Assembly: GCA_013076295.1 (NCBI GenBank)
Contig: RQOL01000374.1
Location: 4,888,743-4,952,742 of the forward strand
Source of the DNA: Sanderia malayensis
Lineage: Eukaryota; Cnidaria; Scyphozoa; Semaeostomeae; Pelagiidae
Direction of reading: 5' to 3'
Length of the DNA: 64,000 nucleotides
Positions 1 to 64,000 of the stretch are shown piece after piece (position 1 is the stretch's first letter; the number at the start of each line of letters is the position of its first letter). Under the pieces are notes generated by a model, which worked only from the letters and a program-made list of their open reading frames with translations, was not told where the DNA came from and ran no database searches. The position numbers were made by a program, and so were the translations under genes.

Positions 1-3000
1 GGTCCCAACATGTTGAAGGGTACCATTTCGGTACCCTCAACACGGAATATCGGTATGTGACAAATTCGACCACAGAGGCACTGTATCAATGTTCTAATGA
101 AACAACTGTTGTTAAGAAACGAGTTTACTGCGTATAAGGTCCCAACATGTTGAAGGGTACCATTTCGGTACCCTCAACACGGAATATCGGTATGTGACAA
201 ATTCGACCACAGAGACACTGTATCAATGTTCTAATGAAACAACTGTTGTTAAGAAACGAGTTTACTGCGTATAAGGTCCCAACATGTTGAAGGGTACCAA
301 TTTGGTAACCCTCAACACGGAATATCGGTATGTGACAAATTCGACCACAGAGCACTGTATCAATGTTCTAATGAAACAACTGTTGTTAAGAAACGAGTTT
401 ACTGCGTATAAGGTCCCAACTGTTGAAGGGTACCATTTGGTACCCTCAACACGGAATATCGGTATGTGACAAATTCGACCACAGAGGCACTGTATCAATG
501 TTCTAATGAAACAACTGTTGTTAAGAAACGAGTTTACTGCGTATAAGGTCCCAACATGTTGAAGGGTACCATTTTGGTACCCTCAACACGGAATATCGGT
601 ATGTGACAAATTCGACCACAGAGCACTGTATCAATGTTCTAATGAAACAACTGTTGTTAAGAAACGAGTTTACTGCGTATAAGGTCCAACCTGTTGAAGG
701 GTACCATTTTGGTACCCTCAACAGGAATATCGGTATGTGACAAATTCGACCACAGAGCACTGTATCAATGTTCTAATGAAACAACTGTTGTTAAGAAACG
801 AGTTTACTGCGTATAAGGTCCCAACATGTTGAAGGGTACCATTTGGTACCCTCAACACGGAATATCGGTATGTGACAAATTCGACCACAGAGCACTGTAT
901 CAATGTTCTAATGAAACAACTGTTGTAAGAAACGAGTTTACTGCGTATAAGGTCCAACATGTTGAAGGGTACCATTTCGGTACCCTCAACACGGAATATC
1001 GGTATGTGACAAATTCGACCAAGAGCACTGTATCAATGTTCTAATGAAACAACTGTTGTTAAGAAACGAGTTTACTGCGTATAAGGTCCCAACATGTTGA
1101 AGGGTACCATTTGGTACCCTCAACACGAATATCGGTATGTGACAATTCGACCACAGAGGCACTGTATCAATGTTCTAATGAAACAACTGTTGTTAAGAAA
1201 CGAGTTTACTGCGTATAAGGTCCCAACATGTTGAAGGGTACCATTTGGTACCCTCAACACGGAATATCGGTATGTGACAAATTCGACCACAGAGCACTGT
1301 ATCAATGTTCTAATGAAACAACTGTTGTTAAGAAACGAGTTTACTGCGTATAAGGTCCCAACATGTTGAAGGGTACCATTTCGGTACCCTCAACACGGAA
1401 TATCGGTATGTGACAAATTCGACCACAGAGCACTGTATCAATGTTCTAATGAAACAACTGTTGTTAAGAAACGAGTTTACTGCGTATAAGGTCCCAACAT
1501 GTTGAAGGGTACCATTTGGTACCCTCAACAGGAATATCGGTATGTGACAAATTCGACCACAGAGGCACTGTATCAATGTTCTAATGAAACAACTGTTGTT
1601 AAGAAACGAGTTTACTGCGTATAAGGTCCCAACATGTTGAAGGGTACCATTTGGTACCCTCAACACGGAATATCGGTATGTGACAAATTCGACCACAGAG
1701 CACTGTATCAATGTTCTAATGAAACAACTGTTGTTAAGAAACGAGTTTACTGCGTATAAGGTCCCAACATGTTGAAGGGTACCATTTGGTACCCTCAACA
1801 CGGAATATCGGTATGTGACAAATTCGACCACAGAGGCACTGTATCAATGTTCTAATGAAACAACTGTTGTTAAGAAACGAGTTTACTGCGTATAAGGTCC
1901 CAACATGTTGAAGGGTACCATTTGGTACCCTCAACACGGAATATCGGTATGTGACAAATTCGACCACAGAGGCACTGTATCAATGTTCTAATGAAACAAC
2001 TGTTGTTAAGAAACGAGTTTACTGCGTATAAGGTCCCAACATGTTGAAGGGTACCATTTGGTACCCTCAACACGGAATATCGGTATGTGACAAATTCGAC
2101 CACAGAGGCACTGTATCAATGTTCTAATGAAACAACTGTTGTTAAGAAACGAGTTTACTGCGTATAAGGTCCCAACATGTTGAAGGGTACCATTTCGGTA
2201 CCCTCAACACGGAATATCGGTATGTGACAAATTCGACCACAGAGCACTGTATCAATGTTCTAATGAAACAACTGTTGTTAAGAAACGAGTTTACTGCGTA
2301 TAAGGTCCCAACATGTTGAAGGGTACCATTTCGGTACCCTCAACACGGAATATCGGTATGTGACAAATTCGACCACAGAGCACTGTATCAATGTTCTAAT
2401 GAAACAACTGTTGTTAAGAAACGAGTTTACTGCGTATAAGGTCCCAACATGTTGAAGGGTACCATTTGGTACCCTCAACACGGAATATCGGTATGTGACA
2501 AATTCGACCACAGAGGCCCTGTATCGATGTTCTAATGAAACAACTGTTGTTAAGAAACGAGTTTACTGCGTATAAGGTCCAACATGTTGAAGGGTACCAT
2601 TTGGTACCCTCAACACGGAATATCGGTATGTGACAAATTCGACCACAGAGGCACTGTATCAATGTTCTAATGAAACAACTGTTGTTAAGAAACGAGTTTA
2701 CTGCGTATAAGGTCCCAACATGTTGAAGGGTACCAATTTGGTACCCTCAACACCGAATATCGGTATGTGACAAATTCGACCACAGAGCACTGTATCAATG
2801 TTCTAATGAAACAACTGTTGTTAAGAAACGAGTTTACTGCGTATAAGGTCCCAACATGTTGAAGGGTACCATTTCGGTACCCTCAACACGGAATATCGGT
2901 ATGTGACAAATTCGACCACAGAGGCACTGTATCAATGTTCTAATGAAACAACTGTTGTTAAGAAACGACTTTACTGCGTATAAGGTCCCAACATGTTGAA

Positions 3001-3283
3001 GGGTACCATTTGGTACCCTCAACACGGAATATCGGTATATGTGACAAATTCGACCACAGAGACCCTGTATCAATGTTCTAATGGAACAACTGTTGTGAAG
3101 AAATGAGTTTACTGCGTATAAGGTCCAACATGTTGAAGGGTACCATTTCGGTACCCTCAACACGGAATATCGGTATGTGACAAATTCGACCACAGAGACA
3201 CTGTATCAATGTTCTAATGAAACAACTGTTGTTAAGAAACGAGCTTACTGCGTATAAGGTCCCAACATGTTGAAGGGTACCAT
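1..3283. repeat. 137-bp satellite array with KpnI hairpin
   Basis: About 24 head-to-tail units of 134-137 bp run from base 1 to about 3283, where a partial unit ends in unique sequence. Successive GGTCCCAAC starts at 1, 138 and 275 give the 137-bp period. Each unit holds an inverted repeat, TTGAAGGGTACC then a 3-6 base spacer then GGTACCCTCAA, which can form a stem of about 12 bp with one bulged A and carries two KpnI sites. Units differ mostly by single-base indels in the hairpin loop, at agagcac/agaggcac, and at ggtccaac/ggtcccaac. The array runs off the left edge. Short ORFs in it are repeat artefacts. Confidence 0.97.
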
Positions 3284-3331
3284 AGAAATGATAAACATAT
3301 GATGACAAAGCATCGCATTTTTATATTTACC

Positions 3332-6300
3332 TGAATATGACTTCTCCTTTGCAGTTTCCATTATTTCTGCTTTCACCGCATCCGTAAGCATCTGGTGGTA
3401 ATTGTGGTACTGCCTTGATAACACCAATTGCAGAACCTCCTGTGTTGTCGTTGACCAAATGAGCTGTACAGTATCGGCCATCGAGGTAAGTCCTGGTGCA
3501 TACTGTTTTGAGAGTTAGTTAAATATTTGTAAATTGAATTTTATTTGTACAACCTAATAAAAGCTTCTGGTCGGCTGAAGTAAGATTTTTCAATTAATAT
3601 AAGTTAAATGATCGGTTTTATTTTGAGGACCTGATTAATTGATTGGTTAGTACTGTTGGTATTGAGAATATCTCCAGTAAATTTTCCACAAGGTGCAGCA
3701 TTTTAAATACAAACAATGAAATGTACTGACTCACACTATCAACAAAGTGATCGATGTGACTTATTCCAGCAAAAACACCTCAGGATTGGTGCGACATTTT
3801 CTGTGCCAAAGAGCGAAATTCCAATAGAATTGTACAGGCAATTTCCATCTCCAGTTGCTCGAATTGGGCACTTGCCTGATGGCAAATTCTTCATTTTCGT
3901 ACATCTGTAAAAGGAGAGTCTTTTATTCATTGTTGGCTCATTTCTCTAACAGAGCGAAACAGTTAAATAATTTTTGAACCAAAAAGGCAATTGTAAAGTG
4001 AAGTTCTTGTTTTGGACAATGACTGATTATCAAGTTGCGGGAGAAGCAAATCAAACATCATGCCAAATTCTATTGTACACAAACCTGCTATCAATATTCT
4101 TTACTCTAGCAGGCAAATCTTCAATTGTAAATTCATGTTTCATGCCAGCTACACAGGCAAGAATTTCCTGATGAACATCTCCCTGATTTTCGGCCATTGT
4201 CAGAAATGATTGCCATGACTTACAATGCGCAAGGGATGTCAATACGTCTTTGCAATTAGAAGCCTGTGTGAAGAAAAAAGTTTGCAGCTACGTTTCAATG
4301 TTACTAGAAATTAGTTCACTGTATTAGTTTTGCAATTAGTTTGCAATTAGTTTGCACCTAAAACATCTGTGTTTGCAATCAAGATAAAAAGTAAGAAAAC
4401 TTAAGAAAACTTCAAAATATATTGAGCATCAAAAGCAATAAAGCTGGTGAAAGTAAAGCATGTCTTATACCAATCGGTCTACTCCTGCTCGGCAACCAGC
4501 GTTTCAGGAAGTTAAGTCTGTAACATTCTGTAAATAAATCACCAAACTTTAATGGAAAGAAGAACCAAAACCTTAGTATAATGCTTAAAGTGCCCCTACG
4601 GCTTTTTTTTTATTGGTTAAAAGTATAGAATCGAATCCGCTGATTCTGATACCGTTTATATTTTTTTGATCTGATGAGTAGTTGTTGAGTTACGAGAGAT
4701 TGCGTTCACACTTTCGTGTCTCACTTTTAGGACTGGGTCGAATCCACTATGACATCATAGGGGACTCAGTGTGTTCAGTGGCGGCGGGCGTAGGCCTACA
4801 TTCAGTATAATAGATATGTTGTTTTTGCGCTTTGTCTTGTCTCGTGATGTGTATTCGTGTGTATTTGTGCAATTTTGGTGATCAGAATTAAATAGAAAGT
4901 TTCCATAACTTAAATATTCTTAGTCGGATAGTAGTTCATGACAGTAGGGATTGCAGTGCTGAGGAATGCGAAGATGGCGCGGGGATAAGATTGATTGTAT
5001 CGTAGAGTAAAGCAGACCGATGAAGGAGAGAACCTGATGCATTTGATCCTATTTGGCTGAGAACTCTTTCGGTGAAAGCTATGAAAGAGATTAAAGCGAG
5101 AAAAAAATGTTGAAAGAGAACTTTCTGGGCAATTAACTAGATCTGAACTATCATCTTCCTGTTGTGTATCTGACGAAGTAAAAGTGTATCAAAATTCTAT
5201 ACGTAATATGATTTAGGCCATGACCATATCCATCCGTGTCGGTCAACCTTTGTGGTTGAAGAAACTTGAAACGATTCGATTTTCATTAGATACAGCAAGT
5301 GTAGAAAATGTGCAACACAATTCCTTATTACTACACATGAATTTCGTTACTGCACCGAAATTGATGGTTGCATGTTGGCATTTTCTAACTGCGAAGTTTA
5401 GAATTTCGTCCGTCGTTGCGAATTGATGAAATTTATCCACTTCCTTCTCGTTACAGCTTCAGGGCGATCGTCCTGATAAAGCTGAATCCTGTGAAGCTCT
5501 ACAAATCTTGATTTATCCGGTGTATTTCCACGGCATAGCAAAACACATCGATATGGCATATTTTCCCATTTTCACATATAAATCCAACAATTTTCAGGTC
5601 TTGTCAAATATCTGTGATCATGTTTTTGATCCTATTGAAATCCCGTACTGTTTTAACATAGCACGGCCTACGCCCGCCGCCACTGAGCATAATGAGCAGC
5701 CACTACATGGGAATTTTGTAATTCCTTCCCACAGCTGCAAACTCATCACACGCCTTTCAAATTTTAATGCCATAATGGGCCGACCTGTTTCTAATCATCA
5801 AAGTCAAAAAAACAAATATCCAGTTCATAGTATGAGAGAAAATCGACGTCAGATTTGTTGCTTCAGTACGGGGAAAAAAGGGGCTGCCACTATGATGTCA
5901 TAGTGGACTTGACCCAGTCCTAAAAGTGAGACAAGGAAAATGGCGAAAATGACGAAACATCGGCACTTCCACACGTTATAACTTGTGAACTACGCATCTG
6001 ATTTAAAAATGATTTTCAGATCTGAAATCAGCGTACCGAGTTTTATTGAATTCACAAATTAAAAAAAAGTCGTAGGGGCACTTTAAGGACTTTGCACCTT
6101 AAGAACAAATAAATTAAATTATCTCCTAGGAACAGATATGTTTTACAAGGAAATACAACTGGAAAGTAAGAAAGTTAAAAACTTGATATGTAAGAAACGT
6201 ATTTTCTGGTTTGCCATTTGGTGGTAACAATATATAATTTAGTATAAATCAGCATGATGTTGTATGTATGTAACATACTGACACATACAGGTTTTGAAGC

Positions 6301-9211
6301 TTCATGCGCTGAATACGAAACTCTTTGCTGCTTTAACGTGTCATCTGATTCTACTACATCTTCACTCTAGAACAAAATATTATATGGATAGAAATAAAGC
6401 AATGGACGAAACAAATTTCTGAATAACACTTGTGCAATTACTCTCTTTTGAACATTGCTTGAACAATCTGCTTGAAAAGGCTACCCGAGAGTTGAACATT
6501 AACTTTATGTGCAATAGTCTCACTCAAAATAATTAGAAATTTACTTCAACTGCATCCCATTGTGAAATAAATATCATTTAAAAAACCTTGCATATTTTTC
6601 TGTCCCATCCTCATCCTCTATATAACTGCATCCTTCCTCGATGATATTGTGAGAAGCATCCATGACATCATCGTTTTCGCTGTCATCAGGCTCACAAGTA
6701 TCACTATCAGCATAATCACCATTGCTTTCGACATTTTTGGTATCATCTTCATGTACTGCTTCTCTATTTACATTCCCATTTTCGGGGCTTCGTAAAAAAT
6801 GCACGAATCAGAATCACATAAGGGATTAACTTTTGAGACCAAAGAATTCATTATATCTCATATGAAAGGTTAATAAACATCAAATGGCGTCTTCATTTCA
6901 CATAACAATAGATATACACATTATTACAAATGTTAAATGTTTATTTCAAATGAACCATATTCTATACAAGGCTATCTGATATAGAATATGAAGATTATAT
7001 GATTAGATATAAGCAAGTGGAAAATATATATACCTGCCCAAAAGAATGTACTGCCGTAAGGATCTCCCAATTTTCATTATCTGACATGGCTTTAGATAAT
7101 CACCTGAAAATAATATTTTAAAATGTAAAAATATAACTGCGGTAAAAACATAACAAAATAAACGAGAAGTGTTTTTGTGTAACGCCTACCTGAGCAGGAC
7201 GTCTGTTGGGTGAAATGAAAGGAACATCGAGTGGCCACCAAAAGGGTATGTGCTAATGTCCTGCCAAAAGTACTGTATGTGTTTGGAATCAGTTGCGATG
7301 TTTGTTATACATTGCCGCAAATGATCCATGTTAACAGCTTTAACACCATGTCCTTTAAATATTGGCAGTAATATGAAAAATCATATTACAATAAACATTA
7401 CAACATTTTTAGAAATTGACCTGCAGGCTATCATTACTTAAGAACAAGCAAAACACCTGTTGCTAATCTGGCGTGAAAATGTTAAAACGTAATAAATAGC
7501 TGCATATTTTTAGATCAATATCTACCATATTCAAATACATACGTAAAAATCGGTCTTGAAAAACTTTGTTAATATCAGCATCGGCACGTTTACGACGATG
7601 TATTCTCATGTGAAGAAGTGTCCTTAGAGCTCGATTCAGATACCAGAGCAGTATCAACAATTGGTTTCAGGACAGGCAAATTTTGCCTGAAACCACGAAC
7701 AAGCATGGGATGTCCTGATATAGAAAAATGAATAAAATATAAATGTCATGCCGACATTTTACATACTCTATATCTTCTTTCAGTGAATGCTTTTGGTACA
7801 CAACAAGCCTTCCCAGTTCAATGATCTTCAATATTTTATACTGGAGATATGCTAAAACATAAGTTATTTCAAGTCCAAAACATCACTACATACCTCGGTT
7901 CTGGCATTGATCATATTGAAAAGGATATTATATACCCAAAAAATAAAGGAAATGATAATCTTAAAATAAAAAATCTCACCTTCAAATTTCAGTTCATTAT
8001 TATACACATACATAAATAAAACAGAAGGGACAAACTTCCTCTCCTTCTTGGCATCTTCCACCCACTTCTGAAACTAAGTGTCAGGATATCTGAATTATAT
8101 TTTGCTCGAAGCCATTTATATAAAATATCTCAGATAAATTTTGTCTGTAAGCATATTCCAATAACAACAAAGATCATAAGAGGAAACACACAGAAAAAAT
8201 ATAGAGATCATTATTGATATCATAACTTATATAGCAAATAGTGCTATTTTTTCAATGATAATAAATTCATTAAACTGATACAAATATTACCACAGAGAAA
8301 ATATGCTCCTTCTGGAGCCCAGAATACAAAATTTCTAAACTTGTTTTGAAAACTGTTTTCACAATTAAGGATAATAGGATTATCATAAAGTACAATATTA
8401 GTTAGTGCAATATTAGTGTAAGTGTTGATTCTAAGAATTTCTTGCTGCATTTCACAAAAAAGTCACCATGCAAATATGACAATGCCTATGTGCACTAACG
8501 TGCCTGTTGATAAGCTACAATGCAGGCTCTATTAGCACAGTTAAAAATCTTGATGCACATAAACCTGTCTATTCTTCCTATCGACTTGACAAACTTAAAT
8601 TTGAGGAAACTGTGATCAGGGAGTGCATGTCTAAATCTTGTTTGGGAGGATGTAAATATGTTCTGAGCTGACCTGACTCATTGTAGTTGGAATATTTGTG
8701 CTAGTTAAGAAAGACCAAAGGTCTAGTATTGCCTACTTCTATTTAAAAATGCCAGTTTATATCAACTCTAAAAATATTGGGGAGGGCTGGAGGTGCCTCA
8801 CCCCCTAAGCTCAATTACACCCCAAATGTGCACCTCTGACTGTGTGATCTTACATTAACATTTGACAATGCCCCAGAAAAGAAAACGTCTTTTGGCAGTG
8901 AGTGAGACCAGTAGTGAAACAAGGACCTGGGGGCCGGGGATCTCTTCATTGATACAAAGTGGACAGATATTTTGGCCTTGCGGCCATATAGGTAATAAAG
9001 CATTACGATAAGGTTACAAATTAGTATGTTAATAAGCACAATAGATATTAAAAGTTTTTATCAATTGCAAAATGGTTGAGTTCTTGATGACGAAGCTACT
9101 CTGGGCAATTTTCTTGATTTTTACCTGTTTTGCTTTGTTTTTACATGATCTGAAATAAGCTTTTTTTAGCTTCTGGTAATCTGAGCGCTGCGTATTTTGC
9201 TTTGGAGCCAT
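3332..9211 (-). CDS. Split gene with OTU-like cysteine protease domain (3' end missing)
   Basis: Exons inferred from splice sites and phase, 5' to 3': 9211-9145 (weak; starts MAPKQN), 7714-7543, 7352-7190, 7103-7034, 6787-6587 (acidic), 6366-6289, 4263-4085, 3904-3779, then an exon ending at a GT donor at 3332. The 3904-3779 exon encodes ATGDGNCLYNSIGISLFG, the OTU catalytic D-G-N-C signature. OTU enzymes are deubiquitinase-like cysteine proteases, and related domains are common in transposon-associated invertebrate proteins. Phases agree at 7543/7352, 7034/6787, 6289/4263 and 4085/3904; they disagree at 7190/7103 and 6587/6366, and the 7714 exon needs a frameshift. Frame of the last exon is ambiguous; one frame reads LTSMADTVQLIWSTTTQEV, another (RTYLDGRYCTAHL) fits the upstream phase. 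The catalytic His should lie further on, beyond or lost to the satellite. Confidence 0.55.
4585..6086. mobile_element. 1.5-kb TTAA-flanked inverted-repeat element
   Basis: Both ends show TTAA followed by the same inverted sequence: TTAAAGTGCCCCTACGGC at 4585 and its complement ending at 6086. Homology between the arms continues inward in blocks: a CTCACTTTTAGGACTGGGTC segment (about 4720 and 5930), ACTATGACATCATAG, and AGTGGCGGCGGGCGTAGGCC (about 4780 and 5670). The right arm carries roughly 190 extra bases. TTAA at both ends suggests a piggyBac-like target duplication, but TTAA is its own complement, so it could also be part of the TIR. ORFs inside (such as 5508-5903) cover inverted-repeat sequence and match no transposase I know. 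It lies in an intron of the OTU-type gene and is probably non-autonomous. Confidence 0.8.
7715..9144. other. Unassigned intron-like DNA
   Basis: AT-rich sequence between the proposed first exon (9211-9145) and the 7714 exon of the OTU-type gene. Several short minus-strand ORFs occur, but none shows a recognisable motif plus good splice sites. I see no RNA gene or repeat structure. Confidence 0.5.
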
Positions 9212-9993
9212 TGGTACTTGTCAAAATTTCCAGAAAGGTACAAAAAATTCGATCAGCTGATGATCAGACGAGTGAACTGCGAGGAAGTGTGGAACAAACC
9301 CCCCTTTGTCTGCCTGCTGCATGCAGATGATGTGACATTACTGTTGTTGCAGTTGCGGCTGTGAATACAATGTTGCTGTTGTTGGTCCATCAAAAATTGT
9401 TGTTGTTGTTTAAAAACTCAACACATGTTGAGTAACAATTTCGGTACATAAAAATACCTGCTGATGTGGGGGATATTGGTCATAGCCGCAAACAGTTCCC
9501 GTCAATACTCCGTTCTACAGAAGTTTGGATGGATAAGTAAACTGGAATTTTTCTGTGTATACCGTCACCAGGGGCGGCGGGCACATATTTTCAAGTGATA
9601 TGACATTTCAGGAAACTGGGTGGGGCATTTTAGGCCACACCCAATTTGTGAGGTGTGAAAGAGGAGAGCCATGAAAATATCTTTACTTAATGAAAGAAAT
9701 CAGTTCTGTGTTCCACCATAAATAAACAAAACAGACAACCTTTTAAATTTTACCCGGGCTGTTTGCACAAAAATTGCAACAAGGGTCTTTAATAAAGGAC
9801 AGCTGTGGTGTCATGTTTGTGGCTGGGGCCTTTCAATGACAAGCCTAATGTACTAAGCGGCAGTCGGCCTGTATCATAGCCACCAATGCTATGAAGTTCT
9901 CAGATGTCATAGCATCTTAGCATGGCCACTCTTCACGAAGAGGCATGAACTTTTCATTTTGAATAATATAGTATAGCTTTTCTTTGAATGATC
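9212..9993. other. Intergenic, nothing recognised
   Basis: Contains a GTTGTTGTT run near 9395-9415 and a CAACACATGTTGAGTAACAA stretch at about 9420 that only loosely recalls the satellite. No supported ORF. Confidence 0.5.
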
Positions 9994-10170
9994 TCATATT
10001 ACTAGGCATGGCCAACAAAAGTATGTGTTCCTTTCATCATATACGCAAATCCAAGAAAAATGCTGATAAACTGCTTCACTAGAACATTTTTTGAAACTAA
10101 CACGAGGACATGGGCGTCCGTCTTTTTTAAGGCGAAGAAGCTGGTCGTGATTCAATTTTTCTTCAGTTTG
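9994..10170 (-). pseudogene. hAT-like (ZMYM1/TTF-type) transposase fragment
   Basis: The minus strand encodes a continuous ~58-residue stretch with KKDGRPCPRVSFKKC followed by YQHFSWICVYDERNTYFC and WPCL. This resembles the TTF-type zinc finger at the N-terminus of ZMYM1-like hAT transposases (basic GRP segment, W-x-x-Y, then a C-W-P-C pair). A TGA follows at 9994-9996; past it, a frame shift continues with DHSKKSYT before further stops. No catalytic domain follows, so this is an isolated relic. The family call rests on motif resemblance only. Confidence 0.5.
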
Positions 10171-10615
10171 TAACAGACTGAAAAGTTTCGAGATACTCTA
10201 ACAATACCAGATGCAATATGATTCATGTTTAAACCTTGGAGATCGTTATTAAGCATACACTCTGACTGACTGACTGACGCGAAAAGCAGATTTGACCAGT
10301 CATGCTACGCCATTACTATACGATTGACAAGGGAAGTACATCACATGTGAGTGTCCTCATCAATTGTTTTCTCCTTCCTATGCTATGAGATTGAAGAAAG
10401 TCATAGCGTGCCAGGGCAAGATGTTTATAAGTTATAGTGAATTTGAGTAATATCAGCATCACACTTTTTAAATTTTTCTATCTTTCTTTGTTGGAAACTC
10501 TTAAGAAAAGTCTTCACAAAATTGAACATCCTTTTTTAATACGTTTTGAGGGAGGAATTTATGCAGAGAAATATACAAAAAAATTACAAAACAAAGACAT
10601 ATTTCATAACAAATT
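10171..10615. other. Intergenic, nothing recognised
   Basis: Holds a short CTGACTGACTGACTGAC run near 10261-10276 and an AT-rich stretch next to the SANT-like gene stop. The small plus-strand ORF here has no recognisable feature. Confidence 0.5.
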
Positions 10616-11568
10616 TTAGTTTCTGTCATTTACAGTTTCTAGCAAACTAATAATCAAATTGTTTTGCTGAATCAACAGTTCATTTTGTTGCTGCAGTTGA
10701 GCCTCAATTTTGTCTAATCTTTCCATAACATTTCTCTCTTGGCTCTCTTCATACCGTCTCCTCTCTTTTTCCTCACGCTCTCCTCTTTTAACTGACTGTT
10801 CCAGCTCACACTCTTTTATTTCAAGCTCCTTTTTTCTCCACTCAATATCAATCTTCATCTTCTCTTTTAAATACACAAATGAATCACCTCCCTTTCTCCT
10901 GGCTCTCTTCTCCTTTCCCTTTTCATTGTCACTATCGTTACTCTTTCTTTTCGCTAATTCTCCCATACTCTCCAGGGACCTCCTTCTCATTTTTAGCCCC
11001 TTTTCTGCATCTAATGCTGCCTCGACTGCTTTTTCCTTTTGTGTTGCTTTCTGCTCCTGTGTGGCAGTGTCGAAAAGTTCAATAAGTTTGTCTAAGAGCT
11101 TATCTATTTCAGCCATCTCTGGTGAAATACCACTGGCTCTCTCATCTTTCCTGTTTTTAGATTTGCGTTTTTCTAACAAATACTGAAACCGTTCTCTTGA
11201 AGATCTCTGGTTTGTCAGAAATTTGGGGGATTCAATTGCATTTAAAATATCTGCAATTCCTTTCCATTTGTATCCCCCTCTCTGTGCTTCCTGGCCTCGT
11301 TACCCAAACTTCCGAATTTAAAATTTCCGCAAAAGAAGGTCGTTGTGATTTTGTGTCCACTTAAATCGTTTCCCTAAATAAACTTGTTATCAACATTAAT
11401 TCAATGATACTTGTTGGTGTTTTTTTTTACACTTTTCCAACATTTAGGCCAAAGCTTTCGCGAACAGAATACATAGCAAAATATGAAGTAAAGCATTCAA
11501 ATTGTTAAAATTTACTGAGCTTACCCACTAGCTTTCAGGCTTGACGTTGAGGTGCTTGCTGAGGCCAT
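10616..11568 (-). pseudogene. Myb/SANT-like DNA-binding protein, frameshifted
   Basis: Exon 1 (11568-11525) encodes MASASTSTSSLKASG and ends at a GTAAGC donor; exon 2 begins after TTTAG at 11373. Exon 2 opens KRFKWTQNHNDLLLR, then needs a one-base shift to read EILNSEVWVTRPGS, then a shift back in a G run to read GYKWKGIADILNAIESPKF and QRSSRERFQYLL. A 187-residue frame follows to the stop at 10616: SGISPEMAEIDKLLDKL, a basic stretch, then a long E/K/R-rich coiled coil with glutamines near the end. This order matches an invertebrate Myb/SANT-like family that is multicopy and often transposon-linked. The two shifts compensate (CGGAAA lacking a G; GGGGG with one extra). The exon 1/2 phase is also off by one base. 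Either a decayed gene or homopolymer error. Confidence 0.7.
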
Positions 11569-12814
11569 ATTTGACTGAAAAATGTTTGAAAGTTCGAAGA
11601 AATTCCTGAAAATATGCTATCGTTGTCACAGAACGATAAATCTGATTTCTATTGTTCCAGAAAGGTGACTAAAAACCATAACAGAAGGGGAATCTCCTCT
11701 GACGCGTGCGCATTAGGCTGAATCAGCATCCTATGGTTATCGTCATGGTTATCATTATGGTTATCGTTGTCAATGCTTAAACTCCCTGTTGCTTTAGCAA
11801 AAAGTGGTACTGAATCTATTGTCGTATCATTCTACAGTGTGATGAAATCACAGCAGTTTTGTGGTGGACAATCAAATGAAACGCTTGCACTGAGGTATTG
11901 ATCTCATTTGTTGTTTTTCTTTCATAAGTTTAAACCTTTGTTATTGATAGATTCCGCAGTTTTTTCTTTTATGTTTCATATGTTTTGTCAGCACCTCTGT
12001 CTGAAAGATACTCTATTTTTGTTTTTATATTTGTTTTTTTATATGTTTTTATCCCTTATATTTGTTTTTAGAACAAAGCTTGATTGGTGCCTTCCACCAG
12101 TAATTCAGAGTGTGCGAGCCGTTGACGGGATTGCAAAAATATATATTGACGGTGACGAAGAGGCATAAATTCCGAAACATATATTTCCAATATTTAGTCC
12201 ATGAGCTGAGACTGCTTTTTTGGGTTCCAATACTCATCTTTCCGAAAGAAACAAAATTAATGAAAAATGATGCTTCAAGTATTACTGTTATGAAAAAAAT
12301 ATGATTGACGCAGGAAACAAATAGCTTTCTTGGAAAATTCCCCTCTTTTAGATGACCCCTTTCTATCCTCTTTTCACCCATTAGAACTGGCGATTTTTTA
12401 GTGACAGTGTACTATTTGCCCAGTTTCAAAAATTGATATGTTAAATGAAGAAACTTATCAATCATGCTGTTTTGAGGAGTGAAACTTTTGTAAAACGGAA
12501 GTGATGAAAGTGAAGGAGAGGCAGGAGCGGAATTGAGGCGGAAGTAAAATTTTCGTTTTGGAGTGATCTTTAGACCAGACACACAATATAAATTCTGAGT
12601 AAACTTTTACAAGATCTATGCACTGCCATGCAGGACTTTGAGATTATGGGTAAGTCTATGAAAGAACGAACAAAAGAGATATTTATCTTCCATGCTCCTA
12701 GGTAACAATAAAATAACTGAATTAGGCGAAAACCTATTTTTTTATATTGAAAATGGATTATTTCTATACATTTACACTGCTTTCGAATGTTCTTATCAAC
12801 AGGTGTATTGTGCA
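11569..12814. other. Intergenic, nothing recognised
   Basis: Includes a short 12-bp tandem repeat (three GGTTATC-based units, about 11733-11772) and T-rich sequence near 11990-12070. Overlapping ORFs at 11908-12381 lie in both strands with low-complexity content; I do not regard them as genes. The last bases before 12815 resemble a splice acceptor (TTATCAACAG). Confidence 0.45.
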
Positions 12815-15800
12815 ATGGAATCCAGCGCTGGTGAGAGGCCTGCCTGTATCATATGTGGGAAAGAAGGCAACAGTTTTAGTGAATGTAGCGATTTGACCTG
12901 ATGGAAAACATTGCACAGTGCAGCAAAAATTAGAAACCACACTGAAATTTTATCTTTGATGACAAATGAAAATGGTCTTCCCTGTACTGCCATTTCATAC
13001 CATTGAGATTGCAGATCTTCATTTACTCATAAAAAGGAATTGCTGAAATTGTCAGAGGGTTCTGCCACAGAGGGAAATAGAGCTGTCACACCAAGACCGA
13101 GGAGGGATGGCAGCACTTCTAGCTTTTGATTCTTCCAGTACAATGCATCTTTTGCAAAAAGGACAAGTACAAACCGAAGACAAGAACAAGAGAAAAGCTA
13201 CTTAGTTGCTCAGAGTTCAGAGCAGATGGCAATATAAGGAATAGTGCACTAAAGCACATCAACATGTGCACCCCAATGGCCGAAGTAGCCGATGAAATTC
13301 TGGTAATTTGCTCAAAGGATCCCATCCCAAGTGAAGCAAAATACCATGCTAGTTGCTATAAAAATTTTTCCAGAGTTTCACATGAGAGGGTAGAAGAGCG
13401 GAGGATGCAGTATGTTGAGAACCAACGGGATGAAATTGATACACTATTTTCAGGAGTAAGAGAATTCTGTGACGAATTGAATTGGAGTTGAATAGTTCAA
13501 AAGAATTAGAACGATTGTTGAGAAAAAGGCTAAAGACTTAGGTATCGAACTGCCTTCCATCGTATCACAATAAGCTGTTAAGAAAGGTATCTTCGAGCTT
13601 CAAAGAACTGAAGTTTGTCCACAAAACCCAAAGATGCGTCTTAGTCTACCCTTTCACTCTAGAGATGGATGATTTAGTCGTCAATTATCACAAGCTTTTG
13701 GCCGATATGAATTCAATCAATCAGATTTCAAGTAACGAAGAGAAAACAGTCATTCAAGTAGCAAAACTGTTGCGCCAGACCATACTTTCTCACAGATGTC
13801 ATGGCTGGCATCCAAAAGAAAAAGAGCTACAAGCTGAGAAAGTGCAGAATTTCATTCCACCGCTACTAGATAGGTTTTGCAGCACCCTTTTGACTGGCAA
13901 GCATGGAACAGAAAATTGGGAAGGCCAGACTATGCGAAAGAACTCTATTGCTCAAGACATGATTTATTCTGTATCAAATGGCAGACTGCTGACCCCAAAA
14001 AGTGTTCTATTCCCTGCAGTTGTGAAATCCCTATGCAACAATACAGAGGTGCTAAGACTGCTAAATAGGTTAGGCCATGGAATAAGCTATGATTTGGTAC
14101 AAGAGATCGAGACACAACATGCCTTGGATGTTATCAATGAGCAAACAGCGAACAAAGTGGTAATTTCTGAAGAAGATATGATAAGAGCTGCTGATAATGC
14201 CATTTCTATAATAATAGCTGACAATATTGAAAATCTGGAGAGCACTATAGCAGGCTTTGGAACATCACACCGAGTAAACTCAATATTGGTCACTAAGAAG
14301 GTTGAGGATAATGCTGATGAAACCGAAATAACAAGGCCAAACAAGCGCAAATGTCTTCACACTCTACCAGATGATAAGCTGAGGAAAGATTTGCCAGACT
14401 ATTATGCCGGAAGGAGAACTGGACCGGGAGCACCCAAATGGATCCAAAATCTAGCCGAGAGTCAAAGTTATACGGAGAGAGAGAATGGGCAAAAACAAGC
14501 CTTCCTTTATTGGATTGCATTAAGAAGCCTCAAATCCTTTCCTACAATCATTGTTCAAGGATGGACTGGATTTAACATTGCCGTAAGGAATAATGTTGTG
14601 ATTGTGGAAAGCAAAATTTCTTACTTGGGTACCATGGATTCCCCTGCAACAGATTTGAAGACTGCCTTTGAAGTATTATGCAGAGGAATGGAGATTAAAC
14701 ATCGCCTAACACTGAAAGTAGTCATTTGTGTTTTTGACCAGGCCTTTTATGCCAAAGCAGTTGAAGTTCAATGGAAGAACAAAGATGTTTTCAAAGATCT
14801 AGTTCTCATGCTAGGGGGTTTCCACCTCCTTATGATGTATCTTGGTATCCTTGGTTGCAGATGTGGTGATGCTGGGCTCAGAGAGATCCGCTGTCCAAAG
14901 TGAAATCATTACAGAGGGCTCAGTCGACAAAGCATTAGAAGGCAAAAATACAACAGTGCGGTTCGCATGCACAAAGTTATGTATGAGGCGTTAAGCTGTT
15001 TGCTTTATGAGAGCTTTGAAGCTTGGATGGCTGACAAGAATCCTGAAGTTCTGTCACAGTCACGTGAAGTCCTTGAAGATCTAAAATTAAACACGTCTCA
15101 AGAAAAATTTGAAGCCGTCAAGAAAGAGGGTGTGCTTAAGGAGCTCTATGAGCTCTATTTGAAATATCTGGCTTTGATTGAAAAAGATGGAGGTGATTTG
15201 CAAAGGTTCTGGCTTTCATATCTACAACTATGTGAGCTGTTGCTGAATCTAATCTTTGCAACCGGAGTAGGAGATTGGGAGTTATATCTCTCTTGCGTAG
15301 AGGAAGTTATTCCTTGGGCATTCGCGTATGATCGGCAAAAGTATGCCAGATATCTTCTCCCTTTCTCAGACGATATGAGACAGCTTCAGAGTGAAAAACC
15401 AGATGTATATGCAGCATTTACGCAAGGTGAGTTCTCTGTACAAATGAGCACGTCAAATCCGTTTGGAAGGAATGAAGCTCACAAGACTTTTGAGAATACG
15501 ATAAATAGAGATTGCAAGACAAGTGATGGTTACATTGGATTTAGCTCAAGCTTTACAGCCACTCAGAGATGGGTTTTAAATGCAGCACGTCGGGGGCAAT
15601 ACAGACGCCTTTTTCGCGAGCAGATTGGATTGAAGTCCAAGAAATATGTGCACAAAGAAATGGCACCAGCATGAGTTCGAAAGGACATTCTTGCTGTTGA
15701 GAAAGTTATCCAGGTTCTGGAAGACGTTTTCATCAGCCCTTGGAAAGGTGCAGAGCTGCTAAGGCTATCAACGGGCGTTGTTGCTTCTCTGGATGTGAAG

Positions 15801-17032
15801 CAAGACCTACTTGGTGCAAGGGAGAAAGGAAAGGAGCATGCAAAGCCTTTGTCATCAGCTGATGCTCTTCAGAACCAACAGCTGAATTTTTCGATCCATT
15901 GAAGAAGACAAATTTGAAGACCTTCAAACAGCTAAAGAAAGTCGTCAATGTGCAAAAGAAAGACAAACTCATCCCACTGAAGATGGACCGTACGTTGTTT
16001 GCACGCATGGCACTGATAGCACAATTCCAAAAAATTGATCTGAAAGAGGTCTTCAGTTATCCACTTGGCCCACTACCATGGGCGATTGCTGACCCCTATG
16101 GAATGCCCAGAAAAACAAATAAGGCACAGCTCCTGCAGAAACTTGAGAAAGGAACTTCCCCTGCTGATCAGTATCCTGAGCATGCTACAAGCATTTACGA
16201 TGGAATGGCAGCTCTTCAGAAATATCAGCCTCCAAGTGGATCAACATTTCGTACCGTGGCTGAGACTTTGCTTCAGATATGTTCAAGTCAAATCACTAGA
16301 AAGCTCCATATAGTTTTTGATGTGTATCGAGACATATCAATAAAGAATCCCGAGAGATCAAAGAGGAGTTCTGGCAGTGCTGAAGTGGTCAGATACAAGA
16401 ATATCCTTCCATCATATCCAATCAAGTCTTGGAGGAAATTGTTGTCGATCAAATCAAATAAGACAGAGATTGTGAAATTCCTTGTATCTGAATGGAAAAA
16501 GCCAGAGTTCATTGCCAAACTGGAAGGGAAGACAATGTATGTGACAGAAGGAAGCAGATGCTGGAGAATAACAGCGGACAGTTCTGAGATTGTTCCAGAG
16601 TTAGAATGTTCACATGAAGAGGCTGACACTCGCATGCTGCTTCATGCAAAATACACAAAGGGCCCTGTGGTCATTCATGCAGATGACACAGACGTGTTCA
16701 TATTGCTCCTTGGACACAGCAATGCCCTTTCAAACACCTACATGAACGTAGGAAAAGGCTCCAAGACAAGGATAATCAATATCGACAAGATTAAGGCAGC
16801 AATCACTTCAAAGCTACACACACAGATTTCAAGCCAAGAGTTTTGCAGATCGCTAATTGGCATGCATGCATTCACAGGATGTGATTCCATATCAGCACTA
16901 GCAGGCAAAGGAAAGAGTAGAGCTCTGAAGTTATTAATGGCCAATAGTGATTACATAGCAGCTTTCTCAAACCTTGGCGATACATGGATAGTGTCAGCCC
17001 ATTTACTAAGCAAACTCGAGGAATTTGTTTGA
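12815..17032 (+). pseudogene. Multicopy-family protein with FEN1/PIN-like nuclease C-terminus, broken
   Basis: An intronless coding track of about 1,400 codons in several frames. N-terminus: ERPACIICGKEGNSFSEC, a zinc-binding Cys cluster; then CIFCKKDKYKP and EAKYHASCYKNFSR. The middle (13665-14901) includes GPGAPKWIQNLAESQ and VLMLGGFHLLMMYLGILG. The C-terminal 377-residue frame (15899-17032) has CSHEEADTRMLLHAKYTKG, VVIHADDTDVFILLLG, then HAFTGCDSISALAGKGK. The spacing of E-E-x-D, D-x-D and GCD-(7)-GKGK recalls the acidic residues and helix-turn-helix of FEN1/XPG nucleases; that comparison is mine. Breaks: TGA near 12900 and 13005, shifts near 13125, 13490, 13570, 14890 and 14948, TGA at 15672, shift near 15895. 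Several can be explained by one base in a short run. The family resembles ones repeated many times in marine invertebrates and is probably mobile. Confidence 0.7.
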
Positions 17033-18399
17033 GAATTTGTTACTAAGCAAGCTCGAGGAATTTGTGGGAGAATTTGCATTTTGATCACATATGATATTTG
17101 CAATTTGAATCAGCCCCCCCCCCCCCGTTCGTTGCTAAGCTACCATTTTGAAACGTCCATCATAGTTTTTCGTATTCGGGTAGCAAATACAAATATTTTA
17201 AGATATATTTAGTTTGTTTCGGCCAAGTGAGTATTAGGATCCTGTCAGCTGACGGACTAATTAGGCTCAAAGCATTTTTAAGCATCTCATGAGCGTGGCC
17301 CAAAAATTAATTTTTGAGGGGTATTGGCGCAAAAATTTTTGACCAGGAGAGTTGGCGCAGATCTTCGGCGAACGAAAAACGAACTTTCTACTTAGGGTGG
17401 GGCAGGTTGCTAGATGGTTGTACGAAATTCCCTGCCTATAATGATCAGTCTGATAAAGAGCTAGACCAGAGGGTAGAGGGGGTGGGCGAGGCTGCGTTTT
17501 CATGATTTTTGGGGGCCGGGGCTGTTTTTTTTTAACTTGGTGAGACATGTGCCCAATATTACCTTAACTTCGTTTTAAGAAAAAGCCATGTGGCATTTTA
17601 GACTTAGGACTGTAGGAGTTTAGATCACAGCCAAATTGCTGAAATTTTGGTTTTAATTCAAGGTAACTATCAGTTTTTTCCATTCTATGTTGCAGCAGAA
17701 AGTTTATAGATGGGTTAGATATATTTCACTTTAAGATAAGGGGCACATCATAGTGTCCCTGGCACTTTTTGCGAAGCGACGAAGGAGCGGAGCATTATAT
17801 TCTCAATTCAGGAATGTTATTTCCCGCTGGCAGCGCATATGTTCAATAATGAACCGCTGACACAGAGAGCAGCAAACATTTTTGGAAATAATGCAAAACA
17901 TGATGCAAACGCTACAAACAGTCAATGAGAGCTCAAATCAGGATCACGTGAAATTTGAAACAACTTGTCAGGCCACTCCCCGTCCTGGAAACTCGAACTG
18001 CAGTCGAAGTTGGACGAAGGGCGGGCGGAAAAACAAGTGAATTTGGAAGGTGAGCAACCGTTGCTTTTAATATCACGTAGATCACCTACACACACCACAC
18101 TTTTTCAAATTTGCAGCAAATCAATAGGCCGAGTACAAAATTTGTCATTTTGCTGCTCATGATATTACTACCATTTTTGGCTTTCTGCCAATTGTGGTTC
18201 TTTTTCAACATATCACTGCCAATTTGGTAATCAGCCAACTATGGTTCTTATTCATCATTATTTTTTTCATTATTCATATTATCAGAGCTTATATTATTCT
18301 CATTTGCACAGTAAATGGTATTGACCATTATACTTTTTATCTTATATTGACAAGATTTATTTATTTTGCTGTTATGTTACCAACTGATAACAGCATTCA
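17033..18399. other. Intergenic, nothing recognised
   Basis: Just after the stop, a segment of about 25 bases (GAATTTGTT...AAGC...CTCGAGGAATTTG) is repeated in tandem. A run of 13 C lies at 17114-17126. The rest has short ORFs on both strands without motifs. The plus-strand frame from 18194 leads into the Helitron fragment but is hydrophobic low-complexity at its start. Confidence 0.45.
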
Positions 18400-20462
18400 A
18401 ACTGTTCCCTTTCATTTGATTACCCAAAGATTAGCTCCTCTTCGTTTGTCACCATATAATGTTGGGGGTCTGATGATTGCTTCTTCAAGGCTGTTTCACA
18501 CCAGCTTTACAGAACACCAGATTTGCATACCACGGTAAGATCAAATGCTGTGTCACACATGACTGAAAATCCTGAGTTGTATTACCATCATGTTTTGGCT
18601 CAAAATTTACAATGGGAAAATTACTTGACCAGAATGAGTACACCTGGCACATGGTGTGACAACATAACAATACAAGCTACTGCTAATGTTTTGTCAGTCA
18701 CAATCCACATTACACATGCATTCCATTCATCAGAAGAGGCAATTATTATACACCCATTTTCTTCTGAAAGTGTGCAAGTAATCTTTTTGGATTTCATTCC
18801 CGAAATTCCCTATGTTTCCACTATACAAATAAGTCATACAACAGGAATTGATTCACAAAACTGTACTTTAAAAATTTGAAAGAAAAATTGAAACCATCTA
18901 AAGCAGTTTCTGTATCTAAAAACAGGAAGCCTAAAATTAATACGCTCTCAAAACCAAAAGAAGTAGAATCATTGTCAGAGAATTACTACAAATCCTTTGA
19001 TGCAAAGACAAGTGAATATATTTCACAGCTTTCTTGGCCAAATGAAAATCTTAATAAATTTGAGAAGAGTATTAACTACAAACTATTTCATTGCACCATT
19101 TGTGTTGAGGCATGGCCAAGTAATGTAGCACACAGGACAAAGACAGTTATATGCACGCGTTGCAAGGAGGACAAAAAGATTCCAAAACTCTTTTCAGTTC
19201 AAAATAATATGGTACCATCTACAATTCCAAAAGAGTTAACCAACCTTACTCAAACAGAAGAAATGTTGATTGCAAGAGCGCTACCCATTATCAATGTTTA
19301 TGCCAAACCAGGTGGGCAGGGAGGATATTCTGGCCATTGTCTTAACTTACCACAGCATATATCAGAATTAGCTTTGTCATTGCCTCGTTATTCAAAAGAT
19401 TTATCTCTAATCATTGTGAAAATGAAAGGAACAAATGGCAATTCAAAAAATTTATTTGTCCGCAGGTCAGTAGTGTTATTTGCACTTACATGGCTTATAA
19501 AAAACAATCCTTTTTATAAGGTTGTGAAAATAAATGATGACGCAGTCACATCTTTGCCATCTCCAGCTGTGCCTCACAGTTTAAAATCACTTGAAACTGA
19601 TAATGTTGAATTTCATTTGCCAATTCCTGATCCAAGCCTTGCTGCTGAGGAAACAGTTTACAATAGTGACACAGAAGTGTCAAATTTCCTTTCTTTGCCA
19701 GAAGAACATCTCCGTGAAATTGAGGTTATCTAGCAAAAATTTTAAGATGTCTCTGACAGTATAAATTGACCAACTGTTGATAATGAGCCTTTGAATGAAT
19801 TCACTACTCATTTCCTTGCAACTATGGCTTTTCCCACTCTTTTTCCTGATGCAAAAGGACACCCTACAAATCCTACTTTGTATAGAGCTGTAACATTCAC
19901 AAACAAAGTTAAACATTTGATGCAATTCACAAACATTGTTGATGGAAAATTTCGCTTTGCAAAACATCCAAGATTTGCATACTGGGCATTGAATATGATC
20001 CAGTGAAAAAGAGCATTACAGCAAACAGGTATCTACATTAAGCAAAATCCAGGTGATGCATATTTTTCTTTAAGGGATTTAACTAATTCTCAGGATTTTA
20101 ATGAAACAATAAATATTGTCCATAAAATGTCAAGATACATTGCAAATATCACTGGTTCTGGTCCTTACTGGCATAAACAAAAAAAGATCTCAAAACTATC
20201 ATCTCACAAAAAGGTGCAGCCACAATATTTTTCACATTTTCTTCTGCTGATATGCACTGGAAAGGTTTGCATAACCTTGTTTGTCGCAATCCATCAGAGA
20301 TTTCATCACAACAAAAAAGGAAAAATGTCATTGATAATCCCCACCTAACAGACTGTTCAACGATTAGAGAGTTTCATTAAATATTGGCTCTATGAAACAC
20401 TGCACGCTGAGTGGCATTGGTATAGGTATGAGTACCAAGCTCGAGGTAGTGTTCAACTCGCC
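18400..20462 (+). pseudogene. Helitron N-terminal fragment: OTU, DUF6570-like, Rep start
   Basis: Three parts of a Helitron polyprotein follow each other. First (18400-18878), an OTU-like segment: SDDCFFKAVSHQLYRTPDL, then YLTRMSTPGTWCDNI; the usual D-G-N-C is S-D-D-C, so protease activity is doubtful. Second (18876-19733), a 285-residue frame with IPKELTNLTQTEEMLIARA and GGQGGYSGHCLNLPQHISEL, typical of the DUF6570 region of animal Helitrons. Third (19791-20462), the start of the Helitron-like N domain: ANITGSGPYWHKQKK, then after a frameshift ATIFFTFSSADMHWKGLHNL, and after another shift [18 protein letters not shown]. Coding similarity stops there, before the HUH motif, where a different dispersed repeat begins. 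It is a truncated relic with at least four breaks. It is unlike the two Helitrons at 36-55 kb, which lack the OTU and DUF6570 parts in the stretch visible here. Confidence 0.75.
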
Positions 20463-21450
20463 TACTACATAAGCTACAACTATCTCACTCGAAAAACAAA
20501 ACAAAGCTATCACCTGTGTTTTCAATTGTTTCCTGTAATTTTCCAGAGTTCTCTCAAACAATTAGCAAGTCTTTACAAAGATAATCCAGGTCGTAAAACA
20601 CTTTGAAAGGGGCCCAGTTATCCTTTGTGTTCAAAACAAAAACACATGTCTTCTCCAAAAGTACCTGCTGTTCAACCCGAGGGCAAATTTGCATGATAAC
20701 AAAATACGCGTGACGGTTCACGTGAAGTTTCGAAAGAGCCAATCAAATTGCAGGAAAAGGCGAAACGGGTCACGTGAAGAGCGGGCAAAACGGGAAACGG
20801 GTCAAAACGGGTCAAAACGGGTCTCTGTTCGAAAGTGGAGTTCGGGACGCGAATTTGGAAGTTTCGCCAGCGTAAACCGTAGTTTTTTCATGATAGCACA
20901 ATTAGCAGAATAATTAATGGAATAATGGAATAATTTTCATTGGGCCTAAGCGTTGCAAGCATGCTGAAGCAACACCTACTACAAAAACTACAACTATTTC
21001 AACTCAAAATACTAAACAAAGCTATCACCTGTGATCCCAATTCTTTCCTGCAACTCTCCAGGGTTTTTGAAACAATTAGCAGCTATTTGCAAAGAAAATT
21101 CAGCTCGTAAAACACTTTCAAAGGCGCCCTTTGTGTGCAAAACAAAAACACGCGTCTTCTCCAAAAATACCTGCTGCAACCGAGGGTTAATAAGGAAAAA
21201 CGACCAAAAATTCGCATGCGTCACCCACAACAGAGGGCGAGAAACGAAAATTGATCGACAACCCATGTAGGTCGCGCGAAAAAGCCAATGAAATTACAGC
21301 AAAAGGCGATACAGGTCACGTGAAGAGCAAATACTCTGTTCGAAAATGGAGTTCGGGACGCGAATTTGGAAGTTTCACCAGCGTAAACCGTAGTTTTTTC
21401 GTGACAGCACAATTATCAGAATAATTAATGGAATAATTCAATAATTTGGC
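20461..21450. repeat. Tandem pair of ~475-bp dispersed repeat
   Basis: Copy 1 (about 20461-20938) and copy 2 (about 20975-21450) align along their length: both start CCTACTACA, share CAAAGCTATCACCTGTG, AAAACAAAAACACATGTCTTCTCC-type sequence, GGAGTTCGGGACGCGAATTT and end GAATAATTAATGGAATAA. Copy 1 carries a small minisatellite of AAAACGGGTC units (about 20785-20825). The interval between copies includes CATTGGGCCTAAGCGTTGCAAG, found inverted near 61780-61805. Copy 1 truncates the Helitron fragment on its left. A more diverged third copy seems to lie at about 23990-24240. Confidence 0.8.
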
Positions 21451-21529
21451 AGAGAATCGAAAAACAAAATCCATTACCCTGGTTAAATTAATAAACTAAG
21501 CATTCAGTGTGGATTTCATTGCCATATAC

Positions 21530-21970
21530 CCACATACAAAAAAGCCTTTGTGATTACACGGTTCGCCGTTTCGGCCCATTGCTTTTGGGCGTTCGACCTA
21601 TTGTTTCGGGTCGAATCTATTGTTTTTGGCAAGGAAAATGCGTCATCACGTGACTCCGCAGACTATATATATTAGACTAGGGGTCATCACTTGCTTCGCT
21701 AGTTCGCCCCAGCCCGTCAAGTAAAAAAAGCGTAATCTGGTTGGCGCACTTCGAGCGCTGCATTCGCTCCCGCTCATACCCATACATACATACATACATA
21801 CATACCTACATACATACATACATACATACATACATACATGAGCCGGGTTCGGTCGCTTCGCTTTGCAACCACCCCCCCCCCCCGCCCCGAGCCTGTCAAG
21901 TAAACAGTGCTTAATTTGGTTGGCACGCTTCGCGCGCTGCATTCGCTCCCGCTCATGCCCATACATACAT
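21530..21970. repeat. Dispersed repeat ending in a GCGCTGCATTCGCT block
   Basis: From AAAAAAGCCTTTGTG (about 21538) through CACGTGACTCCGCAG and a TATATATA stretch to GGTTGGCGCACTTCGAGCGCTGCATTCGCTC-type sequence near 21740-21775. The end block is duplicated at about 21884-21960 after a CATA microsatellite. The same family recurs at 24320-24518 joined to 29984-30110 (split by the MULE), and at 61615-61790. It has no coding sequence I can support. The element class is unknown. Confidence 0.7.
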
Positions 21971-23003
21971 ACATACATACATACATACTACATACATACC
22001 CTACAATACATACCATACATACATACCCTACCATACATAGCATACAATACATACCCTACGATACATACCCTACGATACATACCCTACCATACATACCCTA
22101 CAATACATATCCTACAATACTTACCCTACAATACATACCCTACAACACATACCCTACGATACATACCCTACGATACATACCCTACAATACATACCCTACA
22201 ATGCATACCCTACGATACATACCTTACAATACATACCCTACAATACATACCTTACAATACATACCCTACACTACATACCCTACAATACATACCCTACAGT
22301 AAATACCTTACAATACATACCCTACAATAAATACCCTACAATACACACCCTACAATACATACCCTACATCCATACCCTACAATACATACCCTACTATACA
22401 TACCCTACGATACATACCACACAATGCATACCCTACAATAAATACTCTACAATACATACCCAACAATAAATACCCTACAATACATACCCTACAATACATA
22501 CCCTACAATACATACCCTGCAATACATACCCTACAATACATACCCTACAATACATACCCTACAATACATACCCTACAATACATACCCTACAATTCAAACC
22601 CTACAATAAATACCATACAATACATACCCTACAATAAATACCCTACAATAAATACCCTACAATACATACCCTACAACACATACCCTACATAACATACCCT
22701 ACAATACATACCCTACAATACATACCCTACATACATACCCTACATACATACCCTACAATACATATCCTACAATACATACCCTACAATACATACCCTACAA
22801 TACATACCCCACAATACATACCCTACAATACATACCCTACAATAAATACCCTACAATAAATACCCTACAATACATACCCCACAACACATACCCTACATAA
22901 CATATCCTACATAACATACCCTACAATACATACCCTACAATAAATACCTTACAATACATACCCTACAATACATACCCTACAATACATACCCTACAATACA
23001 TAC
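21778..23003. repeat. CATA microsatellite and 14-bp minisatellite
   Basis: Two (CATA)n runs (21781-21839 and about 21960-21993) are followed by about 1 kb of 14-bp units, consensus CATACCCTACAATA, with scattered substitutions (CTACGATA, CTACATAA). It ends at about 23003. Long open frames on both strands (for example 21863-22330) simply translate the repeat as YIPYNTYPT-type strings and are not genes. Confidence 0.97.
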
Positions 23004-24319
23004 AACGACGCAACATTTCTAAAGAAAGTAAAGGAGGGAGGTCGAATCCTCCCCCCTGGCAATCGACCGCCAAGCACCCACCCTGCCGCCCCCCTGAAAG
23101 CCGAAGATTGATAGCTTCAGTGTGAAGTTTGAAAAAAAAAGTTGCCTTCAAAAATTTAATGAATCCTGGAAAATTTAAACTCAATCTCTAATAAAATATA
23201 TATCAAACTGTAGCTGAGGAAACAGCGAATCCGATTAAAATATTCACATTTCTTAACAGTGTTGTTTTGAATTTTAAGAGAGTATTTAGTGCAGCCCAAC
23301 ACAAAAGCCGTGGAAAAATTTATTAATCAGCCAACTTTAAAAACACCAAATTTCCCCTAACTTTGTCAAAATTGGTCCATTTGAACTCAAATTACATCAA
23401 CATGAAGCTAATACCTTGGCGAATATGTATCGAAAGTACTTGGGTGCATACGAAATGCTTTTCGCAATTTTAGTTGTACATTTTTGAAGTCCAAGACATG
23501 ATTTTGTTGATCAAAAATAGCCCTGAAATCAAACCCGTGAAAAAAAGAGCATTTAAAACACGATTCACCAACTTTCAAATTAAATTAACGTGGCCAATTT
23601 TTGTCCTACACACCCCACGAAAATATCAACATGAAGCTTATAGCTTGGCCAACATTTATCGAAAGTATTTGGGTGGAAAAAACAAAGTTTTGGCAAGTTA
23701 AAAATTAATTTTCGCAAATGCAAAACACACGCGTGTTGCTTGAAAATTTCGTGCTTTTCAGCAAAATCCAAACTCGGCTAAAACTGTCCAAAAACAGAGG
23801 AAAATCAACAAAACAAAAAAACAAAGCCATATAACTTTAGTTCTCGTGTAAATAAACAGTTATCAAAAGTTTAAATGGAGAAAATCGGCCCAGAACGACC
23901 CGAGAAAATCAAAATTGTCTTCGTGTTTTGGTTAGGCCCTGGAGCCGAAAGAAAAACGTGAGGTTAAACAAAACAAAACTCATGCTATTTTCAGCCGAAA
24001 ACAATCAAATAAAGGAAATACCTTGAAATAATCGTCCACCAATTGTCTCCACAGGTCCTGAGAACAATTGACACGTCTTTACAATTGATTTCCGGCACGT
24101 ATTTACGTTTAAACCCGAGCAACTTGCCGCCCGTTCAACTACGAAAACACCTGTTTCTCCCTGCTCGTTTTGCATCTCATTAACTCCATCCGGGGAACTT
24201 TTTAGAAAGTCGGAGCACAAAATGGGGCATAACTCCGGAACCGCTGGGGTTAGAAATTAGCCAAATAGTACACTGTCATCAGCACAATGCAGCGATCATT
24301 TCTATACCGATTTGCACCC
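23004..24319. other. Unassigned, repeat-derived
   Basis: Contains an internal direct repeat: about 23390-23470 and 23620-23700 share ATCAACATGAAGCTTATAGC-like sequence, TATCGAAAGTA, TTGGGTG and TTTTCGCAA. The stretch 23990-24240 on the minus strand has a 71-codon frame ending at a possible donor (TTTCAAGGTATTT) and aligns weakly with the 20461-21450 repeats. I do not assign a gene. Confidence 0.5.
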
Positions 24320-24518
24320 TTATTTGCACCCCAAAAAAAAGCCTTTGTGTTCACAACCAATTTCCTTTGATCCCATGGTTTTTTCGAACGTCGATTGTTC
24401 CGGAGACAATGACCCATTGTTTAGAGTCGGTTGGTCACGTGTGGAACAATCTTATTATATAAGAGACTAGCCGGGGCCACTTGCTACGCTCGCTTCCCGG
24501 AGCCCCTTAAAGTTAAAA
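24320..24518. repeat. Left half of dispersed repeat interrupted by the MULE
   Basis: AAAAAAAAGCCTTTGTGTTCAC, then GGTCACGTG, a TATATAAGAGACTAG stretch and CTTGCTACGCTCGCTTCCCG match the order of elements in 21538-21720. The repeat stops at the 9-bp sequence AAGTTAAAA (24510-24518), which is repeated at 29984-29992 where the other half resumes. Confidence 0.75.
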
Positions 24519-24566
24519 GGTTGATGATCGATACCAATGAGCAAAAGGACCCTCACCGAAAAATTT
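24519..24566. repeat. MULE left terminal inverted repeat
   Basis: Runs from GGTTGATGATCG to about AAAAATTTT. Preceded by the 9-bp TSD AAGTTAAAA. It lies at the 3' side of the minus-strand gene, about 285 bp past its stop. Confidence 0.92.
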
Positions 24567-24850
24567 TGTGTCCGAGTTTTGTCGTTAAATTTCGAGCATT
24601 CGGTAATCAGTAGTGTGCACCGCGGTCCGAACGACAATACAATAACATCACGATCACAACTAAATGGACATGATAGGACAGACCTAAAGAGTTAAAGTTA
24701 CGAAGCTGCACAAAGTTGGGAAGTTGGTTACTTTTTATTGATTCTTGCCAACGTGAAATGTAAAATATGCAACACGAAAAAATGTTAGTGCATTTAACGC
24801 AATTTGATAAAAAGTAACAGTAACGCCTGAGCAAACTAAATTCAGTTATA

Positions 24851-27800
24851 CTAGTTATTAGATTTATTACAGTGAGAGCATTTCCATTCAACATCTGTGT
24901 CATGGAATACCTGACCTGGTATTCTCTCACACATCCTGTGAAACCAATTCTGACATTGATTGCACTCTGCCATTTGCCTAGACAAAAACAGCAAATGCTT
25001 AAAAAATGTAATGAATGTTAAATCTAAACCTTAACAAATAGACATAGCTAACCTTGCAAACACTTTATCATCTGATTTTAGCCAAATTTGACGACAGCTA
25101 CAATATACATCGATTTCAATGAGTTTTTCAGGGCATTTTCTTGTTTTATGTGGTGTCTCAGGAAATGGTTCAAATTTGTTTTCCATGAGAATGCGCAGCA
25201 GATGTGATCTCATCTTTGATCCATCATAGTTAATTGCATGAATATCCAATGTTCCATACAGTATGGTACTTATGAATCCAATGGCATAAACTCCACAATC
25301 AACATTGTTTGCTTGCTGTTGAACTGGTAAAACCTTTACGTTTATCTTGTTTTTTCTGCACCTGAGGATATTGCAGATTTGCTGTTTTATTTTTTTTGTT
25401 ATTGATCCATGAAATGAGCTGTCCATGTACAATATTTCATTATCAGCACAACCGTATGTACTTATAGCTATCCAATGGAGATTTCCATCATGCAAAATTT
25501 GAACAAATGGGATGTCTACCAATGGCTTGAACTTCAGCTTTTGTCCCAGAACTGAGTCTTGCAATCCTGCTGGATAATTGAATTCCTTTGCCATCATCCT
25601 TTGAAATACATTTATTATGTTATCATTGAGCATCTCATTTTTTTCAAAAATCTTCAAATCTTTCTTTGTTAGGGTTGATCTGATAGAGCATTCTTCAATT
25701 CCCTGCTACCATATACAGAACAAGACTCCACAGTTGGTGCTGGGCCATGAATGTCTGTGCTGTCAGTGTCAGTGTCATTATCTTCAACTATTACATTCGC
25801 ATCTGCATGAATTATTTCAGAGCTCTCACTACCATCAATGAAATTTGGAACAATTGTCTCATCTACTGGGTTATCTTTCTTGCTTTTAACTTCAACTGTT
25901 TTTGCAGCTTCAATTTTGTCACGTTTCTCACCAACTCTTGAAACATACTTCCATTTTTGCTTTCTAGAGGGTAGAGACAGCAATTTTCTTTTTGACAAAT
26001 TTTTCATTGTTGAATTAGCAGTGCAGGGAAGTAATGGCAATCCTTTCTCTTCAGGACACACAGCATACAACTGTTCTTTCAACTGTTCAAGATCACTATG
26101 CAGTTTGAACAACGTTTCTGGTTGGCTCTCAAGTAAAAATGTTAAGGAACGGATTTCACTTATTGTCTCCCTAACAAGCACTCCACAGTTGGGAGGTATG
26201 CGTTCTTGTAGTTGATCAATTGGTTGATCTATGTTAGGCTCATGGATGGATCCATCCAAAATGTTGAAGCCCACTTCATTATCTGACTCTATTGCAGATA
26301 TTTCAACAGATTTTTCAACACTTGATTCTGTTTCAAGCTCTATCTTTCTGTCTTTTTCAGCACTGTCACAACCAAACAATTCATCTACCTGGAAGAATGG
26401 GGATTCTCTATAAATTGGCGACAATGCATTCCACGACCAGACAGGGAATACTCGAAATATTGCAAAGAAATGCTTGCAAAGGAAAGGGGACTTTTTCCAA
26501 TCGTAGCATGAGCAACTTGGTAACATTTTCTCGTTACCAAAGAAGACTTCATAGTCTTGGCAAAGAGTATTTCTTGAAAGACTTTGGACTGTGAATTTGC
26601 CATAACCAGTCATTACAACGTGTGAACTGGGAATACTGTCAGACAGATCTTTCTTCTCCAGCCAATGCTTTATGAAATCCTTTGGGCAGCTTCGGATCAT
26701 TTCAGGTACACTTTGTGCATGTAATCGATAGGATGAGCTTTGCTTCATATTTGCTTCACAGTATCTGTAGTATAAATATAAATTGACCAATTGGTAACAC
26801 TTTAAAATCAAAGCTAACTTTTGTTATCTGCATTGTGACGTTTAATGCACTTACCGGTCATACTTATCAGGAAAAAACTGGTCTATCAGTGTCATTAGCA
26901 TTCTGGTCAAAGATCTTTTTGTATTTCTCTCCAGATACTGGTATTTTAAAGCCTCATTTTGTCTCTCAGTACCATTATTTGTGTTGCAATTGACCAAAAT
27001 CCGATCTTGTCGATATGCCTGAACCCATCTCTGTAAAAGGAACTCGCTTGGTCAATCATAGATTTGAAAGCCGCAAACTGGTCGACATGTGTTAGCTAAT
27101 GAGCAGCATTAATTAGCAGAAGTAGCCCAACAATGTTGCCTAGTTTGGCTGTACCGTTAGTAAACATGTGAGCTACTGACGAAGATGCGCATACCTTTTT
27201 TATTGGAAGCCAGTACGTCTCGACATATTGTACTAATTTTCCATACTCTCGCTTTTTCCAAATCGGCGATGCTTTCAAATCTTTTTCTGCAAGCGTACAT
27301 CCTTCATCTGTCTGCGACCGGGCGATACGTCTCAACATTTCTAATACATCGGTGCGTATCTGTGAACAGCCATTTGCTGTTTTTCGAAGCCAGCGATCCC
27401 ATGCTTGTTCTCGGTGAAAGTCACACAGTAGTGTAAAGCAACCTAATTAAAAAGCAACAATTTTTTTTAATAACATGTCAAAAAGCTGGGCATGCTAACT
27501 GCAGTACTATCAGTAATAATAAAATTACCAGGAAAGACATTTTCTATAGCTGTAATTTCCTCATTGGAGTAATCTGTCATGAAATGCTTCGGCTTAAACT
27601 CTGGATTCCATTTCTTCATAATTTCAAGTGCTTCTTGGATACTCTCTGTTGTTTCACTCTCGCAAACAAATGTACCAACAACTTGGTAATCTACATTGGT
27701 GCGCACGACAAGAAAGAATAACGGCAGAGAGTATCGTGTTGTACGGTATGTTGCATCCAGCATTGCAAGCTCATTTCCATAGCGATTTAATAACCTCTTT

Positions 27801-29585
27801 TGCCAACTATTTTGATAAATAAACAGCAGCTGATTACGATGATTTCCTCTGCATTCAACGTCGACTGACTCATCAGAATCATAACCATCTCCACCATCAC
27901 TTTCTTCTTGTTTGATGTCAGCGTCTGAATGATTTGCAGATCTTGGGCGGAAAAATATCTTTACATCCGTGCCAGATTCTTTCCACTCAGTTACCTTTTC
28001 TTGCAAATATTCTTGGTCTACCATTGAATGACGAAGTTTTCTTGTCGTTACAACCATATGGTTTCTGATTACTTTGTCGCGAGGAAAGAATCTTCTATTT
28101 GATGCATCGGGCATTTCATCTTCACTGAATAGGGATGTTTTCACAAAAATCTTCAAGTGCCTTTTCATTTCGTTTACCCTGGAGACACCCTCGCGTACAA
28201 GCTTGTCAATCTTTTCCGCTAAACGCTCATCAATTTCTTGGGAGATACCGGCCACCTAATGAAATAAATCAACAAATTGCATTTTCTTACAATACTCTAA
28301 GTCACAAAAGTAGCATGAAAAGCACTTGGGATGTCATTGGTATAATTTCAATCATACTTACAGCTCCTATTGGATGATTGGCATGAGTTTCGCTATTGGG
28401 AATGTTGACGACAAATTTTCGTACTGTTTCAATACATGTTTGCGATTCAATTGCGACTTTTATTTTATTTGACGCAGATCTGCGCCTTTTTTCTGTGTTA
28501 TCATTGATCTGTAACAAAAAGGTAAGAGCTTCAATGATCCATAGCTCATGTTTGGAGCTTCTCCAACACTATCTCCTAAATGGTTTGTTGTAATATTACC
28601 TTATACTGTGGAAATTGCAGGATTTCTTGCAGAATTATTTTAGCTGGACATCCAAACTTTTTGGTGTCTTGTACAAGCGTGTACTTTCGTCGATAGCAAT
28701 GGTCATTACCCTAAGGATAAAAACGATTCTGAGTTCAATTATTGATTTCCAACTGCGAGCAAACTTGCTTTTAAATTAAATTGCTTTAAAGTGAATCAAC
28801 GGAATTACTTTAAATCACACTACATTGAAGTGAATTAATGTCAAAAGTGATACGTCAGGGGCTAAATAGCTATCCTCCAATCATATCGAAGGAACGCAAA
28901 GTTCATGTGATCAAAGAAGTGAGGAGACGCACACTGCACTGCCCATTTTTGTACATGTGATCAGCATTTACAGTTTCTGATAGTTTGGCATAGGCCTACC
29001 TGATCCTTGATTTTCTTATTTTTTCTGCTTTGTTTCTTCGCAGCCTGATAATCCTTTCCATGCTGACATTGTAAATACTTACTTCCCAGTATAAAGAACG
29101 GGACACCATTATATGGAGTCTGGCTATTGTTCCAATGCACTTTGTGCCTTGAGCCTCGGAAATCTAGGGTGCATGAAATCAGCTTGTTGTTCATGAAAAA
29201 GAAATACAGCTAGAAATTGCAAGAAAATTACTGAGAATAGGGAGTCTTACCTGTGTTTCCAAAGTCTTTTGTAGATTGATAGCACGAATAACGCAGCGTG
29301 TGCTGAAGTTCATGCTTTCTTATTATCTCTAGTGCCTCTTGGATTGTATTTGCATAGTGCACTGTAATTGATATAATGTCAATCATAAATTATTAGCTGT
29401 GTGTGAGCCAACGAGTGATACAAGAACTTTGCTAAGCTAGCCCCCCATACCTACCCCTGTTCTGGTATCGCTTTTTATAAGTAAACGTTCGATTACTAAC
29501 CATCATTAGATTCTTTGTCTTGAATGCTGCCAATTTGTGACTCATTTTCCGCGAATTCACTTTCTCCAGCGTTAACCTCGTCCAT
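24851..29585 (-). CDS. MULE transposase-SWIM-Ulp1 protease-PHD polyprotein
   Basis: Ten exons with matching phases: 29585-29501, 29361-29251, 29163-29000, 28710-28600, 28508-28362, 28255-27529, 27442-27195, 27030-26855, 26764-25053, 24977-24851 (stop TAG), about 1,202 aa. The DDE core is in exons 6-8: AMLDATYRTTRYSLPLFF (Asp near 373), KHFMTDYSNEE (Asp near 434), LLCDFHREQAWDRW and NNGTERQNEALK; I cannot place the third acidic residue with certainty. A SWIM zinc finger follows (CSCYDW...CKH, about 674-690). Then a Ulp1/SENP-type cysteine protease with a full catalytic set: HWIAIS, YMDSS, QQQANNVDCGVYA. Last, a PHD-type finger split over two exons: CSC, CNQCQNWFHRMC, CSHC. The transposase would act on the element ends in the nucleus; the protease and PHD parts suggest contact with SUMO/ubiquitin-like modifiers and chromatin (inference). 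One frame break lies near 25690, between transposase and protease; exon 9 length is off by one base there. Confidence 0.9.
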
Positions 29586-29935
29586 TTACATTTACGAAAG
29601 GCAGGCATAGAGCTATAATCACAGCTTGTTGTAACAATTTACATTTCTGCTCCCATATCATGGAGTCTTCGCAAGCTATCTTACTGATTACTGATTTTAA
29701 ATGTTACAAAATTAGATAGTTATTCATATGTATCTACAAACATGCACATTTGCAAAAGCAAGCAACGCACTAAACTGCCATTTGCAAAAGCACGCAACAC
29801 ACAAGACAAAATAACCGGACCGGAATTAAGTTTCCCGCCAAAAAGCAACAACAACGATTATTATTTTCGGTTTGGACTCTTCGTATTCACGCCTACTTCG
29901 GGTCTACCGATAATCGTTTCCCGAGTACTTAGTTA

Positions 29936-29983
29936 AAAATTCTCGGCGAGGGTCCTTTTGCTCATTGGTATCGATCATCAACC
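29936..29983. repeat. MULE right terminal inverted repeat
   Basis: Complement of the left TIR, ending CGATCATCAACC at 29983 and followed by the TSD copy AAGTTAAAA. It lies about 350 bp upstream of the transposase ATG, so the promoter must sit in or next to it. Confidence 0.92.
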
Positions 29984-30110
29984 AAGTTAAAATGTTTAAT
30001 GTGGTTGGCGCACTTTGTGCGCTGCATTCGCTAAGGTTCATGCCCTTTGCCACCCCACGTACAGTGGTTTGGCTCGCCCTCGCTCCCCTGTCTATCTATT
30101 GTCACGATTG
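29984..30110. repeat. Right half of dispersed repeat interrupted by the MULE
   Basis: GTGGTTGGCGCACTTTGTGC, GCTGCATTCGCTAAGG, CCACCCCACGTACAGTGG and CCTGTCTATCTATTGTCA match 61640-61770 and the end block at 21740-21775. It continues the repeat that stops at 24518. Confidence 0.75.
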
Positions 30111-31439
30111 TAGTGTTTAACATGCATGGCAATTAGTTTTAGCGATCAGCCTCGTTTTCATTTGAAAATCCTCGTTTTCATCAGGTAAGCCTCGTGCTGA
30201 TGGTACAGTAGATACGATGCAACATCAAAGTTTGTTTTGTTTTAGGGACAACAACAATTAGCCTGCTATTAGTTGAGTGCCTCCATGGACACTTGCCAGT
30301 GGTCCTTTGTATATAAACAGTAAAGGACCATCTATGATGAGCATCCAGAATTTATATTAATGTTGACTTACAGTGGTATGATTTTGTTTCCATGATAAGA
30401 TGACAGTGATGCATTGAATTTTGATAAAGCAATAGGTATGAAGTCTCCAATACCTGCATTTGTACAATGATGTACATGAGTAGATCTACAAAGTGAAAGA
30501 GACAAATTATATTCTATGTAACATGTTGGTTTATTAATATCAAGGGTAATAAAGAATTATATTTGGATAAGATAGCCGCTGGGAGTTAAATATGTTGTTA
30601 GGGAAAATTGCTCTTTCATAATTAGCGATTTTGTTTAACTGGAATAACAATTGTGACTTTTTTCACTGTATTGTAACGTAGTATTAAGAATATATTAAAA
30701 GCCCTCACAGCAAAAATTAAGTGTGACTCTTGCAACACGGCAAAAGATTTCCACGGCTGGGATTGGTTTTACATTAGTTTCAATCATATAGAACATAAGG
30801 ATAAGCACCGGACACCGTGGATAACGAATGCAAAAGTATTTCATAATCATCATGAATGGGATGGGAAATGGGAATTGCATGGTGAAAGGAGTTTCATAGG
30901 AGTATTGGGGTTGGCTGGCAAGGCAAAGAAGGCAGCCACAAAGTGAAAAGAATCGTCAACAAAAATATTTTAACAAAATCAAAGCCACTGAAACATGTGG
31001 GTACAGCATTAAACACTCTTTCCCAAATTATTGAAATATAAAGAGCCATGAAACATAAGCGGAGTTGTCAATTTTGGCCTCAAGAAACTATATGTTAACA
31101 AACAATGAGTGAAATACAATTGGCCTAAGCAATTATATGGGAACTTGAATGGGGTGAAACTAAAAAATAAAGTCTACTTACTCCTGAGCTGCGGCAAAAT
31201 GAATGTTTCTCTCAGCTTTACTTTCTCTTATTTCAGCATTAAGTTCCGTTTCGATCCAAGATTTGGGAAACGAATATTTGGACAGGACAACCACGACCAG
31301 CATGATAAATTGCTACGTTGACGAAACATAGCATAAATCAAAATCATACAGCAAATTCTATTGTTATGCAGCCTCGTTTGGACGTGATTATCTGATTGAG
31401 CTTGATTGGCTAACAATTAACCCAGCCCAGACCCAACCC
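30111..31439. other. Unassigned; copy A of a diverged duplication
   Basis: About 30690-31410 aligns in patches with 34490-35410: AAAGAAGGCAGCCACAAAGT is in both (30925 and 34857), as are YPRC-coding and ATGTATGATTTT-like blocks. Both strands of 30720-30960 stay open, so I cannot choose a frame. No known domain. Confidence 0.4.
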
Positions 31440-31530
31440 ATGAAAGAAAAGAAGACTGAACTCAACAAAGAACATGCTGGCATTGTCCTTCTTTCGTCTT
31501 TTCTGCTCTTGCACTGGGTCACTGGCGATG
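31440..31530 (+). CDS. Candidate first exon with signal-peptide-like start
   Basis: ATG at 31440 opens a 91-base exon ending at a good donor (GATG/GTAAGT at 31531). It encodes MKEKKTELNKEHAG then a hydrophobic run IVLLSSFLLLHWVTGD, which could be a signal peptide or anchor. No convincing next exon follows: the acceptor at about 31800 leads to an early stop. I do not recognise a family. Gene status is uncertain. Confidence 0.3.
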
Positions 31531-32814
31531 GTAAGTAGGTTTTGCACATTGTTTTATATCATTGCGATCTTTTAAGTTACATCTTTAAAATGAATTTGTA
31601 GGGTTTTTGTGAAGGTTTTGACTCATTTTCCTAGCGTATAAGACTTGAGGAAATAGTATTTCATAAAATCCCTTGAGAGTAGGCCACATTTAAGAAGAAC
31701 GGATGCTAGAGTTAAGATACATTGTCTGCATTGGAAAATGAGATAAGATTGTTTGCTTCTTACGTTTTATTACATCTATTATTCGTGAATTTTAGGTAGT
31801 GCATAATTTGTGTGGTGCGATGTCAAAGAAGGGAATTGTTGACTGCTCTTCTTTTGGTAAGTATTGAAATATAGGAGCCCATGACGCATGCGAAAGGCCA
31901 TCTAGTTTATTTATAAAGACGGGTTTTTGAAGTACATTTCTTGCAAATTGTTACGTTCTGTGTCACAGGATGTTAAAGAAGAGTTTAAAGGTACTTTTGG
32001 CGAAATGCATGGTTTTTCAAAGGTAATAGTCTTGTTATTATTTTCGCAATTTTATTATTATTAATTGGTATGCAAATGTACTTGTACACATTTTAACAAT
32101 TAAACAAAACAAACAAATAACAGTGGAAGAAAACGAACAAAAGACAAACATTAACACAATTACAGTTACATTTACTTGTGTCTCTGCCCCTACCAAACAT
32201 AAAATTTCTTTGTTGGCACATCTGCCCACATGCATCTCGTTTTTTCATTTTTTTGTTTATTTTTTTGTTTTCTTTTTTATTTTTTTGAATCTGTTTTTGT
32301 TAAGAATTTTTATTCTTATTTCCTTAGATGTGCTGTAGGAAAGAATACATTGTTTAGAAAAGTTTAAAGTGAGCAATATGTTTTACGAATGGATGAGGTG
32401 GGTATTTAGCATTGCAACTTACGCTAATTCATTTTTGAGGTGCCTCCCTTCAGGCTTACAAAATTGAACTTGTTTTCTTTTAATGTGAATTTGTTGCCAC
32501 ATTCTTTCTTCAGTGTGGATATCTTTGAAGTTGAAGAGCTACGACCAATAGGATGAATTTAGAAGAGTGACTCAATATTGTTAAAAGATAGATACAATTG
32601 TGTTTCTTGTAAAGAGTTGGATAACCTTGCTATTCACAACATTTATTAAATTTATCAATATAAAGATGAAGGTAATTTCAATTTCACCTCTGTTTCCTCA
32701 CCACAATGAATCATTGTGGGCTCCCTTTGCACATTGTTGAGAATTCAGCCAGAAGTGCATTGTCAAGCTCATTTCAATGGCAATTCATTTTCAATATCCA
32801 TGTTTACACTATAA
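31531..32814. other. Unassigned AT-rich DNA
   Basis: T-rich low-complexity tract near 32235-32330; no supported gene. Small ORFs here are mostly hydrophobic translations of poly-T. Confidence 0.5.
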
Positions 32815-33062
32815 TAAATATATTGTCATTGTCATCAATGAAAGGTGAGTTAATAGCTATCAGTTGTTTGAATTTGCCTGCAGTTCTCTTGGTGTAATAA
32901 TATATACTTTGAATGTATTAATATGACACAGTTTTTTTGCAGATAATGAATAATAATTATCTTTTCTTAATAAGAAGGAGAGACTAAAGTGCAGAAAACA
33001 CAGAACTAATACATGAACTTACGTAGAGTAGTAGCAAATATCTATTTCAAGTGAACCTGTAA
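32815..33062. repeat. ~250-bp segment duplicated at 56528-56790
   Basis: Shares AAAGGTGAGTTA-like sequence, GGTTGTTTGAATTTGCCT, AATAATATATACTTTG, TATTAATATGACACAGTTTT, GCAGATAATGAATAATAA and ATGAACTTACG with 56528-56790, in the same orientation. On the minus strand its right end is a remnant of the exon seen at 56753 onward (GSLEIDIC). Confidence 0.75.
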
Positions 33063-34489
33063 AGGATAAAATTGTTATTGTGATAATATCCACTGCAATG
33101 GCAATTGTGACATAAAATATAGCACTTTGAGCTTTTTTAAAGCTGTTTAGTTATAAATAGCCTGTATTTTTATGTGAAAGTAAAAGCAACATTAAAAATA
33201 CATGTACTTACGTAAATTGTTGTTTTTCTTGTGGTGAGTTTAAAAAATTTTTTACGCACGCTAAGTCCTCTATGACGCAAGAGAAATTTTAAATTTCGCG
33301 CCGCTATTGTTGTTGCTAGGACGCCGAAATTCCCGTGAAAATCTGGCTTATTCTCGAACATTACGTGGTGCTGCATTGATTGTATTGTGATTGTAGTTTT
33401 AAGAGCAACAAAACTTGAATTATGCGATACTATTAATATTACAATTACAATTGCGATGAGAATACATATAAGGAACCTAGCTGAGGGCCTAGTTGTTTAA
33501 GTTCGTTATTTGAGATCCTTTGACCACTTTGTAGTTGTAAAAGGTCTTTAATTTTAAGTTTGGCATTTGGTGGACATAATTAGTAGAGACGCAAGAAAAG
33601 CATTGAAATTCATCGTTTTGCTGTGTGAAAGGATAAGAGGTTAACACATGAAGAAGCTTCATATAATGTAAAAGTACTGAAAATCAATGGAACCGGCTTC
33701 CTAATTTAAATTGTGCGGACAAAAAAAAGATGCCGTATTGATTTGGCTGTAGTAGTAAACGTTCCTTAAGTTTTCTACCTTATACATGTAGGTTCCTTTA
33801 AAAAAGCTTGTACTTCAAGTTGCCATTATGTTGTAATTGTTCTGAGGATTCAATAAGTTTCTGTGCTTGCATGTTAATTGTATGGGAAAGCTCTTTATGA
33901 TATAAGACACATTGTAAGATGGTAGTACAGTTCATGTAATACAGTGTCTACATACTGAAAATGTAAGCAAGTGTCAATGATATATACAATTAGAATGTTG
34001 TTGATAAAAAAAACAGAAATACTTTGTCAAGCACTTCCACAGTAATGAATGAGGAGACACCATACACTATGAGGTTCTGGTTAAAAAGATATTTACAATG
34101 GGAAACTATCACAACTTATCATGCAAGACTTCAATATTCAAGTAAGATAACAAAGAGATATTATGCACATATAGATTATTAAAATGCATTAATAATGTTT
34201 GCTTGTGTGGTAAGAGCCATCTTAGCTTGTTTTGTCCAGTGTAATGGAGGTTCTATCAGTGATTGATACAATGTATGCTTCCACTAAATTTGAAAATTTG
34301 TGCTGTAATGGTTGTGAAATCATTGCCGTCTGTTCCTGGCACACTGAGTTTACAACAACACATCTGCCTGATAAGGAACATCATTAAGTGACAATGAGGA
34401 AGAATTAAGTACCTACAGGTTTAGAATACTGTAAGTGATTTGTTAAGAAAACATTTAGTGGTAGTCAATGTAGAAATATTATTGAGCCT
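33063..34489. other. Intergenic, nothing recognised
   Basis: AT-rich; no motif-bearing ORF, repeat array or RNA gene seen. Confidence 0.5.
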
Positions 34490-35244
34490 TATTTATTGAG
34501 TCTGCTTTTCAAGGTGCATTAATTGATTCATATGGGAACAGAGAGCCATACCTTGAATATTATACCTGACTTGGGAAATAATTTGAAGAGAACATTTTAA
34601 CCATTGATTGAATTTTCCATTGCCTTTACTAAATGAATCTGTACAAAAATAGAAAATTAATGAGTGTGGTAGACAAAAAGATATGCAATGCATGTGCAAT
34701 GAGGAAGGTGGTAAGTAAATAAAGTGTGGATTTTTCCCAGGGTTGAACTTGACTTTCACTGGTTTCCTTCATGTACATCACAACAATTAAACATCTTGGA
34801 TAAACAAAATTGAAAGCAGGTTCATGTTGGGATATCAATGGGCTTTGCTTAAAACAAAGAAGGCAGCCACAAAGTCAATAAATTGGTTAGGAACTATATT
34901 CACGGAAATAAAAGACAGGAAGATGTTGGTAGAGCAATGTACATTTCTCTGAAAACAAAGTAGTGAAAAAACATTGGAGAATTTCCAGAATTCTTGCTAA
35001 CAACTATATGTAAACCGTGAGTTGATAGAAATGGCCTAAGGTAAGCAATTTCCATAACATATCAAATTCAAAGGGATGAACGTGAAAATATAGATTATTG
35101 ACCTCTGATTCATAGCAGCCTAGTTGTCTCCTTTAAGTCAATAAGGGTATATACATGAGCTTTATTTTCCTCATTTCAGTATAAATTCGCTTATATCTAA
35201 ATATCCATTGTTTGATTGTCCAAAATGAAAATGAACCTGATTAC
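34490..35244. other. Copy B of a diverged duplication
   Basis: Counterpart of 30690-31410. On the minus strand one frame holds FNFVYPRCLIVVMYMKET, comparable to RYPRCPVLILMFYMIET in copy A, which hints that a short exon may be shared. No domain recognised. Confidence 0.35.
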
Positions 35245-35400
35245 CTTTGGTGAACAGCAAGGTAGTTGTTTCCTTTGAGCCAGGAAGGCTTTATGAGGTA
35301 TAATTTCATTGAGTTCAGCAACAAAATCCACTGATGCCATTTGTTGGCAGACAAACTTAGACCCGACAGGCAACAATAGTGCGATGATGAGACATAACAT
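35245..35400 (-). CDS. Candidate first exon with signal peptide
   Basis: ATG at 35400 opens 52 codons ending at a donor (AAAG/GTAATC). The start MLCLIIALLLPVGSKFVC is a typical short signal peptide, followed by a mixed hydrophilic segment. The diverged copy near 31334 starts MLCFVNVAIYHAG and soon stops. Next exons are not identified; a small secreted protein is possible but unproven. Confidence 0.35.
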
Positions 35401-36583
35401 AGATGAAAATCATACATAGAAGCACAAACGGAAAGGCGTTTGAAATGAGAGACAGAAGTCTCGCCTCGTTTCAATGATATTAGCAGAAATGCATCTAATT
35501 AAAAACGAAGTCAATAAATTTTGTTATGATATTATTGAATGGAGATTTATGGGACAAATACACAAATATATGAATATTGAAACTAACGATTATCTCCTGG
35601 CAATCTACTATTGAAAACGTAAATCGCTAATTTAAAAACCTTATAATTAATGCGGAAGATCTGAAAGATATACAATACAGTACAAAAAACATGTTTTGAA
35701 AGGATGGATAGATATTTGTATTGTATGCGAAGTACGAATGCGAAAGGTTGAGTCATGATAGAGTTACTATTAAAATTGGTGAATTGTCAATATCCATAAA
35801 ATTGATCCATACAATCCGTAGTTCAGGTTGCAAAATTGATTGGTTAAGCGACGTTTAGCAAAATGACAGTACCTCAATTGGATTCTTCAATAGCACTTCA
35901 CTCTCTGCAAGCATACATCTCTGCCACGGCGTGAATGTATTCTTTCAATAATGCGGTCGTTTGTTTGAGGATTACGTTTGTACATAGCAAAAAAAGAATA
36001 AGATTGCCGGTTACATTAGTTAAAAGCTCGAACACCAGCGTCAAGGAGTAACCTTTGTTCGAGTTTTCCTTGTTGGTGAAAAGTGCAATTGAAATTTGGA
36101 ATATATAACAGTAAAACTAAAGGGGCCTCTATAGCTTGTAACTAAGTTTTCAGTATTAAAAGGAGAGGGGGGATGTTATTGATAGTGCGATGTTTTGCAA
36201 AAATAACTATCCTTAAGGGACAACTTGCAGTTTTCACAGAGTAAGGAAATCCACTTTCCCATAGGCAATATCGGAGAAAATGGCAACGCATAACTCTTAA
36301 TAATCGGGCGCTACGCAGGATTCAGGACTGTGCCGACTGCTGTGTGTGGTGCAGTCACCCCTGGACATGTGGATGGTGTAATGTCCAGTTGGTCTCCGCA
36401 GATCAGTGTTATCTAGAATGAATTCATTCTAGAAGAGTGCCAGAAACGGCTGTGCATCACACTTATGTGCGACATGATCTGCGTTGACACACAATACCCG
36501 TACCCTTGAATGTGTGTATGTGCGTTTTGGTAGGCAGTCCTCTGTAGAGCAACTGTGCAGATGGTCGCTCTAGGGTGAAGCCT
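35401..36583. other. Intergenic, downstream of Helitron gene
   Basis: Mostly AT-rich to about 36120, then GC-richer sequence that may be the Helitron 3' region. Apart from the palindrome at 36412-36433 I find no clear CTRR end. Confidence 0.45.
36412..36433. repeat. 22-bp perfect palindrome
   Basis: TCTAGAATGAATTC followed by ATTCTAGA reads the same on both strands. It lies about 150 bp past the Helitron helicase stop on the minus strand. Helitrons carry a hairpin close to their 3' end, but this one lacks a loop and I see no CTRR about 10 bases beyond, so the link is only suggestive. Confidence 0.5.
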
Positions 36584-39500
36584 TTACAGGACTTCCTGGA
36601 AAACAACGTTCTTTGTTTTCCTGTGTGTTTCCTCTGGAAGGTATACTTTGAGCCCGTTAAATGATGTTGCTCTGACATGGCCACATATAATGACCATGTG
36701 TGAACACGCGCTCAGGTAAGTACAAACCAACATACCTGAGGGATTGCCCCTGTGCCTTGTTGATTGTCAAGCAGTATGCAAGTCTGACTGGAAACTGTGA
36801 TGGAGACTGTGATCTTGGGAATCATGACCCGTTGTCCTCTGTGCTCCTTGGTAATGATCTCAGCTGTGATCACGTGACGTCGGAGATGCCGAACTATGAG
36901 TCTTGTTCCGTTGCAAAGACCTTTCTTTGGATTGAGATTCCGCAGAAGAATGATCGTTGCACCAACCTAATGGAATGAATATTATTGCGATTCATGACGG
37001 CTTTTTTGTGGTGCACTACCTTTGCACATAATAATTTAATGTTAATAGGATGAAAGATTGTACTCTTCCCACCTTGAGTTTAAGTCTGTGCAACGGCATT
37101 CCATTCGGAGTGAGTTGGTTGAGAAATTCAATGGGGTAGGCCTCTTCCTCATCTGGATCGTCTGTGACAACACTGTCTGTGCTGTAATAAGTTCTTTCGG
37201 CTGTTTGAAGTCTGTCCAGAATTAAGTCGTTTACTTCATGTGATAAGTCATTGTTTGGAGTCAGACAACAGCGTTCAGACATTGTTACAGGATCCATCAT
37301 TAGGTGTGAATCTGGTGTGTTGGGCCTGAGAAAAATGAAGTTCAGGATGTCTTCTTTAGACGAAGTGCATATCTGTTGTGGCAGAATTACGTTGTCCAGT
37401 TCATCGTGTGCTTCTTGCTTGTTGCCAAGTCTGAGAAGCCATTCTGAGAATTCACGGTATGAATCATCTTGAACGGCTCTCATGTTGGTGTGTTAAACGA
37501 TGCTGCTGAAACTTTGTCCATAGATCAATGATCTGGTGTGATTTTAGAGTCTCTGCTACAATTCTTTCCCTTCCTGCTTTCGTGACGACAGGTAGAACTT
37601 GTCTGAAGTCACCACCAAGTAGCATGAACTTGCCACCAAATGGTCTGTCGACATGTGTAATGTCTCGAAGCAGTCGGTCGACTGCTTGTAATGCAAGTGC
37701 GGGAATCATAGAAGCTTCATCCCATATGAATAGGGTAGTTTCGCGCAATACCTGTGCTCTCCTGCTCTGTCTCTTGACATTACACGTTGATTCAGCTTGA
37801 AGTGGTATAGGAATTTGAAAGGTAGAGTGTGAAGTTCTACCATTTATGAGCAGTGTTGCAGCAATTCCTGACCACGCCATGCACTGAACTTTATGTCCAT
37901 TGGCTTGGAGATTGTGAACCAACGTGTTGCAAAGGAAAGTTTTCCCGGTTCCAGCCGGCCCGTCAACAAAGTGACAGTTCTGTTCGGATTGTGCGTTGAT
38001 AGCATCAGTGATTCCCGTGTATATGGCTCGCTGTTCAGGGTTCAATGCGGCCAGCATTCGTTCTCCTTCCTCTCTGGCATTGCCAACATCCATGTCATCT
38101 TCCTCTGTAATAATAAGTGAAATATATTGCAATAAAATCGTAAAGAAAGCGAGGAAAATCAATGTGCAAAAATACGTAAATGCCCTTGTCTGCACAATGT
38201 TAGGATACATTATTATATTGTTACTAATACAGTACATATTTGAAAACAACACATTAGTACCTCGTTCAGGAATGACATAGTCGGCTGGAAGTTGAGGAAG
38301 GTCAGCATAATTAGTGATCGATTGACCATGTACTTTCAAATTTTCGTCAATGTCATGTAGACATTGATACATGTGTCGGTCTTCAAAAGCTATGGCCATA
38401 TCTGGATGATTGAGCAGCGTCCTTGAAGGAATTCCATAGGTTTCCGTCTATCGTGCGAAGATCTTCAAACGACGTGGCACCTCGTTTATGGAGAAGCAAT
38501 AGTCTCAGTGCGAACCTTTGCTCACATGGTCGTGGGTGAACTTGATATATTCTGCCTATGACAGGCAGAGTTCTCCGCTGTCTTGCTTTCCATGTTTTGG
38601 TGCGCTCGTTGAAAACATAGTGTTCAGGAATTTCGTGATAGAGATATTGGCGTGCAGCCGGGTCTTGTGCATTCAGTTCAAACCAAGACGTCAGTGTGGT
38701 TTTTTTATTGATGTTTTGTAATTGTTCGACCCGGCCATTATCCTGAAAGTATACGGTCTGCTGACCAGGTAGATGAACATGCAGACGTTTGATAGTGTGA
38801 CTTTTCTCATGCATGGAAAATTGAAATATCCTATGAACAGCTTCATGAGTTCCAATATACCGAGCATTGATGTATTGGCGTACTTCATCGTGCTCAATAT
38901 CTTGAGGTACTTGCTGCTGCTGTCCTTCGAGAATTTCCACGTGTGCCATATCTTGTCCTTTATGAATATATTTGAAAATATATTTTACGGACTTGACAGT
39001 GCTACATATTTCGAGATTAATGTGACACTGATACTTGAGTAGAAGAAAGCGATTATGTGGCACAACCCATGTATCATCTAGAAGTCGATCTTCCAGATTG
39101 ACTGGGTGACGACAGCGTCGTCTGTAGAGAGGATAACCATTCGCATTGACTTGTGTTTCGGCAGTGCGATCTTTCGGAAATCGTTTCTTGCAATTGTTAT
39201 TCTCCATCCAAACACATCTGGGGTTGATATCACCGCATGGACCATGTGTCATGTGCTTTAGTACTAACTTGTGATATCTTGCATCCTGTGGGTCCGGAAT
39301 TTCAGCTGATATGAGTCGATCTACCTGTGGGTTTCGAAGAAAAATATCACATGTAAGTTGTACACATCAGAATGCATTGTGTTTTTACTAAGCCATACAG
39401 CTTATGATTATATATCATACTCAATAATAAATCTATAATAAATCTATCTTTTACTCTATAATAAATTATTGCTATAGATGTTACCTCTTCAGGTGTTCGT

Positions 39501-42380
39501 GGTCTATCGGCCTCACAGAGGAACAGAATCATGTGAGCGTGTGGTAGTCCTCTCTTCTGAAATTCGATGACATATACATGTGCAATAGTGTGTCCGAGAA
39601 TGTGCTTGTGAAGGACATCTTCCAGTAGTTCTTGTAGTTTCTGTTGAAATACTCGTGTGACGATGTCAGGCCGGTCATTCGCCTTCTGGTGTGGTAGAAT
39701 GTTTTCTGAGATCTCCTTCCACTTGGGATTGGCCGTCATGGTTAGGAAGATGTCAGGCTTGCCATACTTTCTTACGATGGTCATTGCATCTTGAAAGTTC
39801 TGGTACATATTTCGTTGACTGCCTGAAAAAGATGAGGGAAGTATGACAACCCGACCGACATCAATATGAAGGGGTTCGTTGGGATTGTTTGCCCTGGCCA
39901 TTTGATTTTCGATTTCAGCCCTTCTGTTCAGGTGATCCATCAGGCCTCGATAACTGTCAGCACGTAATTGCCGTTGATTCTGCAAAATCCAGTTGAGCTT
40001 GTTTCCTTCTATTTTGGTGTATGCATCCCCCAGATATTGTTGAAAGAGAAGTGTTGCGCTGTGGATCGTAGACAGTTGATTTCTGACTTGTATTCAATAC
40101 GAATAATATTCGGCGATTGTGAGTCTGACACGGTGGACACGATCAGGATTTTCCTGGTCTTGTCCTCGACGTGTAGGTAGACGTTGAAGGTCCAAGCTGT
40201 AACCCCGATCACCCTGAAAGAACAACAATGGATAGGTCAGAGGATCCGCAACGGGATCTAAGGCATTCATCTCCATAAGATTACCACGCCTTGTTCAAAT
40301 TTGAAGCTCTCTATTCTCGGGATTAGGAGCACCGCCATTGCGTGTAGTGTAGACTGCTGCAATTTCTCTGGCAGTAGGATTATCATATCTTCGATCTTGT
40401 TCTGGGCGATCGGTAATAATCATCTTGAGCCTGGGAATAGGCTGATCATTGGCAATGGCTGGCTGCCTTGGCTCTTGCAGTACTTCTCCCATTGTTTTAA
40501 AATGTTGAGCAAACCAATTTACTGCCATCAATTCGTTTTGCAGCAGCGCCACCATGTCTAAGTCCAAGTTTTGTTCTCTGGCTGTGTTCTGACGTTCTTG
40601 CAGTGCTTGTTGAGTGTCCATAATATATAATTCTGCATATTTTCTGGACCTGTCGGTTTCAGTTACCCCTGTTGAATGCAAGGAAACATTGTAAATTGAA
40701 ATTCGTTATCTCAACTGTAATTTTCAATGCAGCAAGTGCTTTGTTATAAAAGCATCATAAAGCACCTTGATTTTCGATTGGACAACTCTTGATATTCAGG
40801 CAAGGATATAGAGTTAATCCATTGTAGATTGAGTGGGAAAGGACGTGAGCGTTCTGTTGGAATCCGTTTCATCACGTGAAACTATTATATGAAAATGTAG
40901 CATAATATAAGAGATAAGAGACGGATGTTATTTTTACCTGTCATGTGGTATGCTTTTCCATGTATGGTGATGACTGGTGGTCCTCCATTAGCATGTCTTA
41001 CAACGTTAGCTGTCCAGGATGCCATCGCCATTAGTGAATTGTATCTACGGAAAATTTTGAGAAAATATTTAGATTCATCAGTAGTTCCAGTGTATAAATG
41101 CATGACATTTGCCGGGGGTGGTTGAATGGGGTGGAGAGTTATTAATCCTCCCATACAACATTTGTTGTATTGTTTTCTTGTGTTGAGTTCCTCTCGGAAG
41201 TACTTCGCTTCACAGTGAATACATGTTCTGGTCATTTTTCCAAGATGATGAGGCATTGGGGAGAATTGAGGAATTTCAAGAATAGGTTGATTTACTTCCC
41301 TTTCTTGATGTTCGATGGGTTGGGGGACATCATCTTGGTGTTGTGGTAGGATTTCGTCTTGCATTTCAACTTCTTGGAGTGGTACCGCCATTTCATTCCC
41401 TTCATTCTCATTTTGAACGTTGGCTTGCAATTGCATAGCAGCAGGTAATATTTGTGGATCCTGAAATGCAATGTAATGTAAGTTAATATAACTCAATCAT
41501 GTGTTTTGAAATGATAAAACTGAGACTTGTGAAGATATGTCCATTTAGAGAGCAAAATAATTTCCTGACATGGTCCTGTGGAGAATGACAGGTGTATTTT
41601 ATGGCAATTGTGATGTTAGTCTATTTTACCTGATTATCATGTGGAATTGGAATGTGTTGTTCCACGTTGATTTCATCAGGTTGTGCGGCCTTTCAATTTC
41701 ATTATTTTCATTTTCAATATGTGTTTCGGGTTGCATCTGCATTGGCCGTATCTGTTGAAATGAAAAGGAAATGAAATTATTTACATAAAGTTATAAGTTA
41801 TTGGAAATTTTAATGTCGTTACTGTGTAATTGTGTAAATTGATATAAATAAATATGGAAACTTATAGTACATGTGGAAAATAGTCAAATTGCATGAGGCA
41901 TTTGGGTTATGGAGAATGGACTTGCCTAGCAGTAGTTAGCTTGTGTTAACAATTTTATTTTACCTCATTGTCATTTTGAGCTTGATTTACATTAAGCATT
42001 TCCACATCTGCCGTTTGTATTGCCGCTTCACCTCCATGATTACGATTCAGAAGGGGTGGCCAGTGCTGCAGGATATTGTAAGCCTGGTTGTGGTACTGCT
42101 ATAAGTCCGTAGTGGGGAAGCATCGCAGGTAGTTGCCATGGCACATACAATGCCTGCATCTGTGGATAAGGAAGTGGGAGTGGTTGATATTCTGGGGCTG
42201 GTTGCTGAGGGTATTCTTGCTGCAACTGGTGAAGATCATTCACTGCTCCCTGTACCATATTATCAGGTGGTAAATGAACTGGATGAGGCTGTTGGTTATT
42301 CTCACGACTTCGGCGATTTGCTTTCCTGACTTGATCGCAGCGCCTTGAGCCGGTGATGCTTTTTCTGGCTTTTTTGGCAT
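36584..42380 (-). pseudogene. Helitron 1 Rep/helicase protein, decayed
   Basis: Start near 42380 (MPKK), then Q/P-rich N-terminal exons to about 41630, and an exon at 41462-40939 with CIHCEAKYFREELNTRKQ and NSLMAMASWTANV. From 40671: SRKYAELYIMDTQQALQ, NGGAPNPENRELQI, then a stop and frameshifts. The Rep nuclease part has PDIFLTMTANPKWKEI, the HUH motif in RGLPHAHMILFL, and the two-tyrosine motif KYIFKYIHKG. The Pif1-type helicase part has Walker A DGPAGTGKTFL, Walker B LFIWDEASMI and GGDFRQVLPVV, ending with LAYCLTINKAQGQSLRYVGL and VVFQEVL before TAA at 36584-36586. Rep would nick and join DNA in rolling-circle transposition, and the helicase unwinds it. Introns lie near 40680-40940, 39260-39480 and 38105-38260. 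At least six single-base breaks (for example TGA at 40305, and near 36715 and 36680) make it inactive as read. Confidence 0.85.
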
Positions 42381-44279
42381 TTTGCGAGAGATGATATATA
42401 AAAAGAAAAAATGTGTTTTATATGCAACCCAATTTAAGTGAAAATGTTAAAATTTGAAATAAGAGTGATTTTTGAGAGCAACTGGATGGGGTTGTTGTTT
42501 TGTGGTGAGCTGCAAGATAAAATAAATAATTTAAAACATAATTGTAAGAAATGTTTGGGATTACTCTTGATTGTTGAATTAAATTATTGGTTATTTAAAG
42601 TTTCCAAATAAAAATATTTGAGCACTTTCTCTTATGACCTACATCACTCTTTCTATTGTGTTCTTTAACAACTATAAGTAAAACAGTTTTGATAATGTAT
42701 AAATTGGAGAAGTTAATGATCCTTTTCATTTTTGGAAAGAAAAATGTATAAATCACATTTGATGTGTTTATATTATGAGGCTAGATTTGATTTGCATTAT
42801 GCAGTAAATTTGCTTTCTATTGATAATAGATTGTTGCAATTGTTAATACCACTTTAAATATAGTAGCTAAGCTTCAGATTTGGGATATGAATGTACATTA
42901 CAGGGTGAGGCATTTAAACATTAATTAAAATAGGCTTTGTATAGGAACAATTCTTGTCACACTCACCCAATATTCTGAGGAATGAACTTGTTTGAAAACC
43001 TGCTTTTACAAAAGAAGAAAGATGTTTTGGATGAATTGATTATCTTGTAAACAGAAAGTTGCCATTGATACTAAGGAATGTTTAACATTGTCAACTTGTA
43101 TATTATTATGTTGATAGATTGAGTGAAGAAATGAGAATAAAAGGTCATGCTGAAGTGAAGGAGTGAAATACTTACTTTATAAAAAAACTTCACTTTACTT
43201 TACTTTGTTAATAACAAAACTGGCTGGACATTAGCCGAGAAACCAGATAACAGAAACGCTAAAAAGCAGATGACAGAAACGCTAAAAAGACAGTGCATTG
43301 CGATGCAATGAAAGACAACGTTGCTTTAAAGAAGACGCTGTCTGTGTAAATAAGGATTGTTTGGAAAAGGTAAATTTCAACATTCAACTCACCAATAACA
43401 AAGTAAAACAATCTTTCTAATAATTTTTTTTCAATATATAGATATTATTATTATTTTCTGCAATTTCTAACAATGTTAGATATTGAACAAAAATGTTACA
43501 TTTGCTGTAGCAAGAAAGTAAACACGCAATTGCTATTTTAAATTCGCGCCAATTGGAAAGTTTTGTGGCCTCTATTCGGCGGTGTGCCTTGTTGTTGTTA
43601 TTATTATTCTCATGATGATTCATTCGATTCGACAGAAAGGCAGTTGAACACAACAACAGCAAGAGCATCTACTTGGCACCGAAGAGAAAAACGGCCTTGG
43701 TCTTCGTTGATGATGGGGAGAAGTGTGGTTGTGAAGGGGAACCTCTAAGTTTAAGAAGAAATAATTTGGTAGACTTTATTATGCATGATATCTAGAAATA
43801 CACCATTTCTCGGACACATGGAGAATGAAGTACATTGATTTTTGGTGATCTGTTATATCTTCAGAAATATTGCTGCTGGTAAAAATACCAATAATAAGAG
43901 TAGGCCATGGAAGATTGACAAAAGGTAAGAAGGTTTAATACGTTTTTTGACTTGGTGAATACATGAGGTGGAGGTAATTAATTAATGATTTGCAGTTACA
44001 ATAAATTACTTACATTTATAGACTTCAGGCCACATGAAAAGAACTGAGGTGAGCCAACATGCTATAAAGTATATTACATGATTTCTTCTTGTTTTTCAGG
44101 TGCCCAGACAGAAAGTGAATGTTTGTGGTCATTCCTTGTGAACATTATTATAGTGAGGTGAGTTCATTTTAAGATTTGTTAATTGAAGATCATTTGTTCA
44201 AAAAGAAGGACAATGTCTGTTTTGCAGTGATCTTTTTTGAAGAATTACAAAAGTTAGAAATAGAAGCATTACATATTAA
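42381..44279. other. Unassigned, between two Helitrons
   Basis: Should contain the 5' end of Helitron 1. AT-rich, with TTATTATT runs on both sides of 43440-43610. A plus-strand frame at 43563-43748 has no motif. No Helitron terminus could be fixed by eye. Confidence 0.4.
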
Positions 44280-44416
44280 TATTAACATACTTACTATAGA
44301 TACTATACATAAATATATACATCAATACATACCCTATATACTATATATAAATACTATACATAATATACATACCCTACATATATACATACATACATACATA
44401 CATACATACATACATA
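44280..44416. repeat. CATA microsatellite at the break of Helitron 2
   Basis: TATA/CATA-rich tract becoming pure (CATA)n at about 44383-44416. It directly abuts the truncated helicase frame, which runs into it as a repetitive tail. Confidence 0.9.
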
Positions 44417-47400
44417 CTGCCTGCTTTCTTGACGACTGGCAGTACTTGCCTGAAATCAGCGCCAAGCATGAAGTATTTGCCGCCGAAAGGTCTGTCGACT
44501 TTGGTGATGTCTCTGAGCAAACGGTCAACTGCTTTGAGTGCTGTTGCTGGAATCATGGAAGATTCGTCCCAAATGAATAGCATTGTGTCTCGCAGTTGTT
44601 GTGCTCTGAGACTTTGTGCTTTGATGTTGCAAGTGGAATCGTCGAGCAGAGGAATCGGTATTTGAAATGTTGAGTGTGCAGTTCTGCCGTGAATGAGTAG
44701 CGTTGCTGCTATTCCAGAGTATGCTACACATTTGACTTTGTGTCCGGAAGCTTGCAGGTTGTGTACCAATGTGTTGTACAGGAAGGTTTTGCCAGTTCCT
44801 GCTGGACCGTCAAGAAAGAAGCAGTTGTCCGGTGACTGCGTCTCGATGGCTTGCACAATGGTGTTGTGTACCTGCAGTTGTTCTGGATTGAGTTGCTCGA
44901 ACATTCGTTGTCCTTGCTCTTGTTCTTGTTCGATGTTGATTTCGTCAGCTGCCTGTCGTGGCTGTGCATAGTCGGCAGGTAGCTGCGGCATCTCGGGGAA
45001 GTCCTTGAGGGATTTTCCGTGAATTTGCAGGTTTCTCTGGATGTCAGCCAGGCACATGTGGATGTGTTGCTGCTGGAATGTTGCATTTGGATCCTGCAGC
45101 AGATCGTGTCTGATGTAATCTTCTGCCATGTCTTCTTGGAATTCTGTGAAGAGAGCATCAATGTCGCTCGGAGTTTGAAACAGAATGAGTGTTACAAACA
45201 ATTGTCTCATCTGTGCCGGCATGTGTACAACCACTGCATCTCGCAAGCAACGTCTGTGCTCTGCATCATCTTCCAAGAGTGCCATTGCTCTTGCTGCATT
45301 CTTGAACGTGTTGTGAGTGACTCCGTCAACTGTTCGAATGTCTTCAAAGGAAGTTGCTCCTTTTCTGTGCAGCAATATCAGTCTGAGGGCGAAGCGTTCA
45401 GCATCTGAAGGTAGAACATTGTATATTCTGCCTATGACGCACTTGGCCGCTCGACGCTTGCATTGCTGCCACTGCTTGGTGGATTTGTTGAAAGTGTAGT
45501 GCTCTGGTATGTCTTGGTATAAATACTGGTGAGCATTCTGTTCGCTCTGGTTGAGGCTGAAGTATGCCATGAGCATGCTGTCATTGTTTCTCTGTGCAGC
45601 TTGCTCTGGGTCTGTGAAGCATACGGGCTGTTGGTCAGGCAGGTGAATTGCAAGTCGGATGATCGTGTGACTCTTATCGTGCATCTCGTATTGCATGAGT
45701 TTGTACACTGCCTGATGCGGACCAACGTATCTGGAATTCAGGTACTGACGTATCTCATCGTGGACGATATCTTGTTGTGCATTTGCTTCTTCGCGACCTT
45801 CTCTGATTTCGACATGTGCCATCTCATTGCCTTTGTGGATGTACTTGAAAATGTACTTGACACTTTTGACGGTTGTGCAAACTTCCACGTTCATGTGGCA
45901 GTCGAACTTGAGAAGGAGTTTGATGTTGTGTGGCACAACCCAAGAATCGTTCAGTCTGTGTTGCCTGAGTTGAGCAGTTGTTTGGCCTGCAAGAAAGTGC
46001 CATGGTTACATTTGTGTACATTTCACGGAAAGTGTAAATCATAAGTACGAGATGCAATTCATCTTGACATACCTCGTCGTCTGTACAATGGGTATCCATT
46101 GACATTGAATTCTGTTTGTTGTGCGAGGTCTTTTGGGAACTTCTTTTTGCATTTCCCGCCTTGCATGCAAACGCATGAGGGATTGAGAACTCCACACGGG
46201 CCGTGCATCATGTGTTTCTTGACCATTCGGTGTTCGTGGACGTGGGTGTTCTCGTCTGGAATCTCTGCCGATATGATGCGGTCAACATCCGCTGGTGTGC
46301 GTGGTTTGTCTTCGTGGGCAAGAGATATGATCATGTGAGTGTGCGGCAGTCCACATTTTTGAAATTCTACCGTGTAGACGTAAGCGACCACTTTGCCAAA
46401 GAAGTTGAGATCCAGTATATCACACAGCAGTTCCTTGAATTTCAAGTGAAAGACGCGTGTGACAATGTCTGGTCGATCTTGTGGCGTCTGGTTAGGTAGC
46501 AAATTGTCCAAGACGTCTTGCCAGTTCGGATTCGCTGTGAATGTCAGGAATATGTCTGGCTTGCCGTGTTTTCTGACAATGGTCATGGCATCTTGGTAAT
46601 TCTGCTGCATGCTTCGTTGACTGCCAGTAAATGTGGATGGTAAGATGACGACTCATCCAACGTCAATGTGCTGCACTGTGCCTGGATTGTGGGCTTGAGC
46701 GAGCAGATTTTGGTGTTCAGCTACTCTGTACAGGTGATCCATCAGTCCTTTGTACGACTCAGCTCTGAGCTCTTTCTGATGGGATCTGATGTAAGCAAGG
46801 TCGTTGCCTTCTATCTTGGTGAATGCGTCAACCAAGTACTGTTGAAACAGCAGTCTTGACAGGTGAAGGGCTGAGAAATTCTCTCGCACTTGGATTCTGT
46901 ACATGTAGAATTGGCTGGGGGTTACTCTGGTTTGGCGCCGTTCAGCTTGGTCAGCGGGGATTTGTGAACGTGCTGATGGCAGTCTTGCGATTGTTGTACC
47001 CCAACCATGTTCACCGAACGGAAACAGCAGCGGATACGTGAGTGGATCGGCGGTCGGATTGGTTGCTTTGATGTCAATCAAGTAGCTGTCACGTCTCTGG
47101 ATGTGCATGGCTCTTTCGTTTGGATTTGGTGCACCACCGTCCTTAGTGCTGTAGATTGCTGCTATTTCTGACGCTGCTGGACTGTTGTATCTTCGATCCT
47201 GGTTGGTTCTTGACTTGATGACCATATCGAACGTGGGAACAGGCTCGTTTGCTGCAGTCGCCTCTTCCTGTTGCTGTTGCAGTATCTCGCCAATATTTTT
47301 GTATTCTTGAGCATACGGGTTGACTGCAAGAAGTTCGTCTTGGAGCTTCTTGATGGTGTCCTTGTTCAGATCCTTGTTGCTGGGGTTGTTTGCTCTGTGC

Positions 47401-47444
47401 TCAAGTGCTTCACCCGTATCCATGATGTACAGCTCAGCATATTT
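44417..47444 (-). pseudogene. Helitron 2 Rep/helicase, C-terminally truncated (main part)
   Basis: Continues on the minus strand from the N-terminal exon at 55588-54667 across the inserted 7-kb transposon. Segment 47444-46073 has KYAELYIMDTGEALEHR, GGAPNPNERAMHIQRRD, LTYPLLFPFGEHGWGT, then PDIFLTFTANPNWQD and the HUH motif in CGLPHTHMIISL. One in-frame TGA (about 46653) replaces a codon in the segment before VVILPS. A short intron (46072-45987) leads to 45986-44417: KYIFKYIHKGNEM (two catalytic Tyr), DGPAGTGKTFLYNTL (Walker A), LFIWDESSMI (Walker B) and GADFRQVLPVVKKAG. The protein stops there in a CATA microsatellite, so later helicase motifs are missing. The rest is well conserved, but it differs clearly from Helitron 1. 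Confidence 0.88.
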
Positions 47445-47584
47445 TGGACTTGCCACAAGTCTCGCTCTAAAAATTCATGAGAACGAAAAAAAATGAGATG
47501 AGAAAGAAAAAAATATGAGAAAAAAGGAAAGGAGAGAGGAGAGAGAGCGAGACTTGTAGGGTTGGTAACTTCAAAACGAGACTC
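47445..47584. repeat. Left TIR of the RecQ/DUF6589 element
   Basis: About 140 bp, matching the right TIR closely except in a purine-rich middle (GAAAAAAAATGAGATGAG versus GAAAAAAAATATAACG). It contains its own inner inverted repeat: CAAGTCTCGCTC near the outer end and GAGCGAGACTTG about 80 bp inside, so a single strand can fold. The RecQ start codon lies 170 bp further in. Confidence 0.93.
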
Positions 47585-47754
47585 TATTGTGTTCTCGTTG
47601 TTGCCGGACCATATTCTGTCCGCCGGCACATCCTTTGATGTCAGATTTCTTCTAATCATATTCGATGAGGACAATGTCCACATGACTTGATTGTACTTCC
47701 AAAACGGGGGAGAATAAATCCCAAATTTCGCGACGAAGGCATTCGATCGAAATA

Positions 47755-49903
47755 ATGGCGGATACGTTTTCAGACACAGTGCTGCAAAATGCTTGTGAAA
47801 GGCTTAGATTTTCCGAACTAAAAGAGAAACAGAAAGAAGGAGCAAAAGCTATCCTGCAAGGTAAAGACCTTTTTGTTGCACTACCAACTGGTTTTGGTAA
47901 ATCAGCCATTTATCAAATTGTACCGTTTGCAGTTCAAGAGTTGCAGGATCAAAATAGGCCTAAGACGAGTTGTCATTTTGCGTTGGTGATTTGTCCATTA
48001 AATTCACTGATTCGCGATCAGATTAATCAACTGCAGAGTAAAGGCATTCGCTCACTCTCTCTGGGAGATTCGGCGACAACACCTCAAAAAATTAGTGAGC
48101 ACAACTATTCTTTCCTGTTTACTTCACCTGAAGCTGTACTTGGAGATTTCCGAAAAGAATTAAAAGCCGTGATTTCCAGGAATTTTTGACGTGTGTCGTG
48201 ATTGATGAAAGCCATTGTATTGTCAATTGGTGAGAATCTTTATTTTTGTCATTCAATTTTTCAGAGCTAGCTGAGCTGTAAACAGCAAAAATAATAAAAT
48301 AAAGAGTGTCATTTTTATGATACCAAACACACAATGATTAGTAGGCTACTCAATTATTTTTTTAAAAATGTTCAAAATTTTAGAATGCAAAAACTAAACA
48401 AGACAGCAAGATACTCTCAAATTACATGGATATACTGTATAATTTTGAATTAAATAAGACAAGATGCCCTCAAATTACATGAATATACTGTATAATTTCT
48501 TGGTTCTGGGTAAGGACATCATCTAGGGTGTTAGCTCATTATTGTGCTTTTCTTTTTACTATTAATTTATAATATTCTCATGTTCTTTCCCCAGGGGTCT
48601 GGAGAGTAAAAAGACAAAAAGATTTCGGTACCAGTATGGAAAGATTGCTGATTTACGTTCTCTTTGGACTGTTGAGAAGAACATCCCATTTGTTGCAATG
48701 ACTGCAACAGCAACAGAGATGGTGCGCAAAGAGATAATCCAGAACCTGCAGCTGCAAGCACCACTACAAATTATAGAGTCACCGCAACGAAAAAACATAA
48801 GATACAGTGTTTTTAAAATGAAAGAGGATAATTCAAGTAACCTTGTTGATTTTCTTGCTAAATTGTTAAAAAAGGATGGTATGCAAAGTGAGAGAACAAT
48901 TATATTTTGCAGGAAGCTCAGTCATGTGCGAAGTCTTTATCAAAAACTAAATGATGAACTTTGCACAGTTTTTCCAAATGAAAAGCCATATGAAAAATAC
49001 CAGGGAAATACAGATGAGGATGTAAAAGTAAAAATAACTGACTCTTTTGCAAAGGCAGATGGGCATGTGAGAGTACTAATTGCAAGTATTGCCTTTGGTA
49101 TGGGAGTGGATTGTAAAAGCCTGCATCATGTTATCCACTATGGACCTCCAACTGACATAGACTATTACTGTCAAGAAACAGGCAGGGCTGGCAGAGATCA
49201 AGAGCAAAGTCATGCATTGCTGATTTTATTTCCGAAATGCTTTGCAAAGAATACTAGTCTGGCAATTAAAGAGTATTGTAAAAATACTGAGAAATGTAGA
49301 CGCGAACTTATGCTCAGTCATTTTAAGGGAAGTTTTGACAAGGTGACACCGGGTCATAACTGTTGTGATATCTGCTCCAAGGCATGTACTTGTGTGGGAT
49401 GCAGTGATAGCAGCGTAATTTTTCATTCAATGTTTGAGCTAGCTCTTCATGCCCAAGAAAATACCATAGCCACTAATGGACTAATCATTCATGATATCGT
49501 AATGAAGGAACTCTCTGATACTTTGATTTCATTCAGAGAAGCATTGTTTTGTGAATTAGCTCAAAAGCCATTGTACACTGGAGCAGAATTAGCCATAGGA
49601 TTTCCTTCAGGATCAGTTGAAAAAATCAAAGGAAATTTCAAACAGATACAGAATGCTAATGATGTGATGAGACTGGCACATATATTAGATGCTGGTATAT
49701 GCAATTCAGTTTTTCAACTAATAAAAGAAATCAAATATGAGTATGATTACTTAATTGTGGATATTGCCTCAAACGAAGGAGAGCCTTCAGAGACAGGACA
49801 ATATGATTCTCCAGAAAGTGATTTCTGGTCAAGTGATTCTGAAGATGGTGATGCTAACCAATATGCAATCAAACCACTAGTTGAAACTGATGATGATGAA
49901 TAA
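47755..49903 (+). CDS. RecQ-type DNA helicase of the 7-kb element
   Basis: Exon 1 is 47755-48229 and exon 2 is 48595-49903 (intron GT-AG), about 594 aa. RecQ helicases unwind DNA 3' to 5'. Motifs in order: LPTGFGKS (Walker A, 43-50), VICPLNSLIRDQI (motif Ia), FLFTSPEAVLG, VVIDESHCIVNWG (DEAH-box as DESH), FVAMTATATEMV (motif III), TIIFCRKLSHV (motif IV), VLIASIAFGMGVD (motif V) and QETGRAGRDQEQSHA (motif VI), then the RecQ zinc-binding cysteines CRRELMLSHF and HNCCDIC. An acidic serine-rich tail ends the protein. One T is missing in a T run at about 48182-48187, giving a premature stop just before VVIDESH; with that single base the two exons join in phase. The start MADTFSD lies just inside the left TIR. 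It may assist transposition or replicative copying of the element (inference). Confidence 0.9.
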
Positions 49904-49916
49904 ATGTATATGACTA

Positions 49917-52900
49917 TTAATCATCCCCTGGTAGAGCATTTAACATTTTGTAAATACTTAGTTTTTCAAAGCTTTCAATTTTCTTTATGACCCATTCTGC
50001 AAATTCCTCAATATCAATATTTTCAAGAATGTTACTTTTGAAGCCTGCAAATGCATGGTGGTATCTTCCATCAAGTTGCTCAAAAATCTTATGTTTTGAA
50101 AATTGCTTTGCAAGCTCATGCACATCTGCTATAACATTTTGTTTCACGTGTTTCCCTGAAGGACTGTGAATTTTCGATGCTTCGTCATGAGCTGCCATGA
50201 GTGTATCCATTGCAGTATAGGAACAACTGGCCCTTGCAATGCTCTTTGGGGTAACCTTCCCTTGAAAGCTCTTGCAGTCCTTTTTAAATGACTTCACATG
50301 ATGCTCCACAGTTCGATCATTCTCAACATTAGAATCTGCTTTTCCTTCAGAGTTATTAGTGCGATTCCAAACCAACTCATGTGCCATTGATGGTGGTAAT
50401 AGATGATACACCTGAGCAATTGTGTAAAGGCTGTAAAATGCATATTTGTGACGAGCTTCTAGCTTGAAGTAAAGCAACATAAACTTGTACAGACATATTA
50501 TCTGTTTACCGTTACCTTGCTTTCGTGCTGAGACAAAGCTCTTTGCAAATAGCCCAAGTGCTAAAGCATTCTTTGAATAATTCAGAACACCATCTTCTGT
50601 ACTACTGGGCAATGTCAATGAAGATACCTCATCATTGTGTTTCTCTGTGATGTGTTTTCTCAGGCTTTTTATTCTCTTATAGATTTTATGGCAGTGTGGG
50701 CATTTATTATATTTCTTTCCAGTTGGAACTTTTGGAAATTCAGGGAGGGCAAAATTATCAACAATGAGGTCCAAAATATTGTTACAGTTCTCTTCTTGCT
50801 CCCATGATAATGCAGATTCTGTTCTTGTTTGGGATTTGACAATTTCAAAGCATGCAATGACCAAAGCATCTGTATATGAACTTAAAAGATCATATGCTGC
50901 ATCTGGGTCATCCATCGGATCCAATGGAGCATTGACAGCATTAAGGAATATCTTTGCTTGATACAGCGTTCCAATATTGCTAGAACTATTTTTGTCAAAC
51001 ATTAGTCTCCAGATTACCTAAAAATGGTTGTAAATATATTTGTATTGTTTACAAGAATTAAAAAATTCATGAATTTCAAACCAAAAAACATGATATCATC
51101 AATTTTTAAGTTGAACATACAGTATCAAATTGAATGAAATTGAATTAAACATGCTAAATTGAATAAAATTCCAAAAGATTATGAAATTGTTTAATACACT
51201 ATTAAAGTTTGCCTTTCACACTTATGCACAAAGTCCTAAAAACAAGAAACTTACTCCCAAAAAGTTTCCAAATGTGTGGAAATCCTCAAGGCAGGGTATT
51301 AAGCCTCCAACTTTACCCCGTAAAGATGTCGAATTACTCCTATCTTCAATGCCATTTATGTGTCTTTCAACTGTTAATAAATCACCTCCACTCAAAAGAA
51401 AAACAGGATTCTCACTGTTAATTCTCGGAACAAATGTCTGCTCGTAATTCATAATGTCAATAATTTCTATAGAATCATTTTCATTTTTCTCTATTACTCC
51501 AAGTGAAACCTGCAATAAAAAATAAAATAGTATCTTTATTATCTGTTCTCTGTCCGGCTTTTTTAAGGAAATTAACAACTTTCTTAGCAATGACATGGGG
51601 AAACAAAACAAATGATCAATATTAGTGCAATATTAAAATCATATTTTTTGAAATCAGTTATTCATTTCCTCAGACCAAAAATGGACCAGAAAGGGATGGA
51701 AAATTCTTAACATTTATTTCAGGGCTCAAATCAAAGTTTTATTGAATCTTGATTTGTTAAGGATATTTTTTGTTCAATCTGAGCAATTAAATTTAGCCCT
51801 TCAACTAATCACCCGAACAGATAGTTTTCAAAGTATTTTAAATACATAATATAATAGAGCTACATAAGTATTTCACATAGCTCTATCTGCTAGCAAAGAC
51901 ACTTACTACAGATGATTTTTTTTTGGTGAATTTTGAATATTCATGAGCAATGTGGGTAGGCACATATTTTCGCATCCAGTCCAGTTCCTTTATGTATTTG
52001 ATAAGGATATTTCCAACAATATTTCTGAAATCTTGTCTCAACTTCAGATTATCATCAACAGATGGTACAAATTTCGATGGGCATAAAACCTGATCCTTTC
52101 TTCTTCCGAACTCGGATTTTGCATCTCCTTTAATTCTGTTTTGCATTGCTACGAGAATGTACAAATGCATGTCTTCTCCAGTACTCAGCCTGTTAGTTAT
52201 TCGCTTCTTTGTACGTATGTCACAGTTGTCACCAACTAGCCTGAATGATGTTGGGCATGACCTTGTTTGAAGACTGTCACATTTTTCAACACCAGTGACC
52301 ACAATATTAACTGTATCGGAATCAAGTTCCTGCACTTCAATGTTCTCAAGTCCCTTATCATGAGGCATCTGACTGTCTTTAACCTGGGATAAAATACAAA
52401 CTTTTCCATTAAAAATTTTGTTTTTGCATTAAAGTTGCACCATATGTGAGGTTATAAGGAAAATATTTGCTGAACATTTTTGCTATTTTTGCTATTTGCT
52501 ATATCATTTGTGAATCCATCAAATCAGTTTCCAAAAGTTTGATGTTTTTGATTGGCTGAAATGTTGCATGCATTTCCATCATATTCTTTTCAGACAACTT
52601 GGCTGACTTTTCCCAATATAACCTAAACTTGTTCTTGGGAATGGTAGAGAATCAGTTTAAAATAAGAATAAGAAAGGTTGAACTTTAAGGCTAACTGTTC
52701 TTTGAAGAAGAACCATGTACTGCACATACAGTATGTGTTACAATAAACTTACCAAATGTGTGTCTATCCATTCCAAAACCGGATCTTTAAAATTATGACC
52801 CATCTGAAATTGCTTGTTTAATATTTCACCATATGACAAGGTCAATGATCTGGCATTAAGCCTGGTAATTGCTGCTTTACTTACTCCACCTCTGCGAAGA

Positions 52901-54265
52901 ATCATTGAATTTAAAATTGGATGAACATTCATTTTATTACTCCAAGAATTAAGTATAATTCCTGCAGCTGTCATCAATCTTGAGGTAATGTTTTCTTTTG
53001 TCTTCAGCTTGTTTCTCTTGATCTGTTTTCCATTGCACCCAGCAGCATATAACACTTTAATAAAGAAAGGGCAGTGTTGTTTGAGATCAATTTCTTGAGC
53101 ATTGAATGAAATCTTTTCAGGCAGTTCTGACATATGGTGCAATTTGAATGTGCTATTTTGCGAGCAAAACTCTCTCACTTCATTTGTAATATTTTCACAG
53201 AATTTTTTTTGCAACTCTGAATAAATTGCTTCATTTTTCAAAATGCAATTTGCTATCCCAGAAACATTGTTAGAGACAATATTTTGGGTGAGTGGAACAA
53301 ATTCCTTAGGAACACTGGTGTGACTGGAAGTTCCATGTGATGTAAACACAACCTGCAATAAAAAAGTAAACATCTCAATATTTTATGCTTAGAATGACAA
53401 CAAAACTCTGGGAATTTAAAAAAATAATAATTAAATAGAAAGATATTGTTTGCAATGTTTTTGCAGTCAGAAATAGAGATAGAGAAATAGAGAAAATAAC
53501 ACTAAAAATAAACAATAACAGCAAACAAAATACAATCAATGAGTACTGAGTACTCCCTTGCTCTTGTGAGCATTAACATTATTTTGGTTATAGAGTTGAG
53601 GGATGATAAAACTGAATATTTGTTACCTTTGCTTTTAGCTCTTCATTCGCAGAATCGAACAAAAAAGTTGAAAGTTCAAATGCAGTTGTCGTAGTTGTAT
53701 TTGTTTGTTCATTTTCTTTATTTTTTTGCTTCAGGTCACCAAAGTCAAGCTTCTGTTTTTTAAATTTTCTCAGAAGCTTTGCGTCATTTGCCAATAATAA
53801 TCCTTTGTTAATTTCACTATTAGGCTTGGCTGGTGATTTTTCTAAATACCTCTTCACTTGTTTTTTAGCATTCTTTCTTCTTCCAGTCTCAAAATGGCAC
53901 ACACGCTTGCGTTTTTCTTCATTCGCCCTTTTCACCGTTCTAAAACAATTCTTGCAAATAATTCTATAATCAGTAGCATCAAGCTTCAATTGCAAATAAG
54001 ACTCTAGAATTTCTCCAGCATTTGTTAATTTGGTAACATTTTCTAACTTGAACTGACCATCGTCGGCACTGTGCTCATCCCACAGACGAATTTTCATATC
54101 AGCTGGGTTTTTATATTTTCCTACAACATTTTCACAGCAAAGAATGCATATATCTCTTCCTTCGGGAGATAATCTATATAATACTTTCCACGAAGTCTTC
54201 TTATCCGGTGTCGTTTGTTTCTCACTCTGGTCACTTCTTTCACATCCACCACTCGTCTCCGCCAT
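49917..54265 (-). CDS. DUF6589-family protein, proposed transposase
   Basis: Five exons, 54265-53627, 53352-52753, 52383-51907, 51509-51255 and 51017-49917, all joined in phase 0, give 1,023 aa with no break. N-terminus: a four-cysteine module (CILC at 40-43, CKNC at 104-107), spaced like ZAD-type protein-interaction zinc modules, then a basic segment. The DUF6589-like core has FRLVGDNCDIRTKKR (Asp 465, 468), PVFLLSGGDLLTVERH (Asp 615) and later EARHKYAFYSLYTIAQ and RTVEHHVKSFKKD (Glu near 895). A C2H2 finger, CPHCHKIYKRIKSLRKHITE, sits at about 763-784. Family name is from motif recall (GDN, GGD-LT-ER, ARHKYA). The spaced acidic residues suggest an RNase H-like nuclease; that is my inference. 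The start is just inside the right TIR; a second in-frame ATG lies at 54325. Confidence 0.82.
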
Positions 54266-54357
54266 TTTTGTGTTTACAAATTGACAAACATAACAACATA
54301 ACAACTGTTTAGTTTTAACACACATCCCCCGTGCAACAACATATGGTCCAGCCGCTG

Positions 54358-54493
54358 GAGTCTCGTTTTGAAGTTACCAACCCTACAAGTCTCGCTCTCT
54401 CTCCTCTCTCCTTTCCTTTTTTTCTCGTATTTTTTTTCGTTATATTTTTTTTCGTTCTCATGAATTTTTAGAGCGAGACTTGTGGCAAGTCCA
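54358..54493. repeat. Right TIR of the RecQ/DUF6589 element
   Basis: Complement of the left TIR, ending GGCAAGTCCA at 54493 and followed by TSD copy AGCATATTT. The ATG of the DUF6589 gene is about 90 bp inside, so this TIR probably holds its promoter. Confidence 0.93.
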
Positions 54494-54502
54494 AGCATAT
54501 TT

Positions 54503-55588
54503 TGGCTGCTGTCCTTGCAATGGGCAAAGGCGGGCTAAATGGAAAAGGCAGGCGGTTAATGCATACTATTGAGGCTATAATAAAAAGTTGGGAACTTTTC
54601 AACAATTGTACTAATGTGTAACAGAACAATAAGGAAAAGAAGTAGGAACAGAACTTTGAAAATACCTGTCCTGTGATATGCACTGCCATGTATTGTTATC
54701 ACGGATGGCCCCCTGCCCGGAAGTTGCGGTATATTTGCTGTCCAGGATGCCATTGCCATGGTAGCATTGTATTGGCGGAATTTGGAAAGAAAATCTTTCG
54801 ATTCTCTTCGCGTGTCTTCTGTATCGACAAGGAAGAGAGACATTATTGTTGCATGTGGAGGCTGTATTTGGGGTAGTGTAACAGCTCCATCGCAACAGCA
54901 CTTTGCGTACTTGTTTCTGGTATTCAATTCTTCCTTGAAATACTTCGCACCACAATGTTGACAGGTGTTGTTCATCGGTGCCATGTGGTGCAGAATAGTG
55001 TTCTCTGCTGGACGATTGACAGGCTGTTCTTGTTGGGGTGGCAGTAGTGGTACAACCGGTGCTGGTGGCTGCTCCTCTGCTGCTGGTTGAACTGGCCTCT
55101 GCTGCAGGTGTGGCAACTGTGGCCTTGGTTGCAGGGGATGCATGTGTTGTGCATATGTTTTGAATTCGTTGCTGTAATTGCACGTGCTGCGGCAATTGCT
55201 GTGCGAATTGCAATGGATGCATCTGTTGTTGCATGAGTTGGTAGGGATGCATCGGGTAGGCCTGTTGCAACGGTTGCGGGAAGAACTGGAAGGGCTGTCG
55301 CGGCATCCATCTTGGATCAGCTTGCGTTCCTTCCCCTCCTGCTGCGTTGGGTGTGGGCAGTAACTGAACGGCATTCACTCGAGCCACTCTTTGTTGGGGT
55401 TGCTGCATGTGAACTGCCGGTTGCTGAGCCTGGCCGTGCTGGAGTTGCAATTGTAGCAATTCGTTGACGGGAACAGTATCTGGTTGTTCTGTTTCACGTG
55501 CTTGTACGGCCTCAGTTTGTCACTGTCGGCGAACCCTTGCATAGGCCTTCTGTTGTTGGCGCCGTCGATTGACATTCGCTCGTGGCAT
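54503..55588 (-). pseudogene. Helitron 2, N-terminal exon (separated by the transposon)
   Basis: ATG near 55588 reads MPRANVNRRRQQQKAYARV, then a stop and frameshifts through a Q/P-rich low-complexity region (to about 55050). The well-preserved end reads NTCQHCGAKYFKEELNTRNK, QPPHATIMSLF and NATMAMASWTANI, and stops at donor CAG/GTATTT (54666/54665), like the matching exon of Helitron 1. The next exon begins near 54528 (AAG-GACAG/CAGCC) and is cut at once by the 7-kb element. The C-x2-C/C-C pattern suggests a zinc-binding module, which is usual at the start of animal Helitron proteins. Confidence 0.8.
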
Positions 55589-56527
55589 TGCTACGGGGAT
55601 AGAAAGGAAAAAGATATCTATTCATAAATACAATAAATAAATATAATCAAAATAGAAGTATAAAAATAAATCCGGCAGCAAGAAATGTATATGGAAAGAA
55701 TAAAGAATGACGCATCACGAAATATAAGAAACAACAGTGATAAAATAAAATATAAATATAAATAGGAGAAACTCTTTGAAATGTACCATAATTGGCTGGA
55801 AAGAAAGAGAAATCGTTGGAACGCACGTACCTGTAGTAATAACAATACAGAGTTCCAGTCTTTAATCAACAATACCGAGTTCCAGTCTTTCATCAATAAA
55901 AGCCTGGTTTCTGGTTTCACGAAAAATTGCATAGTCGATTCGGAAATCGAAATTACACAATATGGCAAAGCGAACGAAGCAGAACATTACAGAAGGAAAG
56001 ATTTAACTCCCTCGTCAATCAAAAGACAAAGGGCGCAAAGGAATAAGTGCGAAACGTAACAGGGTTTCATTATTTCGAAAAGGCTTGCCAACGCAAAACA
56101 ACGCACGATCGATCTTTACAGAAACATAACATCATCCAGACGCCGTAATGGTCAGGGGGTCGCTGAGCACAACACGTTTTGTTCGATTCAAAAGCTTCAG
56201 TACGCGTCAAAGCTTTGGACACGTCCCCCGGCACGCAAATCAAAAGGCGAAAGAATAGCACGCACTCCATCCTCTCACACGAAAGAGAAAGGCCTCATTA
56301 CGGAAAACAAAGGGCGAAATATTTTCGAAGCAGAAAATGGGAAATATCTCTAAAACGATAAGGAATTTCAAAAAATAAAATAATTTCTAGGCTTGTCCAG
56401 TGGAAGGCGAAGACATCAAGGTGGTTTCGAAAAAGATTAAGCGAAGCAGAAAAACGGTAGAGGGGAGACAACATTGGAGCACTTTCGCCTTTGAGCGCAA
56501 CACCTTTACCGCTCCAATTTTAGTATT
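55589..56527. other. Intergenic, nothing recognised
   Basis: Should include the 5' end of Helitron 2. AT-rich at 55600-55780; a short direct repeat (CGAGTTCCAGTCTTTCATCAA-like, about 55849-55895) is present. ORFs lack motifs. Confidence 0.45.
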
Positions 56528-56790
56528 ATAGTGATATTGTAATTGTCATTCAATTGAAGGTGAGTTAAGAGGGTATCGGTTGTTTGAATTTGCCTCTACA
56601 GTTCTTTTGATGTAACAATAATATATACTTTGCATGTATTAATATGACACAGTTTTATTTTCTGCAGATAATGAATAATAAGTATCTTTCTTACAATGAA
56701 GAGGAGAGACTAAAGGCAGGAAGATAATGCAGAACTGAATACATGAACTTACGGTAGCAGTAGTCACAAATATCTATTTCAAGTGAACCT
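56528..56790. repeat. Second copy of the 32815-33062 segment
   Basis: About 80% alike by eye over 250 bp, same orientation. Here the minus-strand exon it overlaps is longer and continues into the gene fragment at 56753-57667. Confidence 0.75.
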
Positions 56791-57667
56791 GTGTCTTCTG
56801 TATCTTTGTACCATCTATTTCTGATGGCATCACTGATATCTTGGTTTTCACAATCAGCCAACAGTGTCTCTAAGTCATTCACAGCGTTGTGATTAATCCA
56901 TTCTACCACACTTTCCATTTCTGAATTCTGACTTTCATCCAGCTCAACATTAAATTCCTGCAGCTTCTCTTCATAAATTCTCAACTTTCTGCGCTGCTCT
57001 GCTCATTTCCATGATTTTGCAAGGATTCTTCGTCGCTTGCTTATCGGTGTCAATTTTGTAATTGCAAAGTTTGATGATGCCTTCAAACGGTTTCTCATAT
57101 GCAACCCAGTTGACTCCTGTTCATTTCTAACTTTAATAATTCTCCTCACATATCTAGAGAAAGACTTGCATTAAACTCCGAAAGAAAGACTCCGCAAGTA
57201 GCCCCATGTTCTTTCTGCCCTTTACTTATATTTTGACCTGCTTTAAACCAGCGTAAACATTTCTTGCTGGCTATTCTTTGGAACGGGTACTTTAACTCTT
57301 CTTTATTCTTTAATTCTACGTGGACACTTCTTGCTCTTTCTTCAAATTCAGAACAGCGTAATCCAACACAACAAAAGTACTAAGGTTGAAATAAATCTAA
57401 TAAATTCTTGATGGCTTCATCGTTGACCATATTATTCTCTCCTAAAAGTTCAATGGAGCAATGGACCTTATGCAAAACTTGAAAAGTTGCAGTGCCATTC
57501 TCATCTATAACAGCTCTAGCTGAACGCAGTGGTCCTCCACTACTCACATCAAAAATGTCTGTGAATCTTCGTCTCAGTTCCAAAAATATTCTACTGTTCT
57601 TCTCCAGCTGCTCTTCCAATGATGGCCGCTTCAAGACAAATGCACCTTTCGGTGAAGGAAAAACTGC
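56753..57667 (-). pseudogene. Decayed gene fragment of unknown family
   Basis: First exon starts after GAAAG at 57667 (AVFPSPKGAFVLKRPS) and reads LEEQLEKNSRIFLELRRRF and TATFQVLHKVHCSIELL. After an apparent acceptor at about 57380, the track reads RIASKKCLRWFKAGQNISKG, EHGATCGVFLSEFNASLS, shifts frame near 57150, reads YVRRIIKVRNEQESTGLHM and SNFAITKLTPISKRRR, meets TGA near 57003, then goes on as LRIYEEKLQEFNVELDE, NRWYKDTEDTGSLEIDIC and ends at donor TACC/GTAAGT (56753). I do not recognise the family; the style is that of a multicopy invertebrate protein. A partial copy of its last exon lies at about 33040-33062. Confidence 0.5.
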
Positions 57668-57886
57668 CTTTCAAAGAGAAATTAAATCGGGAATTTTTAG
57701 TTAGACTATCTTAGTTCTCTTATTTTAGCTTGGCTATACCTAACCCACTTGATGTCAAACCAAAAGACTGTGTGGATGCATTTCTGTACTTAAAGGAAAA
57801 ATTTAACTTCATTCAACTTAACTTCATTTAATTATATATAAACCAGGTACACCATAAAAAAGTAGACGATTTTACAGGAGTTGTTT

Positions 57887-58899
57887 CTCAAAACATATAC
57901 CCAGGTCTGAAAAGCAAAATTTAAATTTTGGGTACCTTTAATCTTTAAAGTCTACGTAACCAAAATCAGTATCACGGTGATTTTCAAGATTTCTGATCAG
58001 TTTGAAAAAAAAGATCAATCAGTCTATTCTTGTCCATCTTTTGAACATTAACCATGCAACCATTTTACAGTTCCTTGGAGCTTGTAGGTTGAAACAAATT
58101 ACTTGTTGACCGAATTTTTAGGTGGCAATATCAAAACACAGACAAGAGAAAGACCAAAGGAAGGCTTTCTCCTCAAGCTGAGCTAAAGTTAGTTGTGAAA
58201 ATCAACGTGATACTGATTTCAGTTTTTTGTAACCTAAACTTTATCAAGGAGTACCGTATTTCCTCTATTAAGCGCCCACCCTCTATTAACCGCCCCCCTC
58301 CAATACTCGCCCACCCTAAAATCAAAAAGTGTGAAATAAGCGCCCCCCTCTATTAACCGCCCAGGGCGGTTAATAGAATTCTTACATTTTCACTGTTTGG
58401 TTCAAATAATAGCGTAGAAACATGTGAATAGACATCAATTCCCTTCTTTTATCAATGGCAACATAAGCAAGTAGTTTAAGACCAAAGTTAGTCATTATAT
58501 TTTAAAGAAAATGTCCATCTTTAATGTTTGTCATTTCAATGTCCATGTGTGCGGCTTTACCATGCTGTCGCTTCTTCATTTCTTCTAAAAAAATGCTAAC
58601 ATAGCATTTTTTTAACGTATGTCAATAAATAACAATCATAGCTTTGTTATTATTGATTATTGTTATATACTATTATTGTTAATATAAGATTATTGTTTTG
58701 TTTTTGAAGATGTTCGATTTTAAAATTTTAGGACTATGAAATAACCGCCCCCCTCTAATAAGCGCCCCCTTCTAATAAGTGCCCACCCAATTTTGCGAAA
58801 TATTTAATAGGTGCCCGGGCGCTTAATAGAGGAAATACGGTAATCGGAATGTACCCCAAAATCTAAGTTTGCCTAAGAGACGTTGCTTTGAGAAATTGG
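57887..58899. mobile_element. MITE with long imperfect TIRs (outer of a nested pair)
   Basis: Left arm TTTCTCAAAACATA ... AAATTTTGGGTACCTTTAAT ... GTAACC-AAAATCAGTATCACGGTGATTTTCA (about 57887-57985) is matched in inverse by TGAAAATCAACGTGATACTG ... TAACC ... (58190-58245) and, beyond a second element, by GTACCCCAAAATCTAAGTTT ... TTTGAGAAA (58850-58899). The exact ends and target duplication are uncertain. No coding sequence. Confidence 0.7.
58254..58840. mobile_element. 587-bp MITE with CCGTATTTCCTCTATTAAGC TIR
   Basis: The ends are perfect inverted repeats of about 24 bp, CCGTATTTCCTCTATTAAGC plus GCCC, flanked by TA on both sides (58252-58253, 58841-58842). Next to the ends are degenerate repeats of CTATTAACCGCCC/CTAATAAGCGCCC, and one inner palindrome (CCGCCCAGGGCGG, about 58358-58370). 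The TA duplication fits Tc1/mariner-like or ISL2EU-like mobilisation. It is inserted in the right arm of the outer MITE. Confidence 0.88.
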
Positions 58900-59737
58900 G
58901 TTTACAGATTGTGTGCTATAGATTTTGAGAAAATAACATTGCAAACGTGTCTGCTTTTTTCTTGTGCACCCAATATAAATTGTTTAAGATGTTTAAATGT
59001 CTGAAAAATTTAATTTCTTACCATAATAATTCGAAGAAGCCCTGCAAAACTCTATGCTTCGAAGGGAGCTTATACTAGAGGGGGCTTATTCAAAAAACTG
59101 AAATAAATTGACGACAAAAACTTTTTCAATAATTGTTTTCTGATCCTAATCTTGACACTTGACACTACACTAAACTTAAAATTTAAGAACGGGCCATAAA
59201 TTTTTGTATTGAATTGTTAAAGTATTTACATTTATGGTCCATTCTTAAATTTTAAGTTCAGGCAGGGGCAATTCCTAGGATTTTGGAGGGGGGTTTCCTT
59301 AAAAAATGTTGCCTACAAAGGCTTTAGTAGCGTGCCGGAGGCATGCACGCAACAACTCCATCATTGCCTTGAAAAGCTGGAGGACTGACTTAGGATCCTG
59401 CTTATGCTATTCAAACCATGCAAAAATCGAGACAGTGACATATTTTCTATACATATTCCACAAAACAATATATATCATATTATCATGGGAAAGGGGGGTT
59501 TCCAGAAAATCAGGCCCTGTTAGGGTAGTGTTAAGGTTGGGATGAGAAAACCATTATTGTGCAACATCGACGATGCTGTAACGCACTAGAGTATAATCTA
59601 CTAGAGCATGATTCAAAAATTCATGTTAAAAGGGGTTTATTCAAGAGAAAGGGCCCAATCGAATTATTGTGGTTGATTTTTGTGATAAAAATGGAACACA
59701 ACATGTAATAAATATTGTTGCTGGGTGTTTATTGTTC
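58900..59737. other. Intergenic with a small hairpin
   Basis: Apart from the inverted repeat at 59174-59257 there is no recognised feature. Short plus-strand ORF at 59306-59545 has no motif. Confidence 0.5.
59174..59257. repeat. Imperfect inverted repeat (hairpin), 27-bp arms
   Basis: ACTTAAAATTTAAGAACGGG CCATAAA at 59174-59200 is complementary to 59231-59257 with about two mismatches, around a 30-base loop. It could be a very short MITE or a solo stem-loop; no flanking duplication is clear. Confidence 0.75.
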
Positions 59738-61111
59738 TCACTGGTTCACAACAGGTTGTATTTGAGATTTAGGGAATGGTTGCAAGCCAACAGCAGTACA
59801 AAATTTATTGCAATGATGGTTTCTCTTCAATACTTCTATTGCCTGGAAGGTAAGATTACCTGCACCAAACAGAAATTCCTCGTTTGAAATTAAATTTGCA
59901 GAGGCTATCTCCGGGTCAAACAATGTATAATTGCTCCCCTGGAGATCTAACAGCATAAGCTGCTGGGAAGATTTCTCATATGAGAAATGAGCTAAACATT
60001 TCGCTTTCTGGCATATTTCGCTGCTGCTCATTCCTTCACAGACCATTCCATTGTTGTTGACATATTTGCTGAAGTCGCCATCAATGAATTTTTCAAGGAC
60101 AATGTATTCTTGATTCTCTAATAGCTTCCCCATGAAGATATCAGTATAGACAAAAGGTTTCCCTAGGATTCCCTAGAACTCTTTCTTGCAAACATCATTC
60201 ACTCTTGTCTAAGGGCTTTCTGCGATATTTTTTGCCAGGCATTGCATTTGTACTGTTTTCTTTGTATGTTCCTCCACTGTTTGTTTTAAGTCCTGAATGC
60301 AGTCTAAGGTACTTGATAACCATTTCTTTACCACCCACTGTGACTCGGTGTATCCTTCAGTCGTACGTTTAGCTTTATAAACATTCCTGAAGCCTCCTTG
60401 GGCAAATGGCTTTTCGTCAATTATTAATTCAACTTTTTCTGGTACAGAACACCACGCCATGTTTTCCAAAGTAAATTTTAATATCTCGGCAACAACTGAT
60501 TTCTTTTGAACAACTCTACCCAGGTCCAGCATTTGGGTCACTGAAAGGCTCTTGGGAAAAATATTTGCAACAACAGGAGGATCCACTCTGGGTCGACTAT
60601 CCTGAATCTTTGCTTGGCCTACACTTAAGGCATGGTCTGACATTTCATATCTCCTCTTTAGTGCTTTTGGTTGGATACTAGGTATGCTAGCTGAATCTTC
60701 TTCACTACTATCTGAGCTAAGGCTCTTGGCGCTATACATGCCGGTACCCATTCCAACAAATCGTACATGAATAAGCTTCACATTCGGTATTTGATCCAAT
60801 GTCTGGCACGATGTTCCTTGCTCACCTACCAGAACATCACATTGAACTTTCTTTTTTAGCTGGGAATAGAAGTGTTCATTGCAGGCTTTCTTTATCAAAT
60901 CCATCGTCAGATCACCATGTGGGTAAGGGACAAACTCAAGTCGGCCTATGTGACTAAATTTTTGGGCTCTCCTAGAGACATCTGAGCTCAGACGCTGTAC
61001 TGTAAGTTTGTTGACAGTGTGAGGCTTTTCATTCTTTATTTTCCTTTTATTGACGTCTCTCTTTGCTTTCACTTTTTGTTCAAAACCTTTCCATTTCTCC
61101 TCGAAAGCCAT
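59738..61111 (-). pseudogene. Alpha-type protein kinase, interrupted
   Basis: ATG at 61111 (MAFEEKWKGFEQKVKAKRD). The N-terminal ~180 residues have FVPYPHGDLTMDLIKKAC and KLIHVRFVGMGTGMY and a Ser/Asp-rich stretch. The alpha-kinase domain (eEF2-kinase/ChaK family, atypical Ser/Thr kinases) starts with KPFAQGGFRNVYKAKR and WVVKKWL (catalytic Lys), then resumes as FVYTDIFMGKLL and EYIVLEKFIDGDFSKYVNN, ending with LAHFSYEKSSQQLMLLDLQG, YTLFDPEIAS and HHCNKFC, which fit the metal-binding and zinc core. Two TAG codons (about 60215 and 60175) in the same frame interrupt it between AKNIAESP and GKPFVYT. A 10-bp tandem duplication, TAGGGAATCC-TAGGGAAACC, lies at the second. A small missed intron is possible but I see no good donor. 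Alpha-kinases are expanded in some marine invertebrates. Confidence 0.78.
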
Positions 61112-61296
61112 GATGATTGAATTTGCTGGAAAAACCGAAACTGAAATGAACACAACAACAACAACACAGGTTTCCCGCGCTTCTGACGCTCAATCAAGCC
61201 TGCAGTGCATTGTGGTATACTATGGCAGTTTTGGGCTCGTGGTGAAAAAAAGAAAAAAGAAAAAACAAAGCAATCGAAATTAAAATGGTTTTCAAA

Positions 61297-61494
61297 CAGG
61301 GACGTAGGAAGCATCTCAAACTTGGGGGGGCACGACACTTTGAGGGCACTTTTGCCACTAGAAGGGCACTATCAAATACGTTAAATTTGCGAAAATGGGG
61401 CAAAATTCCTATGGCAAAAAGGGCACTTTTTCTTTTTTTGCAAAATCTTGGGGGGGGCACGTGCCCCCAGTGCCCCCCGGTTCCTACGTCTCTG
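61297..61494. mobile_element. 198-bp hAT-type MITE with 8-bp TSD
   Basis: The ends CAGGGACGTAGGAA and TTCCTACGTCTCTG are inverted repeats with one difference. An exact 8-bp duplication, TTTTCAAA, flanks it (61289-61296 and 61495-61502). CAG...CTG ends plus an 8-bp duplication mark hAT elements. The body has runs of G near both ends and GGGCACTTTT-type repeats. It lies 185 bp upstream of the alpha-kinase start. Confidence 0.93.
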
Positions 61495-61614
61495 TTTTCA
61501 AATGAAATGTAAATAATATGAAATTGATAAATTAAAAATTAATATCAATAAAAAAATATATTTTTATTTTTTTTATTTTATTTTCATTTTTTTAAAAATA
61601 TTTTCATTATTTAG

Positions 61615-61830
61615 CTCGCTGCACTCGCCTGTCTATCTATTATCAAGAAACATTGACTGATAGGGCGGACTTCGTGCGCTGCATTCGCTTCGCTCATGCC
61701 TCTTTCAACCCCACGTACAATGGGTTAGCTCGCTGTGTTTCCCTGTCTATCTATTATCAAGAAAAATTGACTAATAGGCATGCTTGTAACGCTTAGGCCC
61801 AATGAAAACAAAGTCAAAGTTATGAACTTT
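61615..61830. repeat. Dispersed repeat, GCTGCATTCGCT family
   Basis: Two tandem partial units of TAGCTCGCTG...CCTGTCTATCTATTATCAAG, with GTGCGCTGCATTCGCTTCGC between, then AGGCATGCTTGTAACGCTTAGGCCCAATG, which is the inverse of 20937-20962. It is the same family as 21530-21970 and 29984-30110. Confidence 0.75.
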
Positions 61831-62283
61831 TCAGGCGCTATTTGCACGATTTTCCCCATTTCAACTTTCCACAAGTGTTTGTATGTTTGTATAGTAGGCA
61901 TAGTATGTATAGTATGTTTTATTAGTAGGCACAGTAGGCATAGTATATTTTTACTAGCCAGTGGCTAGTAAAAAAGAGTATTAATTCACACAAATTCCAT
62001 TTTATCAGAATATTGCTAATTGAGAACTACAACATTTTCTAAACTTTCATAACTTTCCCAGCATTTCCTATTAATCTTATACTAATTTTACATGCATTTC
62101 AACATTTCATTTTAAGAACATTTCAACATGGCAAATGCCAAGGCAAAAGAAAATAACATTGCCATAACTCTTCACAATGATACTAAAATAATTATATTAA
62201 ATACATTAATATATTTATTAGTACATTTCCCATCTTCATAACTGCTATCAACCATTATTTTTTGCATCCTTTTTTTCTCCTAG
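61831..62283. other. AT-rich, nothing firm
   Basis: Includes GTA-rich repeats (TAGTAGGCATAGTATG, about 61890-61945). An ATG at about 62128 opens MANAKAKENNIAITLHND, which could be an upstream exon of the next gene, but no donor joins it convincingly. Confidence 0.35.
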
Positions 62284-62701
62284 GAAATAACATATAGCAG
62301 TATAGCTGCATTGAAGAAGAAATGTGCCGACCAATTTCCAGAATTGGTCGGCAAACGTTTTACTTTAGTCTTTGCGACCAAGAGAAGAATCCCAACAAAT
62401 GAAATTGTGTATGTACAGCTTTTTACATTGTATTTCACATGTTTATCATACACACTTTAACAATGGCATTGCATCTTTTTACAAAATGTTAACAACCTTT
62501 AACATATCAATCTTATGTGTGTTAATTTACAGAACACAAACAGATGCTTTTATTACGATTGTTGAAGGCCAACGAAAAAGAAAAGCCCCCAAAAAAGAAG
62601 GTGGGAAGGTCAACCAAAATCCTTCGCACAAAATCCCCAATGAACATGCCGAATTGGCACGTGGGGCCAAAATTGTAAAAATTTCATACTTCAATATGTA
62701 A
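62284..62701 (+). CDS. Last two exons of an unknown protein
   Basis: Exon 62284-62408 (after CTCCTAG) encodes EITYSSIAALKKKCADQFPE and RFTLVFATKRRIPTNEIV; donor GTATGT follows. Exon 62533-62701 (after TTTACAG) joins in phase and reads TDAFITIVEGQRKRKAPKKE, then ELARGAKIVKISYFNM and stops. Good splice sites and matching phase support a real transcript end. The lysine-rich C-terminus might be a nuclear signal. I do not recognise the family, and the upstream part is not found. Confidence 0.5.
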
Positions 62702-62713
62702 ATAGCGTAGATA

Positions 62714-62859
62714 CAGTAAGAGCCTGCATATATGAACCTCCTATTTTTAAGAATCTACCACCCTATATTCCATTCTTCGATTACCCATTCTTTTTGTTTC
62801 TTCACAACCAAAATAGCATACAAAATAAGATGGAAGATCTTATATGCAGGTTTTTACTG
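62714..62859. mobile_element. 146-bp MITE-like inverted-repeat element
   Basis: CAGTAAGAGCCTGCATATAT at the left end is complemented by TTATATGCAGGTTTTTACTG at the right end (about 20 bp, three differences). GTAGATA occurs just outside both ends, but is offset by three bases on the right, so a target duplication is unsure. The CAG...CTG ends would fit a hAT-type element. Confidence 0.65.
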
Positions 62860-64000
62860 TTTGTAGATAGTTTTTAAATAGTTTTTAGCTTGTAGTTATG
62901 TTGTTCGATAGTTTGTAGTTATGTAGTTTTATAGTTTGTAGTTCTGTTGTCATGTAGCTTAGTGGCCTTGCTCATGCATGAATTATTCATACTAATAATA
63001 ACTTACTTTTTTTTGGCCTACCAATCAATCTCACCTATTTCCCATATTCATGCATGCTCAATGCCCTTTCCTGTTTAAATAGTTCATAATTCAGTTCATT
63101 GTTATATTCAGTTCCGTTCATATATTATTGTTCTAATTTTAAAACCCATATATTCATTAGACACTTACCACACAAAAAACCAGGTAGGGACATCCTTTCC
63201 TTTTTCTGTCCAGCAATCAGCACCTGCAAGCAACAATAAAATTAAGTGAAACCATTAACCAAACACACAGCTTCAATAATTCAGAATACTTTCCAGGTTA
63301 CAGCAATGCCAACTCATTGCTTATAGCAGTATGAGCTGGCCCACCAAAACACAGAAGGAGAGCAGATTTCCATTATTCCTATTCAACTGCTCTGAATTTG
63401 CCTTTTTTTCTTAGTTCATATACAACTAGAGTAACAAACTTACCCAAGCCTGCCATGCCTGTTGAAAGGATGCATTATTCTCTTCCAATATGTAGAAATT
63501 CTATAATTGATAGATAACAATTAAAGTTAAACACACCATAACTCATTATAGTTTGCTTAATAGTGGTTGATTGAAAAGAGTGACAAAGATCAAATTATAT
63601 TATTACCATTAATCTTATTCCTCCGATTTGATCGGCTCTCTTCGTCGTCAACGCTATCTACCAAGGCTGAGGCTTCTTTTCCTTTACAATATAATAATAA
63701 TAATTTCGCAAATAAAATTCTGTCTGGCATGTGAGAGATTGTTACAACGTTTCCTTTGTCTTTGTTCTTTTCCTTTGTCTTCTTCTTGCAGGGACAGACG
63801 AAACGTGCACACGTGCCTGCCCCATAGTGTTAACGAGGCTTACACTCCAGACGCCATCGGCCACTTTTCATCAACTGGATGCATCGAAACCCTGTGATCT
63901 CCATCAACTTGCCCAATTGAACGATAATATATTGTTTAAAAAGTAGTAATATTTTTAAACCAACTGTAAATATTCAGTAAAAGGAACATAACATAATATT
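62860..64000. other. Unassigned to the window edge
   Basis: Begins with loosely repeated TAGTTTGTAGTTATGT units (62870-62955). The plus-strand frames at 63628-63946 have possible splice signals (TTCTTGCAG/GGACAGAC at about 63791) but no motif, so I leave them unannotated. Confidence 0.45.

Follow-up and report, generated by a model that had tools for sequence, protein, structure and literature searches.

The locus examined here, in a 64-kb stretch of the genome of the jellyfish Sanderia malayensis (hereinafter the window), raises the question of what kind of DNA transposon carries a RecQ helicase alongside a protein with a DUF6589 domain, and whether the helicase belongs to its transposition machinery.

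Boundaries and genomic copies of the element

The complete element is 7,049 bp long (window positions 47445–54493) and is bounded by a left terminal inverted repeat (TIR) of 140 bp (47445–47584, plus strand), which starts with TGGACTTGCCACAAGTCTCGCTC, and a right one of 136 bp (54358–54493, minus strand). The 9-bp sequence AGCATATTT is perfectly repeated on either side (47436–47444 and 54494–54502) as the target-site duplication (TSD), bearing out an earlier sequence-only reading that had given TIRs of about 136–140 bp and a perfect 9-bp TSD. The two TIRs are 93% identical, with their inner 65 bp being perfectly complementary. The left one holds a 14-bp inverted repeat (ACAAGTCTCGCTCT/AGAGCGAGACTTGT, with 75 nt between) and a terminal GACTTG-cca-CAAGTC; a 14-bp inverted repeat and a terminal GACTTG/CAAGTC palindrome are present in each of the two TIRs and possibly constitute several putative transposase-binding sites.

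The host site of the element is itself a Helitron, with a Helitron_like_N open frame at 46653–47474. When its flanks are joined they yield 40 matches in the genome, one of which is the left flank in the window itself. Eight of the other 39 were aligned, and all eight are Helitron paralogues with a single AGCATATTT and no insertion, i.e., empty sites. None of these eight sites displays an excision footprint; as paralogues, they say little on excision.

Using the left TIR as a query against the S. malayensis assembly (184.0 Mb in 918 contigs) we recovered eight matches, which correspond to both termini of four copies: the one in the window and those at C303:1144209–1152883 (8,675 bp), C778:450–7501 (7,052 bp) and C686:4326904–4333949 (7,046 bp). 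The search of the same genome that had been proposed as a check thus returned a family of full-length copies with the same gene pair. They are 99.4–99.7% identical over their aligned parts and are flanked by four different perfect 9-bp TSDs (AGCATATTT, CAGATGGAC, CCATTCATC and CTAGTTAGC), and therefore this four-copy family has moved recently. The C303 copy has an insertion of 1.6 kb within intron 3 of the DUF6589 gene, at the equivalent of window position 51889. This insert, which seems to be non-coding, is another TIR element (AAGAAGAGGGAAAAATGTA...) lodged within the intron and bordered by a separate 9-bp duplication, CTAGCAAAG. While the left and right TIRs of the same element are 93–94% alike in three of the four copies, the left TIR of the C686 copy is of the right-end type, and the right TIRs of the window and C778 copies match it at 136 of 136 positions. 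Among the four copies the right-end type occurs at a left end in C686 alone (compare window positions 47495–47519), a pattern that suggests conversion between the ends of the element.

Related termini are more widespread: a pattern built from the initial 23 bases and tolerating at most three mismatches has 43 matches in the genome as compared to none for the reversed control. We examined 16 two-ended elements, namely the four full-length copies, an 11.2-kb element on C581, a 3.3-kb element and ten measuring 72–783 bp. Ten of these possess perfect 9-bp TSDs (representing eight independent events, as three elements have one flanking repeat in common), three have 9 bp with one mismatch, one has 8 bp and two are ambiguous. 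The deleted copies that the sequence-only reading had suggested looking for are hence found, as short derivatives with related TIRs and mostly 9-bp duplications. The 11.2-kb element (C581:168934–180096) is a long, diverged version that carries a RecQ of its own along with a DUF6589 exon at 59% identity. Proteins supplied from other copies would mobilize those that are defective as well as the miniature derivatives.

The two genes and their association

The RecQ gene lies on the plus strand and comprises exon 1 (47755–48229), encoding the DEAD domain with the Walker A motif TGFGKS, an intron (48230–48594; gtgaga...cccag) and exon 2 (48595–49903), encoding the Helicase_C and RecQ zinc-binding domains with the motif QETGRAGR. 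The product matches the Pfam models PF00270 (5.1e-13), PF00271 (4.3e-16) and RecQ_Zn_bind (9.1e-06), and its nearest solved structures are WRN and bacterial RecQ. The RecQ of the window is not intact, which corrects the sequence-only reading: relative to the other three copies, exon 1 has a one-base frameshift, and the frame ends after 144 aa at a stop at 48187–48189. The C303 and C778 copies are frameshifted in exon 2 and exon 1, respectively, leaving the C686 copy as the only one of the four with an open RecQ frame (594 aa, with the motifs TGFGKS, DESHC and QETGRAGR). As RecQ is broken in three of the four young copies, the helicase may work in trans, or an individual copy may be able to do without it.

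The second gene, on the minus strand, has five exons with GT–AG introns and codes for a protein of 1,023 aa that matches Pfam DUF6589 at 1.9e-26. Exon 1 (53627–54265) contains the start codon, in agreement with the public gene model P0001, and is followed by exon 2 (52753–53352), exon 3 (51907–52383), exon 4 (51255–51509) and exon 5 (49917–51017), the last with a C2H2 zinc finger. These exon models confirm the earlier description of exactly two genes running inward and converging tail to tail, with 13 bp between their stop codons. Based on conservation, we predict a candidate DDE triad formed by D465 (exon 3, motif GDN), D615 (exon 4, motif GD.LT.ER) and E895 (exon 5, motif DR..EH), with the C2H2-like zinc finger situated between candidate acids. 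In alignments whose rows take in the family's own copies and several overlapping loci, D615 is conserved in all 25 rows, E895 in 25 of 27 (with a valine at C303:1799) and D465 in 11 of 13 (with a tyrosine in the C390 pair of loci). In a profile search of solved structures, the matches of this protein were mainly to zinc fingers, and there was no transposase among them. Searches for homologues in a set of 5.8 billion proteins recovered only two, one from the same genome and another at 57% identity, which, from the resemblance of its name, is presumably a gene model from the jellyfish Aurelia.

Across the genome, 118 matches to DUF6589 exon 5 merge into 91 loci and 95 matches to RecQ into 84. 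Among these scored candidates listed by the searches, a RecQ lies no more than 8 kb from 58 of the 91 DUF6589 loci, in 51 cases tail to tail and in seven otherwise arranged, while the remaining 33 have none within that distance; the count includes a C579 locus that merges DUF6589 matches from both sides of its RecQ and a RecQ on C581 that is paired with two DUF6589 loci. Under a uniform expectation only 0.66 such pairings would arise, and we accordingly reject chance association. The pairing, within 1.5 kb of the exon, is still visible at RecQ identities of 35–50%. Furthermore, the protein distances of RecQ and DUF6589 across ten families are correlated at r = 0.95, a value reached by none of 10,000 permutations. 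The correlation is 0.90 (eight families) once near-duplicates are removed and 0.79 (seven families; reached by seven of 20,000 permutations) when the most distant family is also left out. In comparisons of each gene with eight chosen relatives, the synonymous sites have reached or nearly reached saturation, whereas nonsynonymous divergence is 0.27–0.52 for DUF6589 and 0.33–0.48 for RecQ; judging from these sequence comparisons, both genes are under purifying selection. Linkage, correlated divergence and nonsynonymous constraint thus point to the helicase as an old, selected partner, and the proposal of a transposon type with RecQ as part of the unit gains support from both the copies and the genome-wide linkage with DUF6589.

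A sister subfamily (C303:1392448–1398600, including C303:1393583) likewise combines DUF6589 with RecQ and shares the position and phase of the RecQ intron. It differs from the window element in that its antisense DUF6589 gene, with about 26% identity, is located between RecQ exons 1 and 2, apparently inside the intron of the helicase gene. The right terminus of this subfamily was looked for and not found. Near-identical copies of it are present on C430 and C591, and the N-terminal exon is seen there too.

Probable affinity to AcademH

In the portions of the literature consulted, AcademH is described as the helicase-encoding lineage of the Academ superfamily, with TSDs of 9 or 10 bp, as against AcademX of the same superfamily, which has a nuclease gene and TSDs of 3–4 bp; this difference in TSDs is tied there to the helicase versus the nuclease (PMC10045372). 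For fungal AcademH elements, DEAD and Helicase_C domains are listed (PMC10799480). The name goes back to Kojima 2020 (Mob DNA 11:15; cited in PMC10045372 and PMC10799480), whose title gives animals and fungi. The window element resembles AcademH, by comparison of descriptions, in having a helicase gene beside the putative transposase gene and TSDs in the range of 9 or 10 bp. Specifically, its RecQ has both the DEAD and Helicase_C domains, the TSD is a perfect 9 bp in all four full-length copies and the host is an animal; among the published descriptions consulted, no feature contradicts it. Hence, we consider it very probable that the window element belongs to the AcademH lineage, as a DNA transposon that was active recently and is inserted into a Helitron. 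The sequence-only reading knew of no named superfamily with such a design and had staked this on the lack of a match to a named group; AcademH, on its published description, provides that match through its helicase and 9–10-bp TSDs, and the design appears to have been already described in 2020. The DUF6589 protein would then be the Academ transposase, a proposal drawn from the design of the element, with AcademH being known here by description. If confirmed, this link would allow a Pfam family of unknown function to be given a new name.

AcademX, with a nuclease rather than a helicase and TSDs of 3–4 rather than 9 bp in the description consulted, is rejected: XPG_I has four matches in the whole genome, none of them near any DUF6589 locus. 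That the element instead belongs to a new superfamily distinct from Academ, which resembles AcademH merely in its helicase and 9-bp TSD, is in our estimate highly unlikely. The likeness to AcademH does rest on description rather than on an Academ protein sequence, and a full-text search of the literature collection consulted gave no paper with the term DUF6589; however, a helicase with a 9–10-bp TSD in an animal is AcademH as described in the sources consulted, and both helicase domains agree.

Still less probable, to the point of being remote, is the capture of a host RecQ gene by a Mutator (MuDR) or Kolobok element. MuDR elements usually have 9-bp TSDs and long TIRs, as seen here. However, the 1,023-aa protein has no match to PF10551 (MULE) at E-values up to 1, though the same scan detects MULE elsewhere in the window (27467–28255), and we reject MuDR. 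KolobokH, which the source, as far as consulted, states to be fungal only (PMC9587614), is comparable in being a transposon with a RecQ helicase. Kolobok is likewise rejected, its TSD being the 4-bp TTAA as opposed to the 9 bp found here. Moreover, the linkage and co-divergence of RecQ and DUF6589 speak against a single capture for either group.

The role of the helicase

The observations show that a defined element has inserted precisely, with a stagger of 9 bp at both of its ends. We posit that the DUF6589 protein might catalyze DDE-type cleavage and strand transfer, with RecQ as a partner rather than a passenger, which would unwind DNA at the ends, in the flanks or at the post-integration gap. 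Of the two steps that the sequence-only reading had entertained, a helicase-assisted one is plausible, whereas we found no direct evidence for a replicative one. The contrary idea, that RecQ is a hitch-hiker without any part in transposition, would account for its being frameshifted in three of the four young copies and for its not being found near 33 of the 91 DUF6589 loci; yet long-term purifying selection on RecQ, its co-divergence with the DUF6589 gene and its retention in many diverged families argue against this, and we regard it as distinctly unlikely. The notion of the helicase as part of the machinery was at first a guess; given the tight linkage, correlated divergence and purifying selection, it is now a proposition that can be tested.

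A stronger form of that partnership, which we offer as a speculation with a low chance of being correct, would make RecQ an obligate, co-evolving subunit whose helicase step alters the pathway, so that AcademH would differ from plain cut-and-paste in coupling DDE chemistry to a helicase. RecQ might in that case unwind, e.g., a hairpin at the element's end or a strand that has been copied out, and the putative transposase gene of the sister subfamily, with its apparent location in the helicase intron, would lock the two genes together. The young four-copy jellyfish family, with its empty sites and the open helicase of the C686 copy, offers material for addressing why a DDE-type transposon retains a RecQ.

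Several further features lie elsewhere in the window. Helitron remnants occupy 37464–40093 and 44374–47474, with a PIF1-like helicase at 37464–38447 in addition to the above-mentioned Helitron_like_N frame. Three consecutive long open frames (453, 256 and 389 aa) on the plus strand at 13542–17032 have no Pfam match at an E-value of 0.001. On the minus strand, 25031–28255 contains in a row a MULE/ZSWIM-like RNase H frame, a SWIM zinc finger frame and a Ulp1-type protease frame, an arrangement that may represent a MULE-type element encoding a C48 protease.
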